Source: Okeania sp. SIO2C9
GTDB taxonomy: Bacteria; Cyanobacteriota; Cyanobacteriia; Cyanobacteriales; Microcoleaceae
Direction of reading: 5' to 3'
NCBI RefSeq assembly: GCF_010672455.1
Contig: NZ_JAAHGO010000044.1
Span: 5,376 to 69,375 of the forward strand
DNA length: 64,000 nt
In this document: piece after piece, positions 1 to 64,000 of the stretch
How positions within the stretch are numbered: position 1 is the first letter of the stretch
Layout of the letters: each line of letters opens with the position of its first letter
Program-made: the position numbers and the translations under genes
Notes under the pieces: model-generated
The model's database searches: none
What the model was told of the DNA's origin: nothing
What the model saw: the letters and a program-made list of their open reading frames with translations, nothing else

Positions 1-642
1 ATAGCACAAAAGCCCATAAATAAAGATCACAACTCCTAACATTTCAAGAAACTCTTCAATGGTTACCAATATTTCATAAAAAAAGTTATTAGTATCATAC
101 AAATAAGCGTAATATCCACCAACCATTTCCATGCCAATTCCACCTCCAACATAAAATATTCCAGCGAGAAAAAATAGATATTTTATTTTTTTAGGCAGAG
201 ATTGAAGAAATTTTAGATAAATAAATAGAACAGTCATAACTAATATTAATCCTGGAATTACCCAAGTGTAATAAAATATTCCAGTTGCATTCAGCATATC
301 TCGCAAAGGATGAATTAATTGTTCGTGCAAGCTAATTGTTTCATCAATTCCTAGATAGAAAAATATGACAGATAGACCTATCCACTTCCAAACATATTTA
401 TCCTTCTGTTGCCATTTTTTATGAGAAATTATTCCCAGAATGACACAGCAAAAAAATAAACTAAAAGATGAAAATAATGAAGGAATTGTATATTCTCCAT
501 CTACATTAAATTTTTCAATCAATTCGGCAGAATTAGAGAAAGCATAATATTGAAAAAACTGCCCAGTAATACTGGCAATTGTTAAGCCAATAACAATAAA
601 TATTAGAAATATAATGATTCTTTTTGGAGATAAATAAATCAT
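1..642 (-). CDS. Membrane protein of unknown function, tandem copy 1 (3' end off the window)
   Basis: The reading frame starts at the ATG whose complement is at 640-642 and runs off the left edge, so at least 214 codons are visible. The product is nearly identical to the complete gene at 681-1358: I see only about four base differences, all near the 5' end of the gene, one of which changes the third residue (Tyr here, Asp there). It shows about six hydrophobic segments and a polar motif (Asp-Glu, then SLHEQ) between segments. I do not recognise a family and give no function. Its neighbours are a second copy of itself and then glycosyltransferases, which hints at a role in the cell envelope (inference). 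The frame is intact as far as it can be seen. Confidence 0.75.
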   Translation of the reverse strand, partial: MIYLSPKRIIIFLIFIVIGLTIASITGQFFQYYAFSNSAELIEKFNVDGEYTIPSLFSSFSLFFCCVILGIISHKKWQQKDKYVWKWIGLSVIFFYLGIDETISLHEQLIHPLRDMLNATGIFYYTWVIPGLILVMTVLFIYLKFLQSLPKKIKYLFFLAGIFYVGGGIGMEMVGGYYAYLYDTNNFFYEILVTIEEFLEMLGVVIFIYGLLCY

Positions 643-680
643 ATTACTGATCATGAAGCTTAGGCAGGGAAATGTTTTTT

Positions 681-1358
681 CTACTGTTGCCTGTTGCCCT
701 TTGCCTGTTGCCTGTCATAGCACAAAAGCCCATAAATAAAGATCACAACTCCTAACATTTCAAGAAACTCTTCAATGGTTACCAATATTTCATAAAAAAA
801 GTTATTAGTATCATACAAATAAGCGTAATATCCACCAACCATTTCCATGCCAATTCCACCTCCAACATAAAATATTCCAGCGAGAAAAAATAGATATTTT
901 ATTTTTTTAGGCAGAGATTGAAGAAATTTTAGATAAATAAATAGAACAGTCATAACTAATATTAATCCTGGAATTACCCAAGTGTAATAAAATATTCCAG
1001 TTGCATTCAGCATATCTCGCAAAGGATGAATTAATTGTTCGTGCAAGCTAATTGTTTCATCAATTCCTAGATAGAAAAATATGACAGATAGACCTATCCA
1101 CTTCCAAACATATTTATCCTTCTGTTGCCATTTTTTATGAGAAATTATTCCCAGAATGACACAGCAAAAAAATAAACTAAAAGATGAAAATAATGAAGGA
1201 ATTGTATATTCTCCATCTACATTAAATTTTTCAATCAATTCGGCAGAATTAGAGAAAGCATAATATTGAAAAAACTGCCCGGTAATACTGGCAATTGTTA
1301 AGCCAATAACAATAAACATTAGAAATATAATGGTTCTTTTTGGAGATAAATCAATCAT
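681..1358 (-). CDS. Membrane protein of unknown function, tandem copy 2
   Basis: A 225-residue integral membrane protein with about six hydrophobic helices: one at residues 10-32, one near 50-72, then several between 85 and 215. The conserved-looking polar patch YLGIDETISLHEQL lies near residue 97, between helices, and could be a site for metal or lipid binding (inference only). The last dozen residues (CYDRQQAKGNRQQ) are encoded by a low-complexity TTGCCTGTTGCCC repeat, so the natural C-terminus has probably been extended or replaced by junction sequence. It is 99% identical to the copy at 1-642. Family not recognised. Confidence 0.75.
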   Translation of the reverse strand: MIDLSPKRTIIFLMFIVIGLTIASITGQFFQYYAFSNSAELIEKFNVDGEYTIPSLFSSFSLFFCCVILGIISHKKWQQKDKYVWKWIGLSVIFFYLGIDETISLHEQLIHPLRDMLNATGIFYYTWVIPGLILVMTVLFIYLKFLQSLPKKIKYLFFLAGIFYVGGGIGMEMVGGYYAYLYDTNNFFYEILVTIEEFLEMLGVVIFIYGLLCYDRQQAKGNRQQ

Positions 1359-1371
1359 GTTAAAGAAGAAG

Positions 1372-2439
1372 GTGGTAAGTGGTAGGTCTTAGGTGTTAAG
1401 TATGGATTTATATCATATCTGATTGAATACCGAACGATAATACAGTTTCATAAATATTGACTACAAATATATAGAGAATTTTGATGATAATTTCTCTGTT
1501 GTTGCCAAAAATTATTAATCTAATTGAGTGATCGAATATCTCATTTTATGCAAGCATTCAGCTATTAGCAGTCAGCTATTCCTACGGAATGCTACCCAAA
1601 CAGCAATTAGTAATGAATAATTACTTCTCAGGTTTAGTCCGGGGACTTTGGCAGTAACTTTTTATTCAAACTCAATTTCAAAGGTTGCTTTTACCGAATA
1701 ATTAATAATTGTTAATTAAATAATTCAGTTTTATTAGTCCCCCTTTTCAAGGGAAAAAAGCGGTCGATCTTCGCAGCTTCCCGAAGGGTGGGATGGCTAG
1801 GTCTCCTCGCCATATCCAATCGACCAAGAGAAAAGAAATAATATTTCCTTATATTCAATCAAGAACGGTTTTAAGCAGAGGTAATTATCCATTATTCATT
1901 AATAAACTTACACAAAATTAATGGCTGATAGCTAATAGCTGACAGCTGAATGCTTACCATTTTATGACTTTTTTAAAACTTATTCCAACTTCGGTAATGA
2001 AACTGACTGATATAGCAATTCCCATGCTGATGACGTACAAAATTCATTTGTTGCCCGGGAGTAGGGAATAGAATAGAATAGAAAAGAAGAAAAATAAATT
2101 TACCTCAGTAATTTGAGAAATGCTATATTAATAGTCATATAAATAGGAATTATCCAAAAACACTATATGTATAAATTCAAAACTATAGTGCTACACTATC
2201 CATAGCCTTAATAACTGAAATATAGTGATTTTTTTTGGAGATAAATAAAGCATCCTAAAGAAGAAAGTATTAGGTGTTATACCAATTTAAACAAGACTTA
2301 CACAAATTGACTTTTAAAGCACAATTTGTAGGGGTAAATAGTATTCTTTATCGCCATAATTAGCTAGTTAGTATTGATTACTCTTATGTTTACTTCTCCC
2401 TCACTCCCCTACTCCCTACTCCCTACTCCCTAACCAAAA
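1372..2439. other. Intergenic repeat field with no gene
   Basis: No convincing coding region. It contains ATTCAGCTATTAGCAGTCAGC-type low-complexity repeats (about 1556-1610 and 1925-1955), a MITE-like dispersed repeat (1690-1895, listed separately), a relic of the 5' end of the upstream membrane gene (2230-2280) and CTCCCTA-type short tandem repeats at 2396-2430. Confidence 0.6.
1690..1895. repeat. Dispersed MITE-like repeat with a nested palindromic module
   Basis: Outer parts: AT-rich TAATTAATAATT flank, then CCCTTTTCAAGGGAAAAAAG, ending with GCAGAGGTAATTATCC. Inside sits a GC-richer module, starting CGGTCGATC, holding GGGATGGC and CTCCTCGCCATATCC, and ending ATCGACCAAGAG. The same arrangement occurs at 40905-41075 and 62740-62930. 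Shorter forms lacking the inner module occur at 41450-41570 and 48765-48895, and rearranged ones at 32190-32600 and 50560-51085. Confidence 0.75.
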
Positions 2440-4277
2440 TTAACGGCAATGATACAACTTATAACGATAACCATTAATTTTAGGTAGAGGACTAGAATAT
2501 TTCCGACAATCGAAAGTTTCTAAATCCCTTCCCTCCACCTTCAAATTAACTGCCCATAAATCTAGAGGTCGTGGTGTTTGAGACAGGAATTTAGCTAAAG
2601 CTGAATCAGAAGTTAATCTTTGTTCTTGCTGTCTTTTCATTAATAAAAATTGAGGTTGAAAAAAACTAGAAATATTGATTTTCTCTTCTTGACGTTTAAA
2701 TTCCAGACCCAGTGCAATTAAAGCCCGAATTTCAGCATGAGTTTGATAAGTTGTAGCAATTAAAGACGGGATTTTAGACTGTGTTTTAATTGCCTCAACT
2801 AGAAGGTCTGCACGCCGTGATTTTTGATAGCCATAATTACTGATCACCGTTAACCCACCGCATAAACCCATCAACAAAACAACCACTACAACTCTTTTAT
2901 TAATCAGTTTTAAATTTGCCAAAATTAAATCTTTTTTTGTTGCCCCTTCCTCTTTGATTTTCCTACTTCCCAACTTCTGTAAAAAATCTCTTAATTGGAA
3001 AAATTGAAAACCTTTCTCCTTCTCAGAAAAAAAAATTTCCCTTCCGACCGATCTTCCAAATTATCCCAACACTTTCCCAATATTGCTGCCAATAAAATAA
3101 TTACAATAGGAAAATAAACAAAATGGTAACGAGCAGCAAGAGATAAATCTTTACCCATACCGTAAATAATAAGTAAAAATAAAGCGATCGCTCCTACAAA
3201 AAAACCGACAAAAACCTGAAAATAAAAACGCTTATCAATATCATTCATCTGTGCTTTCCCACCTCGCCATAAACCAGGAGCAACCCAAACCAACACAACC
3301 AAAAGTGTCACTCCAGATAAAATAGTCACAAATAAACTTGTCCCTTCAATGGGTAAAAGCCATACCATTGTCAATACCCAACCCAACAAGCGAGGAATAG
3401 GATGCCAAATTTCATCAAGCTCAAAGCTAGTTGATATCCAGTCAGTAAGTTGACTGTTGCCAATACCACCTACAATAGGCCACCAAACCAAACCAGCAAT
3501 AAACGTTCCCAGAGCAACCAAATAAATTCGCCACCAATAGCGTTGAAATAGGTTTTGAATATCTCTCAACCAAAACCAAGCAATAACTAATCCCTCTGCA
3601 GTCAACGCCAAGGCAAAAAAATAGTGAGTGGAAATTCCCAAACTATTAATTATAACCCAAAGAAAGCCTAGCCATATCGGAAATATCTTGCGTTTTTGAA
3701 GATAGGGCATTATTGCTGTCAAACAAGTTACAGAAGCAATAATCCATAAAATAGTTAAAGTGTAATGACGAGATTCTTGGGCGAGGTAAATGCCATAAGG
3801 AGAAATTGCCATTAATGCTGCTGCTATATGACCTATTAATGGAGAAAACGCCAAGCAACCCAAGCCAAAAATTGCCGGAATAGCAATTACACCAAAAATA
3901 GCACTGAGCGATCGCCCCACCCACAGAGAAACCAATTCTCCATCAGTGCTGAATAATTTAAACCACAGATGATTTAGTACAAAATAGAGTGGAGGATGAT
4001 TATCTTCACCCAGTAGATGATGAATGACATCGGTAGGAGTAGAAGTTGACTCAAATTGTAAGGGTGACAGCAATTGGTCTAGACTAATAACTCGATCTAA
4101 AGGTAGGTCAAAAAAGCTATTGCCTAGACTATAACCCAATGTAGCAATTTCGATAGATGAGGCAGACTTGTCAGCTAAGTTTGTCCCACGCAGGGTAATA
4201 CCTAGAAGTATCCAACTACATAGAAGTATTAGATGTAGCCATCTTTGATGATTTTGGTTAACTCGGTCATTTCTCAT
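2440..4277 (-). pseudogene. GT39/ArnT-type membrane glycosyltransferase, frameshifted at an A9 run
   Basis: Two overlapping reading frames make one protein. The upstream part (start ATG at 4277, about 420 residues) has about ten membrane helices and the typical start of a dolichyl-phosphate-mannose-type transferase: an acidic loop after helix 1 and DNHPPLYFVLNHLW near residue 97. The downstream part (2440 to about 3030) supplies the last helix and the soluble tail that ends NGYRYKLYHC, as in full-length cyanobacterial members. The frames meet at a run of nine A at 3027-3035, where a one-base slip joins them into about 610 residues, the family's usual length. It could be a real mutation, a sequencing error or transcriptional slippage. 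The 5' end abuts the right end of an IS200/IS605-type insertion, which may have cut off its promoter. Confidence 0.75.
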
Positions 4278-4300
4278 TCTTTTGAGTGACATCTCCCACA

Positions 4301-5554
4301 CTAAGCTGACGCTATAGTATGGGCTTCTCGTTTCGTAGCCCCGGTATTCCGTCGGGCTCCACGAGCTTTAAGGACGGAATGCCCTACCGCCCTATTTTTG
4401 ATATTTATCGCCGCATTTAAGTCGCGGTCTATTAATATGCCACAATGCGGACAAGAATGAGTTCGTATGTCTAATTCTTTAGGGACTTTTTCCCCACAAT
4501 TTGAGCAATCTTGGCTAGTATTTTTGGGGTTCACTGCTATGGTTTTCTGTCCAGCATTTGCCTCCTCCGGAGGAGCTGCGCTAACGGCTTTGACAGCAAG
4601 AATAGACAGGAATTGATCCCATCCAGCATCATTAATTGATTTACTCAAACGGGTTTTTGCTAGCCCTTTAATGTTTAAGTTTTCGTGGGCAATAACTTCA
4701 GCTTTTGATAACAATTCATTGGCTGTTTTGAAATGAAAATCTTTACGTTTATCAGCTACCTTTTTATGTTGTTTAGCCACAGCTAGAAGAGCTTTTAAGC
4801 ATCTTTTGCTACCTTTCTTTTTACGGGATAAGGGTTTTTGTAGAGTCTTTAATCGCTTCTGAGATGAGCGATAATATTGAGGAATGGGAACCGACTCTCC
4901 GTTACTTGTTACCAAAAAGTCTTTTAACCCCATGTCTATCCCCAAAGTATTTTCTGAAGTAGGTTTAACTTCAGTTGTGAACTGAGGAACCGACTTATCT
5001 TCTAGGGATAGCGTCACATAATAACCATCAGCTTTGCGACTAATAGTAACAGTTTGAATTTGAAATCCTTCTGGTATTGGTCGATGCTGAATCAACTTTA
5101 CCTTACCAATTTTGGGCAAGTTTATCTTGTTTCCTTCAATACAGTCTTGCTTGATTTGAGGATAACAAAAGCTTCGATAACGTCCTTTTCTCTTAAACCT
5201 TGGTTTCCCTAATTTATCTCCATTTTTGTCTGCCTTAAACCATCTATCAAAGGCAAGTTTTACCCGTTTTGTGCAGTCTTGTAATACCTGAGAATGAATT
5301 AGCTTGTATTCAGGAAACTTATCTTTGGTATTGACTAAATCTCGTTTTTGAGAGTAATAATCTGGATTATCTCTTAGTTGAGGAATTGGCATCACCAAAG
5401 GGCAAGCGTTAACTGGACAACGATTTTCTTCCCACCACGAAAACCGCTCTCCTAACCTATAGTTGTACTGCCGACGCAACAATTCTAACCACATTTCTAT
5501 TGTGGCTATTTGTTCTTTGTTGGGTAATAGCTTGTACTGGTAGGCGGTTCGCAT
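4301..5554 (-). CDS. tnpB: TnpB, RNA-guided nuclease of an IS200/IS605 element
   Basis: The 417-residue product has the N-terminal helix-turn-helix and wedge region and then a split RuvC nuclease. The acidic residues are Asp207 (GIDMGL), Glu291 (AHENLNIKGLA) and Asp378 (DRDLNAAINI). A zinc finger holds Cys350/353 and Cys368/371. The start was set at the ATG before RTAYQYKLLP, because the longer frame uses a TTG and adds unconserved residues. Known family role: TnpB cuts DNA guided by an omega RNA made from the 3' end of the element, which helps the element persist. All key residues are present, so it may be active. An oddity lies at about residues 323-334: a run rich in Ser, Ala, Pro and Glu is encoded by a small palindromic repeat (CCTCCTCCGGAGGAGC at 4561-4576) inserted in frame before the zinc finger. 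There is no TnpA partner nearby. Confidence 0.93.
   Translation of the reverse strand: MRTAYQYKLLPNKEQIATIEMWLELLRRQYNYRLGERFSWWEENRCPVNACPLVMPIPQLRDNPDYYSQKRDLVNTKDKFPEYKLIHSQVLQDCTKRVKLAFDRWFKADKNGDKLGKPRFKRKGRYRSFCYPQIKQDCIEGNKINLPKIGKVKLIQHRPIPEGFQIQTVTISRKADGYYVTLSLEDKSVPQFTTEVKPTSENTLGIDMGLKDFLVTSNGESVPIPQYYRSSQKRLKTLQKPLSRKKKGSKRCLKALLAVAKQHKKVADKRKDFHFKTANELLSKAEVIAHENLNIKGLAKTRLSKSINDAGWDQFLSILAVKAVSAAPPEEANAGQKTIAVNPKNTSQDCSNCGEKVPKELDIRTHSCPHCGILIDRDLNAAINIKNRAVGHSVLKARGARRNTGATKREAHTIASA
4557..4592. repeat. Short palindromic repeat inserted in frame in tnpB
   Basis: CCTCCTCCGGAGGAGC is palindromic around CCGG and is followed by TGCGCTAACG. A near copy lies at 10781-10808 (TAGCGTAGTGCC, then TCCTTCGGAGGAGC). 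In tnpB it adds about 11 residues without breaking the frame. Confidence 0.65.
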
Positions 5555-5646
5555 ATTTACTTTAATTTGGTGTATGCTTTTATTATATAGCAATGAGCGC
5601 TGGTATATTTACAAAATTATTAATTATTAATTGTCGAACATATTCA

Positions 5647-6402
5647 TCAATTTTTTCCAGGTGCTAAACAAGTATACATATTATTCTTTGATCCAACTAC
5701 TGGTTTAACTTGATAAATATATTTATTAATCACTTTTTCTACTTCAATTTTTACATAATCAGACATTGAAGATAACCATCCATCAATATCAATGTACATC
5801 CACTTTTTATTAGCCTTATTATTAACAGCAAAGTCAAGTAAACGACTCATATTTGCTGAACCTGCTGTTTCACTAACTTCTTTCATCATAGAGTAAGTCA
5901 AGCTGTAAAAAGGTTCGGAACCTTTTTGAAAATATGTTTCCCACCCACTCCAATCTAAGTTATTACGAGTTAATATTTTCTCGGCAAAAACAGTAGCCAT
6001 ACCCTCTACATAACAATCAAGTAATTGCGCATTTAATAAGTGAAAAATTTCATGACTTAACTGTCCGTGAAAAGCATATTCAGAGGGTTTACGACTTAAA
6101 TAGATAGTAAACTCACCTTGATTTGCATTATCAAGTGAAGCTAAAGGACTTGTATGTAAGCGTAAATTTACTTTTTTTACTGCTATTCTTGGCTCGCCGT
6201 AGAGTTGTTGACTATAATTAAATCCTGATTTAATAAAAGAAGAAACACTAGGCTTATTTAAACTATCATCTAAGGCGTTAACTTCGGGTGATGAAATAAA
6301 TTGAGCAGAAACTTTCTGTAGTTTTACATTAGAAATGTATAGAAAAATAAGTAATGAAATAAATATAGTGAATAATAGCTTAGGTCTGATAAACTTTAGC
6401 AT
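5647..6402 (-). CDS. Secreted or membrane-anchored HExxH protein, putative zinc peptidase
   Basis: About 251 residues. The N-terminus has a basic stretch and one hydrophobic segment (residues 8-25), a signal peptide or membrane anchor. In the middle lies HGQLSHEIFHLLN, a classic HExxH zinc site, followed 13 residues later by YVEGMAT, whose Glu could be the third zinc ligand as in gluzincin-type peptidases. The start ATG at 6402 is preferred over an upstream TTG. No close family is recognised, so peptidase activity is an inference from the motif alone. It stands alone between the IS element and a glycosyltransferase stump, on the same strand as the glycan genes. It might trim envelope proteins, but nothing in the sequence shows a substrate. 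Confidence 0.7.
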   Translation of the reverse strand: MLKFIRPKLLFTIFISLLIFLYISNVKLQKVSAQFISSPEVNALDDSLNKPSVSSFIKSGFNYSQQLYGEPRIAVKKVNLRLHTSPLASLDNANQGEFTIYLSRKPSEYAFHGQLSHEIFHLLNAQLLDCYVEGMATVFAEKILTRNNLDWSGWETYFQKGSEPFYSLTYSMMKEVSETAGSANMSRLLDFAVNNKANKKWMYIDIDGWLSSMSDYVKIEVEKVINKYIYQVKPVVGSKNNMYTCLAPGKN

Positions 6403-6553
6403 AATTTGTATCACAATCAACACGGATTAAATTTTTTATTTCACTAATTAATATTGATATTGATAAAATCAAAAAAATCTATAACTATTTCCCAAAAACA
6501 AGAGTTAATTAGAGAAATAGCCCATAAAAAAACTCAACTTGATATCGCTTATT

Positions 6554-7192
6554 CTATATCTCAGAAGTACCGGGTTTAAGTAAGAAAATATCTACTGGAG
6601 CAATTTTCTGACGTTGTTCAACCTTAAATTGTTTTTCAATAGCTGATACTAAAGTAGGTGATGGATAAGTATATACTAGCCAGATGCGCGATTTAGTTTT
6701 TGGTAAACTTTGAAGCCAACGTTCTACATCTTGAGGATCATCTTCAGGTCCAACATTTCTCACCTCAATAGTTGCAGAACCACCATAGTAATGATTCAGT
6801 GCTCTGGGAATTGTCTGATGACCAACTTTCCAAACAATTATGTCCCCAGACTGCTCGTTGCTTTGAATAGATTGGACAATACCCCGCCAATCTTCTCGAT
6901 CTAACACTGTATAGTAGCGCTTCAACCCTCCACCAATAGCAACAAAATATATGAGAGCGATCGCCACTGCCGGCATTCGCCACCGACGCCAACCCCCCAT
7001 AATCCCCGCTGCCAAAAGGATAAAAATATAAGGGGCAGTAAACAGAAGATAACGATTTACCCACAAAGAACGAGAAATTTGAGAAACCAAGAATATTGGA
7101 ATTAACGGTAAAAATCCCCAGGCAGCTGCCCAACCAAGCTTATATAAATTTAGTTTTTCAAAAAATGCTAAACCTATTAAGCTAGCTACCAT
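6554..7192 (-). pseudogene. C-terminal stump of a GT39-type glycosyltransferase
   Basis: The 212-residue frame matches the last 40% of the neighbouring intact gene (7225-8748) almost residue for residue: GWAAAWGFLPLIPIFL, then SRSLWVNRYL, then ALIYFVA, GGxLKRYY and a final soluble domain ending in a hydrophobic strand. Similarity continues a few codons upstream of its first ATG (IYNLYS, compared with IFYS in the paralogue) and then stops at about 7222, right next to the 3' end of the paralogue. It lacks the catalytic N-terminal half (acidic loops and first helices), so it cannot act as a transferase alone. The likely origin is duplication of the gene followed by deletion of the 5' half of one copy. 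Confidence 0.75.
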
Positions 7193-7224
7193 GATCGAGT
7201 AGAGATTATAAATCTGATTTAGCT

Positions 7225-8748
7225 TTATTTTTTGTAAGATTCCAGATCTTTTCTTTCATAATATTTTTTTCGAGGTACAACTAAAAGGACATCTGCTTGA
7301 TCGCTTGTTTCATGTTGTTGTTGCTTAATTTGAATCTCAAATTGTTTTTCAATTGCAGACAATACACTGGGTGAAAGGTCTAACAATAACCAGATCCGAG
7401 ATGGGGTTTGTGGTAAGCTTTGAATCCAGCTTTCTAAAGCTTGAGGATCTTCTAGATCGCTTAGGTTTTTGTGAACAATATTGGCAGAACCCCGATAATA
7501 ATGCTCTATTGCTATATCAATTCTCCAACCACCAACCCAAACAAATAGATCTCCAGGCTGTTCATTAGTTTGAATTAGTTGGAAAACATCCCGCCAATTT
7601 CCTCGACTTTGTGTTGTGTAATAGCGCTTTAATACCCCCCCTACAGCAACAAAATATATGAGAGCGATCGCCACTGCTCCTATTTTCCAGCGACGCCAAA
7701 CTGCCAGAAAACCTACTGCCAAGATAATAAAAATATAGGGAGCAGTAAACATTAGATAACGATTTACCCAAAGGGAGCGGGAAATATGGGAAAATAAGAA
7801 GATTGGAATTAAAGGTAAAAATCCCCAGGCAGCAGCCCAACCAACTTTCTGTACATTTCGTTTTTCAAAAATTGCTAAACCTATCAGAGAGACGGTTATC
7901 ACTGAGTAAAAAATATAAAAACCGTAAATTAAGTTTGAAGCTGGTCGTCTGGCGTGATACCAAGTAGTAAATTTAGTAACTTGGAATAGCACTTTAAATA
8001 TATCTGGGCCTGGGTGTTTAAACTTCCTGGCTAAATTTGGGTCTACGGTCTCAACTTGTCTAATTCCCCCTACAAAAACCGATGAATCTCGAGCTACATT
8101 TATTAACCAAGGAGACCACAAGAGAAAAATTACTATCAACCCTATACCAAAACTTAATAATAACCGTTTTTGTTTACGAAATTTCCAAGCAAATAAAACT
8201 GTATCTGGTAGTAATAAGAGTAAATTTAGTGGGGTAGAGATAATAGCTAACCATCGAGCGATCACCCAACCACCAATAGAAAATTTATTTGGAGATTCTA
8301 AAGCAGAAGCTAAAGCTAAAGTACCAAGTAATCCAAAAAAAGTGCTAGGTCCATACATTCGGACTTCTTGAGCATGATTGATAAATAGAGGCGACAAGGT
8401 TAGGATCAGGGCTGAGATTAAACCAACAGGTTTACTTACCAGACGACACCCAAGTTGATAAATTAAAAAGACACTACCCAGAGTAAAAATAACACATAAG
8501 CCCCGTAACCAAATATCGCTGTCACCAAACATCATCCAGCCATTTAGGAGAGTAGGGTAGAGAGGACGTGGAACTAGGAAAAAAAAATATTTGAGATTTT
8601 TAGCGCGATGTATACTAATCAGTTCATCTCGCCAAAGGCTTTCTTCACCAAGATCGTAGAGATATAATCCAGTAGCCAATAATAGAATTAAAGCAATTGG
8701 CACCCATTGTTTCCAGTAAAATTTTTCTTTGTGAGTAGTTGTATTCAT
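7225..8748 (-). CDS. GT39/ArnT-type membrane glycosyltransferase
   Basis: 507 residues with a first helix at 14-30, an acidic loop right after it (DLGEESLWRDE, residues 28-38) and about ten further helices, then a soluble C-terminal domain of about 120 residues. This is the plan of the GT-C fold family GT39/ArnT, which moves a sugar from a lipid phosphate donor to a lipid or protein on the outer face of the cytoplasmic membrane. The Asp-Glu in the first loop is the expected catalytic or metal site. The start ATG at 8748 is clear. The C-terminal part is duplicated in the stump at 6554-7192. An FG-GAP lipoprotein gene lies 24 bases upstream on the same strand, so the two are probably cotranscribed. 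The donor and acceptor cannot be told from sequence. Confidence 0.85.
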   Translation of the reverse strand: MNTTTHKEKFYWKQWVPIALILLLATGLYLYDLGEESLWRDELISIHRAKNLKYFFFLVPRPLYPTLLNGWMMFGDSDIWLRGLCVIFTLGSVFLIYQLGCRLVSKPVGLISALILTLSPLFINHAQEVRMYGPSTFFGLLGTLALASALESPNKFSIGGWVIARWLAIISTPLNLLLLLPDTVLFAWKFRKQKRLLLSFGIGLIVIFLLWSPWLINVARDSSVFVGGIRQVETVDPNLARKFKHPGPDIFKVLFQVTKFTTWYHARRPASNLIYGFYIFYSVITVSLIGLAIFEKRNVQKVGWAAAWGFLPLIPIFLFSHISRSLWVNRYLMFTAPYIFIILAVGFLAVWRRWKIGAVAIALIYFVAVGGVLKRYYTTQSRGNWRDVFQLIQTNEQPGDLFVWVGGWRIDIAIEHYYRGSANIVHKNLSDLEDPQALESWIQSLPQTPSRIWLLLDLSPSVLSAIEKQFEIQIKQQQHETSDQADVLLVVPRKKYYERKDLESYKK

Positions 8749-8772
8749 ATATGTTTATAACAATTAAGTAAC

Positions 8773-10185
8773 TTATGGACTATAGTAATTCCAAGTCATT
8801 TTACTACGAAGGTAATGATTTTGAGACCATAATCTAGGGCGATTCGGATTTTGATTCGGTTCGGGGTTACTGTAAATATGCAGCTTATTCCCATTAACAA
8901 CAATCAACTCCTCTCGCCAGTCTCCAGATACATCCGCTACATAGAGGCGATCGGCTTTTTCTTTGAACCTGTAGAGAAATTCTCCACTCAAAGGATCGAA
9001 AATTCCTACGTCTCCTGATTCATGGCGTTCTTTAGCAGCAGCTAACTGTTTTTCTCTTCCTGTCCAATCAATAGTAAAGATAACTTCTAGACCTCTGACT
9101 GTCCAACCTCTAGGCGCAACATCGTCCATTTTATAGTTGGCGATTAGCTGACCTTGGGCATCAAATATGAAAGGTTTCTGATGTTCATTGTAACGACTGC
9201 GACACCATATTTCCAATCCTGGACGATTGTCAAAATTCCCAATAGCAGCATTTTGAGGTTCTTGATTTTTGTAGTGAGTCTCCCAAATTAAGCGATCGCG
9301 ATTATATAGAAAAACTCGATTATCACCACGCTCTTCCAAAGCTAGTACCTCTAATCCAGGAATATCTGGACGCACATCAGCAACAAAAATGGAATCAACA
9401 TGACTTTTGCCTTTGAGAGGAATTTGAACAAGTATTTCTCCATCTGGTGAAATCAGGGTACCACCCAAAACTTCATCTTTGCCATCTCCGTTCAAGTCTG
9501 CTACTCGTGCCCCATTATGAGCATTAGCTACAAAGTCATCTCTCGTCCATAGAGGTTGGGGGTCTTCTTTTTTCAGCAAGTCATCTATTGCATAGGCGGC
9601 TAAAAAGCGTCCCATGCGATATCTTTCTGAGTTGGTGGTTTGCAGCAATAAATCCCTATCGCCTTGCCCACGAAAATTAGTAATTACTAAGTGCTCCCAC
9701 CTTTCTGTTCCTGGTGGTGATTTCAGCGTAATAGTTTTCTTGGTTTTTCCTCTTTCACCCTCAACAATGTGAAGAGTATTATCTTTAGTTAAAAATAATA
9801 CTTCTGTTTTACTATCTCCATCTACATCACCTGCTTGTACTCCTGGTCCGTGCCATCCAGGTAATCCATTCCTCTCAGATTGTTTGCTCACTTGAATATC
9901 GATCTGTTTTGCCCAGAGTTTTTGCCCATTTCCCTGATAAACTACGATATGGCCTGGTTTGGTAATAATAAAATCCTTCTGACCATCATCATTGATATCT
10001 GCTGTAATTATTCCTCCTACTCTTTCATCTTCAGCAGGTAAATCTAATTCTATGATCTGAGGTTTAATAGAAGAATAGGGTAAACTTGATACTTGAGTGC
10101 ATCCACTACTCAGAAACAATAGAAAAAATAAGAATATATCAACTCTAATTTTGAATAAATTTCCTTTTATAAAGTAAGTCTTCAT
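8773..10185 (-). CDS. FG-GAP/VCBS-repeat lipoprotein, probable beta-propeller
   Basis: 470 residues. The N-terminus has a hydrophobic signal (about 15-28) that ends in a lipobox (LSSGC), so the mature protein should be a lipoprotein with a lipidated Cys near residue 29. The rest contains repeated Asp-rich calcium-loop motifs of the FG-GAP/VCBS type: ADINDDGQKDF near 62, GDVDGDSKTEV near 118, ADLNGDGKDEV near 228 and ADVSGDWREEL near 427. These blades are spaced as in a seven- or eight-bladed propeller, and the overall look resembles the propeller of rhamnogalacturonan lyases (PL11), but I cannot see a catalytic site with certainty. The gene precedes a GT39 transferase by 24 bases. A role in binding or processing surface polysaccharide is an inference. 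Confidence 0.75.
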   Translation of the reverse strand: MKTYFIKGNLFKIRVDIFLFFLLFLSSGCTQVSSLPYSSIKPQIIELDLPAEDERVGGIITADINDDGQKDFIITKPGHIVVYQGNGQKLWAKQIDIQVSKQSERNGLPGWHGPGVQAGDVDGDSKTEVLFLTKDNTLHIVEGERGKTKKTITLKSPPGTERWEHLVITNFRGQGDRDLLLQTTNSERYRMGRFLAAYAIDDLLKKEDPQPLWTRDDFVANAHNGARVADLNGDGKDEVLGGTLISPDGEILVQIPLKGKSHVDSIFVADVRPDIPGLEVLALEERGDNRVFLYNRDRLIWETHYKNQEPQNAAIGNFDNRPGLEIWCRSRYNEHQKPFIFDAQGQLIANYKMDDVAPRGWTVRGLEVIFTIDWTGREKQLAAAKERHESGDVGIFDPLSGEFLYRFKEKADRLYVADVSGDWREELIVVNGNKLHIYSNPEPNQNPNRPRLWSQNHYLRSKMTWNYYSP

Positions 10186-10207
10186 AATTTATTTTTTAGT
10201 ATCTATG

Positions 10208-10740
10208 CTATCTATATTTGAGTAATTGCTTGGGAACCATCAAAAAAACAATAGCTACTATACTTGTAGTCATTATTCCTAAGCTATACCAGGGTTTACA
10301 GCGCTTTTCATATTGATGAACCACATCGTCATAATCACGCGTCCTAAAGTAGCTATTGCTGCACCCACTACTTGTAGATAAAGAACTTAGTAGAAAGCTA
10401 TTCAACTATTTTCCTCAAAACCTAGTAATTGTGCAATAGGCACTAGAACTAAGAGAATGGGTAAAGAAAGAAATTCTTCGAGAAAAAGGAACCTAATAGT
10501 GGATTTAGTAGCTAGCTTCTAATGGATTTGCAGCTACTTCACAAGTCATCAGAATAGGAAATCCAAATTTAATCAACAGAGTAAAGAATAGTTGCTTGAG
10601 CAACTGCACTCGCAAATACCTCTGCTAGAACTATATAAAAAAATGAAGGAGAGAGCTAGGGTTGCTTCTGTTATCATAGCATAGATACTAGGAGAATGTC
10701 GATAGGAGAGCTTTCATAGTTCATAAAAATTAAAATATGA
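10208..10740 (-). pseudogene. Decayed Wzx-type flippase, second copy
   Basis: Read on the minus strand in shifting frames, 10400-10740 matches the N-terminal third of the intact flippase at 12324-13715. EATLALSFIFLY parallels EGTLALTFVFYI, then KFGFPIL parallels QCGLPIL, EVAANPLEAS parallels EVAANPEEGS, and PILLVLVPIAQLLGFEE parallels PVLILLFPISQLLNYQG. Several stops and frameshifts interrupt it. The following 65-codon frame (10208-10405) begins with repeat sequence shared with 57600-57640 and ends in one hydrophobic helix that may be the last flippase helix. It is not functional. Confidence 0.6.
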
Positions 10741-11025
10741 CACATCCTTCGGATCGCAGGTGTTACCCTGACGCTCGTGTTAGCGTAGTGCCTCCTTCGG
10801 AGGAGCTACAACACCATGGCAGTTGCGTGACTGTCGGGAGACCCGCAAGGGCCTACTGGCTTCTCTATCCCATGGTCAAAGACATTTAGGACTACTTTTC
10901 TCATTATGTTTAGAAAACCATTAACATCAGCATTGATGGATCCAATGCTTACGGTACGATTGCATTCCTCTTTGTCTTGATGCAGTCGCTCATGGGGGAA
11001 ACCCCCTTTGGCGGCGCTGCATCGC
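10735..11025. repeat. Cluster of small GC-rich palindromic repeats
   Basis: At 10781-10808 lies the CCTCCTTCGGAGGAGC palindrome. At 10983-11021 lies TCGCTCATGGGGGAAACCCC followed by GGCGGCGCTG, which has near copies at 31799-31833. Their GC content stands out from the AT-rich surroundings. The second lies within the TnpB remnant without breaking its frame. Confidence 0.6.
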
Positions 11026-11087
11026 TTTACTCTTTTTTCAGAAAAGGTGACATAATTTTTCTCACCTTCAGTGTACACTGGAATCAA
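10806..11087 (-). pseudogene. C-terminal remnant of a second TnpB type
   Basis: The 93-residue frame contains SEKRVKR and, later, SINADVNGFLNIMRKVV, which is the last RuvC segment of a TnpB subfamily (its catalytic Asp lies in NADVNG) different from the TnpB at 4301. The expected glycine-rich link between these two blocks is replaced by CSAAKGGFPHERLHQ, encoded by the GGGGGAAACCCCC palindrome. No upstream RuvC or zinc region is left. It is therefore a dead fragment, kept open by chance or by the in-frame nature of the insert. Confidence 0.65.
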
Positions 11088-11182
11088 ATCATTATCTATA
11101 AAATTTGCTTTTGAGGACTAAATTTAATGGGATACCCAAAATAAGAGTTGGAATAAGACAAGAAAACTTTTTGAGAGTAACA

Positions 11183-12223
11183 TCAGTTTAAATTCTTCAT
11201 TTTATTCCTTATTAACATAGAGATTTTTCTAATTTTTAACTGAGCTTGATACTTAATCTGTTTCCTTAAAATCGGTATAAAAAGTTTACGCACATAGCGA
11301 AATACATTGTCTTCTATGAAGAAAATAGTTTTTTCATGTATTCCAATTTCAGTCTTTCCAGATGTTTCTAATTGATACCCATAAATCTTTAAACCATCCC
11401 CTGCAATAGACTCAAGAATTTCAATTTCTCGCTTTGTAAGTTTTTTTCTAAAAATACCTACTTTTTGGTTAGAGATAGGTTTATTGAGGGAATCAACAAA
11501 GAGGATCTGATTGACAATAGAACATTCTCCTTTCTGTTTCTGGCAGATTTAGGTTTACAGTTTCATAGTCTTCTTCAAGAAAATATTTAATTTTCTTTAA
11601 CTGATTTTCTAAATCTAGAACTAAATCTTCGTAATGAATTTCTAGGAATTGATCGGAATTTATAGTTTTCTTGAATTCGTCAAAAGTAATAACGTATTCT
11701 CTCCATCTATGTGCTATGCCATAGATACTTTTTGGACCAAGAAAAACTCTTTTCAACGATTCGGCTACGTCCCTGCCATCTCGTATTATATGGATAAATT
11801 TTGCCTCTGGAAATAATTTATGAATTTCTTTTAAATATCGTATGTGCTGTGGAGTCTGATCTCCCCAAAGTTCATACCTGCTTTTTGAGCATAAAGTTCA
11901 AAAAGCAAGGAAATGACACCCTTTACTCAGGTAATTTTAAGTTGCTTGCAAAAATCGATTACTGATATTCCTAAACCCCACTCTTTTATACATAGATCCT
12001 GTAGAATATGCTTGACAAAAAGGTAAAGATTAGAGTCTTTTTGTAGAACTCCATAATAGTCGAATATATCGGAAAAACGTTCAAAAATATGACTTTCTGA
12101 AGGAATAATAATATTCGGGTGGGCATCTATAAGAATTTGAAGCAAAGTTGTGCCTGAACGTGGACAAACTACCATAAAAAATGGTATTTTTAGAATTTGC
12201 GAAATATCCTTTTCTGTAACCAT
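11183..12223 (-). pseudogene. Decayed sulfotransferase, paralogue of 20734-21768
   Basis: The whole length aligns with the intact sulfotransferase at 20734-21768. The N-terminal part (11927-12223) keeps the phosphosulfate-binding loop CPRSGTTLLQILIDAHPN and runs to a stop after DFCKQLKIT. After a broken stretch (11757-11926) in which the substrate region and 3'-phosphate motif are out of frame, the middle part (11493-11756) is open again from VFLGPKSIYGIAHRW to MFYCQSDPL. The C-terminal quarter (11183-11490) is readable as IGIFRKKLTKREIEI-like sequence and ends at a TGA near 11183. At least three frame breaks are present. It is a recent decay product, because identity to the intact copy is still very high. 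Confidence 0.85.
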
Positions 12224-12323
12224 CTTAAAATTATTAAAATTATTAAAATTATTTGTATCAGCAGCCCAATAGTTGTTAAGTAAACTATCATTTACAATTT
12301 TGAAAAATTAAATACTATTGAAT

Positions 12324-13715
12324 ATGAAAAAATTACTAAGTCGTCTGGATTGGTCTTATTTTTATTCTCTTTTGGGAGAGGGAACTCTAGCTCTAACATT
12401 TGTCTTTTATATTATTCTTGCTCGTTTACTTGGTCCAGAACGATATGAAATATTTACATCAGCAGCAGCTTTAGGGGCTATTTTATCCTTATTCATACAG
12501 TGTGGATTACCGATTCTGATTCAGCGTGAAGTGGCAGCTAATCCAGAAGAAGGGTCAAAATATACAATCCAATTTCTATTATTAGAAGTTTTGAATGTTT
12601 TACCAGTTCTCATCTTATTATTTCCAATTAGCCAATTGCTAAATTACCAAGGAGAAGGACTGATAGTATGTTATCTCGTGGTGTTTGCTGAACTGTGCCG
12701 TCAGATTAAATTAACTTTGCGGGGGGTTGCTAAAGGGATGGGTTGGTTTAGAACCGAAACTATTTCTGTGGCAATTGAGCGTTTGTCAGTAGTATTGATT
12801 GCTTGTGCGGTCTTGTTCTGGACGAATAATTTGGTATTGGTAGTTGCGAGTTTAGTACTAGTTCGATTGTTGGAAAACTTGGGTTTTATTTACTATTTGA
12901 GCCGAAAACTCACAGTATGGCGTGCTTTCAATGTCAATAGTTTAATGGGAATTTATCAAATGGCCTTCCCTTTTGCTTTGTCTGGGGTATTCTGGATGCT
13001 TTACTACAAAATTGATTTGGTCATGCTCAAAGGGATGGCTGAGACTGGAGAGACTGCATTCTATAGTGCATCTTACCAAATTATGGAGATTTTTTCTGCT
13101 CTGCCTAGAGTAGTTTTCTATGTAATTTTTAGTAGATTAGCTCGCTACCACGCTAACGAACCTGAGAAAATTCCAGAGCAAATCTATAAAGCAACTCGCG
13201 TACTTCTGCTATTGGTTTTGCCTTCGATAGTAATTGCTGGATTCTTTCAAAGTTATTTAGTTGAGCTTCTTTACGGTAACGAATATTCCTATTCAGCTCA
13301 ATCTCTAGGTATTTTGATTCCCAATATCAGTATTGATATGTTCGGTATGTTGGTGCTGCAGCTTTTTCTAGCAACTAAACGAGAAAAATATTTACCACCT
13401 TTGTTGATACTCAGCACCATTATCAATATTGTCTCTAACGCTATACTTATCCCATTGTTAGGATCTGTCGGTGCTGCTTTATGTACTTTATTCAGTTCTG
13501 GAGTTTTATGCGTAATTGGTCTGGGAATTATGAGCCGTCTAGGGTACAAAAAAGTTGGACATAAATTACAGTTAATTGCTACAATGAGCTTACTTTTAAC
13601 GACAGTCCCTTCTCTAATAATGAATGGATTACAACCCCAGATCGGCATTGCCTTAATGATTGGAAGTATAACAGTTTTAGTAATGCTGATGCGCCCTCGC
13701 AAATTTTTAGCTTAG
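12324..13715 (+). CDS. Wzx-type polysaccharide flippase (MOP superfamily)
   Basis: 463 residues with about twelve to fourteen hydrophobic helices and the usual N-terminal sequence of the polysaccharide_synt family (LGEGTLALTFVFYIILARLLGPE near residue 16, with GPERY at the end of helix 1). This family flips undecaprenyl- or lipid-linked oligosaccharides across the cytoplasmic membrane. It is the only plus-strand gene in the first 30 kb, and it lies between sulfotransferase genes on the other strand. The start was set at the ATG at 12324, because the frame's first codon is a TTG two codons upstream. A decayed copy of the same gene is found at 10208-10740 in opposite orientation. The glycan it moves is presumably the one made and sulfated by the neighbours (inference). 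Confidence 0.88.
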   Translation: MKKLLSRLDWSYFYSLLGEGTLALTFVFYIILARLLGPERYEIFTSAAALGAILSLFIQCGLPILIQREVAANPEEGSKYTIQFLLLEVLNVLPVLILLFPISQLLNYQGEGLIVCYLVVFAELCRQIKLTLRGVAKGMGWFRTETISVAIERLSVVLIACAVLFWTNNLVLVVASLVLVRLLENLGFIYYLSRKLTVWRAFNVNSLMGIYQMAFPFALSGVFWMLYYKIDLVMLKGMAETGETAFYSASYQIMEIFSALPRVVFYVIFSRLARYHANEPEKIPEQIYKATRVLLLLVLPSIVIAGFFQSYLVELLYGNEYSYSAQSLGILIPNISIDMFGMLVLQLFLATKREKYLPPLLILSTIINIVSNAILIPLLGSVGAALCTLFSSGVLCVIGLGIMSRLGYKKVGHKLQLIATMSLLLTTVPSLIMNGLQPQIGIALMIGSITVLVMLMRPRKFLA

Positions 13716-13763
13716 TGATTCAAAATCTTAAGCTATTTTGTCTTTCTTACGCCAAAGTTTCAA

Positions 13764-14801
13764 TTAGAGGTTTCTCATCAATGAGCTTTTATAAAGTGAA
13801 GTAGGGCTATTTAAACCTAATCTGAGATTCAAGTAAATTTTCAACTCTTGTAATGCTTCAATTTGACCTTTGCGGTTTTTCATCATCGCCAAAAATTTCC
13901 GAAGAGGATGCTCGATATATTGAAATTGTAGTCTTTCTAAGTTGGAAATCTGTGGTTTTGCCAGCTCTCTCTGGTAGCTGTAGCGTTCTAAAGTAGGGCC
14001 TGCTACTGCTTCAAAAATACGCAGTTGGCGTTCTGTCATCTGTGTACGCCACTTTTCGGTATTACTGCTGATAATAGGACGAGAAAGATTCTGGAGATTT
14101 TGCTTGTCGGTTCTATATGGTGCATTATCTTTGTAGAAATTTAGCATTTCTGGAGTATATTCCTCTACTAGAAACGCACACATCTGTTTTAAGACTTGCT
14201 GAGGGTTTAGTAAAAGTTTTTCATATCGGACTTCAAAAAATGAATTTTGAGCTAGGAGAATTTTCAGCTCCTCAATCACTTCCAGATGCTTTACCCAGCC
14301 CCAAGCTGCGAGATAAATATGTTTAGGCCCCATACGGGATTTTAGCCAAGACAATGCACAATCACGTCCATCACGAACAATATGAATAACTTGTAAATTG
14401 GGAAATCCATTCAGAATTTCACGCCAGTAAAAAAGATGAGCAGGGGTTTTCTCTCCCCAACGCTGTTTTCCCCGATCCTTAGCCCAAGTAAACATAATTG
14501 CCTCAAAAATGCCATGAAAATCATATCTCTGAATAGCTTTGATGGTATTTTCTCTATTTGGATAAGGAGACCAATCAGCAAGTGGGCCTGTACTGAAAAT
14601 GTCATCTAATAGACGTTCTCGATTTTTAGGAAGGTTTAAATCTCCGTAATACTTTAACCAGTGATAAAATGTCTTATATACATGAGACTCAAAGGGTACA
14701 GCAATTCTTGGATGACTATTGAGTAGTTTACTCAGCAAGGATGTTCCTGATCGCGGACAACCAAAAATAAATATTGGCCGTTCATAATTTTTTGTATCCA
14801 T
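13764..14801 (-). CDS. Sulfotransferase family protein (PAPS-dependent)
   Basis: 345 residues. The 5'-phosphosulfate loop is near residue 14 (FGCPRSGTSLLSKLL) and the 3'-phosphate motif is near residue 137 (IHIVRDGRDCALSW), both in the expected order for PAPS-dependent sulfotransferases of the Sulfotransfer_3 type. The cognate histidine or acidic base is probably among residues 35-60 (PFESHVYKTF) or in GEKTPAH near 115. It would transfer sulfate to a sugar or lipid hydroxyl. The start ATG at 14801 is clear. It is convergent with the flippase gene, 48 bases from its stop, and is distantly related to the sulfotransferase at 20734. Its place in the glycan island suggests sulfation of exopolysaccharide or a glycolipid (inference). 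Confidence 0.88.
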   Translation of the reverse strand: MDTKNYERPIFIFGCPRSGTSLLSKLLNSHPRIAVPFESHVYKTFYHWLKYYGDLNLPKNRERLLDDIFSTGPLADWSPYPNRENTIKAIQRYDFHGIFEAIMFTWAKDRGKQRWGEKTPAHLFYWREILNGFPNLQVIHIVRDGRDCALSWLKSRMGPKHIYLAAWGWVKHLEVIEELKILLAQNSFFEVRYEKLLLNPQQVLKQMCAFLVEEYTPEMLNFYKDNAPYRTDKQNLQNLSRPIISSNTEKWRTQMTERQLRIFEAVAGPTLERYSYQRELAKPQISNLERLQFQYIEHPLRKFLAMMKNRKGQIEALQELKIYLNLRLGLNSPTSLYKSSLMRNL

Positions 14802-14959
14802 AGCTAGCTGAAAGTGATGATTTTGTGAAAAATGATATAATTCCTACTATCAATAATCAATTAAAAATCACAAAAATTTACTCAAATTAATTTGAATATT
14901 TAATTGAAAAATCAGGTATTATTCCAACAGTTAAGAAAATAAATTCATCAATTTTCTGC

Positions 14960-15688
14960 CTATTCTTGATTTATGATAAAAGTTTGACCATACACGCCAT
15001 AGGATATAAATTCTTTTGCTGATAAGTGTGTATTGTTTTCTATAAATTCTCTAAAAGCTTTACGTTGTCCTCTATTATCATCTTTATCAAAACAGTTCCA
15101 ATCATCAAAAATCAGAATAGTCTTATCCATAATCATATCTTGGATATAATCTAAGACTTCGACTGTGGATGAGTAAAGATCGCAATCTATCAGCGCGATT
15201 GCAATCTTATCAAGATTATATTTTTGCTTAGTGTCTTCATTAAGAGATTCTTCAAAAAAACCTTCTATCAAAAATGTTTTTTTCCAATCAACTCCTTTTG
15301 AGTTCAAGTTATTGGTTACATTTTCTTTAGAACAACTATATTGACCTTGATAAAAAACTTCTTCTTTTGTTAGGTCTTCTTCCTGAATTTCAGGCAATCC
15401 TTTAAAAGAATCGAAACCAAAGAATCTCATGTTATTTAGCTCATATTTTTTGGCTATTTTTTGAGCATTCCAGAAAGCATATCCTTTAAATATGCCAAAC
15501 TCACAGTAATCTCCTTTGTTCGCTATTCCCATTTCTATAGCTGTATTAAAAATTAACTCCTGGGCAGCTACGAGACCACTGCTAGCTGTATTAAAGCCAT
15601 GTATATATCTATAATATATTTTGTGAGCAAACTTGTTGAGCTTTGTTGCTTGTAGAATTTTTACAATTAGTAACCTTATAGATTTCAT
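14960..15688 (-). CDS. TylF/MycF-type SAM-dependent methyltransferase
   Basis: 242 residues. After a short basic N-terminus come the SAM site (DYCEFGIFKGYAFWNA, near residue 60), an aspartate-rich motif (FFGFDSFKGLPE, near 88), LIDCDLYSST (near 167), which supplies metal ligands, and IFDDWN (near 193). These are hallmarks of the TylF/MycF family, magnesium-dependent O-methyltransferases acting on sugar hydroxyls in macrolide glycosides and, in cyanobacteria, often in surface-glycan loci. The gene stands alone between two gaps but is on the same strand as its neighbours. A second, more distant member is at 23276-23998. The acceptor is unknown. Confidence 0.85.
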   Translation of the reverse strand: MKSIRLLIVKILQATKLNKFAHKIYYRYIHGFNTASSGLVAAQELIFNTAIEMGIANKGDYCEFGIFKGYAFWNAQKIAKKYELNNMRFFGFDSFKGLPEIQEEDLTKEEVFYQGQYSCSKENVTNNLNSKGVDWKKTFLIEGFFEESLNEDTKQKYNLDKIAIALIDCDLYSSTVEVLDYIQDMIMDKTILIFDDWNCFDKDDNRGQRKAFREFIENNTHLSAKEFISYGVYGQTFIINQE

Positions 15689-16157
15689 AAATTGAATACT
15701 CTACTATAAATTTATTTTGATATTGTGTTTAGATTACTTGTATCATTTCAAATATCAAGCTTTTCCTCTTTAATTATTGTCAGGAAAATGATTAAACTTG
15801 TTGAACAAAATTTCCTTTGTCTATCAACTTATCTATAAATAAGATAAGTATTATTTTTACTAAAATATTTGAGCTACTCTTTCCGGAAAACTAATACTGC
15901 ATAAAGAAAATTAAAATTGCCGATCGCTAAAGTCAGGAATCCATAGTTATCATGGTTATAGTTACTCTATGAATTCCCAATCCAGATTAGCTTAACTTAT
16001 CCAAAATGTGCATTGCTGAAATAGATTGATAACTTTTCAAGCAACTTTCCATGATTTTACATCTTGGTATTTTTTATAATCATTTTTATTAAATTTTAAT
16101 TCCTAAATAATAGATTTTTTCTCAAAAGTTTCTATTACTTATTAGCCTTGAACTTAA
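15689..16157. other. Intergenic gap with no gene recognised
   Basis: AT-rich. I see no coding frame and no match to other genes in the window. A weak inverted repeat (GGAATCCATAG and CTATGAATTCC) lies at about 15938-15980. Confidence 0.4.
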
Positions 16158-16694
16158 TTATCTTCTCTTAAAAATTACTTTTGCTGGATTTCCCATCACA
16201 ATACTATTTTCAGGGATTTTAGAAGACACAACTGAGTTCGGTGTGATGATCGTCCCACTACCAATATCCGCCCCATCTAATATACAACAGTTAGCCCCAA
16301 TCCAAACATTTTCGCCAATTTTAACCCCTTGCTTAGAAATAGAACCCTGTTTTTGTATAGGTACATCAAGCTTATCATATCTATAATTACCACCAATAAC
16401 TGATGTATTAGGACCGAGCATTGAGTAATTGTCAATTTCTATTCCTATGTTGCCAGAAGCAATAGAGCACCCGACTGCAATCAATACATTTTCACCAATA
16501 TTTACAAAACCATCAGAGGCTTTTATTTTTACGAAAGAAGCAATTTCGGTATTTTTTCCAATTGTCAAAAGGTTATTCAATTCAACTTCTGCTTTGGGAC
16601 TAATTATAGCTCTATATTTCAACCAATAATAGACAGATACTATTGGAGCAGGAATGAAAAAGCGACGAATTATTTTCGTTATTGTCATTTTCAT
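16158..16694 (-). CDS. Hexapeptide-repeat acyltransferase (left-handed beta-helix)
   Basis: 178 residues. After a short amphipathic N-terminus the chain shows imperfect hexapeptide repeats, with Ile/Leu/Val every sixth position from about residue 36 to 165. There is a loop with NYRYDKLDVPI near 103 and the common ending GVKIGENVWIGANCCILDG, then GNPAKVIFKRR. This is the maltose/galactoside-acetyltransferase-like fold, which moves an acyl group (usually acetyl) onto a sugar; active members are trimers. The usual catalytic His is not evident in the NYRYD loop, so activity should not be assumed. It lies 128 bases downstream of the MaoC-SDR gene, on the same strand, and may transfer the acyl unit prepared by that operon (inference). 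Confidence 0.82.
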   Translation of the reverse strand: MKMTITKIIRRFFIPAPIVSVYYWLKYRAIISPKAEVELNNLLTIGKNTEIASFVKIKASDGFVNIGENVLIAVGCSIASGNIGIEIDNYSMLGPNTSVIGGNYRYDKLDVPIQKQGSISKQGVKIGENVWIGANCCILDGADIGSGTIITPNSVVSSKIPENSIVMGNPAKVIFKRR

Positions 16695-16822
16695 ATTAAC
16701 TTAATCCATTTATTAATAAAATAATTACATTAGGGATGTGCGTAAAAATAACATCCAAATTAAACAATCTATAGAAAGAAAACTTCAAAAAATTATTGGT
16801 AGATTATTAAACCGCAACTTCC

Positions 16823-18445
16823 TTACCCGAAAGGTAAATCGCCTAAGTTTAAAACTACTTTCTGTCCGGTTATAGAATTTGCCCAGCTAGAAGCTAAAAA
16901 CAAAATACTTTGAGCAACTTCAATAGGCTCTAAATTTCTGCCAAAATCTCTGGAAGCTGCTATTCTTTTTGTAAAATCTGAAGGAATACATGATACAAGG
17001 TCTGTCTCTGTCATGTTGGGTACAACAAAGTTTACTTGTATATTTAATTTAGCTAGTTCTTTTGCTAAACTTTTTGTGTAACCTACTACAGCACTTTTTG
17101 CCGTTATATATTGACTTTGCCCAGTGACTGGATTTTCAACAAATATTGTTGATAGATTAATTATTTTACCGGACTTTTGTTGTTTTAACACCGGAAGAAC
17201 CGCTTGACAGCAATTGTGCATTCCTTTTAAGGATACTTCTAATTCACTTAAATAATCTTGCCACTCCAGCTTGACAACATTTTTGGGAATAGCTTCTTTT
17301 ACTGCATTATTAACTAAGACATTAACTGTGCCAAATTTTTCTACTACCTGATCTATGAATTTTTCAACTTCCAATTTTTCTCTAATATCACATTGCAATG
17401 GGATAGCAATTCCACCATTTTTTTCAATATCCTCAACAATTAATTCTGCATCTTTTTTCCCTTTATAATAATTTACAACAACTTTCGCACCCTGCATTGC
17501 AAATAATTTGGCAGTTGCTGCCCCTATTCCACGACTAGCACCAGTAATAACTACCACTTTATCTTTTAAGCCCATATCTATATAATTAGATTTTATTTCT
17601 GGGCAACTAATAATTTTTTGTGGTGGAGAATTTACTACTACATTTAATTTACCTGTGGCTAAAACAGTATTTTCTTTTAAAAGTGTAGTAGCTACTTCCA
17701 TAGATTCACTTGCTACAGAAACTTTGCCAACTTCTCCTACAAGTTTTATTGATTCTGATAAAGGAACTTGGTCTAGAAATGAAAATTGAAATTTAGCAAA
17801 TGTGGCATATTTTCCTGGCAATTTCATTCCCACTAATGTAGATAACAATAGGGTTGAAATTAAGTTATGGCTAATTGCTATATTGATTGAATCAGTATTA
17901 CTTAAAAAACCTTCATTAATAATGGAATCTAAATATTTTTTAAGCAGGATAGAATTAAGTGATATATTTAACTCTCCTTTTTTATTGGCTATTTCATTAA
18001 TACTCCAGTTATTTTCTGAGATTTCATCTAATAAGTAACAAGTTTGATTCCGGTCTATATCTCTGATTTCTTCACTAAAAGGGTATAAAGTAAAATTACC
18101 CTTAGACTTTATTACTATCTCTTCAGTAAGATGATTATACCAGGTAGCATTATAGGAAAATTTTCCACTTTCTGTTTCTGAATATTTGTAGTCTAGTCTA
18201 ATTTCATCACCAATTAATATTGGTTTACGAAAGCTAGTATCTAATTCTAAAAATTCTACTTGTTGGTCGGGAAAATTTTGTTGAATTAGAGAAATAAAAC
18301 TAAAGGGTAACATTCCGTGAACAAGTCGTTGCCGATATTTAGTTTTTCTGGCAAACTCCTCATCCATATGCAAAGAGTTACGATCGCCACTAATGGAGGC
18401 GAAATTTGCAACCATTTTTTCAGAGATTTTGAATACCTTTTCCAT
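16823..18445 (-). CDS. Fusion of MaoC-like hotdog domain(s) with an SDR ketoreductase
   Basis: 540 residues. The N-terminal hotdog (about 1-130) has the R-hydratase motif FASISGDRNSLHMDEEFA with the catalytic Asp and His, followed by LVHGML. A second, degenerate hotdog appears to cover about 170-280, without the catalytic motif. The C-terminal SDR (about 290-540) has the cofactor loop TGASRGIGAA, NNA, a Ser in INLSTIF and YITAK, which together give Ser-Tyr-Lys of a FabG-type 3-oxoacyl-ACP reductase. So one protein could reduce a 3-oxoacyl thioester and hydrate or dehydrate the 3-hydroxyacyl product. The ATG at 18445 was chosen over a TTG seven codons upstream. An acyl carrier protein gene lies 37 bases upstream and FkbH before that, so the three are one operon. 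A free-standing fusion of this kind outside a PKS is unusual. Confidence 0.85.
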   Translation of the reverse strand: MEKVFKISEKMVANFASISGDRNSLHMDEEFARKTKYRQRLVHGMLPFSFISLIQQNFPDQQVEFLELDTSFRKPILIGDEIRLDYKYSETESGKFSYNATWYNHLTEEIVIKSKGNFTLYPFSEEIRDIDRNQTCYLLDEISENNWSINEIANKKGELNISLNSILLKKYLDSIINEGFLSNTDSINIAISHNLISTLLLSTLVGMKLPGKYATFAKFQFSFLDQVPLSESIKLVGEVGKVSVASESMEVATTLLKENTVLATGKLNVVVNSPPQKIISCPEIKSNYIDMGLKDKVVVITGASRGIGAATAKLFAMQGAKVVVNYYKGKKDAELIVEDIEKNGGIAIPLQCDIREKLEVEKFIDQVVEKFGTVNVLVNNAVKEAIPKNVVKLEWQDYLSELEVSLKGMHNCCQAVLPVLKQQKSGKIINLSTIFVENPVTGQSQYITAKSAVVGYTKSLAKELAKLNIQVNFVVPNMTETDLVSCIPSDFTKRIAASRDFGRNLEPIEVAQSILFLASSWANSITGQKVVLNLGDLPFG

Positions 18446-18482
18446 AGGTTTTTCTTTCCCGATCAAAAATATTTCTAATTAA

Positions 18483-18719
18483 TTAGGTAGTATGGTTACT
18501 AATAACTTTTTTAATTTCGGAGAAATTCACCATAGATTCAATTTGATCCATCGTTAGGGTAATCTTAAATTCTTCTTCTAAAGCAGTGATCATTTTGAGA
18601 TTATTTAAGGAATCCCAAGTCTCAGCATTTTCTGGTCCAAATTCATCGGTAATTTCTTCATCATCAATTTCCAAAATATCTGTCATAATTTCTTTGATTT
18701 TATCTTCTAGACTTTCCAT
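18483..18719 (-). CDS. Acyl carrier protein
   Basis: 78 residues, acidic and helical, with the phosphopantetheine site at Ser36-37 in AETWDSLNNLKMI. The sequence around the Ser is closer to free-standing ACPs that serve FkbH-like enzymes than to fatty-acid AcpP, whose motif is DSLDTVE. A good ribosome site (AGGAGAAATTAATG) precedes the ATG. It sits between FkbH (51 bases upstream) and the MaoC-SDR fusion (37 bases downstream). In FkbH systems the ACP carries a three-carbon glyceryl unit taken from 1,3-bisphosphoglycerate. That it does so here is an inference from the neighbour. Confidence 0.93.
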   Translation of the reverse strand: MESLEDKIKEIMTDILEIDDEEITDEFGPENAETWDSLNNLKMITALEEEFKITLTMDQIESMVNFSEIKKVISNHTT

Positions 18720-18770
18720 TAATTTCTCCTTTTTTTTATTAATATATGGAACTTAAGGACGGGGTTTAAA

Positions 18771-20624
18771 TTAAATAATAATTTTAATCCACGAACTATC
18801 AATCAATTTAGCAGATTCTGACTTGAGAATATATTTGTTTGTACCTGTTTGCTGTTTTTCTACTACCTCAAATCCCTGTTGTTCAAAAAAATCTACAACT
18901 GGTTTATTTTTTTTGGTGGGAATGTAGGTGGCGCTAAGTTGCATTTCAGGATGGTTGCTGAGATATTTAGTTTTCAGATGGTTAACGATCGCCGTTTCTA
19001 TTCCTCTACCCATTGCTCTACAACTCATTATCAAACTATCAATGAGCAAATCAGGTTTTTCTCGGAGGTCAACCAGATATAGAGCGATTATACCAATTTC
19101 TCCAAAGTTATCATGGGCGGATATTACAGTCAAGTCATAATTACTATCTTGAAAAAACTGCTCTACTTCTGCCATTGAATAACGAATGGTTGTCAGATTA
19201 AATTGATTGGTTTTGCTAAATAACTGATGCACGCGAGGTAAATCTTCTTCAGTTGCTTCCCAAATCTTAATTTCTGTTCCTAAACTTTCCAAATAGCTTG
19301 CCAGATCTCCAATTTGCTGCTTATGCTCTTCCCGTTGTTTATTTTGGATATACTGAGTAGCTTTGCCTAAATCATCTTGCAAAATTTGGACTTTTTCAAA
19401 CTCATTTAGTTGGTCTAGCAATTCTGAATAAGTAGCAGGATCGGATGGCAATAATATAGTTTTAACTTCTGGCATCATTTGAGTGACTAAACTGCACTCT
19501 GCGGGATTATCGTCTATAAAAACTAGACTATCTGTGCCAATATTTAAGGTAGAGGCAATCTTTTGCAAATTTTCATGCTTACGTTCCCAGTTAATTTCCA
19601 TTGCTGAAAAGTCAGATTTTTTCAGTGGCATTTCTGGTCTTTTTTCAAAAGCTTCTAAAGCATCATTGAGATTATTCTTGCTACAAATTGCCAGTAATAT
19701 TCCTCGGTCTTTAATTGTTTTAATTTTGCGTTGAAATTCTAAAAATGCTTCTGAAACTGGGTCGCCTTGACCGATTTTAATACCCATTACTCCTTCTTCT
19801 CCAACGACTCCTCCCCACAGAGTATTATCTAAGTCGAGTACAAGACATTTTTTGGTATAACCTTTAATTGCTTTTATATATCTAATTAATTCCCTGGCAA
19901 TAGTTGGGAGAAAATTTTCTCGCCATTCCATTTTGGCGATATAATACATTTTTGCATTCTGGACTTGCTCTTTACCAAACCTTGAAGCTAATCGTTCAAG
20001 ATCAAAAAGATGTACCCTTGACTCTTTTTTTAGTAAACGCAGGAGTGCCAGATTTAATTCCAAATAAAATTCTGATTCTCCATATTCCTGATTCAGGTCA
20101 GCAATACCAGTTTTATAAAAACTTGGTTGTAGAAAGTTACTGATCAGAATATTTGCACTGGTTTGATTAAGTGCCACTTTTAGCCAATCTGATATATGTG
20201 AAATAATAAAATTTAAACTATTTTTTCTTTCATCTACAGATAAGCTTGAATACTCATAATATATTTTTGGCTGTAACTCTCTGAGAGATATATCTAAATA
20301 AATTAAATCAGGATTATAGTTAATTAGGGGAGAATTAGGATTGAGTAATTCCTGAAAATATTGCTGATAGCTACCAATATATTCTCCAGCAATTATTCCT
20401 TCATAAGCAGAGAAAACATTAACATAAGAAGGCAAAGGTTCAATTGTGTAGTTTCCTAGATAGGCAATTTTAAATTCTGGTTTCTCAGATAGTTTTTTGA
20501 TACTTTTATCAATTAAGCTAATTTCTGTACTTTTAATGTCTGAAAAATCTACTTGCTTAATTAGATCGACTAATTCCTCAAGAGAATTTGCTTGTTTCAA
20601 AAGTTGCTTAAGATTTTTATCCAT
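18771..20624 (-). CDS. FkbH-like HAD/GNAT enzyme loading a glyceryl unit on ACP
   Basis: 617 residues. Residues 1-250 form an N-terminal region, perhaps of the SGNH-like fold seen in the longer FkbH proteins. From about 258 comes the HAD domain: LVLDLDNTLWGGVVGEEG carries the two catalytic Asp, KIKTIKDRGILLAICSKN is motif II, and LVFIDDNPAE is motif IV. The C-terminal 170 residues look like a GNAT acyltransferase (TNQFNLTT, then MSCRAMGRGIE). Known family role: FkbH takes 1,3-bisphosphoglycerate, removes phosphate and attaches glyceryl to an ACP, giving units such as hydroxymalonyl- or methoxymalonyl-ACP. It starts the operon FkbH-ACP-MaoC/SDR-hexapeptide transferase. No PKS or NRPS is within the window, so a glycan or lipid end product is more likely (inference). 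Confidence 0.92.
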   Translation of the reverse strand: MDKNLKQLLKQANSLEELVDLIKQVDFSDIKSTEISLIDKSIKKLSEKPEFKIAYLGNYTIEPLPSYVNVFSAYEGIIAGEYIGSYQQYFQELLNPNSPLINYNPDLIYLDISLRELQPKIYYEYSSLSVDERKNSLNFIISHISDWLKVALNQTSANILISNFLQPSFYKTGIADLNQEYGESEFYLELNLALLRLLKKESRVHLFDLERLASRFGKEQVQNAKMYYIAKMEWRENFLPTIARELIRYIKAIKGYTKKCLVLDLDNTLWGGVVGEEGVMGIKIGQGDPVSEAFLEFQRKIKTIKDRGILLAICSKNNLNDALEAFEKRPEMPLKKSDFSAMEINWERKHENLQKIASTLNIGTDSLVFIDDNPAECSLVTQMMPEVKTILLPSDPATYSELLDQLNEFEKVQILQDDLGKATQYIQNKQREEHKQQIGDLASYLESLGTEIKIWEATEEDLPRVHQLFSKTNQFNLTTIRYSMAEVEQFFQDSNYDLTVISAHDNFGEIGIIALYLVDLREKPDLLIDSLIMSCRAMGRGIETAIVNHLKTKYLSNHPEMQLSATYIPTKKNKPVVDFFEQQGFEVVEKQQTGTNKYILKSESAKLIDSSWIKIII

Positions 20625-20733
20625 GTTTCTTATATCTCTAAATAAAATACTGAATATTTAACCTAATTCTGAAAATTTTTAATAGCCTTTTTTCATACGG
20701 GCTATATATTCCCGATCTATATATGGTCTCTGC

Positions 20734-21768
20734 CTAAGTCCTAATTTTATTCCTTATCAGCATAGAGATTTTTCTGATTTTTAACTGAACTTCATAGTTA
20801 ATCTGTTTCCTTAAAAGCGGTACAAAAAGCTTACGCAAATAGCGAAAAATATTGTCTTCATAGAAGAAAATAATTTTTTCATGTATTCCAATTTCAGTTT
20901 TTCCAGATGTTTCTAATTGATACCCATAAATCTTTAAACCATCCCCTGCAATAGACTCAAAAATTTCAATTTCTCGCTTTGTAAGTTTTTTTCTAAAAAT
21001 ACCTATTTTTTGGTTGGAGATAGGTTTATTAAGGGAATCAAAAAGAGGATCTGATTTATAATAGAACATTCTCCTTTCTGTTTCTGGTATATTCGAGGAG
21101 TTTACAGTTTCAGCGTCCTCTTCAAGAAAATCAAATATTTTCTTTACCTGATTTTCTAAATCTAGAACTAAATCTTCGTAATGAATTTCTAGGAATTGAT
21201 CGGAATTTATAGTTTTCTTGAATTCGTCAAAAGTAAGAATGTATTTTCTCCATCTATGTGCTATTCCATAAATACTCTTTGGACCAATAAAAACTCTTTT
21301 CAAGGATTCAGTTACGTCCCTGCCATCTCTTATTAGGTGGATAAATTTTGCCTCTGGAAATAATTTATGAATTTCTTTTAAATAGAATGTATTCTGCGGA
21401 GTCTTATCTCCCCATCGATTCTTACCTACTTTTTTAGCAGAAAGTTCAAAAAGCAAGGAAATCACACCCTTCACTGAGGTGATTTTAAGTTGACTACAAA
21501 AATCGATTACTGATATTTCTAAACCCCACTCTTTAATAGATAGATCCTGTAGAATATCCTTGACAAAAAGGTAAAGATTAGAGTCTTTTTTCAGGTCTCC
21601 ATAATAATCAAATATATCCGAAAAACGTCCAAAGATATGACTTTCTGGAGGAATAATAATATTAGGGTGGGCATCTATAAGAATTTGAAGCAAAGTTGTA
21701 CCTGAACGTGGAGAACCTACAATAAAGAATGGTGTTTCTAGATTTTGCGAAATTGTCTTTTGTGTCAT
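20734..21768 (-). CDS. Sulfotransferase family protein (PAPS-dependent), intact paralogue
   Basis: 344 residues from the ATG at 21768 (an upstream TTG frame adds eleven residues). The phosphosulfate loop lies near residue 16 (VGSPRSGTTLLQILIDAHPN) and the 3'-phosphate motif near residue 136 (IHLIRDGRDVTESL). GDKTPQNTFYLKEI near residue 115 is the substrate or base region. It is the intact version of the decayed gene at 11183-12223. The C-terminus is basic and helical. It follows FkbH on the same strand with a 110-base gap and could form the promoter-proximal gene of that operon. The substrate is unknown; sulfation of an extracellular polysaccharide or of the FkbH-derived product is possible. 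Confidence 0.88.
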   Translation of the reverse strand: MTQKTISQNLETPFFIVGSPRSGTTLLQILIDAHPNIIIPPESHIFGRFSDIFDYYGDLKKDSNLYLFVKDILQDLSIKEWGLEISVIDFCSQLKITSVKGVISLLFELSAKKVGKNRWGDKTPQNTFYLKEIHKLFPEAKFIHLIRDGRDVTESLKRVFIGPKSIYGIAHRWRKYILTFDEFKKTINSDQFLEIHYEDLVLDLENQVKKIFDFLEEDAETVNSSNIPETERRMFYYKSDPLFDSLNKPISNQKIGIFRKKLTKREIEIFESIAGDGLKIYGYQLETSGKTEIGIHEKIIFFYEDNIFRYLRKLFVPLLRKQINYEVQLKIRKISMLIRNKIRT

Positions 21769-21903
21769 AATCTTAGAATTGTTTTTGTAAGTAACTCCCA
21801 AATAGTTGTTAAGTCAACTATCCTATGCAATTTTTAAATATAATAATAATGAGTTATTAACTATATCTTCATACACCAACTTGAAATCATGATTGCTTGC
21901 TAA

Positions 21904-21998
21904 AGTTTTCAGGAGGATTACGCAGGATGGCACACCTACAACACTAGCATATTCTGGAATATCCTTCGTTCCTATAATAGATCCTTTACCAAAGGAAT
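21904..21998 (-). pseudogene. C-terminal scrap of a hexapeptide acyltransferase
   Basis: Thirty-one codons are open and read FGKGSIIGTKDIPEYASVVG, then VPSCVILLKTL, the usual end of acetyltransferases of the NeuD/WbbJ type (compare the common GAGSVV, KDIP, VVGVPAK). There is no start and no upstream repeat region. It is a deletion scar between the sulfotransferase and epimerase genes. Confidence 0.5.
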
Positions 21999-22147
21999 TT
22001 TGTCAATTTTTTGCACTTCTTGAGGAACTGTCATTGTTAATCCTATAGTTAAATCAGTTATCAGTTATCAGCAGTAAATATTGAGAAGGGGATTTAAAAC
22101 CCAAGCTCAAAAAGATGATAGAAGACTAGAAAATATTATTCCCTCTG

Positions 22148-23194
22148 TTACTTTTTGCCTGATTTAGAAAGTAAAATCCAACCATTATCTAAATACGATT
22201 GAGCTTCTTCTTTTAATCCTTCTTCATTTGAATAAGCAGTCACAAACCCTAATAACTTGCTCATTTTTGTTGTATTAAATGAGCGGTCTTTCGTATAAAA
22301 TGCTAACCTCCTTCTGTATATAGGTGGTTCAATTCCTAAAGGGCGACAAATAAATTCTAAAATGTCTCCAAGTGCAAATACAGGAGCTGTAGGGAACTGC
22401 AAAAATTTTGCCGAAACTCCATAATATTCACTGATAATTTTTACCATATTTTTAAATGTCATAGCTTCAGAACTACTACCACAGATAAAAACATCTCCTA
22501 CTGCTTGGGGATGAGTTGCAGTTAATATAAAAAAGTTAGTTAAATCATCAACATGAATAAAATGTACTAAATTATTACCATTTCCAATGACTGGTACTCT
22601 GCCTTTAGCTACCCATTTGAAAATTTTTAACAGTCTTTTGTCTCCTGGACCGTATATCATAGCTGGTCTGACTATGGTAACTGGTAATCCTTCTTCTTCC
22701 CCAAATTTTTTAATCCAAATTTCTCCCTCTAATTTAGTTTCTTGATAAATATCTCCTGGCTTCATGGGAGAGTTTTCATCACCAGGCGGATTTTCTATAT
22801 GACCATGAATTCCTATAGTAGAAACGTGAATAAAACGTTGAAAATTTGGTTGTTTTAACGCTGCTTTTGCTAATAGTTGGGTGCTTAAAACATGAACATT
22901 GTGATAAACATTATCGGCAGATTTTGCTTCCCGAAATGGAGTCGCCATGTGAAATATATAGTTAACTCCTTTCACCGCTTCATCTATTAAATTTTGGTCA
23001 AAAACATCTCCTTGAAGCCATTTTATTGGCATTCCTGTAAAGGGTTTTAAGTTTGAAGTTGGACGAGCGATCGCTACTACTTCTATCCCTTGTTTAACTA
23101 ATTTATTTACTAGCACTGAACCTGTAAATCCTGTTGCACCAGTTATTAAAATGCGGGAGTTTGGTGGGAGTTTATATTTAAAGTCTTTCTCCAT
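22148..23194 (-). CDS. NAD-dependent epimerase/dehydratase (extended SDR)
   Basis: 348 residues. The N-terminal Rossmann site is ILITGATGFTGSVLV (residue 14 on). A cofactor-specifying stretch, VVAIARPTSN, is near 38, GDVFD is near 62, and HVSTIGIHG near 128 supplies the Ser/Thr. The catalytic Tyr-x-x-x-Lys is in IYQETKLEGE near 154, followed by VRPAMIYGPGDKRLL near 176. This is the 3-beta-HSD/sugar epimerase group, which oxidises or epimerises a nucleotide sugar or a hydroxylated lipid. All key residues are present and the length is normal. It is followed closely by the C-terminal scar of a lost methyltransferase. The exact substrate is not clear. Confidence 0.87.
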   Translation of the reverse strand: MEKDFKYKLPPNSRILITGATGFTGSVLVNKLVKQGIEVVAIARPTSNLKPFTGMPIKWLQGDVFDQNLIDEAVKGVNYIFHMATPFREAKSADNVYHNVHVLSTQLLAKAALKQPNFQRFIHVSTIGIHGHIENPPGDENSPMKPGDIYQETKLEGEIWIKKFGEEEGLPVTIVRPAMIYGPGDKRLLKIFKWVAKGRVPVIGNGNNLVHFIHVDDLTNFFILTATHPQAVGDVFICGSSSEAMTFKNMVKIISEYYGVSAKFLQFPTAPVFALGDILEFICRPLGIEPPIYRRRLAFYTKDRSFNTTKMSKLLGFVTAYSNEEGLKEEAQSYLDNGWILLSKSGKK

Positions 23195-23222
23195 ATTTTT
23201 TATTTATATAATCACCTAAAGT

Positions 23223-23275
23223 TTAATTTTTAGAGAATTTGGCAATCACAGGATAACCAAATAAACTGGTTAATC
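23223..23275 (-). pseudogene. C-terminal scar of a methyltransferase gene
   Basis: Seventeen codons read LTSLFGYPVIAKFSKN and a stop, nearly identical to the end of the broken methyltransferase at 24026-24710 (LTSLFGSPVIAKFTQKN). Only the tail is left. It marks a second, almost fully deleted copy of that gene. Confidence 0.6.
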
Positions 23276-23998
23276 CTATTTAATTATAACAGCCACAGTA
23301 AAGCTATATTCACAATACCCTAAATACTCATAGTTCAATCCTCTATCAACTATAAATTCCTGAAAAGCTTTATATTCGTGATTTTTCCAACCAGGATAAT
23401 TAAAATATTCATCGAACTGAATAACTGTTCCTTGAACAATTCGATCGCCTAAAATATCGAATATAGTTTTGGTTGAAGAATAAATATCGCAGTCTATATG
23501 TAAAAATGCTACTACATCCGTATAAGTTGCCAGAAATTCTGGTAAGGTTTGATCAAACCAACCTGCATGAAGCTGAACATTCTTCCTGACGTTAGGAAGT
23601 TTACCACCTGCTGAAAAACTGTGCTTACCGAAATTGCCAAACCAAGGATCTGGCAATCCCTCAAACGAATCAAATCCATGTATAGTTTCGTCAATATGAT
23701 TGGCAATAAAATTGATTGATTTAGCTTGCCAACCACAGCCAAATTCTAAAAACAAACCATTTACGTTTACTTTTGACAAACTCAGTTTTAACAATTGATT
23801 GCGAGTTTGAAAGTAAGGTATGGTCAGCATATTTTTTTCAACATAATCAGCAGTTTCTAATGCTGCCTTTCGATACAAATAAGCCCAGATATTTTGAGAA
23901 TCCTTGCCTGTTATTTTAGCAATTAGTAAACTCTTGATTTTTGATAATAAATTCTGAATACCTCTTAAATTAATTTTGAGATTGTTTAGTATTTCCAT
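23276..23998 (-). CDS. SAM-dependent methyltransferase, TylF/Methyltransf_24-like
   Basis: 240 residues. The SAM-binding loop is FLEFGCGWQAKSINFIA near residue 79, then HGFDSFEGLPDPWFG near 100. An Asp-rich metal site, FLHIDCDIYSST, is near 161 and IQFDEYFNYPG near 188. The order of motifs is the same as in the TylF-like protein at 14960-15688, but the two are only distantly related. It probably methylates a sugar hydroxyl or a small polar acceptor. The start ATG at 23998 is clear. On either side lie scars of another methyltransferase, so this part of the island has been rearranged. Confidence 0.82.
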   Translation of the reverse strand: MEILNNLKINLRGIQNLLSKIKSLLIAKITGKDSQNIWAYLYRKAALETADYVEKNMLTIPYFQTRNQLLKLSLSKVNVNGLFLEFGCGWQAKSINFIANHIDETIHGFDSFEGLPDPWFGNFGKHSFSAGGKLPNVRKNVQLHAGWFDQTLPEFLATYTDVVAFLHIDCDIYSSTKTIFDILGDRIVQGTVIQFDEYFNYPGWKNHEYKAFQEFIVDRGLNYEYLGYCEYSFTVAVIIK

Positions 23999-24025
23999 AT
24001 TTATCTCCTCTTCTAAATATATCTA

Positions 24026-24710
24026 TTATGTAGATTCAATATCTTTATGAATCCAGAGATTTTTCTGGGTAAATTTTGCAATCACAGGAGAACCAAATAA
24101 ACTGGTTAATCAGATTAACAGGATTAACTTTTCTAATCCTGAAGAAATGTCGGGAAATTTTAAAGTCCGATGAACTACCATTGGCATAAAAAATTGCGGA
24201 TAGCGCTCTGTTTGTTTGAAATCCCTAGATTTCAAATAATCTATAATTTCCGATTCTTGATAACAAGTAAATGGTCTAGTATTACCTTCCAAACCTTTCT
24301 TCAATTTAAACAACTAGGGAGTAAGATAATTTACACTTCTTACTATCGGGTAATCAATAATTAGTGATTTTTTTGCCACCCTAGCTAATTCAGTTAAAAA
24401 TTTATGCCATTGAGTTACATGAGCCAGAAATCTATAACTAATTACTACATCAAAAGCATCATTTGGATAAGGCAAGTCTAAAACATTCCCTACTTGAAAT
24501 GAGCAAAGATTAGCATCTACAAATTTTTTAATTCTTGCCTGACAAATCTACGTCAAGTATTTTCCCATTGGGATAGGGAGCTAACATTGTTAAGGTTGCT
24601 TCCTCTTGTACTTTCAATAACCAAGCACCAATATCTCCTGCAAAACGGGAAGCATAATCATCGGAAGATGTTTCTACATCTGCTGTTTCTGGAAAATTAG
24701 TAGTAACCAT
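24026..24710 (-). pseudogene. Broken class I SAM methyltransferase
   Basis: The frame opens at 24710 (MVTTNFPETADVETSSDDYA) and reaches the SAM motif as KILDVDLSGKN followed by a stop, where ILDVGGGHG would be expected. Out-of-frame pieces between 24330 and 24527 read as DLPYPNDAFDVVISYRFLAH and LIIDYP, the next methyltransferase motifs. Then 24110-24313 is open again (ESEIIDYLKSRDFKQTERYP) and after one more shift the tail LFGSPVIAKFTQKN ends at 24026. At least three breaks are present. The intact ancestor would have had about 225 residues. Confidence 0.8.
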
Positions 24711-24788
24711 ATTTTATATTTCATTCTATCTATGATTTAGCAGCTTTAATTTATTGCCTTAGTAGTAATAAAAACTTCTATGATAAGT

Positions 24789-25475
24789 CTAATTTTTTTT
24801 ATTTCTAGCTTTGAGGTAGAAGTTTGTTCTCAAGAATTGAGGTAACTTATCTGGGTTTACTAATCCTAACATTAAAACTCCTAAGTCTCCCATATACCTT
24901 TTTACTTTCATTTTAAAAAAATCCGTAACAACTGGAATGTCGTAAAATTTTATTTCCTCAAAATTGTTATTGTTAAATCTTCTGATGATTGACCAATAGC
25001 TATGTAATGAACAATGATCGGATTGCCACTTTGTAAAGCTTCTCCGTCTAATTGTTTCAAAAATAACATTTGTCAATTTATTTGGTGTCTGTATTAAATA
25101 AAAACCTTGATTTTTCAAAACTCTACTTACTTCTTGCAAGTGTTTGTCAGAATCTGGAATATGCTCAAAGACATCAAAGCTTATTACTACATCAAATAAA
25201 TTATCAGCAAATGGTAAAACTTCATTATCAACTTTCTCTAAGGGTAATTTTCCATATTGTTTTTTGCTCTCTTCTATTCTAGAATTATTTACTTCCAAAC
25301 CTCTTATATCATAATCTCTTTTATAAAAATAGTTCAGCAAGCTGCCATTACCACTACCTATTTCTAGAATTTTTGTCTTTTTTTCTATCAAACCTGTTTC
25401 ATTTAAGAAGCGAATATTTGCTTCAAGATTGCCAAATTCTTTTCTGTTATCAAAATTCTCCATAACATTGTTCAT
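24789..25475 (-). CDS. Methyltransferase type 11 (SAM-dependent)
   Basis: 228 residues from the ATG at 25475 (an upstream TTG is less likely). Motif I is TKILEIGSGNGSLLNYF near residue 32, followed by IRGLEVNN with the acidic residue that binds the ribose. Motif II/III is DNLFDVVISFDVFEHIPD near residue 90, then YLIQTPNKLTNVI. This is a standard small-molecule or lipid/sugar methyltransferase of the Methyltransf_11/UbiE-like group. The C-terminal 60 residues are basic and may bind membrane. It lies 39 bases downstream of the PHP-like gene on the same strand, in a run of four closely spaced genes (24789-26886). Confidence 0.85.
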   Translation of the reverse strand: MNNVMENFDNRKEFGNLEANIRFLNETGLIEKKTKILEIGSGNGSLLNYFYKRDYDIRGLEVNNSRIEESKKQYGKLPLEKVDNEVLPFADNLFDVVISFDVFEHIPDSDKHLQEVSRVLKNQGFYLIQTPNKLTNVIFETIRRRSFTKWQSDHCSLHSYWSIIRRFNNNNFEEIKFYDIPVVTDFFKMKVKRYMGDLGVLMLGLVNPDKLPQFLRTNFYLKARNKKN

Positions 25476-25514
25476 CGTTCCATTTTTATCCCTAATTAAC
25501 AACTTTTTATTCTG

Positions 25515-26342
25515 CTAATTTTTGTTGCCATCTCTAATCGCTAACTGGTTACGAATAAACCTAAATGGTGTTTCTAGGACACCGTAAGGTTGAACTAAAG
25601 TAGTAGGGTTTAATAAAATTTGTTTCATACTTTTTCCTGGTTCTGCCAAATTTAATTCACTCTCAACCATAAACCCAAAACTTCCTGGTCGTGAATATTC
25701 AGATTTTAGAGGTAGAGGGTCTGTTCCTGGCAACACTTTCCATCCCTTCTGTTCAGCTAGTTGAAAATAAGATGGTCTAGACCAAAAATTAGGACGACCG
25801 CTATTATCACCAAAATATACCATGGGAATGCTGTCTGAATTTAATAATTTTTGTAAAATTTTGCCTCTTTTCCCTAACCATTTTCCTACTCCCCAAGGCA
25901 ATACGGGTATGCCTCCTTTTGATACTATATTTTCGATAGTAGTTTCTATAGTTAAACCATCTGCAAATTCACTATCTGAAATTAAGGCTAAAACTTCTAA
26001 TTTTTCTGCTGTTACAATTTGGCGACCAGCAATTATAAATATTTTTTGATTATTGTTATTAACGGCATAAATTGATAGTGATTCTTGAGTAATAGCAAAT
26101 TTCCAGTTATTAATTTGTTGAGATTTTTTTGCATACTCTAATAATTTGCTAAATTCAAAATCACCAGGCATTTCTGTCAAAAATATCAAAAAAATTGAAT
26201 TATCAATATCGGTTTGTGTTTGAGATACTTTCTGAAAGTTTGCTAGGGAGGCGTTCAAGAGTTGGTCAATTTCAAAACATCTATGAATATGCACATGAGC
26301 ATCTGCAATAATTTTTTGACTTATTTTTACTGGACTATTCAT
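25515..26342 (-). CDS. PHP-like putative metal-dependent hydrolase
   Basis: 275 residues from the ATG at 26342. The N-terminus reads IADAHVHIHRCFEID, the usual first metal site of PHP and amidohydrolase-type enzymes (His-x-His). Later come GLTIETTIENIVSKGGIPVLPWGVGKW near 150 and VYFGDNSGRPNFW near 185, which resemble the further metal-ligand loops of PHP phosphoesterases. I do not recognise a closer family and the substrate is unknown. The stop of the next upstream gene (26347) is four bases from its start codon, so translation is probably coupled to the DUF457-like gene. The two and the methyltransferase downstream look like one operon. Confidence 0.65.
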   Translation of the reverse strand: MNSPVKISQKIIADAHVHIHRCFEIDQLLNASLANFQKVSQTQTDIDNSIFLIFLTEMPGDFEFSKLLEYAKKSQQINNWKFAITQESLSIYAVNNNNQKIFIIAGRQIVTAEKLEVLALISDSEFADGLTIETTIENIVSKGGIPVLPWGVGKWLGKRGKILQKLLNSDSIPMVYFGDNSGRPNFWSRPSYFQLAEQKGWKVLPGTDPLPLKSEYSRPGSFGFMVESELNLAEPGKSMKQILLNPTTLVQPYGVLETPFRFIRNQLAIRDGNKN

Positions 26343-26346
26343 TGAT

Positions 26347-26886
26347 TTATTCAGAAAATTTGCTAGAACGACAATTCTTCCATAGCCATAATATACTGAC
26401 AATTAATACTGAGTAAGATAATTCCCAAGCAATAAATATAAAATGACTAAGATCAAATACTCCTCTGGAATGATGAACTTGTGGAAACACAGATATTGTT
26501 GATTTAAAAAATGTATCTGTTAAAGGCCACAACAATTGTAAACCTGAACCACCAGCCGTCAATAAATCTAATAGTAAATGAGAACTATAGAGAATAAAAG
26601 TAAATAAGAATATTTTTTTAAATGAAGATTTGCGGAAATAACTAATTAGCCAACCAACTATCAAACTAAAACAAATGGCAAAAATTAAAGTATGGGTAAT
26701 ACCTCGATGAAATCTTTCTCCTGTAATTAATTGGGGAAGAAAATCAAAGTCAGCAAAAATGGCAACAAAAACAGGATAAAAATTACCCAAGCTCCACCAA
26801 TTATATTCATAATCTTTTGATAGTTGTTTGGGTAGAAACTTAGCTACTACATATCCAGAAACTGAGTGAGCAATAGGAGATGGCAT
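26347..26886 (-). CDS. YdjM-like membrane protein (DUF457, metal-dependent hydrolase family)
   Basis: 179 residues. It begins MPSPIAHSVSGYVVAK and continues with FADFDFLPQL near residue 48, RFHRGITHTLIFA near 60 and YSSHLLLDLLTAGG near 97. Together with about four membrane helices these are the conserved His and Asp residues of the DUF457/YdjM family, thought to be membrane-embedded metal-dependent hydrolases. The reaction is unknown for most members. It is cotranscribed with the PHP-like gene (four-base gap) and lies 20 bases after the stop of the GlpD-like gene on the same strand. Confidence 0.85.
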   Translation of the reverse strand: MPSPIAHSVSGYVVAKFLPKQLSKDYEYNWWSLGNFYPVFVAIFADFDFLPQLITGERFHRGITHTLIFAICFSLIVGWLISYFRKSSFKKIFLFTFILYSSHLLLDLLTAGGSGLQLLWPLTDTFFKSTISVFPQVHHSRGVFDLSHFIFIAWELSYSVLIVSILWLWKNCRSSKFSE

Positions 26887-26906
26887 AATTCAAATTAAAT
26901 TGCATT

Positions 26907-28601
26907 TTAGTCTTGAAAATTTGATGGAATATTTGATGCTACTATAGCCGAAGTAATTCCAAACTTATTCCTAATTTGCTGTACTTCTTCCTCTAATTTA
27001 GTCGAACTCCAGCTTAATTCTTTACTCATTACTTCAGCACAGAATTTAATAGTTTCATCCCCTGGATATCCAGCACTACCTAATTCTGTACGTCGAAATA
27101 TTACATCACTTAATTTATAAGCCATTTCTTGATGAATAGCGTGGAGAATTTCGGCTTTAACAATTGCCCATTCGCTCTCAGGATTTTCTAAATAATTAAG
27201 CACTTTTGGATAAGCAGAGCCGTAGTTATAAACTAGGCGACGAATGCTTAATTCTGTTAAACCTTTCGACCGCTTTTCAACAATGGCATTCTGTAAAAAA
27301 TCAGTAAAATTTTCTATTTCTCCACCATATATAGATTTAACTGATGAAACTGACTTGGGAGATTTTTTTCCTAATAATTTGAACAAATAATTAACTACTT
27401 TTTCAGCTACATCTCTGGCAGTGGTATATTTCACTCCAACTACTGAAATTAAACCTAATAATCCAGTTTGGGAATGGTCAAAAATTTGATAATGTTTTGC
27501 TAAGATGGGTTCGCCTGTTTTGGAGTTAATATTAGTTGTTGGTAACATTCCCCCATGTACAAATGAAATCTCTTCCCGCTTTAATTTTGCTGGTGGGTAT
27601 GCTTGGTTGATGGCAGCCATAAATTGACTGATATCTGCTTCTGTTATTTGGAAATCATCTGGGTCTTGACTATAAACTGCATATTCTGTACCAATCATAG
27701 ACCGCCCACGCCAAGGAGAAATAAATAGAAAGCGACTACCTTTGTTAACTATTGCATCTGAGTCAGCAGAACTATTTTTACTGGTAATACCTACTGCATA
27801 TTTTTCAAATAGAGGGCGAGTGGTAACTAAATTCATTGCTTTCGCCACACCAAAAGGCCATCGCTTTTGTTGGTTGACCATACCTAGAATTTTATTTCCC
27901 CATGCTCCACAGGTATTGATAACTGTTTTGGCACGAATGTCAAACTGATTTTCAGTGAGTTTGTCTGTTACTGTTACTCCATTGATACGATTATCATTTT
28001 GGACTAACCCAGTGACTTCGACATAATTTGCTAAACTTGCCCCTGCTTGATGAGCAGAATGTAGAAATGAAATAGTTAATCTTTCTGAGTTGTAGACTTG
28101 AGCATCGTGGAATATTGCCCCACCAGTTAAACCTTGAGTTGAAATACCAGGAAGTAACTCCAAACATTTCTTTTGAGAAATGACACGACCGTTAGGAATA
28201 TGTTTTTGTTGGTCTAGGAGTCTATTGCGATCGCAACTTACCAAGTCATTGACTGCTAATGCTACAGACAAAGCTTCTTTTCCCTTCAACCCATGTCCAT
28301 AAGTAGGGATCAAAACTGGCAGTGGATGAATCAGATGGGGTGCGATTCTCATTAAAGTGGTGCGTTCGTGAATTGACTCCCGCATCCGCTTAAAATCGGC
28401 ATTTTGTAGATATCGCAGTCCTCCGTGAATAGTTTTTAAGCTATTAGCAGAAGTCGCCGCACCAAAATCATTTTTTTCTACAAGGGCTACAGAGAGGCCA
28501 CACAGACTTGCTTCCCTGGCCAGAGTAGCTCCGTATATTCCTCCACCTATTACCAGTACATCGTAAACTTGATTAGTTAGTTCCGTTAAATTTCTTTCCA
28601 T
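26907..28601 (-). CDS. glpD: Glycerol-3-phosphate dehydrogenase-like FAD oxidoreductase (GlpD/GlpA type)
   Basis: 564 residues. The FAD fold starts VYDVLVIGGGIYGATLAREA near residue 13. Then come SANSLKTIHGGLRYLQ near 52, typical of GlpD/GlpA, and HDAQVYNSERLTISFLH near 165. The second half has SPWRGRSMIGTEYAVY near 293, VGVKYTTARDVAEK near 395 and a C-terminal helical domain of about 150 residues (GSAYPKVLNYLE; TELGSAGYPGDET). It would oxidise glycerol-3-phosphate to dihydroxyacetone phosphate at the membrane, or a related hydroxy acid. It opens the run 26907-24789. In a glycan island a role in glycerol or glyceryl metabolism fits the FkbH operon, but this is inference. Confidence 0.85.
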   Translation of the reverse strand: MERNLTELTNQVYDVLVIGGGIYGATLAREASLCGLSVALVEKNDFGAATSANSLKTIHGGLRYLQNADFKRMRESIHERTTLMRIAPHLIHPLPVLIPTYGHGLKGKEALSVALAVNDLVSCDRNRLLDQQKHIPNGRVISQKKCLELLPGISTQGLTGGAIFHDAQVYNSERLTISFLHSAHQAGASLANYVEVTGLVQNDNRINGVTVTDKLTENQFDIRAKTVINTCGAWGNKILGMVNQQKRWPFGVAKAMNLVTTRPLFEKYAVGITSKNSSADSDAIVNKGSRFLFISPWRGRSMIGTEYAVYSQDPDDFQITEADISQFMAAINQAYPPAKLKREEISFVHGGMLPTTNINSKTGEPILAKHYQIFDHSQTGLLGLISVVGVKYTTARDVAEKVVNYLFKLLGKKSPKSVSSVKSIYGGEIENFTDFLQNAIVEKRSKGLTELSIRRLVYNYGSAYPKVLNYLENPESEWAIVKAEILHAIHQEMAYKLSDVIFRRTELGSAGYPGDETIKFCAEVMSKELSWSSTKLEEEVQQIRNKFGITSAIVASNIPSNFQD

Positions 28602-28646
28602 AACATCTGAAATCTAAGGATGTAGATGAAGATAACTTTACTAACT

Positions 28647-29984
28647 TTAAGATACTTTATAATCTCCTGATTGCACAAGCATTGTTTCAGAATCTCCATT
28701 CTGATTTTTGTCAGAGTTAATTGTTTCTTTCACTTGATTGTAGAGACTACCTAACTTTTCACAAAAAGCAGCATAACTATGTTTTTTCTGAACCATGATT
28801 TTACCTGCTTCCCCTAATTTCAATCTTAATTCAGGGTTTTTAATTAGAGAAATTATTCCTTTGGAAAAAGCTTGAGGATTAGGGTGAGATAACATTGCTG
28901 TTTTGATATCTAATACCTGAGTATGAGTTGGTAAATTAGTTGCTAATACAGCTTTGCCACTATCAAGATAAGAATATATTTTCATTGGTGTATTCTTACC
29001 TTTTATTCTAGGAGATACTAAAACGTCAGCTTGAGCGAGATAATTTCCTAGTTCGCTAGCAGGTTTTTGTCCTAAAAAATGCACTTTTTCTTGAATTCCT
29101 AACTTTTTGGCTTTATTTTGATATTTTTTAATATCTTCTTGCTCTCCTCCTACTATCACTAAATCAACTTTTTTTGTTTGTTTTAGTGCTAAAGCAAAAC
29201 TATCTAGCAGTAAGTCCATACCTTGGTATTGTTCCAAATTCCCCACATACATTAGCATTGTATTGCTAATTTTTAGCTCTTTTTTGAGATTATGCTTAGT
29301 TGCAACTTGTTTTTCATTTAACAAAGAAATATCTGGTAATAGCACAACCTTTTTTGGTTGATATTGATCGATACTATTAGCCAAAGCTTGACATACTGGA
29401 ACTACAACTTCTGCATTTTTTACTGCGTGTTTCTCAAACCACTTTAAAACAGAAATGAGGGGTGAAAGAAACGGATATTTTTCGATCATTTGCTGAGATA
29501 AAGAAGAATCCATATCATAGATGTAGGGAATCTTAAACAAAAATTTTAGTAGTAGTGCAATAAATACTGATTCTTCTACAGCATGAATTAAACTATAACG
29601 TTTCTGGGAAAGTAGTCTAGCTACTTCTAGGAACATTAATAGGTCAAAAATAATTTTCTTCCAAGAAAATCCAGGACGTACATTTTTGACAAATGGGATG
29701 TTGATTGTACGGTATATATTAGTATTTTGATAATCAACATCTTTCCCTTCTGGATAGGTTACCACATCAATCTTATCGTTTTGTTGTGATAAAAATTTTA
29801 AAACCAAATTATCAGCAATAGGTGAACCTCTGTCTTGATAAAAAGGATGAGGAATTAAAAATAAAATATTTAAAGGATAATTAGCGTTTTTGGCTCCATA
29901 ATTGATTATTTCCTGTTTCTCATTACTTTTTATGCCAAGTAATTTTCTTTCGTAACCTTGAATTAAAGTAAATGATTCAACCAT
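28647..29984 (-). CDS. Glycosyltransferase family 4 protein
   Basis: 445 residues. The ATG at 29984 is used, since AAAGAGG lies eight bases before it. The N-terminal Rossmann domain begins with ILFLIPHPFYQDRGSPIADN near residue 40, and DVVTYPEGKDVDY follows. The nucleotide-sugar site is in the second domain: LMYVGNLEQYQGMDLLLDSF near 222, LVIVGGEQEDIKKYQ near 250, VHFLGQKPASELGNYLAQAD near 280 and SPRIKGKNTPMKIYSYLDSG near 300. This is GT4 (GT-B fold, retaining). It would add a sugar on the cytoplasmic side to a lipid-linked glycan. It heads the block that continues with the GlpD-like gene 45 bases downstream. Confidence 0.88.
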   Translation of the reverse strand: MVESFTLIQGYERKLLGIKSNEKQEIINYGAKNANYPLNILFLIPHPFYQDRGSPIADNLVLKFLSQQNDKIDVVTYPEGKDVDYQNTNIYRTINIPFVKNVRPGFSWKKIIFDLLMFLEVARLLSQKRYSLIHAVEESVFIALLLKFLFKIPYIYDMDSSLSQQMIEKYPFLSPLISVLKWFEKHAVKNAEVVVPVCQALANSIDQYQPKKVVLLPDISLLNEKQVATKHNLKKELKISNTMLMYVGNLEQYQGMDLLLDSFALALKQTKKVDLVIVGGEQEDIKKYQNKAKKLGIQEKVHFLGQKPASELGNYLAQADVLVSPRIKGKNTPMKIYSYLDSGKAVLATNLPTHTQVLDIKTAMLSHPNPQAFSKGIISLIKNPELRLKLGEAGKIMVQKKHSYAAFCEKLGSLYNQVKETINSDKNQNGDSETMLVQSGDYKVS

Positions 29985-30002
29985 AACTAAAACCTCTTTC
30001 AA

Positions 30003-30349
30003 ATCTCATTAATTTTGGCAATTACATTTGATTAAGCAATTTTATTTGCAGACAAATGAAACAGCGAATTATACTTGTAATTCACAAAAGTATAGACTGT
30101 GAATCCAACAGTTAATTGCTTGTAGTAAATGTGAATTTCAACGTTTTTTTTCTTACTTGGCATAGTAACAATCTGCATCAGCAATTTCAAGTAATTTCGA
30201 GAAACTTTACCAAAACTTTAAAAATTTTTGCCTAAAAGCCAGATTATCTTCATCGGAACTTCATAATTCTCTTGTAAACTCAAGGTTACATAATTAAATT
30301 CACTACTTATATCAAATATTGATATTGAAAACTTATTGATACAGAACAT
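30003..30349. other. Intergenic gap upstream of the GT4 gene
   Basis: AT-rich, no gene seen. It presumably carries the promoter of the minus-strand GT4 operon, but no clear -35/-10 pair can be assigned. Confidence 0.35.
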
Positions 30350-30530
30350 TACGTTCCTCTCTAGGAGGTTTCGGAGTTCTATCCGTATTGGTACAACCAT
30401 CTACTATTTCTGTTACTTTCTCCAAACCGTAGTCTAATTTCTGTCCTAATAGGTGGCCCGCCTCGATCTTCTATTACATCGTGAAGTAGTGCTACTATGG
30501 CCTCATCCTCATTCCATATTCAAGGGCAAT
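30350..30530 (-). pseudogene. Scrap of an HD-domain (RelA/SpoT-type) hydrolase
   Basis: Read on the minus strand with one shift, the scrap gives EDEAIVALLHDVIEDRGGPP, then TEIRLRFGESVTEIVDGCTN and TDRTPKPP. That is the metal-binding HD segment (LLHDVIED) and following helix of GTP-pyrophosphohydrolase-like HD proteins. Nothing before or after is in frame, so this is a deletion relic. No other gene in the window is related. Confidence 0.65.
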
Positions 30531-30639
30531 AATAACTACCCCTAAGAGCTGATTTATTAACTGAGCTGAAACTCTTATACCAATTTTATGTGAGGCTGCA
30601 TAGAATTATTTGTTAGGTGGTAGGTGGGGCGGTGGCACT

Positions 30640-30760
30640 TAACGAAGTCAGAAGTCAGAAGTTAACCCACCCCTCCTGGGAGGGGATTTGAGCTTCGCTC
30701 CAAAAATATTTCGCCATTTCCCGGCGGGGTTGCGCGACCCATATTATTTTCAGGACTTAC
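30640..30760. repeat. Dispersed repeat, inverted copy of 51115-51290
   Basis: Shared pieces are GAAGTCAGAAGTTAACCCACC, GATTTGAGCTTCGCTC, AAATATTTCGCCATTTCCCG and GCGGGGTTGCGCG. At 51115-51290 the same pieces occur in reverse order and orientation, extended by the GTCGCCAATCCGACGG repeat. Confidence 0.7.
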
Positions 30761-30832
30761 GCAAATACACCATATATAGTGCATAGTAAATATAGCGATT
30801 GCTGACGCAAAGCTCCGCTAACGCTATAATTT

Positions 30833-31743
30833 TTGGTAGTGGTGCATTGTAATTTTTTCGGTAACGGTATAGCAAGCATTTCAGCCACTATTCACCATTA
30901 CTATACAGGACTACCTTGTGTCCCAACTACAATTACAGTTAAACTCGACCCCAGTAAAAGATGGTCAGTGTCCCTTAGAGTCAATGACCCTAGAAACTTG
31001 AAGCTTAAACCAGTAACCAAACAAGTAGGTATTGACGCGCGGAATTACCAGTTTAGTGACTACCAGTGATGGAGAAAAATTCGCCTACCCTAAGAATCTA
31101 AATAAATTACACAAGAAACTTAGGTTAGCAGGGAAGTCTTTATCTAGAAAAACTAAAGGATCTAATAACTACCAAAAGGCTAGACTAAAAGTAGCCAGGA
31201 TACACGCAAAAATTAAAGATTCAAGGCTTGATTACACCCATAAGCGCGCCTACTCAATTAATCGCCCGAAAATCAAACTGTTGTGGTTGAGGAAATAGCC
31301 GTAAAGAATATGGTCAAAAAGCGGTGCGACCCCGCGACGACGCCAGCTCGCTTGCGGAACGCGCACCAACAGACCATAAGTTAGCCAAAGCAATAAGTGA
31401 TGCCAACTGGGCAGAGTTAGTCAGACAGTTAGAATACAAGGCTCAATGGTATGGACGGGAATTAGTCAAGATTGACAGGTATTTTCCCAGTTCTAAGCGT
31501 TGTTCTAATTGTGGTCATGTAGTAGGAAAATTACCTCTAAGCGTGAGAGAGTGGAATTGTCCTGAATGTGCAACTCACCATGATCGAGACATAAATGCAA
31601 GTATAAATATTTTGCGGATGGGAACCCGCGGGGTGCGTAAGACGCAAGCGGTCAGACCCCGCGCCGCCGACAGGCGCAAGCGGTCGGAACCCGCGACGAC
31701 GCCAGCTCGCTTGCGGAACGCCGACCAAGAGAGGGAACGCTGA
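30833..31743 (+). pseudogene. tnpB: Decayed tnpB
   Basis: Three successive frames give one TnpB. The first (30833-31069) is the wedge region, ending KPVTKQVGIDA with the first RuvC Asp, then shifts. The second (31032-31298) is LVTTSDGEKFAYPKNLNKL to a helical stretch. The third (31324-31743) carries KAISDANWAELVRQLEYKA, then CSNCGHVVGKLPLS and NCPECATHHDRD with the zinc ligands and last catalytic Asp, ending NASINILRM. The N-terminal domain is missing. Short GC-rich repeats (the GCGACGACGCCAGCTCGC type at 31333-31366 and 31680-31723) interrupt it before the third block and again replace its C-terminal tail. It cannot make an active nuclease. Confidence 0.85.
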
Positions 31744-31834
31744 CCAAGAGAGGGAACGCCCACCCTCGAAGGCTGCGGGAGGAGCAGTGTCAGCGCCAGT
31801 CGCTCATGGGGGAGACCCCCTTTTGCGGCGCTGA

Positions 31835-31985
31835 CTTGTCTGTGGAGCGCGCCTTTAGACCATCTGAGAGTAAATCTCGTTTATGCGGGTGCGGCAGAAA
31901 CAGAAAGTCCCTAACAGTGATGTTAAGGAATCCCGCGCTGTCTCGTGAGAGCAGCGTCGGGAGGATGTCAATCTTGTATAGATAA
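31835..31985 (+). ncRNA. Right end / omega-RNA remnant of a TnpB element
   Basis: Downstream of the dead tnpB the sequence runs TGTGGAGCGCGCCTTTAGAC to AAGGAATCCCGCGCTG, closes as a hairpin with CAGCGTCGGGAGG and ends ATGTCAA. The same order of blocks is found on the minus strand at 57797-57990 (TGTGGAGCGCGCCTTTAGAC; GGTTAAGAATCC; CGTCGGGAAGATGTCAA). Known biology: in TnpB elements this segment forms the scaffold of the guide RNA, with the guide taken from the flank just past the end (here from about 31981). Whether it is transcribed is unknown. Confidence 0.6.
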
Positions 31986-31989
31986 AAAA

Positions 31990-32808
31990 GCGAGGATTAA
32001 AGTATTGTTCCTGAAGAATAAGTTGCTATAATCACCAGAAAACAGAGGAGCAATAATACTCCCGTAGATCGCGTCAATCAATTTTGAGTATTAGGTAGTG
32101 CGATCACACACCACTCAAATCAGTCATAATATTTTTGACAAGTAGAGGGTCATTTCAGTTATCAGTTATCAGTTATCAGTGAACCTCCGACTGAAGTCGG
32201 AGGCTTGAAATACTGAACTAAATATTTTTTTCATCCCCTTAAAAGGGGAGGCACATACCCTCATTTTTTGGTAAAATTTCTCAAATAAAGCTTCGTTCTG
32301 ATGTAAGATTTATTACTTGTTTCCGGCCATTTATTGTCAATAAGTGAATTCCTTGCAAATATTGAAATATCTATCTTAATGTTGGATGTTCTTTCAACAA
32401 TGAATAATAATGAATAATGAATAATTACCTCTCCATGAATTGAAGAGGATTGACAAATTCATGAAAATTTTTCTTCACAGGAGTCGATGGTCGGACAGCT
32501 CCGAGACCTCGCCATCCCATCCTAACGGACTGCTGCGCAAACGACCGCTTATTATCCCCTATCCAAGGGGAGGCGCATACCCACAATTTTTCGGTAAGTT
32601 TCCCTATTTGGGTAGCGTGTAACTCAGTGGCGTAGACTAAAGCTTCTGTAAAACGGTGGGAAAGTATTATTTGTTTAAGTTAAAAGTCAAAAATAAGAAA
32701 AATCTATCACTTTTTAGATAGTCAATCTTAGGATGCTTTAATAAATAATTGTTCTTGGATATCAATCAACTATAAGACTATAAGATTGATTGAATATAGA
32801 AAAATGTC
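31990..32808. other. Intergenic repeat field upstream of thyX
   Basis: No gene. 32155-32280 has TTATCAGTTATCAGTTATCAG, CCTCCGACTGAAGTCGGAGG (a perfect hairpin at 32186-32205) and a CCCCTTAAAAGGGGAGG module. 32470-32590 holds a rearranged copy of the GGATATGGCGAGG/CCTCGCCATCC repeat seen tandemly at 50741-51010. The thyX promoter should lie in 32650-32800, but I cannot assign it. Confidence 0.5.
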
Positions 32809-35800
32809 ATGGATAAATTTCGAGTAGAAGTGATTGCTAAAACTTTAAATCCTCAGCAGGTAATTTATGCAGCTCTGCATCAAGATGTGCGGTTCGTTTG
32901 AGGTGTAATGACCTCAGCACCTTCTTTTCAACAGAAAGGCGGGTCAATAGGGAAGGGATAAAACCCGATACCGAGACAACTCATTTCCCGTAAGGGTGAG
33001 TCAAATCACGACCAGAGTCACATGGTCAATAAACATCAGGTCATGGCAAGATTTAACAAAAAGTTAATATAACTACGTTAAATAGGTATAAAGATTTGAC
33101 AAGTCCCTTCTCGAAAGTACCTCGATGACAGCATATACCCCAATGTTAAGCAGGTAGCGACTACTGACATTGAAGCGGGTATAAAAGCGAACAAATACCG
33201 TAACCTAAATGGAAATTTTTCGCAAGCACTCAGTCATGGGTAACGAAAGTGAACTTCTATATTTGTCGTGAGCAGCAAAGTTACGAAATTAGGTTGACAC
33301 GCAGCGGTCAAAATGACCAAAGGTTAAGGGATAAATACGAGTCTTGGTATTTATCGGTACTCCAAAATAACCTCGGCAAAAAGGAAGACCCTAAAACTGA
33401 TACCAACGGGAAATGGGAACGAATTAAATCTAAGGATGGCTCTTAAAGTGGTCGAATCTTTGAGTAGTAGCTAGCGTAAGCCACCTTAGATGGGATTGAA
33501 TCCGAAGCTAATGCCAATTTGTAATGAATTGGATATGCCTACAGATTCACAATTTAGGAATTATACGTTCTTAAGTAGGAGTAAAATATGTCCAGAACAG
33601 AGATAAAATCAATGTTGGAATGGAAAGACATTGACTGGAAAACAGCCGAAAAAAACGTCTTCAAGCTCCAAAAACGAATCTATAATGCTTCTAAAAGTGG
33701 AAATGTGAGGTTAGCCCGCAAACTACAAAAGTTGCTTGTCAAATCCTGGTCAGCAAGACTCATCGCAGTAAGAAGAGTCACACAGGATAATAAAGGGAAA
33801 AACACGACAGGGGTAGATGGGAAGAAATCCCTTCATCCCTCAGAAAGACTAAAGTTAGCCCAAAAGCTAAAGTTAAGTCATAAAAGCACGCCAACCAAAA
33901 GAGTTTGGATACCCAAACCTGGAAGGAAGGAACAAAGACCTTTAGGAATCCCAACCATAGAGGAACGAGCCAAACAAGCCTTGCTAAAACAGGCTTTAGA
34001 ACCTGAATGGGAAGCAAAGTTTGAACCAAACTCTTATGGATTTAGGCCAGGAAGAAGCACACATGATGCGATATCAGCAATCAGAAAATGTATACAGTTC
34101 AAACCAAAATTTGTATTGGACGCTGATATATCTCAATGTTTTGACAAGATAGACCACAATAAATTATTAGAGAAAATCGACACATTCCCCAACTTTAGGA
34201 GACAGATAAAAGCTTGGTTAAAATCCGGGGTCATTAACGATGACTTCCTGGAAAACACCGAAGCTGGAACTCCTCAAGGGGGTGTAATATCACCACTATT
34301 GGCTAATATTGCACTACATGGAATGGAAAAAATACTAGAGGAACATTTCCCTGGGAGAAAAGACGGTAGTATCCGTAATTGCGAAAGAATTTACGGAGAA
34401 AGAGTATCAGTACCTAGACTAATTAGGTATGCAGATGATTTCGTAGTCATTAATGAGAAATTAGCCGTAGTCGAAGAATGTACCGAAATAATCAAAACGT
34501 GGTTAGGAGATTTGGGATTAGAACTCAAACCCAGCAAAACCAGGATAGTTCACACACTGGAACGACATCAGGGTCAAGAACCAGGATTTAACTTTTTAGG
34601 GTGTAATATCCGACAATATAAAGAAGGAAAACACACATCCAAGAAGATTAAATCAAGGTTCGGAGAAAAACTAAAACCATACTCCATAATAGTCAAACCC
34701 TCTAAAGAGAGCATCAAGAATCACTACGACAAAATCGCTGCTGTAGTTCATAAACATCGAGCAAATTCTCAGGAAGTGTTAATCAAAGAATTAACACCAA
34801 TTATCAGAGGATGGTGTAACTACTATGCATACCACAATTCAAAAGAAGCCTTCAATGAATTAGATTATTTAATCTATAAAAGGTTATGGAGATGGGCGTG
34901 TAGAAGAAGCAGAATGAAGAAAACAGCGGGATGGATAGCGCAGAGATATTGGCTGACTATAGGTAATACCAAATGGAATTTCGCCTATAAGTCAAAAGAG
35001 GGAATAATCAAGCTTCCTCATTACCGCGAAACACAAGCGAGTAAAACGTATGTGAAAGTCAAGGGAGATGCTTCCCCTTACAACGGAGATGATAATTATT
35101 GGTCAAAGAGATTAGGGGATAAATATAAAACCTCAGACTCTCAAAAAGCCAGAATTATCAAAAGACAAGCAGGAAAATGTACTGAATGCGGACTAACTTT
35201 CAAAACTGGAGATATAGCGCTACGCGCAAGTCAGATAGGGGAGCCGTCGGATTGGCGACGTACATAAGTTAGAAGTCAGAAGTAATTCCTGACTAACTTT
35301 GAGGATTTATAGATGTCCTAACCTATTTGCGTAGTGCTATATATCGGAAAAACACCACATTGAGCACAAAGCTGAAGGTGGAGACAATACCGATAAAAAT
35401 CTAGAAGTATTACATTTACACTGTCATGACAAAAGACATGACCCTCGGAAGTCGCTGCAAGCAAAGGCAGCAGTCCTAAATTGAGGAGCCGAATGAGGTG
35501 AAAGTCTCACGTTCGGTTCTGAAGCCGAGTATATAAGGTAATTTATATGCTTAGGGTAACTACAGTGAAGGATTTGTATTTTACGAACAAGATAATTGGC
35601 CTTCGGAAGCAAAATGTGGGGAAATTATTGTCAAGCGACTTTTGGCAGGAGACCGTGGTCATTATGGGTGTATTGAGCATCCTCAAATTACTTTTAATTG
35701 TGGTTTTTTTCCCCATAGTGTTATGCAGCAAGCAAGAACTCATAGAATAGGTTGTTGTTTGTCGGGTAACACAAAGGTTAGATTTGGGCATTCGTCTTTA

Positions 35801-37273
35801 TCTAAAGGAGAGAAATATTATGAAGAAACAATTGAAAAATTAGCTAATTTATGGCATTACGGGAGAAAACATCAACAAACTTCTAATGATGCAAAATATA
35901 TGCAAGAAAGTATATCTAGGCGTACTATTTTGACTTTAGATACTAAAACTAACCAACTTGTTTCCAGTAAAATAACCAATATATATATTAATGGCGAACA
36001 AGAAACCTACACAATAAAAACTGTTTCTGGTAAAGAAATAAGAGCTACACTAGAACACCAGTTTTGGACTAATCAAGGGTGGAAAAGGTTAAAAGAATTT
36101 AACAGTAGCACTCAATTATGTGAAGTGCAATTAACTGGTATTGAAGAAGGAGTCAGGAGTCAGGTAGGGGAGCTGTCGGATTGGCGACGTACAGGAGTCA
36201 GGAGGGAAAATTGCATGGAAATTCTAACCCTGAACAATTTTGAGCACCGTGTAGACGGTGGGGTATTAAACCCGCAAAAAAAAGATAAAGTTGCTCCACA
36301 AGAAATTAATTTTATGGAACAAGAAATATTAGATGAAAAGTGGATACCTGTAAGAAATTATGAAGGATATGAAATTTCTAGTTTGGGTCGTTTGCGTTCT
36401 TATCTTCCTAGAGGAGGAAGGGGAGATCGTTCTCAGTTATTGTCAAATTCTAAGATTAAAAAACTGAGCAAATCTAAAGATTATTTATTTGCTAGTTTAG
36501 GTCATGGAATAGGGTCTGGTAAAGTATCACGAGTAAATATACATAGGTTAGTCATAGAAAACTTTGAACCATTGGGAGAAAATGAGCAACTTGAAGTCAG
36601 ACATTTAAACGGAAATAGTTTTGATAATAGGTTAGAAAATCTTGCCTGGGGTTCTAGTAAAGATAACAAAATTGACAATATAAGAAACAATAGTTTGTCT
36701 TGTAATCGTGGTGTTTTTGTGGGAATAGAATCTATTGAAAAGTTTGGCAAAGAAATTACTTATGATATTGAAGTAGAACATCCAGAGCATAATTTTATAG
36801 CTAATGGTTTAGTTGTTCATAATTCTTTCGATGTACAAAGTTATCGATTTTGTTCGGGAAAAGTTATTGCAGTGGCAGAGGGAAAAACGGATATAGAGAC
36901 TGCTTTTTACTTACGTCCGGTGGGAGAATATTCTGATCGTCAGGGGAAGAAATATTATTATTCTGCTGAACAACGAGAACAAGATTTACAGTGGTGTTTG
37001 GAGGCAGCGAAAAAATACAAACTTGATCTGGAATTAGGAATGTCTGAAGAACACGCTAGAGGAAAAATTCCTTTTGATTATCGTCAGCATTTTGTTGTTA
37101 GTTTTAATTGTCGTAGTTTGCTACATTTTTTGGATTTACGTTTCAAAAAGAATGCTCAATTGGAAATTCAAAAACTTTGTGAGTTAATGTGGCCTCATGT
37201 TCAAGATTGGGTGCCGAATATAGCAGAATGGTATGAACAAAATAGGCTAGGAAAAGGTAAATTATCTCCTTAG
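32809..37273 (+). CDS. thyX: Flavin-dependent thymidylate synthase ThyX, split by a group II intron and an intein
   Basis: The host gene is in three parts. Exon 1 is 32809-32886 (26 codons, ending LHQD). Exon 2 resumes at 35561 with YSEGFVFYEQDNWPSEAKCG and runs to 35755. The last part is 36824-37273, from SFDVQSYRF to the stop. Joined, they give about 240 residues, normal for ThyX, without loss of residues at either joint. Known role: ThyX makes dTMP from dUMP with methylene-tetrahydrofolate and FADH2. The signature motif is spread over ARTHRIGC and SFDVQSYR, and the intein sits inside it. The group II intron interrupts after codon 26. RNA splicing and then protein splicing are both needed for active enzyme. 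dut and dCMP deaminase follow on the same strand. The ATG at 32809 matches the family N-terminus (MDKFRVEVIA). Confidence 0.93.
33588..35267 (+). CDS. ltrA: Group II intron reverse transcriptase/maturase, HNH domain truncated
   Basis: 559 residues. An RT fingers-palm domain covers about 60-350: KRVWIPKPGRKEQRPLGIPT near 104, YGFRPGRSTHDAI near 149, LDADISQCFDKIDH near 174, GTPQGGVISPLLANI near 228 and the catalytic RYADDFVVI near 280. The maturase X domain follows (about 370-470; LTPIIRGWCNYYAYHNSKEAF). A C-terminal HNH nuclease starts at GKCTECGLTFKTGD near 527, but the frame then runs into a MITE-like insert and stops. Beyond the insert, the second half of HNH is still readable in the original frame (EKHHIEHKAEGGDNTDKNLE). 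So splicing functions should remain, while DNA cleavage for homing is probably lost. AGGAG lies seven bases before the ATG. Confidence 0.93.
   Translation: MSRTEIKSMLEWKDIDWKTAEKNVFKLQKRIYNASKSGNVRLARKLQKLLVKSWSARLIAVRRVTQDNKGKNTTGVDGKKSLHPSERLKLAQKLKLSHKSTPTKRVWIPKPGRKEQRPLGIPTIEERAKQALLKQALEPEWEAKFEPNSYGFRPGRSTHDAISAIRKCIQFKPKFVLDADISQCFDKIDHNKLLEKIDTFPNFRRQIKAWLKSGVINDDFLENTEAGTPQGGVISPLLANIALHGMEKILEEHFPGRKDGSIRNCERIYGERVSVPRLIRYADDFVVINEKLAVVEECTEIIKTWLGDLGLELKPSKTRIVHTLERHQGQEPGFNFLGCNIRQYKEGKHTSKKIKSRFGEKLKPYSIIVKPSKESIKNHYDKIAAVVHKHRANSQEVLIKELTPIIRGWCNYYAYHNSKEAFNELDYLIYKRLWRWACRRSRMKKTAGWIAQRYWLTIGNTKWNFAYKSKEGIIKLPHYRETQASKTYVKVKGDASPYNGDDNYWSKRLGDKYKTSDSQKARIIKRQAGKCTECGLTFKTGDIALRASQIGEPSDWRRT
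35212..35343. mobile_element. MITE-like insert in the HNH domain of the intron protein
   Basis: The ends are inverted repeats: ATATAGCGCTACGC at the left and GCGTAGTGCTATAT at the right, one mismatch apart. ATATA is present at both ends and may be a target duplication. Removing about 127 bases restores the HNH frame (TGDIS-EKHHIEH). The interior holds GGGGAGCCGTCGGATTGGCG, a repeat also found at 36164, 51222 and 57926, plus GAAGTCAGAAGT. The insert encodes no protein. Confidence 0.85.
35756..36823 (+). mobile_element. Intein in ThyX with HNH-type homing endonuclease
   Basis: 356 residues in frame with thyX. Block A is CLSGNTKVRFG with Cys1, block B is SGKEIRATLEHQFWTNQGW with the conserved TxxH, block F is ITYDIEVEHPEHNFIANGL, and block G is VVHN followed by Ser of the C-extein. 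These are all residues needed for protein splicing. The endonuclease in the middle begins WIPVRNYEGYEISSLGRLRS (NUMOD4 type) and continues VNIHRLVIENF and VRHLNGNSFDNRLENLAWGS (HNH_3 type). Between block B and the endonuclease lies a stretch of about 45 residues encoded by a dispersed repeat (36148-36290) without breaking the frame. Confidence 0.93.
36148..36290. repeat. Dispersed repeat inserted in frame in the intein
   Basis: It contains GAAGGAGTCAGGAGTCAGG, then GGGAAAATTGC, then ATTCTAACCC, AATTTTGAGCACCG and a GTGGGGTATTAAACC end. A near copy is at 55978-56105 in non-coding sequence. The copy in the intein has in addition GGAGCTGTCGGATTGGCGAC spliced into it. The product stretch begins EEGVRSQVGELSDWRRTGVR and reads to GGVLNPQKKD. 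Confidence 0.85.
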
Positions 37274-37687
37274 TCTAGTGGTGGGGAGTAGGGCAGTGAG
37301 GGAGTAGGGGAGTGAGGGAGTGGGGGAGTGGGGGAGTAGGGGAGACCTGGAGTTGAAAAAACTGTTTCGTATTCTTTGTAATTGGAGCTGAGGTAATTTG
37401 TCTCAAGTTCAATCAATACCATTACGGTTGCAGGAGTGCTAAAATTGGGAAGTTCCTATCAACCTAATTCTTTCGGAAAATGGAATTATTAGATGATAAA
37501 TGACCTCAATATTCTGCTCTCATTTGTGTTTTTGCTCCCTAAATCTCATCTGCCTTACTAGCAAAAGATGTATTACACTTTTTAGGATGGTGAGATAGAT
37601 TGATTAATTTATTTTCCCTTTTCCCTGTTCCCTATAACAATAAAAATTTGTATCTAATTAACTCGATAACTGCTGTAATTGAAAATA
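37274..37687. other. Gap between thyX and dut with G-rich tandem repeats
   Basis: No gene. 37278-37345 is a run of GGGGAGTAGGG, GTGAGGGA and GTGGGGGA units, the reverse complement of the CTACTCCCC repeats found elsewhere in the window. The rest is AT-rich. Confidence 0.5.
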
Positions 37688-38116
37688 ATGAAACTTAAAG
37701 TTAAAAAGTTAGATGAATCGGCAATTGTTCCTTATTATGCACATCCAGAAGATGCCGGATTAGATTTATTTTCTATTGATGAATTAACTATTAATCCTGG
37801 AGAAAGCCAATTAATTCACACAGGTATTTCTATTGAATTACCATCAGGAACAGAAGCACAAATTCGTCCTAGAAGTGGGTTGGCTTTAAAACATCAAATT
37901 ACAGTTTTGAACAGTCCTGGAACTATAGATGAAACTTATCGGGGAGAAATTGGAATAATTTTAATTAATCATGGGAAAAATTCTTTTCAAGTCACGCGAG
38001 GAATGAAAATAGCTCAAATGGTTATAGCATCAGTATTATCTGTTAATGTAGAAGAAGTTGATGAATTAAGTACAACAGAAAGAGATATTAAAGGATTTGG
38101 TTCTACAGGAATATGA
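37688..38116 (+). CDS. dut: dUTP diphosphatase (dUTPase)
   Basis: 142 residues. The five dUTPase motifs are in order: DAGLDLFS near residue 21, RPRSGLALK near 60, [17 protein letters not shown] near 82, QMVIA near 110 and the C-terminal arm GFGSTGI. It hydrolyses dUTP to dUMP and pyrophosphate, supplying the ThyX substrate and keeping uracil out of DNA. It acts as a trimer. The ATG at 37688 was chosen over a TTG three codons upstream. Its stop overlaps the start of the dCMP deaminase gene by four bases, so the two are coupled. thyX lies 414 bases upstream on the same strand. Confidence 0.95.
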
Positions 38117-38661
38117 CAGAAAAATTATATCAAAGACCAACCTGGGATGAATACTTTTTAATGATAGCTAAACTAGCTGCTACTCGTTCAACTTGTCTTG
38201 CTTTTCCTGTGGGTGCAGTAATAGTTAAAGATAAACAAGTTTTAGCAACTGGTTATAATGGTTCTCCTTCAGGTTCTGCACATTGTACAAGTCAGGGTTT
38301 TTGTTATCCTGAATTAAGTAGTTGTGATGCTAGTAAAGTTTTACCATCTCGTTCTGTTCATGCAGAAGCTAATGCTATTGCTCAAGCTGCAAAACATGGA
38401 ATATCTACGAATGGAGCTGTTATTTATGTCACCTTAGAACCTTGTCTTTATTGTTTGAAATTAATTATTTCTGCTGGTATTAAAGAGGTTTTTTATGAAA
38501 CTTCTTTTAATAGTGGGGAAAAGGCAGCTTTAAGAGATATGTTTATCAAAGAGGGTTTAGTTACTATTCAGCAAATTCAAGTCTCAGAAACAATTGCTCA
38601 AAAAGCAGCTACATCTCTACTTCATCCCACCTCAATAAAAGCAGAAAATAGAAAAATGTAA
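38113..38661 (+). CDS. dCMP deaminase (ComEB/dCD type)
   Basis: 182 residues. The zinc and catalytic site is [12 protein letters not shown] near residue 77 (His, Glu) with [10 protein letters not shown] near 105 (two Cys). Upstream, [14 protein letters not shown] near 24 and [13 protein letters not shown] near 46 match bacterial dCMP deaminases. It turns dCMP into dUMP, a second route to the ThyX substrate besides Dut. The ATG overlaps the dut stop (ATATGAC), a sign of translational coupling. Together thyX, dut and this gene form a dTMP-supply cluster. The C-terminal 20 residues are variable. Confidence 0.93.
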
Positions 38662-39157
38662 AAATTAAGTTTAAAAATAAAATCAGGTTAATTATTGGTA
38701 CTTAACAGGAAAATATAAAGAGGAAAAAATGTTCCAAATTATTGGGAAAAATCAAATTGTTAATCTCACAAGTTCTATGGACTATAATAGAGTTTTTCAT
38801 AATAGAAAATCAGACAAAATATATTTTACTAACCACTGACTACTAACTATCTACTATTTACTACTAAAAATTACCATTATATTTGTAGCAAATATTTCTT
38901 GATTGAGTATAACTCTGTAGTGATGTCCCATGGAATGTCACTACATTATTATATGGTGATTAATTAATGTTACTTGATATGAGAATCTTTGTTGAATAAT
39001 CAAGCGATCGCCACTATGGATAGATTGAACTTGTTAATACTTAGTTTCTCTCAATAGTACTGTCCTTAAAAGTTGCGATAATTATGAAGATTTCATCTTT
39101 AAATCTAGTGATGGTCTAACACTATACTTTACTCCCGTTCAAAAAGTACTAAAAGTA
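38662..39157. other. Convergent intergenic gap with a 28-base palindrome-like repeat
   Basis: No gene. At 38917-38944 GTAGTGATGTCCCATGG is followed by AATGTCACTAC, an imperfect 28-base palindrome of the same family as the perfect one at 57654-57681. It may serve as a terminator for one or both convergent genes, but there is no T run beside it. HIP1 (GCGATCGC) is at about 39003. Confidence 0.5.
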
Positions 39158-40261
39158 CTAATTAAATCTTATTACTAGAGTAATAACTATGGCTACTATA
39201 GCTAAAGCAAATAAAATAATCAAAGTTATTTTCAAGATACTGTAAGGGCGATCCCCTTGAACTTCTCCAGTACAAGCATTAACCATAACTTGATAAGTTT
39301 TATTTTGATATCTATATGCTGTTAAATAAACAGGAAGCAATATATGTTTAAAAGTAATAGCACTATAAGAGGTAGATGAATGATTAATCTTTTGTTCATC
39401 TCCTCCAATATCCCGGCGAATATCAGATCTAATTTTTACATCCATAACTCTTTTAGCTTCTTCAAAACCATCTTGAAGAGAAATTTGAGGTTTTTGAGCT
39501 TCAAAACCTGCCAAAAATGATGATTCGTAGGGGCGAAGAGATTTGTTTAAATGCCAAGGTTCAAGGGCATCCAAACGTTTTTTATCGACTGAGAAAGTAG
39601 CACTAATTAAAATATCATCAAAAAAACGACTTACTTGTCCTGATGCACTATACCACATTGTATGACGAACTGTACGAGTTTTTGTTTCTTGATTTTCTGT
39701 ATAGGTTTCAGTAGTGTAATAATAAACCCCTCTTTGCCCACGATAATTAGTAGTAGTATAAGCATCATAAGTCCAAAAAGGCAGATAAATTCCTTTTATT
39801 TTCTCCATTTGAGCTAATTTTTTTAAAGCATTAGGAGCAAACCATAGTTTATTAATCCATGATTGCACTTCTTCTCTAGCTTTTTTACGTCCAATGGTAA
39901 AAGGAATTAATCCTTCTGGTAAAATAGTGGGGTCTGAACTGGTAGGAGATGCAACTATATTTGAGCCACAAAAAGCACATTCTCCAGCTATTTGTGGTGG
40001 TTCAAATTCAATAGTTGCACCACAATTATTACAGCTAACTTCTAAGGCTATTTCTGATAGAGTAGCTAATTTAATATTACTTTGATTAAGATATTGTTCA
40101 TAAGACTGCTCTTGAATTTTTTCGTCACTATCAGGGATAACATCTTCCCAGCCACAATATTCACATTTTAATTGAGCAACTTCGGGATTAAAACTAACTT
40201 TTGCTCCACAACTAGGACAAGGAAAGCGTTTAATTGATGAGGAATTATTACTTTGATTCAT
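39158..40261 (-). CDS. Zinc-ribbon membrane protein (YdjG-like)
   Basis: 367 residues. Two zinc ribbons lie at the N-terminus: FPCPSCGAKVSFNPEVAQLK with CEYCGW (residues 13-38), and VSCNNCGATIEFEPPQIAGE with CAFCGS (near 73-98). The middle (about 110-330) has PEGLIPFTIGRKKAREEVQS and a Trp/Tyr-rich part, KGIYLPFWTYDAYTTTNYRG. One membrane helix is near the C-terminus (345-365). This plan matches the TFIIB-type zinc-ribbon protein YdjG of Bacillus subtilis, whose neighbour YdjI is an SPFH protein with a similar partner here at 41605-42888. The function in either organism is poorly known, perhaps membrane stress. The pair is on the same strand, 1.3 kb apart. Confidence 0.75.
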   Translation of the reverse strand: MNQSNNSSSIKRFPCPSCGAKVSFNPEVAQLKCEYCGWEDVIPDSDEKIQEQSYEQYLNQSNIKLATLSEIALEVSCNNCGATIEFEPPQIAGECAFCGSNIVASPTSSDPTILPEGLIPFTIGRKKAREEVQSWINKLWFAPNALKKLAQMEKIKGIYLPFWTYDAYTTTNYRGQRGVYYYTTETYTENQETKTRTVRHTMWYSASGQVSRFFDDILISATFSVDKKRLDALEPWHLNKSLRPYESSFLAGFEAQKPQISLQDGFEEAKRVMDVKIRSDIRRDIGGDEQKINHSSTSYSAITFKHILLPVYLTAYRYQNKTYQVMVNACTGEVQGDRPYSILKITLIILFALAIVAIVITLVIRFN

Positions 40262-41604
40262 CTGTAATTTTTTTAGTTAGTATTTAGTTCTTGATTAATT
40301 TGTTATGGAAGATTTATTAGTAAAAACTTTGTTCTTCCGGAATCATAAACTTTAACAAACACGTAAGCATTCAGCGGTCAGCTATCAGCTATCAGCTTTA
40401 TTATCTCTAGTGGACAATTTAAGCTCTTTATTCTTGTGCTTCAATTCTTTGTTTAAAAATGTAGTAGAAGTTAAGCAAGTCCTTGCTTCATTCATTTTTA
40501 TTGCTGTTTGCGCAGCATGACCTAGGAATAGCTGACCGCTAATAGCTGAATGCTTACACAAACACAAAGTTTGATGTATTGAAATGAACAGATTTTTAGG
40601 CGTTGCTGAATGGAGGTATGAAACTTTTGAAAATGAAGATTTAAGGTTGATAATCCTAAGGTCTAAATAGGGCTTGATGATTAAAGATCAAAGCATTTAT
40701 ATATAAAGGTTTTAGCCTTTTTTACTCTGGAAAAAGTACCTAGTTTTGAGCTGCTTTATGCTCAAAAAGTCAGCATTTTGGGCAGGAGAGTAGCCCAAAA
40801 ATTACTCTCCTACTCCCCTACTCCCCTACTCCCCCTACTCTTTTACTCTTCTACTCTTTTACTCTCCTACTTTTTCACTTTTTTACTTTTTTACTTTTTT
40901 ACCGAATAATTATTAATTATTAATTAAATAATTCTGGTTAAAAGCCTCCCCTTTCAAGGGGAAAAAAGCGGTCGAGGGATGGCGAGGTCTCCTCGCCATA
41001 TCCAATCGACTCCTGTGAAGAAATAATATTTCCTCATATTCAATCCTCTCGATTTTAACCAGAGGTAATTATCCATTATCCATTATCCATTATCCATTAA
41101 TGAATCTCCTACTCCCCTACTCCCCTACTCCCCTACTCCCCTACTCCCCTACTCCCCTGCTGCTTAAAAAAGACTTTTTCAGCAAACCCTAAATATTGTC
41201 ACTATTGGGAAATAAAAAAACTCTTTTAACTACTAGCTACTGACTACTAAAAAATTATAAAATCATTGAGCAACGCCAATTTTTAAGTGTTTTTTTGCTT
41301 TTCTACCGAATAAATAATTAATATCATGTTCGGATGATTAGTTATAAAAACTTCTTCACTTTAAACTTTCCTCTCTTCCTTCTGCCTTCAGCATAGCTGC
41401 TTTCTGCCTTCCCTCTGCCAAAGTATAAGTATTTAACCGAACATGATATAAGGTTTAAAGCCTCTCCTTTAAAGGAAAAACAAGAAAAAATTTTCCTTAA
41501 GTGTGAATCCTCTTCTTTTCAAGGAGAGGTAATTATTAATTATTAATTATTAATTATTAATTGTTTAACCTACTTTTTCTATGTCAACAGATAATTAAAA
41601 AAAC
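40262..41604. other. 1.3-kb repeat field with no gene
   Basis: It contains, in order: TCAGCTATCAGCTATCAGC (40375-40395); a block at 40720-40800 shared with 56220-56300 (GCCTTTTTT, AAAAAGT, CTCAAAAAGT); CTACTCCCC-type repeats (40805-40870); a full MITE-like repeat (40905-41075); an 8-base tandem CTACTCCC (41103-41160); GACTTTTTCAGCAAACCCTAA (41170-41190), shared with 56405-56430; and a short form of the MITE-like repeat (41450-41570). The 60-codon frame at 40385-40567 is not supported. Confidence 0.65.
41103..41160. repeat. 8-base tandem repeat, CTACTCCC
   Basis: About six and a half perfect units of CTACTCCC. Similar but shorter runs are at 2396-2430 and 40805-40850, and on the opposite strand at 37278-37345. 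Confidence 0.85.
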
Positions 41605-42888
41605 TTACACTAATTGAGGAGGAGGTGGTGGTGTAGAATTTAGTAAGGAAGCTAATTCTGTCACTTCTGAAGCTTTTTTCCAACCTTCCATACCATTAGT
41701 CCAAACATGGGTATCTCTTGTTAAACCCTGTTGTGATAACTGCTCTTGATTCAAAGGACCAATTCTCTCTCCATTAAGATACATATACCATTGTTTTTCC
41801 ATACTAGGCGGTGGTGGTGGTGCAACAGGAAATAGAAAAGTTAATTCAGGAATCTCTGAAGCAGCTTTCCAAGTATTCATTCCTGCTTTCCAAACTTGAG
41901 TTTGAGGGGTTAAACCTTGCTGTGATAATTGATTAATAGAAAAAGGACCTAATTGTTGATTATTCTGATAAATATACCATTTACCTTGAGATGGTGGTGG
42001 TGGTGTCACAGGTAACTGTTGTTGAGGTGATGATTGATATTGCATTCCATTCATCATTTGATTAGCTATCGCCATACCCATACCTAATTCCATTCCAGCA
42101 TTACTAGTACCTGGTTTTTGGGCAGATTTTTCAATTGCTTGAGCAGTTTGATATTGAGTATATTCTTGCATATTTCCTAGTAAACCTATAGAAGTTCTCT
42201 TATCAAGAGCTTTTTCAACTTCAGGAGGTAAAGAAATATTTTCAATCAGAAGTTGAGTTAACTCAATTCCCACTTGAGCAAAATCTCTTTGAATAGCTTG
42301 ACGTACTTGCTCTCCTAAAGAACGATAATGAGAAGCTAAGTCAAACAAAGGAGTTTGATCTTCTCCTACCCAACTTGCAAAGGAAGTCATAATCATATTA
42401 CGAAGATGATCGCTAATTTCATCAGTTTGAAATAGTCCGTCGGTACTTACTAATTCTTGTAGTAATTTGGAAGGATTGTTTACCCTAAAACTATAATTTC
42501 CAAAAGCTCTAAGACGGACTGGTCCTAATTCAGAATCTCTAATTGTAATGGGATTAGCTGTTCCCCATTTAAAATTAGTAAAAACTTTAGTATTAAAAAA
42601 ATATACTTCTGCTTTAAAAGGAGAGTTAAAACCATATTTCCACCCTTTTAATGTACTAATAATCGGTAAGTTTTGAGTAGAGAGTTCATACATTCCTGGC
42701 GAAAAAACATCAGCTATTTTACCTTCATTAACAAATACTGCTACTTGTCCCGGACGCACTGTTAATTTGGCACCCATTTTTATTTCATTTTTATGTCTTT
42801 CAAAACGATAAGAAATTGTATTATCGCTGGAATCAAGCCATTCTATAATATCAATAAATTGACTACTAAATTTATCAAAAAATCCCAT
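41605..42888 (-). CDS. SPFH/YdjI-like protein with two GYF_2 domains
   Basis: 427 residues. The SPFH (band 7/virion core) domain covers about 25-245: KMGAKLTVRPGQVAVFVNEG near 37, FSPGMYELSTQNLPI near 62, a middle RLRAFGNYSFRVNNP and GIELTQLLIENISLPPEVEK near 215. A Met/Gln-rich linker follows. Then come two GYF_2 domains, each after a Pro run: GKWYIYQNNQQLGPFSINQL near 303 and QWYMYLNGERIGPLNQEQL near 368. The C-terminus is another Pro run. YdjI-like SPFH proteins assemble on membranes, and GYF_2 domains bind Pro-rich partners. A possible partner is the VWA lipoprotein encoded at 43291, which has a PPAPPPPP stretch after its lipobox, or the protein's own linkers (inference). Confidence 0.82.
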   Translation of the reverse strand: MGFFDKFSSQFIDIIEWLDSSDNTISYRFERHKNEIKMGAKLTVRPGQVAVFVNEGKIADVFSPGMYELSTQNLPIISTLKGWKYGFNSPFKAEVYFFNTKVFTNFKWGTANPITIRDSELGPVRLRAFGNYSFRVNNPSKLLQELVSTDGLFQTDEISDHLRNMIMTSFASWVGEDQTPLFDLASHYRSLGEQVRQAIQRDFAQVGIELTQLLIENISLPPEVEKALDKRTSIGLLGNMQEYTQYQTAQAIEKSAQKPGTSNAGMELGMGMAIANQMMNGMQYQSSPQQQLPVTPPPPSQGKWYIYQNNQQLGPFSINQLSQQGLTPQTQVWKAGMNTWKAASEIPELTFLFPVAPPPPPSMEKQWYMYLNGERIGPLNQEQLSQQGLTRDTHVWTNGMEGWKKASEVTELASLLNSTPPPPPQLV

Positions 42889-43290
42889 TTTTTAACTCCT
42901 ATATAGTAATTTTTTCAATCTATCTATATTTGATTTTACCTTGGAAATATTTGATTTTTAAGATTTAATAAAAATTAATATTTATTTGAATCTAAAATAG
43001 CCCATTTTTACCCAATCTAGATAACTTGTGGTACATAAACAGCTATTCCATCTACTATAGTAAGAAATTTTTCTCAAGTTTCAGGAAAGCGATCGCTCTT
43101 TTTTGTAGTTCAGACTAATTTGCTGAAATTACAGCAGTTTTGGAGTTGATGATGTACAAAGTTTTACGAGTTTAATAAATAGGGAATAGAGATTAGTATT
43201 AAACTGTACCTCACGCTTCCTCAAAAGTGCTGTAAGTAAAAATTTTTAGTCAAATTATTTCAATACTCAATCAATATTAGAGCCAAGAAT
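42889..43290. other. Divergent intergenic region
   Basis: It separates the SPFH gene (minus) from the VWA gene (plus) and must hold both promoters, but no clear boxes can be named. HIP1 is at about 43088. No gene seen. Confidence 0.35.
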
Positions 43291-45048
43291 ATGAAGATAA
43301 AAAATGTCAAGTTCGACCAATTTAGCCTAATAAAATTATTATTAGGCTTGTTTCCTTTATTAATGTTAATAGCCTGTGGCAGTCAATCAGAAAGAACAGA
43401 AGAAGCAGTAATTTCATCAGCGCCACCTGCACCTCCACCACCACCTTCAGCAACTCTAAATACAACTCCTCAAAGCTCAATACCTTCTCAATTCAGGGAA
43501 GGTGCTACTAGAGGAGGAGGTACTAGAGGGCGTCAAAAATCAGCAGATATGGCTTTAACACAAACTGCTCCTAGTTTTTCACAGTTTGAAATAGATTCAA
43601 CTGTAGAATCACAATCTTCAAACACGGAAGAATATGACCTGATTAATGACAACCCTTTTAAAATAGTAAAAAATAATCCCCTCTCAACATTTTCCATTGA
43701 TGTAGATACGGCATCTTATAGTAATTTACGTCGCTTTATTACTGAAGGTAGACTACCACCAAAAGATGCTGTGAGAATTGAGGAATTAATAAATTATTTT
43801 ACTTACGACTATCCCCAACCAGAAGCAAATAATCCCTTTTCTATTACTACAGAAATTTCTGATTCTCCTTGGAATTCTCAACATCAATTAGTTCATATTG
43901 GCATTCAAGGCAAAGATATAGTTACAGAAAATTTACCTTCTAGTAACTTGGTATTTTTGTTAGATGTTTCTGGTTCGATGAATACTCCTAATAAACTACC
44001 CTTAATCAAATCAGCTTTTCAATTATTGGTTGATGAACTAACAGAAAAGGATACTGTATCAATAGTTGTTTATGCTGGAGCGGCAGGAGTAGTTTTACCT
44101 CCCACAAAAGGCAGCGAAAAAGATAAAATTATCGCAGCAATTAATAATCTAGAAGCTGGAGGTTCCACTGCTGGAGGTGAAGGAATTAAACTTGCTTACG
44201 ATTTAGCTAAAAGGTTTTATCAATCTTCAGGAAATAATCGAGTTATTCTGGCGACTGATGGAGATTTTAATGTGGGAGTTTCTAGCGATGCTGAATTGGT
44301 AAGAATGATCGAAAATTATCGAGATGAAGGAATTTTTCTAACGGTACTTGGTTTTGGTACGGGTAATTTTAAGGATGCCAAAATGGAACAGTTGGCTAAT
44401 AAAGGAAATGGGAATTATGCTTATATTGATAATTTGTTGGAAGCTAAAAAAGTGTTAGTGACAGAGATGGGAGGAACTCTATTAACTATTGCCAAGGATG
44501 TAAAAATTCAAGTGGAATTTAATCCGGCAAAAGTACAAGCTTATCGTTTAATTGGTTATGAAAATCGACTGTTACGTTCTCAAGATTTTAATGATGATAC
44601 AAAGGATGCGGGAGAGTTAGGTGCAGGACATTCGGTTACAGCACTTTATGAAGTTATTCCTGTGGGAGTAGAGAGTAATGTGAATTTGCCAGAAGTTGAT
44701 GAGTTGAGATATCAAGATAATCAAGTTGACGAGGCAGCTTATAATAGTGATGAATTAATGTTGGTTAAGTTGCGTTATAAGGAGCCAAAGGGTACAACTT
44801 CTGAGTTGATAAAACAGCCAGTTGTTGATAAGGGAGTGAGTTTAGATGATGCTTCAAATGATTTTAAGTTTGCGGCAGCTGTGGCTGAGTATGGAATGAT
44901 TTTGCGAGATTCTGAATATAAAGGTGATGCTAGTTTTAATGAAGTGTTGAAGTTGGCAAATGAATCGAAAGGTTTGGATTTAGAAGGTTATCGGAGTGAG
45001 TTTATTAATATGCTTGAAAGTAGTCAGAAATTGATGGAGAAAAAGTAG
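43291..45048 (+). CDS. VWA-domain lipoprotein (YfbK-like)
   Basis: 585 residues. A signal ending in a lipobox (LLMLIACGS) makes Cys30 the probable lipid anchor. A Pro-rich segment (APPPPPS) and a Gly/Arg-rich segment follow. Residues 110-180 contain NPLSTFSIDVDTASYSNLRR, the usual start of the YfbK family. The VWA domain (about 200-370) has the MIDAS motif FLLDVSGSMNTPNKL, with Thr in GGSTAGGEGI and Asp in LATDGDFNVG. The last 200 residues resemble DUF3520. Known members are periplasmic or outer-membrane anchored and bind divalent metal. The function is not established. It starts divergently from the SPFH/GYF_2 gene, whose GYF_2 domains could bind its Pro-rich part only if both faced the same compartment. 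Confidence 0.9.
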   Translation: MKIKNVKFDQFSLIKLLLGLFPLLMLIACGSQSERTEEAVISSAPPAPPPPPSATLNTTPQSSIPSQFREGATRGGGTRGRQKSADMALTQTAPSFSQFEIDSTVESQSSNTEEYDLINDNPFKIVKNNPLSTFSIDVDTASYSNLRRFITEGRLPPKDAVRIEELINYFTYDYPQPEANNPFSITTEISDSPWNSQHQLVHIGIQGKDIVTENLPSSNLVFLLDVSGSMNTPNKLPLIKSAFQLLVDELTEKDTVSIVVYAGAAGVVLPPTKGSEKDKIIAAINNLEAGGSTAGGEGIKLAYDLAKRFYQSSGNNRVILATDGDFNVGVSSDAELVRMIENYRDEGIFLTVLGFGTGNFKDAKMEQLANKGNGNYAYIDNLLEAKKVLVTEMGGTLLTIAKDVKIQVEFNPAKVQAYRLIGYENRLLRSQDFNDDTKDAGELGAGHSVTALYEVIPVGVESNVNLPEVDELRYQDNQVDEAAYNSDELMLVKLRYKEPKGTTSELIKQPVVDKGVSLDDASNDFKFAAAVAEYGMILRDSEYKGDASFNEVLKLANESKGLDLEGYRSEFINMLESSQKLMEKK

Positions 45049-45173
45049 ATGAGGAATTGTAGGTAAAACTTTCCCAATTTTAGATTAGTATACACCAAAA
45101 TTTGCGACTTTTATCCCGCTACTCCCTCAAAAAGAGAGTGCGGGATTTTTGATTAGGCTGTTAATTCAAGAAC

Positions 45174-45362
45174 TTACTTATTGTTCTTTTTCATTACTGG
45201 AAGAGATACCTCAACTAATTTGGCGATCGCTGTAATTAGAACAGCTGTTGCCAAGATAATATCCCCTAGACTATCACCATTAGGCAAATCAGATTTGACC
45301 TGAATTTTTTCTGTTGGATTAGAGGGTTGTGTATGTGTAATTACCACTTTTTTGTTGTTCAT
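45174..45362 (-). CDS. Small single-helix membrane protein of unknown function
   Basis: 62 residues. Polar N-terminal half (VVITHTQPSNPTEKIQVKSD), then one hydrophobic segment (about 31-52, GDIILATAVLITAIAKLVEV) and a basic end (MKKNNK). It has a proper ATG and no overlap with other genes. Family not recognised. It lies between the convergent VWA gene and the small helix-turn-helix genes. Probably real because of the clean frame, but this is uncertain. Confidence 0.5.
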   Translation of the reverse strand: MNNKKVVITHTQPSNPTEKIQVKSDLPNGDSLGDIILATAVLITAIAKLVEVSLPVMKKNNK

Positions 45363-45527
45363 AATTTCATTTATTTCACTAATATTTGTACTTATTAGTA
45401 TGGCTTAAAGACAACACAAATCGTGACTTTTTAAAGGTTGTTACGTGAGCTTTTTATGTTTGACTTATGAATGTTTTAGTGATTAATTTCTGCTTTTTTA
45501 GAAGGTATAAAAATAACTGAAAAACCG

Positions 45528-45638
45528 ATGCCGAGACTAGAAACATATTCAAAAGTAAAACTTGCAGAAATAATTCAAATGTCTCACAGTGCAATAAATA
45601 AATTTTTTACTCAAAATCCTGTAATCTTGACTGTGTAA
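45528..45638 (+). pseudogene. Stump of a small HTH protein, third paralogue
   Basis: Thirty-six codons read RLETYSKVKLAEIIQMSHSA, then INKFFTQNPVILTV. This parallels EIYTKIELAEIAKLSRSTIN of the gene at 45926 and KIYTKTKLAKTTKLSRDVIN of the gene at 46370. Both ends are missing. It is the remains of a third tandem copy. Confidence 0.7.
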
Positions 45639-45925
45639 AGGTTTTGTCCTGATGGTTTTGTGATGGTCTTGTGATTGTTTTATGATCAACTTATGGTTGT
45701 CTAAGTAATTAATCCTAGCTTTCCTACAGTAATGGCCATAAAATAAGAACAAAATAATCCTAAAAAACTTTGCTTTATCAAGTCTTGAAGATGAAAAAAG
45801 TGTAATGGTAATAAAAATCAAGTTTTTTTTGGGTTATACACTCTGCTTGATCCAAGCTTAAGAAATTATTAGTTATATAGAAAACTTTAGTTATTCTAGA
45901 ATACCCCTAGTCCCACAACCTTATT

Positions 45926-46315
45926 ATGAGCAGCACAGACCAAGGTCAAAGTCCTAACAAACAGACTATTAAAGCAGATGATGACTTGATAGAAAGGGCT
46001 AAAGAAGCTATGCAAGAACTAGAAATTTATACAAAAATTGAACTTGCAGAAATAGCGAAGTTATCTCGGAGTACGATAAATAAATTTTTTCAAAAACAGG
46101 AAATTCGACGTTATAGTTATGATCAAATATGTGAAACACTTTTATTAAATGAAAAAATAGTAAAAAGAGAAGAAATAGCTACATTTACAATTACTGGTAG
46201 TATTGATAAAAAACGGATAGAAGACTTAGAAGTAATTATCAAACTTTTAGAACAATTAAGTAGTAGCGACCTTAAGATTGCAATAAGAGAAAAGGAAGAT
46301 GATGATGTGAAATAA
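45926..46315 (+). CDS. Small HTH-domain protein, possible regulator or effector adaptor
   Basis: 129 residues. An N-terminal linker (IKADDDLIERAKEAMQEL) is followed by a helix-turn-helix at about 33-75 (KIELAEIAKLSRSTINKFFQ, then YDQICETLLL). The C-terminal 45 residues (RIEDLEVIIKLLEQLSSSDL) match the start of the sensor-like region in the paralogue at 46370 but stop short. This HTH plan is common at the N-terminus of multidomain STAND/AAA and caspase-type conflict proteins in multicellular cyanobacteria, where it acts as an adaptor. Here it stands alone. It could be DNA-binding or protein-binding; the former is not shown. The paralogue follows 54 bases downstream. Confidence 0.65.
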   Translation: MSSTDQGQSPNKQTIKADDDLIERAKEAMQELEIYTKIELAEIAKLSRSTINKFFQKQEIRRYSYDQICETLLLNEKIVKREEIATFTITGSIDKKRIEDLEVIIKLLEQLSSSDLKIAIREKEDDDVK

Positions 46316-46369
46316 TACAGTCTAATTAATTTAGATTAAGGTTATTCTCAACATATAATTAATCTAGCT

Positions 46370-47134
46370 ATGAGCAATACAAGCCCAGCTAAAAGAACCC
46401 CTATTAAAGAACGAACCTATATTAAAGCAGATGATAATTTGATAGAAAGAGCTGAAGAAGCTATGCGAGAACTAAAAATTTATACAAAAACTAAACTTGC
46501 GAAAACAACCAAATTATCTCGCGATGTGATCAATAGATTTTTTCAAAAACAGACAATTCTGCCTGATAATTATAATAAAATATGTGAAACACTTTCCTTA
46601 AAAGAAAAAATAGTAATAGAAGAGCAAACTACTGCATTTGCAATTGCTGGTAGGATTAGGAATAATGAAAAATTGATAGAAGAGTTAAAAACTATTCTTG
46701 AAGTTTTGCAAGCATTGACTGATGGCAATATTTATTTTGCTGGAATTGAACTAGGTAGTCTTAAATTAATTTTTGAAGGTTCTCAATCAGAACTAGAAAA
46801 ACTAGAACAACTTTTTCAATCAGGGGAACTAAACAATAAAATTGCTGAACAAAATCTGGGTATAACAGTTGAAAATGTCAGTTTTAGGGGTACTAAATTT
46901 TTGGGGAAGCCACGAATAGCTGTTATCATTTCTGGGGATTATAGTCAAGCTGATATAAATACTTTAAAATCCGAACTTATAGACACTTCAGCCAACAATA
47001 TAATTAAGAAAATACCACCAGGACAAATGCTTTTATTATTATTATTATTTTTCTTTTTACAAATTCCTCTTATTTTAGAAGGAATTTTTCCAATAATCTT
47101 TAACGATCCACCTAAAATAGAAAATCAAAAATGA
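46370..47134 (+). CDS. HTH protein with TRADD-N-like region and C-terminal membrane helix
   Basis: 254 residues. The first 80 residues copy the gene at 45926 (YIKADDNLIERAEEAM, then KLAKTTKLSRDVINRFFQ). Residues 95-160 read IEELKTILEVLQALTDGNIY, then LGSLKLIFEGSQSELEKLEQ and LFQSGELN. This resembles the small alpha/beta domain (TRADD-N-like) found next to effector domains in cyanobacterial conflict systems, with the usual LxLEGS core. A hydrophobic C-terminal segment (about 225-247) anchors it in the membrane. I infer a membrane-tethered signalling adaptor. There is no enzyme domain. With 45926 and the stump at 45528 it forms a small tandem family. Confidence 0.65.
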   Translation: MSNTSPAKRTPIKERTYIKADDNLIERAEEAMRELKIYTKTKLAKTTKLSRDVINRFFQKQTILPDNYNKICETLSLKEKIVIEEQTTAFAIAGRIRNNEKLIEELKTILEVLQALTDGNIYFAGIELGSLKLIFEGSQSELEKLEQLFQSGELNNKIAEQNLGITVENVSFRGTKFLGKPRIAVIISGDYSQADINTLKSELIDTSANNIIKKIPPGQMLLLLLLFFFLQIPLILEGIFPIIFNDPPKIENQK

Positions 47135-47334
47135 ATATGATTCATGTATCAATTGCCTTTTGAATGAATCAGACGATCGCTAGTTTTAGCATCAAATTTT
47201 TGCTAAGACCAATTCGACTTAAACCGTTCTTTTTTAATTAAGTCAAACTTTACCGAATCACAATTTATAGACAGCTAAAAAAATTCAAAAGTTACGACAA
47301 TTTTTACTTTATCCTAACCAACTTCCATACAACC

Positions 47335-48201
47335 TCACTCCTCCGGATCGATACCCATTGCTCTTAACTTTTCAGCCAACTTTTCAGCCCTTTGACGTTC
47401 CTGTTCAGCTTTTTGACTTTCTTGTGCCAACAATAATTCTGTCGTTTCCAACCTTTCTTCACTTGTTGTTAACAAATTACCTTCACTATCCCAGCAACGT
47501 AACCAAGGTAGTTCAAGATTTTGATACCTACCAGACCAAATACCTAACTCTACTCCTAATGCTGGAATTGGATAATGACCCCGCTCATTTGCCTCTACTA
47601 ATTCATATTTAGTTCCTGCCAATTTATATACTTCTACTCCTGGTTTTTTAACTTCGTAAATAGCATAAAAAGGTGGTCGAATTATCTGTTCATAAACCCA
47701 GAATTTACCAGGTCTTTGTGTAGATTCATTTTCCCCTCGAATTAGAGGTGTTTTATCTCTTTCTTCCGAACCATCTCCCGACACAAACTCTATAGCAATT
47801 AATGGTGGAATAAGTTCTTGCCACAACACATAGGAACGACGAACTTCACCATTTAATTTAGGTGGAACATTAGGAATATAATACCAATCTGGAGAAACAG
47901 CACCTCGGTCTAAAGGTTCCGCAATTCGCCAATAAATTCCTGAATCTTGACCGATACAATATTGTTGGTCTGGATGAATTTTTTCTAGTATAGGTCGAAT
48001 AGAATCTGTTAATAAAATGCTTTGGGGATGCTCCTGAAAATTCTTCACAAAAGTGCCGTCTGATTCTGGTAAATGGGTATGGTCTGGTACAAATATTTTG
48101 GTGTTAGGTTGATTGTTACTGAAAATGTTGTCTGATTCTGGTAATTGAGTATGGTCTGGTAGAGATATTTTGATATTCGGTGGATTGTTACTGGTAGTCA
48201 T
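47335..48201 (-). CDS. Uma2-family putative endonuclease (DUF820)
   Basis: 288 residues. The Uma2 core has RRSYVLWQELIPPLIAIEFV near 130 and, after SGDGSEERDKTP, GKFWVYEQIIRPPFYAIYEV near 180, with the Asp/Glu and Lys positions of the PD-(D/E)XK fold. The end is a coiled coil (LLLAQESQKAEQERQRAEKL). Members are very common in cyanobacteria and of unknown role, perhaps in restriction of mobile DNA. The N-terminal 45 residues contain a direct repeat (LPDHTQLPESDN and VPDHTHLPESDG), a recent internal duplication. It lies downstream of the broken vapBC locus. Confidence 0.85.
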   Translation of the reverse strand: MTTSNNPPNIKISLPDHTQLPESDNIFSNNQPNTKIFVPDHTHLPESDGTFVKNFQEHPQSILLTDSIRPILEKIHPDQQYCIGQDSGIYWRIAEPLDRGAVSPDWYYIPNVPPKLNGEVRRSYVLWQELIPPLIAIEFVSGDGSEERDKTPLIRGENESTQRPGKFWVYEQIIRPPFYAIYEVKKPGVEVYKLAGTKYELVEANERGHYPIPALGVELGIWSGRYQNLELPWLRCWDSEGNLLTTSEERLETTELLLAQESQKAEQERQRAEKLAEKLRAMGIDPEE

Positions 48202-48209
48202 TTTATTAG

Positions 48210-48437
48210 TTAATAATTAACTTGAATTTCACAAATAAAAATATCATATGGATAGAGTGGTTTTATATGATTAATAATTCGACTAATGCTGGGATTTAAG
48301 TATTTAATACAAGCATTTGTATCTAATAAATAACTTCATAAAAAAGACTCTCTTTCCTGATATTCTGGTTGAGGTTCTCGCACTAAATCACCTTCCCAAA
48401 TACCACAAGTTTTTTCAAAAAAATCAGGATACCATTG
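48210..48437 (-). pseudogene. Duplicated vapB tail and truncated vapC
   Basis: Directly after the stop of vapB, in the same frame, lies a second antitoxin tail (QWYPDFFEKTCGIWEGDLVR, then EPQPEYQERESFL) with its own stop at 48336. That stop overlaps a vapC ATG (ATGA) at 48339. After a one-base insertion, vapC reads YLLDTNACIKYLNPSISRII, the first PIN-domain motif with its catalytic Asp, then ends at about 48210, having lost the rest of its roughly 130 residues. The toxin cannot be active. Confidence 0.8.
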
Positions 48438-48704
48438 TCATTTTTCTTTCACAAAAGCTTCTCGTTCCTGATATTCTGGTTGAGGTTCTCGCACTAAAGG
48501 TTCACCAACCCAACCTCCTATAACCTCTTCAAAAAACCCCGGTTGCCATCCTTCGTATTTCGGCTTAATTTCTACTTTAGTTTCTAAAGCTTGCTCCAAA
48601 ATTTCTGTGATTTCTTCTTCCAAAGTACGATTATTTTTTGCAGCTAAATCTTTTAATCGATCTATTAAATAAGGCTTGAGTTTTTCTAAAATAATCTGAG
48701 TCAT
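48438..48704 (-). CDS. vapB: VapB-type antitoxin, orphan
   Basis: 88 residues. N-terminal ribbon-helix-helix of the FitA/Arc type (PYLIDRLKDLAAKNNRTLEE, then EITEILEQAL), then the toxin-binding tail GWQPGFFEEVIGGWVGEPLV and REPQPEYQEREAF. In intact loci vapC starts at the vapB stop. Here the tail is followed in frame by a second copy of itself and then by a stub of vapC, so the antitoxin is an orphan. It might still bind a VapC from elsewhere or repress its promoter. Start ATG at 48704. Confidence 0.85.
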   Translation of the reverse strand: MTQIILEKLKPYLIDRLKDLAAKNNRTLEEEITEILEQALETKVEIKPKYEGWQPGFFEEVIGGWVGEPLVREPQPEYQEREAFVKEK

Positions 48705-48764
48705 TTTTCTTGAAATCTACATTAATAATCAACTTACCTTAAGAGTTTTATTATTTACAAAAAA

Positions 48765-48895
48765 ATTGTGCTTGAAAGCCTCATATTTTAAGGGAATAAA
48801 AAGATTTTTTTTCCTTTGAGTCAATCCTATCCGTTTTAAAGGAGAAGTAATTATTAATTATTCATTATTAATTATTCATTATTAATTATTAAAAC
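48765..48895. repeat. Short form of the MITE-like repeat
   Basis: GCTTGAAAGCCTC and TTAAGGGAATAAAAAG at one end, TCCTATCCGTTTTAAAGG and AGAAGTAATTATTAATT at the other, without the inner GGTCGA palindromic module. Its end overlaps the stop region of the following gene (48889). Confidence 0.6.
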
Positions 48896-49662
48896 CTACC
48901 TTCAGGTTGCTTAACTGACTCGCTAGTACGTTCTCTAAAATGTTGTTTTGAAATTACAGATTGATGAGATGATGAATTTGAATAACTTGTATGTTGTAAT
49001 TGCCTCACAAGTGTAATCAAACGCTTCAAATGAGGTTTGACAACTTCCGTATTTTGTATTTCCAAATCTTCAATTTTGGCCTGAAGTTGAGATATTTGTG
49101 ATTGAGGTTGTTTGGCCAATATTTCCATATCTCTTTGCAAATTGGCGATCGCTTCCTCAATTACCAAAAGACGGCCATTCACTGTTTGCCAATCATTTGT
49201 ACTTAAAGATTTTGTATCGACAGATGCTAAACTTTCTTGTACAGAAGAAACTGAAGATTCTAGTGCAGTTAGTTGCTGTTGTATTTCTGAATTTACAGTT
49301 TGTGTTGATTGAGTAGAGAGTGTTTCACGAACTGATTCAATATCTGTAGAAAGCTGTTGACGAAGCTTTACTATTACCTTGACAGCATTTTTTTCTAGCT
49401 TTTCTACTGATTTTTGAACTTCTACCATCTCAGACTGCTGAGATAATTGCATCTGTTTTTCAAATCTATATCTATTAGCCACATTTAGAGATAAGGCCAA
49501 TGTTAGAGGAGCTACTGCGTAAAAAGTATGACTTCCAACTGCTACTGCAAAAGCACCTACTGCCGAACCCACTATTGAAGCATACTCTACCAAATTTATC
49601 CAATGCTTTTTATACAATGTTGGTTTCAGAGCTTTCCGGAGTAATGAATCTTGATTCCCCAT
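48889..49662 (-). CDS. Membrane-anchored coiled-coil protein of unknown function
   Basis: 257 residues. An N-terminal basic part is followed by two close hydrophobic segments (about 27-63, ASIVGSAVGAFAVAVGSHTF, then APLTLALSLNVANRYR). The rest is a long, heptad-rich coiled coil (about 70-225), for example MVEVQKSVEKLEKNAVKVIV and SQISQLQAKIEDLEIQ. The tail is polar and basic. It resembles many cyanobacterial hypothetical proteins of this plan, without known function. It may be a scaffold at the membrane (inference). The last codons are next to a repeat. Confidence 0.7.
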   Translation of the reverse strand: MGNQDSLLRKALKPTLYKKHWINLVEYASIVGSAVGAFAVAVGSHTFYAVAPLTLALSLNVANRYRFEKQMQLSQQSEMVEVQKSVEKLEKNAVKVIVKLRQQLSTDIESVRETLSTQSTQTVNSEIQQQLTALESSVSSVQESLASVDTKSLSTNDWQTVNGRLLVIEEAIANLQRDMEILAKQPQSQISQLQAKIEDLEIQNTEVVKPHLKRLITLVRQLQHTSYSNSSSHQSVISKQHFRERTSESVKQPEGRF

Positions 49663-50740
49663 AACTATATATTCCTTAAGCTAAATGTAAGGCAGTAGCA
49701 GAAAAAGTTTTCTATTCTTAGTCTTTAGTGCATTCGATGCCAATTTTTTTGACAGTAATCAACTTACCCTATCTGTATTTATAACAGGATTTTCCTACCA
49801 TACCTAATTCCATTTCATAACGGAAATATTCTAAATTATAAGTCTTGGTGATGTTTCTTAACTAATCAAGAGCATCAACTTTAATTATGAAAGGAGGTTA
49901 CAAATCTAAATGCAATCCGACTTGCTTCCATACTATACTTACTATAGATAAATACTATACATAATCCAAGAAATATTCTGTTCTGATTTTACGATTTTTA
50001 GCAGCTTATAGAATTAGAATAGAATTTTATAATTTTCACTTCCCCATCTAAATTTCGTATCAAAAATGTACTATGAAAAAAATTCAGTCTATTTTTAGTG
50101 TCACTTTGTTTTTTATCCTTCTTTTCGGAGTTGGATTTTTAACTGTAAATTTTTTATTAGCTCTGGTGGAAAAATTTTCTTGATATCGTAATTATAGATG
50201 ATTTTTTAACAATTAATAATTAACAATTACCTCTCCTTAAAAACTATGTCTTACCCATAAGTCTTAGAAGCATTCCAGGGTAGGGATGTGGGGAGTAAGA
50301 ATCTTGTCTACAGTTCTGAAAAAATGTACTTTTAAATACACTTTTCTCCGGAAAAAGCCTCTCAAAGACTTATATAGTACTTCAACTTAAAAATGAGACG
50401 TTTTTTCGTCTGAAACTTCCTAATAGCAAGAAAGCTTTGTCTCAATCTAAAGTTAAATAACTATAAATAACTCGTCTATATTTATCAAGTTTTTCGTTAA
50501 GAAAGATGTGGGTCATTTTAGTTATCAGTTATCAGTATCTCTGCAATAATAAGGCTTGAAATACGGAATTATCTTTTTTTTATACCCTTAAAAAGGGAGG
50601 CTTTAGACTAGGATTTTTCGGTAATGGATAGCCTTAAAACGGATAGGATTGTTCATTAATTGATAATGGATAATGGATAATTGATAATTACCTCTGGTTA
50701 AAACCGTTACGGAATTGAATATCAGGAGATATTATTTCTT
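49663..50740. other. Intergenic region with small ORF and repeats
   Basis: Apart from the 36-codon frame at 50073 no gene is seen. 50510-50600 repeats the TTATCAGTTATCAG and CCCTTAAAAAGGGAGG pieces of 32155-32280. 50640-50700 has ATTGATAATGGATAATGG-type simple repeats. Confidence 0.5.
50073..50183 (+). CDS. Possible 36-residue single-helix membrane peptide
   Basis: The frame MKKIQSIFSVTLFFILLFGV, then GFLTVNFLLALVEKFS, has an ATG, a basic start, one helix (8-30) and a stop. No clear ribosome site lies before it. It might be a small membrane protein missed by normal gene finding, but a chance frame in AT-rich DNA cannot be excluded. Confidence 0.35.
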   Translation: MKKIQSIFSVTLFFILLFGVGFLTVNFLLALVEKFS

Positions 50741-51010
50741 TTCTTGGTCGATTGGATATGGCGAGGAGACTAGCTCTTGACAGAGCCGCTCCGAAGATCG
50801 CCATCCCACCCAACGGGGAAGCTGCTGGATATGGCGAGGGGACCTCGCCATCCCATCCTAACGGACTGCTCCGCAAACGACCGCTGTCTTGGTCGATTGG
50901 ATATGGCGAGGGGACCTCGCCATCCCATCCTAACGGACTGCTCCGCAAACGACCGCTGTCTTGGTCGATTGGATATGGCGAGGGGACCTCGCCATCCCTC
51001 GACCGCTTTT
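50741..51010. repeat. 72-bp tandem repeat array inside a MITE-like repeat
   Basis: Units begin TCTTGGTCGATTGGATATGG and contain CGAGGGGACCTCGCCATCCC and CTAACGGACTGCTCCGCAAA. GGATATGGCGAG recurs at 50754, 50826, 50899 and 50971, giving spacings of about 72. The first unit differs (GAGACTAGCTC, CAACGGGGAAGCTGC). CGAGGGGACCTCG is itself a palindrome. Because 72 is a multiple of three, repetitive open frames appear on both strands; they are not genes. Confidence 0.85.
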
Positions 51011-51109
51011 TTCCCCTATCCAAGGGGAGGCTTCAAGGCGCGAATTATTTAATTATTAATTATTAATTATTAATTATTCGGTAAAAAGTCTTTTTTTCTC
51101 TTTATCAAA

Positions 51110-51300
51110 ATAATTGGGCCGCGCAACCCCGCCGGGAAATGGCGAAATATTTTTAGAGCGGAGCTCAAATCCCCTACTTCCCCTCCACGGTCGGGGGAGG
51201 GGCTAGGGGTGGGTTAACTTCTGTACGTCGCCAATCCGACGGCTCCCCTATCTGACTTCTGAATTATGACTTCTGACTTCATTAACTGTGGCGGGTTTAA
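51110..51300. repeat. Composite dispersed repeat
   Basis: An inverted copy of 30640-30760 (GCGCAACCCCGCCGGGAAAT, AAATATTTTTAGAGCGGAGC), followed by GTACGTCGCCAATCCGACGG, shared with 35233, 36164 and 57926, and a GGCGGGTTTAATACCCCACC end, shared in reverse with the repeat in the intein. Confidence 0.7.
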
Positions 51301-51414
51301 TACCCCACCTTACCGGAAAATTGGGTTGAAAGCCTCCCCCTTCCAGGGGGACTTTGTGTTATAGTGGAAACAGCGGAAAGGTATTCAACCGCTCTAAAAA
51401 CCTATAGCTGCTTA

Positions 51415-51700
51415 ACTGTAGCGTTTGCACCTTGAAAAGTAGAGTTATGGAGTTTTGTACAGTAATGCTTGTACATAGAAAAACTCTAAGCAACAAGTAT
51501 CAGAGAACCAAAGTTTTTTTTAAGGTTTGAACTGTACCGTAGGGCATACGGGAACGGGCTCTTGAAATAGAGCAAACGCTTGGGGAGAGAACCATCTCTG
51601 GACTAGATGCCGCAAGGTGTTTAGTTTAAGTGGACTCATTGAACCAAGAATCCTGGTTTCAGGAGAATCTCCGCGCCTTTAGGCCGGAGAGTATGTCAAA
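51415..51700 (+). ncRNA. Highly structured RNA candidate, HEARO/omega-RNA-like, without a nuclease gene
   Basis: At least six hairpins follow each other. GAGTTTTGTAC pairs with GTACATAGAAAAACTC (51449-51486). CGTA-GGGCA-TACG is at 51538-51550. GCTCT-TGAAAT-AGAGC is at 51558-51573. AGAGA-ACCA-TCTCT is at 51586-51599. TCCTG-GTT-TCAGGA is at 51651-51664. CTCCG with GCC and AGGC-CGGAG is at 51669-51690, ending AGTATGTCAA, as TnpB right ends do. From memory, the order resembles the HEARO/IscB-associated RNA of cyanobacteria, but no database was used. No iscB or tnpB lies within 2 kb on either side, so it would be an orphan. Confidence 0.55.
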
Positions 51701-51809
51701 GAGAGTCCTTAAAATTGTTTGGAGCGATCAAACACGAGCGTGGCCAGTAGTTGACAATTCATAAGCAATTTTCCCTTCTTCCTTCTTCCTTCTTCAATTG
51801 TTTTCCTTT

Positions 51810-53969
51810 CTAACTTGAATGACCGAACTTAATAGGAATCTCAATTATAAATTCCGAACCTTCTCTAGCTTGAGAATTACAGTACAATTTTCCATGATGT
51901 TTTTCAACAATTAATTCCTGAGAAATTGACAAACCTAAACCTATATTTTTTTCTGTATGTTTAGTAGTAAATAGAGGTTCAAATATACGGCTAGATATTT
52001 CTTCAGTCATGCCAGAGCCATTATCATAAATAGCAATCTCTACATAATAATCTTTTACTTTTGTACTAATTATAATTTTTGGTTCAAATGGTTGATTACT
52101 GATATTTTTTGTTACTAAATCTTCGTATTTATCCTCCAGTGAATCAATAGCATTAGTTAAAATGTGCATAAAAACTTGATTCAATTGTCCAGGATAACAT
52201 TCGACTTTTGGTAAGCTCCCATACTTTTTAATCAAATTAATATCAGGACAACCTCCTTTGCCTTGAAACTGATGCTGTAAAATTAAAAGTGTACTGTCTA
52301 AACCTTTGTGAATATCTACTGCTTTTATAGATTCTTCTTCTGCTGTAGAAAACTGTTTGAGCGAACTTACTACATCTTGAATTCTTTTTGCTCCTGCCAT
52401 GATTGACTCTAATAATTTTGGCAAATCTTCCTGAATAAAATCTAGTTCTATATCTTCAATTTCTGACTCAATTTCTGGCAAAAGGCGAGGAAGATTTTGT
52501 TGGTAGATATTGACTAAATACAACAAATCTTTAACATCATTTATCGCATGAGCAATATTGCCAGAAATAAAATTAACAGGATTATTCACTTCATGGACAA
52601 TACCTGTAACAAGCTGTCCTAAGAAAGACATTTTTTGCTTTTGAATTAACTGAGTAGTTGTCGAGTTTAGTTTCTGCAAAGTTTGCTCTAATTGATAAGC
52701 TTGTTGCCGGAATTTTTGCTGACTATTACGTAGTGAAGCCTCCATTTCCAAACGTTCTGTAATATCTAAACCGACAAAAACTGCAGATGGTAACGATACT
52801 TCATCACGATAATATTTTTGAGCAACTATTAGATAAATTCTACTATTTCCTCTAACATTTGTTGTTACTTCTTTGGCATAACTCCAATCTGGTTTAGCAA
52901 AAAATTCATAAACAAAATCATTAAATTCTGGACTTGTTTGCAAAAATCCTACTTCTTGATTAATAAAAGTTTCTATGGGTAAATTATAAGCATTAGCTAG
53001 ATGTTGATTAACTCCTATATATCGTAAATCTGCATCTACCCATGACACTAATCCTGGAACAGCATTTAAAACAGCTTGCAATTGTTCTTTAGCTTCTCGT
53101 AAATGTAGATTAATATTATTTTGCTGCGAAATGTTACGCACAAAAGCACATTGATATTCATTACCCTGAAATTCTAAATAATTAACATTAACTTCTACAG
53201 GTAAAATATTGCCTTTTTTTGTTAGAAAATTAGACTCAAATCTCAAATGATTTTGATTTTTAACTTTTTGCCAATGAGTTTGCCAAACTTCTACTGATAA
53301 TTTTAGGTCTATATCGTGAATTGTTAGTTCAAGTAGTTCAGATTCGGAGTAGCCAAGAAAATTACAGCCTTGTTTATTTGTATAACATATTTTTCCACCA
53401 ATTGTTATCCAGAAAATAGCATCACCAGCATTATCTGTTGCTAACTGAGTTAATTCTAGTTGTTGTTGAAGTTGTTTGTCTGGTGTTATTTCCTCTGTAG
53501 ATATAATCAGACCACCAATAATACCTTCTTCTGTATGCCAAGATTTGACATTCCATTTTACCCATTGCATCAATCTATTAGAAGCAGGAACGGTAATTAG
53601 ATGTTCTAAATCAAATTGGTCAATGATACCCAGTAGACATTTTTTAGCTTGTTGATGCCAAGAATCTGGGAGATTAGGGAATAACTGAGAATGTTGATTA
53701 CCAATAATTTTATCAGCTTCAAGTTGCCAATATTGTAACCACATCCCAGAAGTTGCCAGGTAGCACATTTCTTTGTCTAGCATTGCTATAGCAACAGGTA
53801 TGTGTTTGATGAATTGGTATAATTGATGGTGACTTCCATGTATCTCTGGATATTGATGACTCTGGGGAAGGGTTGAATGACCATCATTATTCGCTTTTGT
53901 TGGCCTTTGTTTCATTTTTGAAGTTTCTTCCCTAGTCTGATTTGGTGTTTGTACTGTCAGATTATACAT
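51810..53969 (-). CDS. PAS-domain sensor histidine kinase
   Basis: 719 residues, without membrane helices, so cytosolic. Three PAS domains are seen: about 50-165 (FIKHIPVAIAMLDKEMCYLA), 170-285 (AGDAIFWITIGGKICYTNKQ) and 295-410 (VPGLVSWVDADLRYIGVNQH). A coiled coil leads to the H box at about 463 (LGQLVTGIVHEVNNPVNFIS) with the phosphoacceptor His. The ATPase domain has the N box near 600 (GQLNQVFMHILTNAIDSLED), G1 (YDNGSGM), F (IFEPLFTTKH) and G2 (NIGLGLSIS). All catalytic motifs are present. Known role: autophosphorylation and transfer to a response regulator; no regulator gene is nearby, so the partner is elsewhere. The HEVNNP box is typical of the HPK4-type kinases common in cyanobacteria. 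Confidence 0.95.
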   Translation of the reverse strand: MYNLTVQTPNQTREETSKMKQRPTKANNDGHSTLPQSHQYPEIHGSHHQLYQFIKHIPVAIAMLDKEMCYLATSGMWLQYWQLEADKIIGNQHSQLFPNLPDSWHQQAKKCLLGIIDQFDLEHLITVPASNRLMQWVKWNVKSWHTEEGIIGGLIISTEEITPDKQLQQQLELTQLATDNAGDAIFWITIGGKICYTNKQGCNFLGYSESELLELTIHDIDLKLSVEVWQTHWQKVKNQNHLRFESNFLTKKGNILPVEVNVNYLEFQGNEYQCAFVRNISQQNNINLHLREAKEQLQAVLNAVPGLVSWVDADLRYIGVNQHLANAYNLPIETFINQEVGFLQTSPEFNDFVYEFFAKPDWSYAKEVTTNVRGNSRIYLIVAQKYYRDEVSLPSAVFVGLDITERLEMEASLRNSQQKFRQQAYQLEQTLQKLNSTTTQLIQKQKMSFLGQLVTGIVHEVNNPVNFISGNIAHAINDVKDLLYLVNIYQQNLPRLLPEIESEIEDIELDFIQEDLPKLLESIMAGAKRIQDVVSSLKQFSTAEEESIKAVDIHKGLDSTLLILQHQFQGKGGCPDINLIKKYGSLPKVECYPGQLNQVFMHILTNAIDSLEDKYEDLVTKNISNQPFEPKIIISTKVKDYYVEIAIYDNGSGMTEEISSRIFEPLFTTKHTEKNIGLGLSISQELIVEKHHGKLYCNSQAREGSEFIIEIPIKFGHSS

Positions 53970-54754
53970 AATCTCTGTTTGATAAATTAGCGGGTGTTGA
54001 ATATGATTGGTTTCACCACCTCGACTATCATATTTTCAAAACTAACTTGTCTATAAATGCAAGTTGTCAAATATTAATTAACAGTTAATTTTTGTCTTAA
54101 GAATATCTCGGTTCGAGAAGTTAATTATTATTTGAAAAAAAAGAAGAACCAATAAAAAAATTATCAAGCTTTTTCAGAAATTCAAAAGTTATGAATATGA
54201 AATAGGTAAATAAAAAACATAATAAAAACAAAAATTACTTTGAAAATAGATTTACTACAATAAATATCTTCTGTTTTCTGTATATTTTTGTGACTTCAGG
54301 AAATTTTAAAAAAATATTTTATTCAATCTAAAATTTACAAATAGGCAACATCAATTACCTGAAGATTAAGTATTTTTAGAGGTAATTATAATTCAACCTA
54401 CATTTATTGTTTTTAGTAATTTTCTACTAATACATAGTTATTTGTGACTTAATCAAATACAGATTTTAAATTTTTATACTGAACAAGAAATATTGAAATG
54501 GACATTCTAATCTATGATTAATTCTTGCCAATTACAAAAAATCCTATATTTTTTATTATCCAATTTTTATGATTAGTTTACCTATAAATAGCTATAAACT
54601 CAATTCTAAGTGTCTTCCTCCACTTTAGAATTATAATTGTAATCTTCAATATATTTTAACAAGCTTTTGTGTATAAACTAAAATCTACATCAAAACTTCA
54701 TAAATCATACATACTATCTAATCATACATACTATCTTTTGCTTTTTGCGCAAAT
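53970..54754. other. Intergenic region upstream of the histidine kinase gene
   Basis: 785 bases, very AT-rich, without a credible coding frame and without the GC-rich repeats seen elsewhere. Holds the promoter of the kinase gene by position only. A direct repeat, ATCATACATACTATCT, is at about 54705-54735. Confidence 0.4.
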
Positions 54755-55960
54755 TTACACAAAGCAGCAAGTAAATTCATACATTAAATCTACTCTACCT
54801 TTCCGTAAGATAGCTGGGTCTAGCCTTTCTTTAGTATTACAGGTCATTAAAACAACTAATTTCTGTTTTAGATGAATTCCTGATTCATCTACGACACTTT
54901 GATATAAAGTACCATCTAGCAAACTGAGAATATGTTCTGTTTTACTATTAGTTTGTGCAGCTTGAAGCGAGCGGTCTTGAGCTAAATTATCTGCCTCATT
55001 AATAATAATGCAAATTTGTTCTAGATATGTTGGTGGTACAAAATTTTCTACTGCATCATGATCTAATATAAAAATTACATAACCTAAAGGAACTAAAACT
55101 TCTTTTGCTACTGCTTGAGTCCAAGCTGTTTTACCTGTTCCTGGTTTTCCACTTACTAATACAGCTAATTGATTTTGTTCCAGAATTGCTTGTTGTACTG
55201 TGTCAGTAAAATTTTGAATATCTTGAGGAAATGTATCGATCGGAAATTGACTTTGAACTTGTCCTATACGACATTGATAACCACTTACCATCACTGCCAT
55301 ATTATAGGTTGATTTTCTCACAAGTGGAGCTATATCTTTAGCAATTAAACTGTAGTAACGTCTACCTTTATCATAACTTTCTATTTGTAACCAACAAGAA
55401 TATTTTGACCAGTAACCATATACTGTTCCTAAAGTTTCTAGACTTTGCCAACTGATAAATCTTTCTATCGGATAGTAAAAATTTCTTTCCATGAATGACT
55501 GGGTAATTATGTCAGGTTTACCCAATAAATCAAGTATTTTAAAAATAGTAATTTCCTGTAATCTATTGAGAACATATTCAATAGCAATAGTATCTCTAGT
55601 AATAGTACGTGTCACAGGTGTTTCTACACTCAATACATCTTGATAACGATAATCTGGAGCTGGAGGTTGAGGAGTTATATAGTCCCAAAATTCATCAAAT
55701 TCATATCGTGTATTTTCCGAAAAAACATTTAATATATTCGCCCACCAAGCAAATTGATGACGACCCAAAGCATCAGCAAGGTCACTCGCTATATCAAGAG
55801 TTTTTTGACTTAGTTCCCAAAGATCGTTAGATAATAAATACCATAGATATTCCAAATCAAAGTCTCGGTGAAGTGGTCGCCAACCAGCTCCTAATAAACC
55901 TTTATTTTGAGGATTATTTTGTTGATAATTTTCTTTGCTGTCGAAATATTCTTTTCCCAT
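54755..55960 (-). CDS. AAA+ ATPase
   Basis: 401 residues. The first 230 residues are not recognised; they contain a motif rich in Trp and Tyr (GAGWRPLHRDFDLEYLWYLL). The AAA module starts near 233. Walker A is VLVSGKPGTGKTAWTQAVAK (near 255), Walker B is ICIIINEADNLAQDR (near 307, with Asn in place of the usual Asp before Glu), sensor 1 is VVLMTCNTKERLDP (near 368), and an arginine-finger-like ILRKGRVDLMYEF is close to the C-terminus. The lid subdomain seems absent, as the chain ends 15 residues later. It is a chaperone-like or remodelling ATPase, with unknown client. It stands between a kinase gene and kptA on the same strand, separated by repeats. Confidence 0.8.
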   Translation of the reverse strand: MGKEYFDSKENYQQNNPQNKGLLGAGWRPLHRDFDLEYLWYLLSNDLWELSQKTLDIASDLADALGRHQFAWWANILNVFSENTRYEFDEFWDYITPQPPAPDYRYQDVLSVETPVTRTITRDTIAIEYVLNRLQEITIFKILDLLGKPDIITQSFMERNFYYPIERFISWQSLETLGTVYGYWSKYSCWLQIESYDKGRRYYSLIAKDIAPLVRKSTYNMAVMVSGYQCRIGQVQSQFPIDTFPQDIQNFTDTVQQAILEQNQLAVLVSGKPGTGKTAWTQAVAKEVLVPLGYVIFILDHDAVENFVPPTYLEQICIIINEADNLAQDRSLQAAQTNSKTEHILSLLDGTLYQSVVDESGIHLKQKLVVLMTCNTKERLDPAILRKGRVDLMYEFTCCFV

Positions 55961-55977
55961 ATTTTGTCAAAAATCTA

Positions 55978-56105
<128 letters not shown>

Positions 56106-56219
56106 AATAAATTCCTTTTGGAAATAGTCTTTATATAATTCAGTATTCAACTTTCATAATTAATTTGATACTTGATTAATTAGAGTTTGTTGATTAAATC
56201 TAAAAGTATTTACAGATAA

Positions 56220-56430
56220 AGGTAAGTGCCTTTTTGGGGTCTTTAAAAAGTGCCTGGTTTTCAGCCTAAAACCCTCAAAAAGTTAGTATTTTAGGCGCAT
56301 AGTTGGGCAGAAAAATTATTCTTGCAATTCTTACTCCTACCTCCTCTAAGTACCCCTAACTCCTGTCTCCTGTCTCCTGTATCTTGTCTCCTACCCTCAC
56401 CCATAAGACTTTTTCAGCAAACCCTAATTA
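56220..56430. repeat. Dispersed repeat ending in GACTTTTTCAGCAAACCCTAA
   Basis: The left part (GCCTTTTTGGGG, TTTAAAAAGTGCCTGG, CTCAAAAAGTTAG) and the right end GACTTTTTCAGCAAACCCTAA match 40720-40800 and 41170-41190. Between them, CTCCTGTCTCC-type repeats fill this copy, while CTACTCCCC repeats and a MITE fill the other. The two ends behave as those of a mobile element without a transposase. Confidence 0.6.
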
Positions 56431-56436
56431 CTTTGA

Positions 56437-56988
56437 TTATTTTCTCATTATTTGTAAATACTGTGAGGGAACTTCATCAACTAACCAGACATGATTTGCA
56501 GAAAAGTAAAATCTATAATCATCTTTGTACATAGCACTCGCATCTACAGTAAATACTGCTGGTTTTCCTTTTCTTTTCCCGACATTTATAGCAGTATTAA
56601 TATCTTTTGATAAATGAACATGATGTCTCGACATTTTTTGCAGACCAGTCTGTTTAATCAAGTCAACTAAATGATTTCCTGTGCCATGATAAAGTATATT
56701 TGGAGGTTTTCTTGCTTCTAGTTGCAAATCAACTGTTAAACTGTGTCCTTGATTAGCACGAATTAAAGTCTTAGTAGAGTCTAAAGAAAAGCGTTTTTTA
56801 TCATTTTTTTCTACAACCTCATTTAATTCTATCTGAGTTATAGGAAAGTTATGATTCTGAGATGCTTTCAACAGTTCTTCAATGGCAACCCAACCATTGG
56901 CATCAAGTTTTATACCTATTTTATCCGGGCGATGTCTCAAAACCCAACTTAGATATTTGCTGATTTTTTCTATACGATAATCATTCAT
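56437..56988 (-). CDS. kptA: RNA 2'-phosphotransferase (Tpt1/KptA)
   Basis: 183 residues. The N-terminal winged helix begins with KISKYLSWVLRHRPDKIGIK (Arg-His-Arg, needed for catalysis) and GWVAIEELLKAS. The ADP-ribosyltransferase-like C-terminal domain has RFSLDSTKTLIRANQGHSL near 66, LYHGTGNHLVDLI near 99, MSRHHVHLSKDINTAINVGK near 119 and VWLVDEVPSQYLQ at the end. Known role: it removes a splice-junction 2'-phosphate from RNA with NAD, giving ADP-ribose 1''-2''-cyclic phosphate. Bacteria lack the ligase that makes such RNAs, so its natural substrate is unclear. The four key residues (Arg, His, Arg, Arg) seem present. It stands alone. Confidence 0.95.
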   Translation of the reverse strand: MNDYRIEKISKYLSWVLRHRPDKIGIKLDANGWVAIEELLKASQNHNFPITQIELNEVVEKNDKKRFSLDSTKTLIRANQGHSLTVDLQLEARKPPNILYHGTGNHLVDLIKQTGLQKMSRHHVHLSKDINTAINVGKRKGKPAVFTVDASAMYKDDYRFYFSANHVWLVDEVPSQYLQIMRK

Positions 56989-57603
56989 ATTATTATGCTT
57001 ATAATTCGTTATTTTTTCAAAATTAATGTATTTATTTTTACTTGTTCAACTGAGCAAATTAAGATAGTTTATATTGTCTAGCAAATCAAATACAAAAGTA
57101 AAATTCAGATTTTATACTACTTTTATATTACATTGCACATACAAAAAGTGTCAAGGATAGGTGAAAATGATATAATCTTTTTGATTCGATGGGGTAAAGT
57201 AGTTAGACTTGAAAGCAAGGCAAAATCAATAAAAATTCAAAAGCAGACAGCTAATAGCTGAATACTAATATGATGTCCGTTTAATTAGTAATAAAAAACT
57301 TTCTTCTCCTCTAATATCAAATCCGTTTAATTCGGTATAAAAAAATATTCCATCTTCAACCATTACCAAATATTTCTCTCACTCCCCACCTCCCATACTC
57401 CCCATCTCCCCATCTCCCCATCTCCCCATCTCCCCATCTCACCATCTCCCCATCTCCCCATCTCCCCATCTCACCATCTAATTACACCGATGCTACCGGA
57501 TTTGATATAACCTCCTCTGGCCTTCTCTTCCCTGCTAAATCCTAACCCCTAACTCCTGACTCTTGAATTATGACTACTGACTTATAAGGACTCCGTCGTT
57601 ACT
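56989..57603. other. Intergenic region with simple repeats
   Basis: No gene. ACAGCTAATAGCTGAATAC at about 57250 and the 9-base tandem at 57390-57480. Confidence 0.5.
57390..57480. repeat. 9-base tandem repeat, CATCTCCCC
   Basis: About nine units of CATCTCCCC, a few with CATCTCACC. The period is exact. It is flanked by TTGATATAACC and GTTTAATTCGGTATAA pieces that also recur (AATCCGTTTAATTCGG), so the array lies within a duplicated border. Confidence 0.85.
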
Positions 57604-57715
57604 TATACAGTGCTTTTCAAATTGATGAACCACATCTTCACAAGCAAAACTTTGTAGGGACGTTCCATGGAACGTCCCTACTGTGGTCTACCCAAATGAA
57701 AACCGCTGTAAGTAT
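57604..57715. mobile_element. MITE with a perfect 28-base palindrome at its centre
   Basis: The ends are inverted: TACAGTGCTTTTCAAAT at the left, AAATGAAAACCGCTGTA at the right (two mismatches). In the middle GTAGGGACGTTCCATGGAAC and GTCCCTAC form a perfect 28-base palindrome (57654-57681). The left half recurs at 10285-10330 (CAGCGCTTTTCATATTGATG) and the palindrome, in weaker form, at 38917-38944. Confidence 0.75.
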
Positions 57716-57789
57716 TCAAGCGGATATGATTTAATTACTATAAAATAGCAACCAAAAGGAAGTTCTCTTGGTTGCTCAAAATCAGATAT

Positions 57790-57990
57790 TATTTTTGACA
57801 TCTTCCCGACGTTGCGCTTAGGCAAAAACGCAGGATTCTTAACCATCGCTGATTAGTGCTTTCTGCTTCTAACACACCTGCCTCGAAGGTTTTTACCTCT
57901 TTCTGGTCTAAAGGCGCGCTCCACAGTACGTTGCCAATCCGACGGCTCCCCTAGACACTGCTTGCCCTGTGCCGTGCAGACTTAGTTGAG
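57790..57990 (-). ncRNA. Solo right end / omega-RNA remnant of a TnpB element
   Basis: On the minus strand it reads TGTGGAGCGCGCCTTTAGAC, then AAGCAGAAAG, GGTTAAGAATCC and CGTCGGGAAGATGTCAA. This matches block by block the right end behind the dead tnpB at 31835-31985, but no tnpB is left here. A GTCGGATTGGCAACGTAC repeat (57926-57951) has been inserted before it. Confidence 0.6.
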
Positions 57991-58015
57991 ATAATTCAAA
58001 TTCTATGGACACTTA

Positions 58016-59275
58016 TTACACTCTAGTCGCTAACTGTGGACTAAATGCTTCCTTCAGTAACTCTACTTTATCTGTTTGCTCCCAAGGTAAATCTAAGTCG
58101 TTACGCCCTAAGTGACCATAAGCAGCAACATCCTGGTAACAACGGCCACCTCTTTCCGCAGGTAAGTTTCGGAGGTTAAAAGTTTGAATAATTCCTGCTG
58201 GACGAAGTTCAAAGTTTTGTTTAACTACTTCTAGCAACTTATCTTCATCTACTTTAGAAGTACCAAAAGTTTCAATCATCATGCTCACAGGTCTTGCTAC
58301 TCCGATCGCATAACTAATTTGAACTTCACATTTTTCTGCTAAACCTGCTGCCACAATATTTTTTGCTATGTAGCGACAAGCATAAGCTGCGGAACGATCT
58401 ACCTTCGTAGGATCTTTACCAGAGAAAGCTCCTCCGCCATGACGGGAATAGCCACCATAAGTATCAATTATAATTTTACGCCCTGTAAGACCACAATCTC
58501 CCTGTGGACCGCCAATTACAAATTTACCAGTAGGGTTGACAAGGAAACGAGTTTGTGCATCTGGTTTAATATCTATATCTGCAAATATAGGCTCCACAAC
58601 ATATTTCCAGAGGTCTTCTTTAATCTTTGCTTGAATTTCTGATAACTCTGTAATTTCCCCAATTGTAGCGGTGTGTTGGGTAGAAATCAAAATTGTATCA
58701 ATACCAACAGGACGACCATCTTCATAAGCAATAGTTACCTGACTTTTGCCATCTGGCCGTAAATAAGAAAGTTGACCAGTTTTTCTAACTGCCGCTAGTT
58801 GACGACAAACGCGGTGCGCCAAACTGATAGGTAAAGGCATTAATTCAGGAGTTTCATTACAGGCGAAACCAAACATCAACCCTTGGTCTCCTGCACCCAC
58901 TGCATCAAGTTCTTCGTCACTTAACTGTTCGCGAGTTTCTTGGGCCTTATCTACACCTTGAGCAATGTCTGCAGATTGTTCATCTAAAGCCACTAATACT
59001 GAGCAACTATCTGCAGAAAAACCATTTTCTGCGTGAACATAGCCAATATCAGCAATTTTTTTTCTAGCTAGTTCTATGTAATTTACTTGGGCCTTAGTGG
59101 TAATTTCACCAGTAATTAGGACTAACCCAGTGTTAACTACTACTTCAGCAGCTACACGACTCTGAGGGTCTTGGGTCAGTAGAGCATCTATAATTGTGTC
59201 AGAAATTTGGTCGCAAATTTTATCTGGATGTCCTTCAGTAACAGACTCAGAAGTGAATAAGTAACGACTAGACAA
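58016..59275 (-). CDS. metK: S-adenosylmethionine synthetase
   Basis: 419 residues, normal length. Key motifs are [16 protein letters not shown] near residue 14 (ATP and Met binding), [18 protein letters not shown] near 128, [15 protein letters not shown] near 175, [17 protein letters not shown] near 255 (P-loop-like) and [20 protein letters not shown] near 283. It makes SAM from methionine and ATP and so supplies the many methyltransferases of the glycan island. The start is a TTG at 59273-59275, with AGGAGG eight bases before it, and it matches the family N-terminus ([15 protein letters not shown]). There is no other gene in the operon. The leader is long (476 bases to the next gene), but no known SAM riboswitch fold could be seen. 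Confidence 0.97.
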
Positions 59276-59751
59276 TAGTAGTTCCTCCTATATTTTTCCA
59301 GGCATTAGCCGTTCAATCAACTTCAGCTTAGGGGGTTAGGTTGTAAAAAATAACTACTTTCTACTATCTGTGAAGTCAGATAATTTTAAACGGCCTCACC
59401 TGAGATTATTTTTACTTGTCAATACATTTTCGACCAGAAGCAGAAAATTCTAAATTACTTTTTACAGTCTCTAAGCCAACAGTTGTTTTATACTATAGCA
59501 AAATTGGTATGCAAATACACAAATAATTAAACTCGTCGCTTTATGACTAAAAAAAACTGGTAAACCCAAGTCAAGTAAGGATTTCACTACTTCCTATATC
59601 AAAAAGTCTGGAATTACTGCTGTGTCTTAATCTGAGCGATTTTTTTCATCTATTTAGCGACAACTATATTAATCTTGTAGCCAATGCTAACTACACAGGA
59701 AGTTACTTATTACTTATTACTTATTACTTATTACTTATTACTTATTAATTA
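59276..59751. other. Upstream region of metK
   Basis: No gene. On the minus strand a TTGACA is at about 59427, but a matching -10 box is not convincing. 59700-59745 is a TTACTTAT tandem repeat (about six units). Confidence 0.5.
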
Positions 59752-60501
59752 TTAATTATTAATTGTTGAAAATACTTTGATTTCTTCTAAGTGGGCGATC
59801 GCTACATCTGCTGCCTGTAAATATTTAACTTCTGACTTGCCCCAACAAATTCCGATACAACCTGCTGCTCCTGCTTTTTTAGCCATTTCTATATCCATGG
59901 GAGAATCTCCCACCATTAATACTTTATCTGGTGTAACTCCCAATTTTTGGCAGGCTTGTAAAAATAGTTCTGGATCTGGTTTACTAGGACCATCATCAAC
60001 CCCCATTTCTAGTTGTATATAATCGTAAAGTTGATAGTGTTGGACAAAATTGTTTACTGATTTTGTAGAAGCTGCAGATAATATACCCAGCTTTATACCC
60101 TTTTCCCAGAGATACTTCAACACTTCCAGACTTCCTGTAAATATAGGAGAAGGTTCAGACTGTGGCAAGATTTTTTCAGCTTCTTCAAAAGTCTCTTTGG
60201 CAATAGCTAGTGACTCTAACCATCCTCGACCTGTTTCAGCAATATAAGCTGCTGCTGCAATTTCATTTTCTCGCCTACTTCCAACTGCCATTAATCCTGT
60301 GGGGTTAATACTTTGTCCATCAATCCCAAAAGACATTAGTAATGGTTCTCCAATTCCAGGAATTTTAGAGTCGATCAGGCGAGCTAGTTTTTGTCCTAAA
60401 TTTCTGAGAAACTCTTGGGAGTTTTCCAAAGTGCCATCTTTATCAAAAATTATTGCTTGAATGTCTTGGAATGTTACACTTCGGCAGCTAATATCTACCA
60501 T
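59752..60501 (-). CDS. HAD-family phosphatase (phosphoglycolate phosphatase-like)
   Basis: 249 residues. Motif I is AIIFDKDGTLENSQEFLRN near residue 16, with the nucleophile Asp and the acid Asp two residues on. Motif II is LGILSAASTKSVNNF near 140, motif III Lys is in GPSKPDPELF near 171 and motif IV is VLMVGDSPMDIEMAKKAG near 193. The cap domain is helical (about 30-125). Such enzymes remove phosphate from small metabolites; in cyanobacteria phosphoglycolate is one candidate, but the substrate cannot be read from the sequence. The stop falls in a TTATTAATTATTAATT repeat. It lies 164 bases from the rps1 stop, on the same strand. Confidence 0.9.
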   Translation of the reverse strand: MVDISCRSVTFQDIQAIIFDKDGTLENSQEFLRNLGQKLARLIDSKIPGIGEPLLMSFGIDGQSINPTGLMAVGSRRENEIAAAAYIAETGRGWLESLAIAKETFEEAEKILPQSEPSPIFTGSLEVLKYLWEKGIKLGILSAASTKSVNNFVQHYQLYDYIQLEMGVDDGPSKPDPELFLQACQKLGVTPDKVLMVGDSPMDIEMAKKAGAAGCIGICWGKSEVKYLQAADVAIAHLEEIKVFSTINN

Positions 60502-60664
60502 TATTTAAAATAGGGAAGAATGTATTTTTGATTATTATTAGAGTTTATTCTGATTGAGAATATTAAGTCAGCAGGATATAGGGAGTAGCTATAAGTTATT
60601 GATTTAGTTATTTTCTAACTAATTATTTTACTTACTCCCTATTAACCTACTAACCTCAATTTAC

Positions 60665-61909
60665 TTATTCTACAGCTGCTGCTGATTTTTCTTCATCTTC
60701 TGTTGTTTCTGTTGTTGCTTCAACTTCTTCAACTTCAGGCGCTTCTGCTGTTTCTACCGTCGCTTCCACTTCAGGTGCTTCTTCAACTTCAGGTGCTTCT
60801 GTTGTTTCTACCGTCGCTTCAACTTCAGGTGCTTCTTCAACTTCAGGTGCTTCTGTTGTTTCTACTGTCCCTTCAACTTCAGGTGCTTCTGTTGTTTCTA
60901 CTGTCCCTTCCACTTCAGGTGCTTCTGCTGTTTCTACTGTCCCTTCCACTTCTGGCGCTTCTGCTGTTTCTACTGTTGCTTCAACCGTTTCTTCAATTGT
61001 CTCTCCCCGTTGTGCAGCCAGCATTTTTTCTCTAAACTTAGCCGCCATTTCTTCTGCTTGGTCATATACCAGTTGTGGATTTTTGACCATGGCCCCTGGT
61101 TCTGGTTCTAGTTGCTTAGTTGACAGAGATATCCGTCCTCTGTCAGAATCAAGGTCAATGATCATAACTTTTAGTTCATCATTGACTTTTAGTACGCTAC
61201 TAGGAGTTTCAATATGGTCGTGAGAAATTTCTGATATGTGCAATAGGCCACTAACACCACCAATATCAATAAAGGCACCATAGGGCTTAATACCACGAAC
61301 TGCTCCTATAACTACCTCACCTACTTCTAAACGATTCATCTTCCGCTCAACCAAAGCTCGACGATGGCTTAGAACCAGGCGATTACGTTCTTCGTCTACT
61401 TCTAAGAATTTCAGAGGCAATTCTTCGTTAAGTAAATCTTCTTTTGGTTTACGCGTACTAATGTGCGAACCAGGAATAAATCCACGCAGTCCTTCTATCC
61501 TAACTAAAGCACCACCACGGTTTGTTGCAAATACTTGTGAGCGTACTGTTGCATCTTCAGCTTGTAGTTGTCGGACCCTTTCCCAAGCCCGCATATATTC
61601 TATTCGTCGGATGGATAAAGTCAACTGTCCATCTTCATTTTCATCTGTTAAGATAAAAAATTCTCTTGTTTCATTTGACTGTATAACTTCTCCAGGGTTT
61701 TCGACCCTATTGATTGACATTTCTTGGATAGGTATATAAGCAGCAGTTTTTGCCCCAATATCAATCAATGCTCCTCTTGGTTCTATGCTAAACACTGTTC
61801 CTGCTACAATATCTCCAGGACTAAAGTGATAGTCATATTTATCTAATAAAGCTGCAAAATCTTCGTGAGTAAAGCCAACTTCTTTGGCGGGTGTTTTCAA
61901 ATTTGTCAT
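60665..61909 (-). CDS. rpsA: 30S ribosomal protein S1 with a repetitive acidic tail
   Basis: 414 residues. Three S1 (OB-fold) domains: about 32-100 (GDIVAGTVFSIEPRGALIDI), 118-182 (RGGALVRIEGLRGFIPGSHI) and 197-266 (GEVVIGAVRGIKPYGAFIDI), followed by LEPEPGAMVKNPQLVYDQAE as in cyanobacterial Rps1. The usual protein ends soon after residue 305. Here a tail of about 105 residues follows, with eight EAPEVE units joined by GTVETT, ATVETT or similar, and an end in TEDEEKSAAAVE. The tail has almost no basic residues. S1 binds mRNA near the ribosome site, so such a tail could tune RNA binding, but this is inference. DNA of the tail is a 36-base imperfect tandem repeat. Confidence 0.95.
   Translation of the reverse strand: MTNLKTPAKEVGFTHEDFAALLDKYDYHFSPGDIVAGTVFSIEPRGALIDIGAKTAAYIPIQEMSINRVENPGEVIQSNETREFFILTDENEDGQLTLSIRRIEYMRAWERVRQLQAEDATVRSQVFATNRGGALVRIEGLRGFIPGSHISTRKPKEDLLNEELPLKFLEVDEERNRLVLSHRRALVERKMNRLEVGEVVIGAVRGIKPYGAFIDIGGVSGLLHISEISHDHIETPSSVLKVNDELKVMIIDLDSDRGRISLSTKQLEPEPGAMVKNPQLVYDQAEEMAAKFREKMLAAQRGETIEETVEATVETAEAPEVEGTVETAEAPEVEGTVETTEAPEVEGTVETTEAPEVEEAPEVEATVETTEAPEVEEAPEVEATVETAEAPEVEEVEATTETTEDEEKSAAAVE
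60690..61000. repeat. 36-base coding tandem repeat in rps1
   Basis: Units on the plus strand read TCAGGTGCTTCTGTTGTTTC, then TACTGTCCCTTCAAC, with half-length units among them. Eight units are present, varying by single bases. Confidence 0.85.
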
Positions 61910-62739
61910 GCGTTATAGTTTCTTGGGATTTCTCTCCTTAATGTTTTTTACTTGCCTTGTTGAGACTCTCATCGTTAAATCCCTTGATTATCAGGGGAGA
62001 TTCTTGCGAAGGCTGGCGCAACGCTACGGCAATACAGATTCTTGGCCTAGGTAACAAATCAAACAAGTCAAGTTGTACCCCCGCGACGATCATCTCCACA
62101 AGCTTTTTTGCTCTGTCTTTACACTGAGGTTTCCTCAGTCCAGGCGGTGCGCTTTTCTTGGGCGATGTGCCCCACTGCTATTAACCCTCTACTTCTGATA
62201 CGGGATTGATGCGCGCTACCGATCAATTAATTAGCTAGTTGAAATTTATCTCACCGCTAAATTAAAAAAAATTATAGCGGGAGCCTTATTTCTAGATTAT
62301 CTATAGAGCTAAAACCCTAATTTCATTAGAGCGTATATAAATTTAGGCATTCTTGTACCTAGTATTAACTACAAAGCTCTTATACTTCCAGGACATCAGC
62401 TTTTAGTGGGACTTTTAGAGTATTTTGGCTAATACTTCTTGCCTGGTTATGGGCTTTCACTTCATTAAATTTAGGTCAGTCTCATTCAGAGTTAAACATA
62501 ATCTAAAATATTAAAGCCCTCTGGCCTGGTTAAAAATATCACATAGAATATAAATTTTACCCAGTAAAAGCTAACCCTAATCTACTATTATTACTCAAAA
62601 CAACTTATTTTACCATAAACTTTGATTTTGGTTTTTCATTAACCAATTGTTACCCAAACTCCTGACCCATAGTTTTGTATGTATTTAGGACAAATATCTT
62701 GCAGATTATTTAACCCAGTCTCTAATAATTTGGTTTGCT
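61910..62739. other. Upstream region of rps1, with a perfect hairpin
   Basis: No gene is evident. 61985-62035 has GCGAAGGCTGGCGCAACGCT, a small GC-rich repeat. ACTGAGG-TTT-CCTCAGT is a perfect hairpin at about 62124-62140. Stretches such as GCGCGCTACC and CAGGCGGTGCGC suggest a leftover of a mobile-element end. The rps1 promoter should lie here, but I cannot assign it. Confidence 0.4.
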
Positions 62740-62930
62740 TAAATTACCGAAAAATTAAGGTATAAAGCCTCTCCATTCATGGAGAAAAAAGCGGTCGATC
62801 TTCGCAGCTTCCCCGTTGGGTGGGATGGCGAGGCCTCCTCGCCATATCCAATCGACCAAGAGAAGAAACAAATTCCTTTTAACCCAATCCTATCCGTTTT
62901 CAAGGAGAGGTAATTCTCAATTCTCAATTC
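62740..62930. repeat. MITE-like repeat, full form
   Basis: ACCGAAAAATTAAGG, AAAGCCTCTCCATTCATGG, then AGCGGTCGATCTTCGCAGC, GGGATGGCGAGGCC, TCCTCGCCATATCCAATCG and ACCAAGAGAAG, then CAAGGAGAGGTAATTC. Same order as at 1690-1895 and 40905-41075. Confidence 0.8.
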
Positions 62931-62951
62931 TTGAACTAATTCTTTTCTCTA

Positions 62952-62999
62952 ATTGACATACTCCCGACATCAAGCTGCGCTATGATGCGGGATTCTCAT
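62952..62999 (-). ncRNA. Right end / omega-RNA 3' hairpin of the tnpB at the window edge
   Basis: CCCGACATCA, loop AGCTGCGCTA, then TGATGCGGG forms a stem; TTGACATACTCCCG marks the end of the element. It overlaps the tnpB stop, as is usual for these elements. Confidence 0.6.
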
Positions 63000-64000
63000 A
63001 CTTCTATGATTCTACGCTCACAGAGATGACTTAGATTAGCAATATTGCTATCGTTAAACCAGTGGTCAGACTCTCCCGTAGCTTTTGGGTTTCCCCCAGA
63101 TTCCGAGTGCCCCTCGGTACTGTTAATTAATGCTCCTAGCATTTCTAAGCCTTTAGCCAAAATGTTCCTTGCTGCATTGTGGTCTCTATCAGCAATATAG
63201 CCACAATGTGGACATTTGTGAGTCCTAACAGACAAAGATTTCTTCACAGTTTGACCACAATTTGAACAATTTTGGCTGGTGAAATGTGGAGGTACTGCTA
63301 TGCAAGCAATTCCCTGCAACTTGGCATAATATTCAAGCCAAGTTGTGAACTGATACCAGCTTGCATCAGATATGGATTTTGCTAGATGATGGTTTTTAAC
63401 TAAATTAGCAATCTTCAAATCTTCATAAACTACCAAATCGTTAGATTGGATTAACGCCCGTGCAGTCTTTATTGCATGGTTTTTACGCTGTCTACTGATT
63501 TTGAGATTAGCCTGCGCTAATTGCTTTCTGGCTTTCTGGTAATTGTTTGACTGAGGTTTCTTACCTTTTTCATGGCGACGTGATACTCTTCGTTGTAGTT
63601 TCTTTAGTCGTCTTTCTGACTTCCTCAAATATTTAGGATTATCTACAGCTTCACCATTACTATCAGTATAAAAAGCATTTAAACCTAGGTCTATTCCTAC
63701 TACATTGGCTTCAAAGTTATGAGCTTCTTTTCTTTCTGCATTTACTAAAAATTGACAATAATAACCATCAGCTCGTTTAACAAGTCTTACACGGCTTATT
63801 TGCTGTTCTGAATACCAGACTAAATCACGGCTAGTCCATAGTTCAAATACACCAGCTTTAAAACCATCTTTAAACTCAATTTTCTTTCTGTCTGGAGATA
63901 GTTTATAACCTGTTATTTTGTACTCTACTGAACGAGTGAATTTTTTGAATTTTGGATAACCTCTCTTGGTGCGCGTTCCCTTGCGACTTTCGTCGTCGCG
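62996..64000 (-). CDS. tnpB: TnpB, RNA-guided nuclease (5' end off the window)
   Basis: The frame is open from the stop at 62996 to the right edge (at least 334 codons), well beyond the TTG at 63628 that gives a shorter frame. It reads YPKFKKFTRSVEYKITGYKL, RADGYYCQFLVNAERK, then NVVGIDLGLNAFYTDSNGEA with the first catalytic Asp, VVYEDLKIANLVKNHHLAKS with the Glu, CSNCGQTVKKSL and HKCPHCGYIADRDHNAARNI with zinc ligands and the last Asp. All catalytic residues are present. At the very edge the residues RDDESRKGTRTKRGYP are encoded by a GC-rich repeat (GCGACGAC, GCGAACGCG-like) related to those in the dead tnpB at 30833, again in frame. Right end at 62952-62999. Confidence 0.92.
   Translation of the reverse strand, partial: RDDESRKGTRTKRGYPKFKKFTRSVEYKITGYKLSPDRKKIEFKDGFKAGVFELWTSRDLVWYSEQQISRVRLVKRADGYYCQFLVNAERKEAHNFEANVVGIDLGLNAFYTDSNGEAVDNPKYLRKSERRLKKLQRRVSRRHEKGKKPQSNNYQKARKQLAQANLKISRQRKNHAIKTARALIQSNDLVVYEDLKIANLVKNHHLAKSISDASWYQFTTWLEYYAKLQGIACIAVPPHFTSQNCSNCGQTVKKSLSVRTHKCPHCGYIADRDHNAARNILAKGLEMLGALINSTEGHSESGGNPKATGESDHWFNDSNIANLSHLCERRIIEV

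Follow-up and report, generated by a model that had tools for sequence, protein, structure and literature searches.

Can a thyX gene that is interrupted both by a group II intron and by an intein be the gene from which a cell makes its thymidylate synthase? The question is raised by a locus at positions 32809-37273 of the window, by which we mean the whole 64,000-nucleotide stretch of DNA analysed here, from an Okeania-type cyanobacterium. We answer it in the affirmative, with high confidence: the locus would be a working gene, and probably the only one, for the thymidylate synthase of an Okeania species, and the intron and then the intein would be spliced out to leave a ThyX of 240 residues.

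Anatomy of the interrupted gene

A first, sequence-only reading of this DNA had described a group II intron after codon 26, an intein of 356 residues inside the ThyX signature motif, exon and extein joints that restore a normal ThyX, and smaller repeats inside both inserts. This anatomy stood when it was compared with RNA and protein models, with the products of joining and with relatives (Table 1). The intron comprises 2,674 nt; its domain V scores above the Rfam gathering scores (RF00029, 51.4 bits versus 40; RF04357, 63 versus 53), and its ORF encodes a group II RT/maturase (TIGR04416, 338.7 bits, cut-off 300), below called the IEP. The intein runs from C1 to a terminal HN, is followed by a +1 Ser and exceeds the cut-offs of PF14890, TIGR01445 and TIGR01443; NUMOD4 and HNH_3 matches, also over cut-off, lie inside it.

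When exons and exteins are joined, a continuous protein of 240 amino acids results. The ORF that includes a part of the N-extein together with the C-extein matches TIGR02170 with 123.7 bits (cut-off 87.9) and Thy1 with 100.9 bits (cut-off 24.8). The boundary of exon 1 is identical in the window and in the relatives L033, L035 and L062, and exon 2, with the intein included, spans 35561-37273. Compared with two sister genomes, both inserts are longer, the intron by a stretch at about 35213-35338 and the intein by 144 nt.

An intact dut lies 3' of thyX and is overlapped by a deoxycytidylate-deaminase-like gene, which scores 136.6 bits with TIGR02571, under the cut-off of 219.45. In one relative (L062, MO_207.B10; region 10757-13786) the downstream dUTPase gene is apparently interrupted too, near 11019: its frame breaks at the 5' end GTGCGACTCG, a match resembling domain V follows at 13535-13580, and from 13612 the gene continues. 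ORFs at 31032-31743 of the window resemble, judged by eye, pieces of an IS200/IS605-type TnpB.

Table 1. Features of the thyX locus and its 3' neighbours, in coordinates of the window
Feature	Coordinates	Strand	Basis
thyX exon 1, codons 1-26	32809..32886	+	continuous ThyX frame when joined to exon 2
Group II intron, phase 0, codon 26/27	32887..35560	+	GTGCG 5' end, GGGTAAC 3' end, domain V/VI, IEP
Hairpin, loop with putative EBS1 (33341-33347)	33330..33355	+	pairs with IBS1 at exon 1 end
IEP, 559 aa: RVT_N, RVT_1 and GIIM maturase domain, without HNH endonuclease domain	33588..35267	+	Pfam, NCBIfam
123-bp inverted-repeat element in the endonuclease part of the IEP, holding a 44-nt repeat	35216..35338	.	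extra versus L033, L035
Intron domains V and VI up to the 3' splice site	35484..35560	+	RF00029 match, fold
thyX exon 2, second part of N-extein, residues 27-91	35561..35755	+	exon/extein joining
Intein, 356 aa, at residues 91/92 in the ThyX motif RTHRIGC/SFDVQS	35756..36823	+	PF14890, TIGR01445, TIGR01443; site common to relatives
144-nt (48-codon) in-frame palindromic repeat, 44-nt repeat nested inside	36141..36284	+	inside intein
NUMOD4 and HNH_3 homing-endonuclease region of intein	36335..36667	+	Pfam
C-extein, residues 92-240 and stop	36824..37273	+	Thy1, TIGR02170 over cut-off
dut (dUTPase gene), intact, 3' of thyX	37679..38116	+	
Deoxycytidylate-deaminase-like gene, overlapping dut	38113..38661	+	PF00383 over cut-off

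Probable use of the interrupted copy

The genome to which the window belongs (10.88 Mb in 317 contigs, 99.98% complete) contains thyX once; two profile matches were obtained, and both are parts of the window gene. The earlier reading had named a second intact thyX or a thyA elsewhere as the sign of a dead copy. We searched the 317 contigs for both and found neither a thyA nor a second thyX, and it is unlikely that a thyA is hidden in a gap of this assembly. Among 59 related genomes, thyX was found in 40 and thyA in 17, with both in a single genome (G012) and neither in three (G005, G034, G052); the two enzymes therefore largely replace each other within the order.

Single ORFs of 540 amino acids in two of these genomes (L020 in G057 and L021 in G056) match Thy1 twice apiece, which suggests a fused tandem ThyX. 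In thyX-less genomes such as G014, G017, G019, G032 and G035, the thyA matches are partial (about positions 90-228 of the 266 of the profile) and the ORFs measure about 505-513 amino acids, suggesting a divergent, longer ThyA.

Purifying selection has acted strongly on the exteins, with dN/dS between 0.040 and 0.176 in all 21 pairs among seven Okeania and Trichodesmium species that carry differing inserts; these estimates describe the past of the lineage, not its latest generations. The simplest reading is that each of these seven lineages makes a normal ThyX after splicing. Taken together, the lack of any other thyX or thyA among the contigs and the purifying selection on the exteins argue that the window thyX is very probably the working copy and in use. 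From the same evidence we infer that both splicings, that of the intron and that of the intein, take place and are probably needed for ThyX.

The opposite reading is that thyX is a dying copy in which one or both inserts no longer splice, with dTMP coming from salvage or from a synthase missing from the assembly. It could draw on the loss of the endonuclease domain from the IEP and on the further repeats in both inserts. We consider it very improbable, given that no other thymidylate synthase was found in this genome, that selection has kept the exteins so strictly, and that the splice junctions, the intein motifs and the maturase domain are all intact.

The sequence-only reading had also proposed that two successive splicings could act as a control on dTMP supply, and for this part of it we found nothing. 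In such an explanation the splicings would be a regulatory device that is conditional, for example on redox state through Cys91 beside Cys1 of the intein, and that sets dTMP supply. As a flavin redox enzyme, ThyX stands at a step worth controlling, and all nine Okeania and Trichodesmium carriers for which the junction was read have Cys at residue 91, against Val or Ile in the intein-less ThyX proteins compared. However, a more distant intein carrier (L051) has Met at this position; the combinations of inserts vary among close relatives, with none in L063, which is parasite-like rather than typical of a conserved switch; and no regulatory element was found. Passages of one study (PMC3620165) moreover describe the related Ter ThyX mini-intein as about 100% spliced in E. 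coli, which argues against a step so slow as to set the rate. Control of dTMP supply by splicing is thus possible but unsupported, and as the explanation of the two inserts we give it very little credence.

The inserts and the repeats within them

Comparison with the ThyX of Trichodesmium and Okeania, which the first reading had suggested as a check, revealed a common intein site and sets of inserts that vary. In a close set of 13 thyX genes (the window and L052-L063), 12 are interrupted, in eight combinations involving five intron sites and two intein sites; L063 has no interruption. Introns lie at codon 10/11 (L056, L059), at 26/27 (window, L053, L054, L062), in codon 66 at phase 1 (L060, and L061 with the 3' junction only), at 69/70 (L058) and at 83/84 (L062). 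L058 also carries, at 26/27, an intron of another lineage, of which the 3' junction alone is on the contig. An intein occurs at 91/92 in 10 of the 13 and before residue 63 in L052 and L057; a third intein site, after residue 96, is in use in 12 of 47 named loci from a pattern search, which makes them a biased sample.

In-frame inserts before residue 63 were located in L032 (7298-8296), L037 (5130-6128), L018 (1984-2949) and L097, and in L032 and L037 they occur together with the 91/92 intein. As a single sequence, the L032 insert, which precedes Cys63, gave no NCBIfam match, Pfam matches under cut-off only, and a weak PDB match (E 0.078); a profile of three such sequences matches the solved intein AceL NrdHF-1-1 (E 1.9e-5). 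This match and the junction residues point to the insert being probably a LAGLIDADG-like intein, which would give the ThyX of L032 and L037 two inteins.

Near-full homologues of the first 700 bases of the window intron were found in four of the 59 genomes (its own, G002, G004 and G011), all in thyX at codon 26/27, and short partial matches to this 5' part in 11 further genomes, with nine or fewer candidates scored per genome. Because these homologues all occupy one site, and because the closest other intron protein in the same genome is about 53% identical, the intron looks like a resident of that site rather than a member of a spreading family. Its putative EBS1 is the sole 7-mer in the first 700 intron nucleotides that pairs with the last seven exon bases in all four homologues; as about 0.34 chance matches are expected by our own arithmetic, this is not statistically striking and is supportive at most. 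No convincing EBS2-IBS2 pairing was found in the intron.

The homologous IEP of L062 (G011) is intact, with 600 amino acids and an HNH domain (PF01844, E 3.5e-9); a Pfam scan of the window IEP gave no HNH match. In three Okeania copies the endonuclease end is broken by different lesions, namely a 123-bp inverted-repeat element with a stop in the window and a one-base frameshift in G002 and G004, accompanied by a TAG in G002. For the IEP, dN/dS is 0.19-0.23 in three pairs, and when the window is compared with either sister, about 200 sites of the D region hold two non-synonymous changes. The RT, maturase and D regions have been kept and the HNH lost, as expected if splicing is selected and mobility is not.

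As for the intein, Cys1, the TxxH of block B, the C-terminal HN and the +1 Ser are invariant in the 11 inteins aligned, and all 11 inteins at 91/92 are free of stops and have lengths divisible by three despite large indels; what lies in their centre varies between a full HNH region and next to nothing. In the window, the homing endonuclease is present as domains and looks complete, and it may be inactive. A structure prediction for the intein from the 11 sequences was poor (mean pLDDT 46.6, pTM 0.37).

Between the window and G004 there are 7 differences in 924 intein bases versus 31 in 720 extein bases (Fisher p 2.7e-6), and at synonymous sites 4 of 185 versus 22 of 142 (p 1.3e-5). That the intein is closer to G004 than the exteins are suggests that the intein segment was recently exchanged between lineages. 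Viral contigs searched with an intein profile yielded 50 loci, none a close relative; 45 match solely the last 22-44 residues and five extend further, four of these at 26-33% in the best segment. Compared with L035, window positions 35800-36530 show nearly no differences from G004 amid a divergence of 3-5%, as after recent recombination.

Inside the intein, between its splicing block and its endonuclease, lies the 144-nt palindromic insert, which the Okeania sisters G002 and G004 lack. Among the 11 inteins it is absent from L033, L035, L038, L036, L039, L040, L041 and L051, and variants of it are present in L032 and L037. Its right part of 98 nt occurs in at least 32 places in the genome. Of the 32 copies listed, four sit within long ORFs, where they share one reading frame. 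The window insert has a single open frame out of six, so that any copy which leaves the ORF around it open would be expected to be read in that frame. In these 32 copies, ATGAT stands at the right end of none of the four in-ORF copies versus 21 of the 28 others, and the right tail is GATAA in 27; the remaining five end at GAT as printed, three of them being seen to continue with AA. The coding form, in which ATAA is not preceded by TGA, is possibly a subfamily adapted to ORFs.

The repeat is also held in frame by 19 stretches picked for their long open frames, and ten such ORFs that were scanned include histidine kinases, DUF1688 proteins, a CobN-type chelatase and a photolyase-related protein. 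Also among the ten is a copy within the intein of a GDP-mannose dehydratase/epimerase-type protein (a sugar-nucleotide dehydratase) of G001 (L229, 1204-4500, reverse strand). One histidine kinase has the insert in the window's own genome and in G003, and its orthologues in G002 and G004 (88-92% identical) are without it. Empty sites are available at two loci, the intein and this histidine kinase, and at both the point of insertion is immediately 5' of ATAAA.

We think it rather likely that the Rickettsia palindromic elements (RPEs) have a cyanobacterial counterpart in the Okeania repeat, which would be a mobile, palindromic, protein-coding element that enters in frame 5' of ATAAA and persists in conserved proteins and inteins. 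If so, thyX would hold selfish DNA inside a selfish protein element inside an essential gene. The coding repeat is perhaps moved by an IS200/IS605-type transposase. That the 144-nt insert is instead a chance tandem expansion, as its left part of GAGTCAGG-type short tandem repeats, variable among genomes, might hint, is extremely unlikely in the face of the many genomic copies of its right part, their in-frame presence in unrelated proteins and the orthologues that lack the insert at two loci.

The 123-bp element in the intron has 10-bp inverted ends, matching in 9 of 10 positions and, as read from the sequence, lying between ATAT direct repeats; these are the inverted ends and target duplication by which MITEs are recognised. 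Alleles without it are seen in L033 and L035, and the alignment gap at this point (126, the extra stretch mentioned above) exceeds 123 because these two have one extra base. A 47-nt repeat is common to the extra stretches of intron and intein, with 87% identity, and its 44-nt core has many copies in the genome, at 93-98% among the matches listed. The window holds additional copies of these two repeats, the coding one and the 44-nt one, at 56006-56107, 51215-51262 and 57926-57953.

Proposed course of events and known systems

We propose that the pre-mRNA would first lose the group II intron, aided by its own maturase, and that the precursor protein would then lose the intein from its catalytic motif to yield the 240-residue ThyX. 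The intron would have turned into a splicing-only resident, with RT, maturase and D kept and the endonuclease broken, and the intein would have retained its complete-looking homing endonuclease region and been exchanged recently between lineages. Small palindromic repeats would have entered both inserts, one of them cutting the IEP where splicing has no need of it and the other entering the intein in frame, between splicing block and endonuclease.

The thyX genes of Okeania, Trichodesmium and their close relatives form a natural series in which introns and inteins were gained at several sites of one probably essential gene. Such a series offers a direct view of three processes: the loss of mobility by an intron that keeps its maturase, the transfer of inteins from lineage to lineage, and the settling of small repeats in protein-coding DNA that survives their arrival.

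A search of one paper collection returned none combining 'Okeania' and 'intein'. Liu and Yang reportedly described, in 2004, a thyX with a group II intron and an intein in Trichodesmium erythraeum, and both inserts are present in the T. erythraeum thyX record that we examined (L060/L036). Like the window gene, it has one group II intron and one intein, the intein being allelic at residues 91/92. The intron of T. erythraeum GBRTRLIN201, however, lies in codon 66 at phase 1, ends in GTTTAAC and has a remnant IEP match only, whereas that of the window lies at codon 26/27, belongs to another lineage and encodes an IEP of 559 amino acids. The presence of an intron and an intein in one thyX is already known from a relative, and the window gene is assembled differently; what differs is the intron lineage and site, the IEP kept with its endonuclease broken, and the two nested repeats. 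A study from 2003 is said to have found a build-up of splicing elements, acting on RNA and on protein, in a single deoxynucleotide-synthesis gene of a related cyanobacterium; that case differs from the window thyX in the gene, in the insertion sites and in having more inserts.

Mobile elements are likewise nested within a protein gene of a cyanobacterium in the case of the Tery_4732 twintron, where, according to passages of PMC4649490, a group II intron is itself host to a second one and both are spliced. The nesting in the window differs from what is described there, consisting of a short inverted-repeat element in an intron ORF and an in-frame repeat in an intein rather than of an intron in an intron.

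The closest parallel to the in-frame repeat is offered by the RPEs (Ogata et al. 2000, 2002), which passages of PMC10969869 and PMC3733652 describe as multi-copy elements of about 100-150 nt, found in frame in unrelated genes and encoding a conserved peptide; these passages describe no in-frame palindromes in cyanobacteria. The Okeania repeat resembles the RPEs so described in its size, in being palindromic, multi-copy and in frame in unrelated genes, and in coding for a conserved peptide. It differs from them in its cyanobacterial host, in occurring also inside inteins and in its insertion 5' of ATAAA at both of the empty sites that were read, and its sequence looks unrelated, the likeness being one of description and not of alignment. 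If this likeness holds true, the repeat would extend the Rickettsia phenomenon to free-living cyanobacteria.
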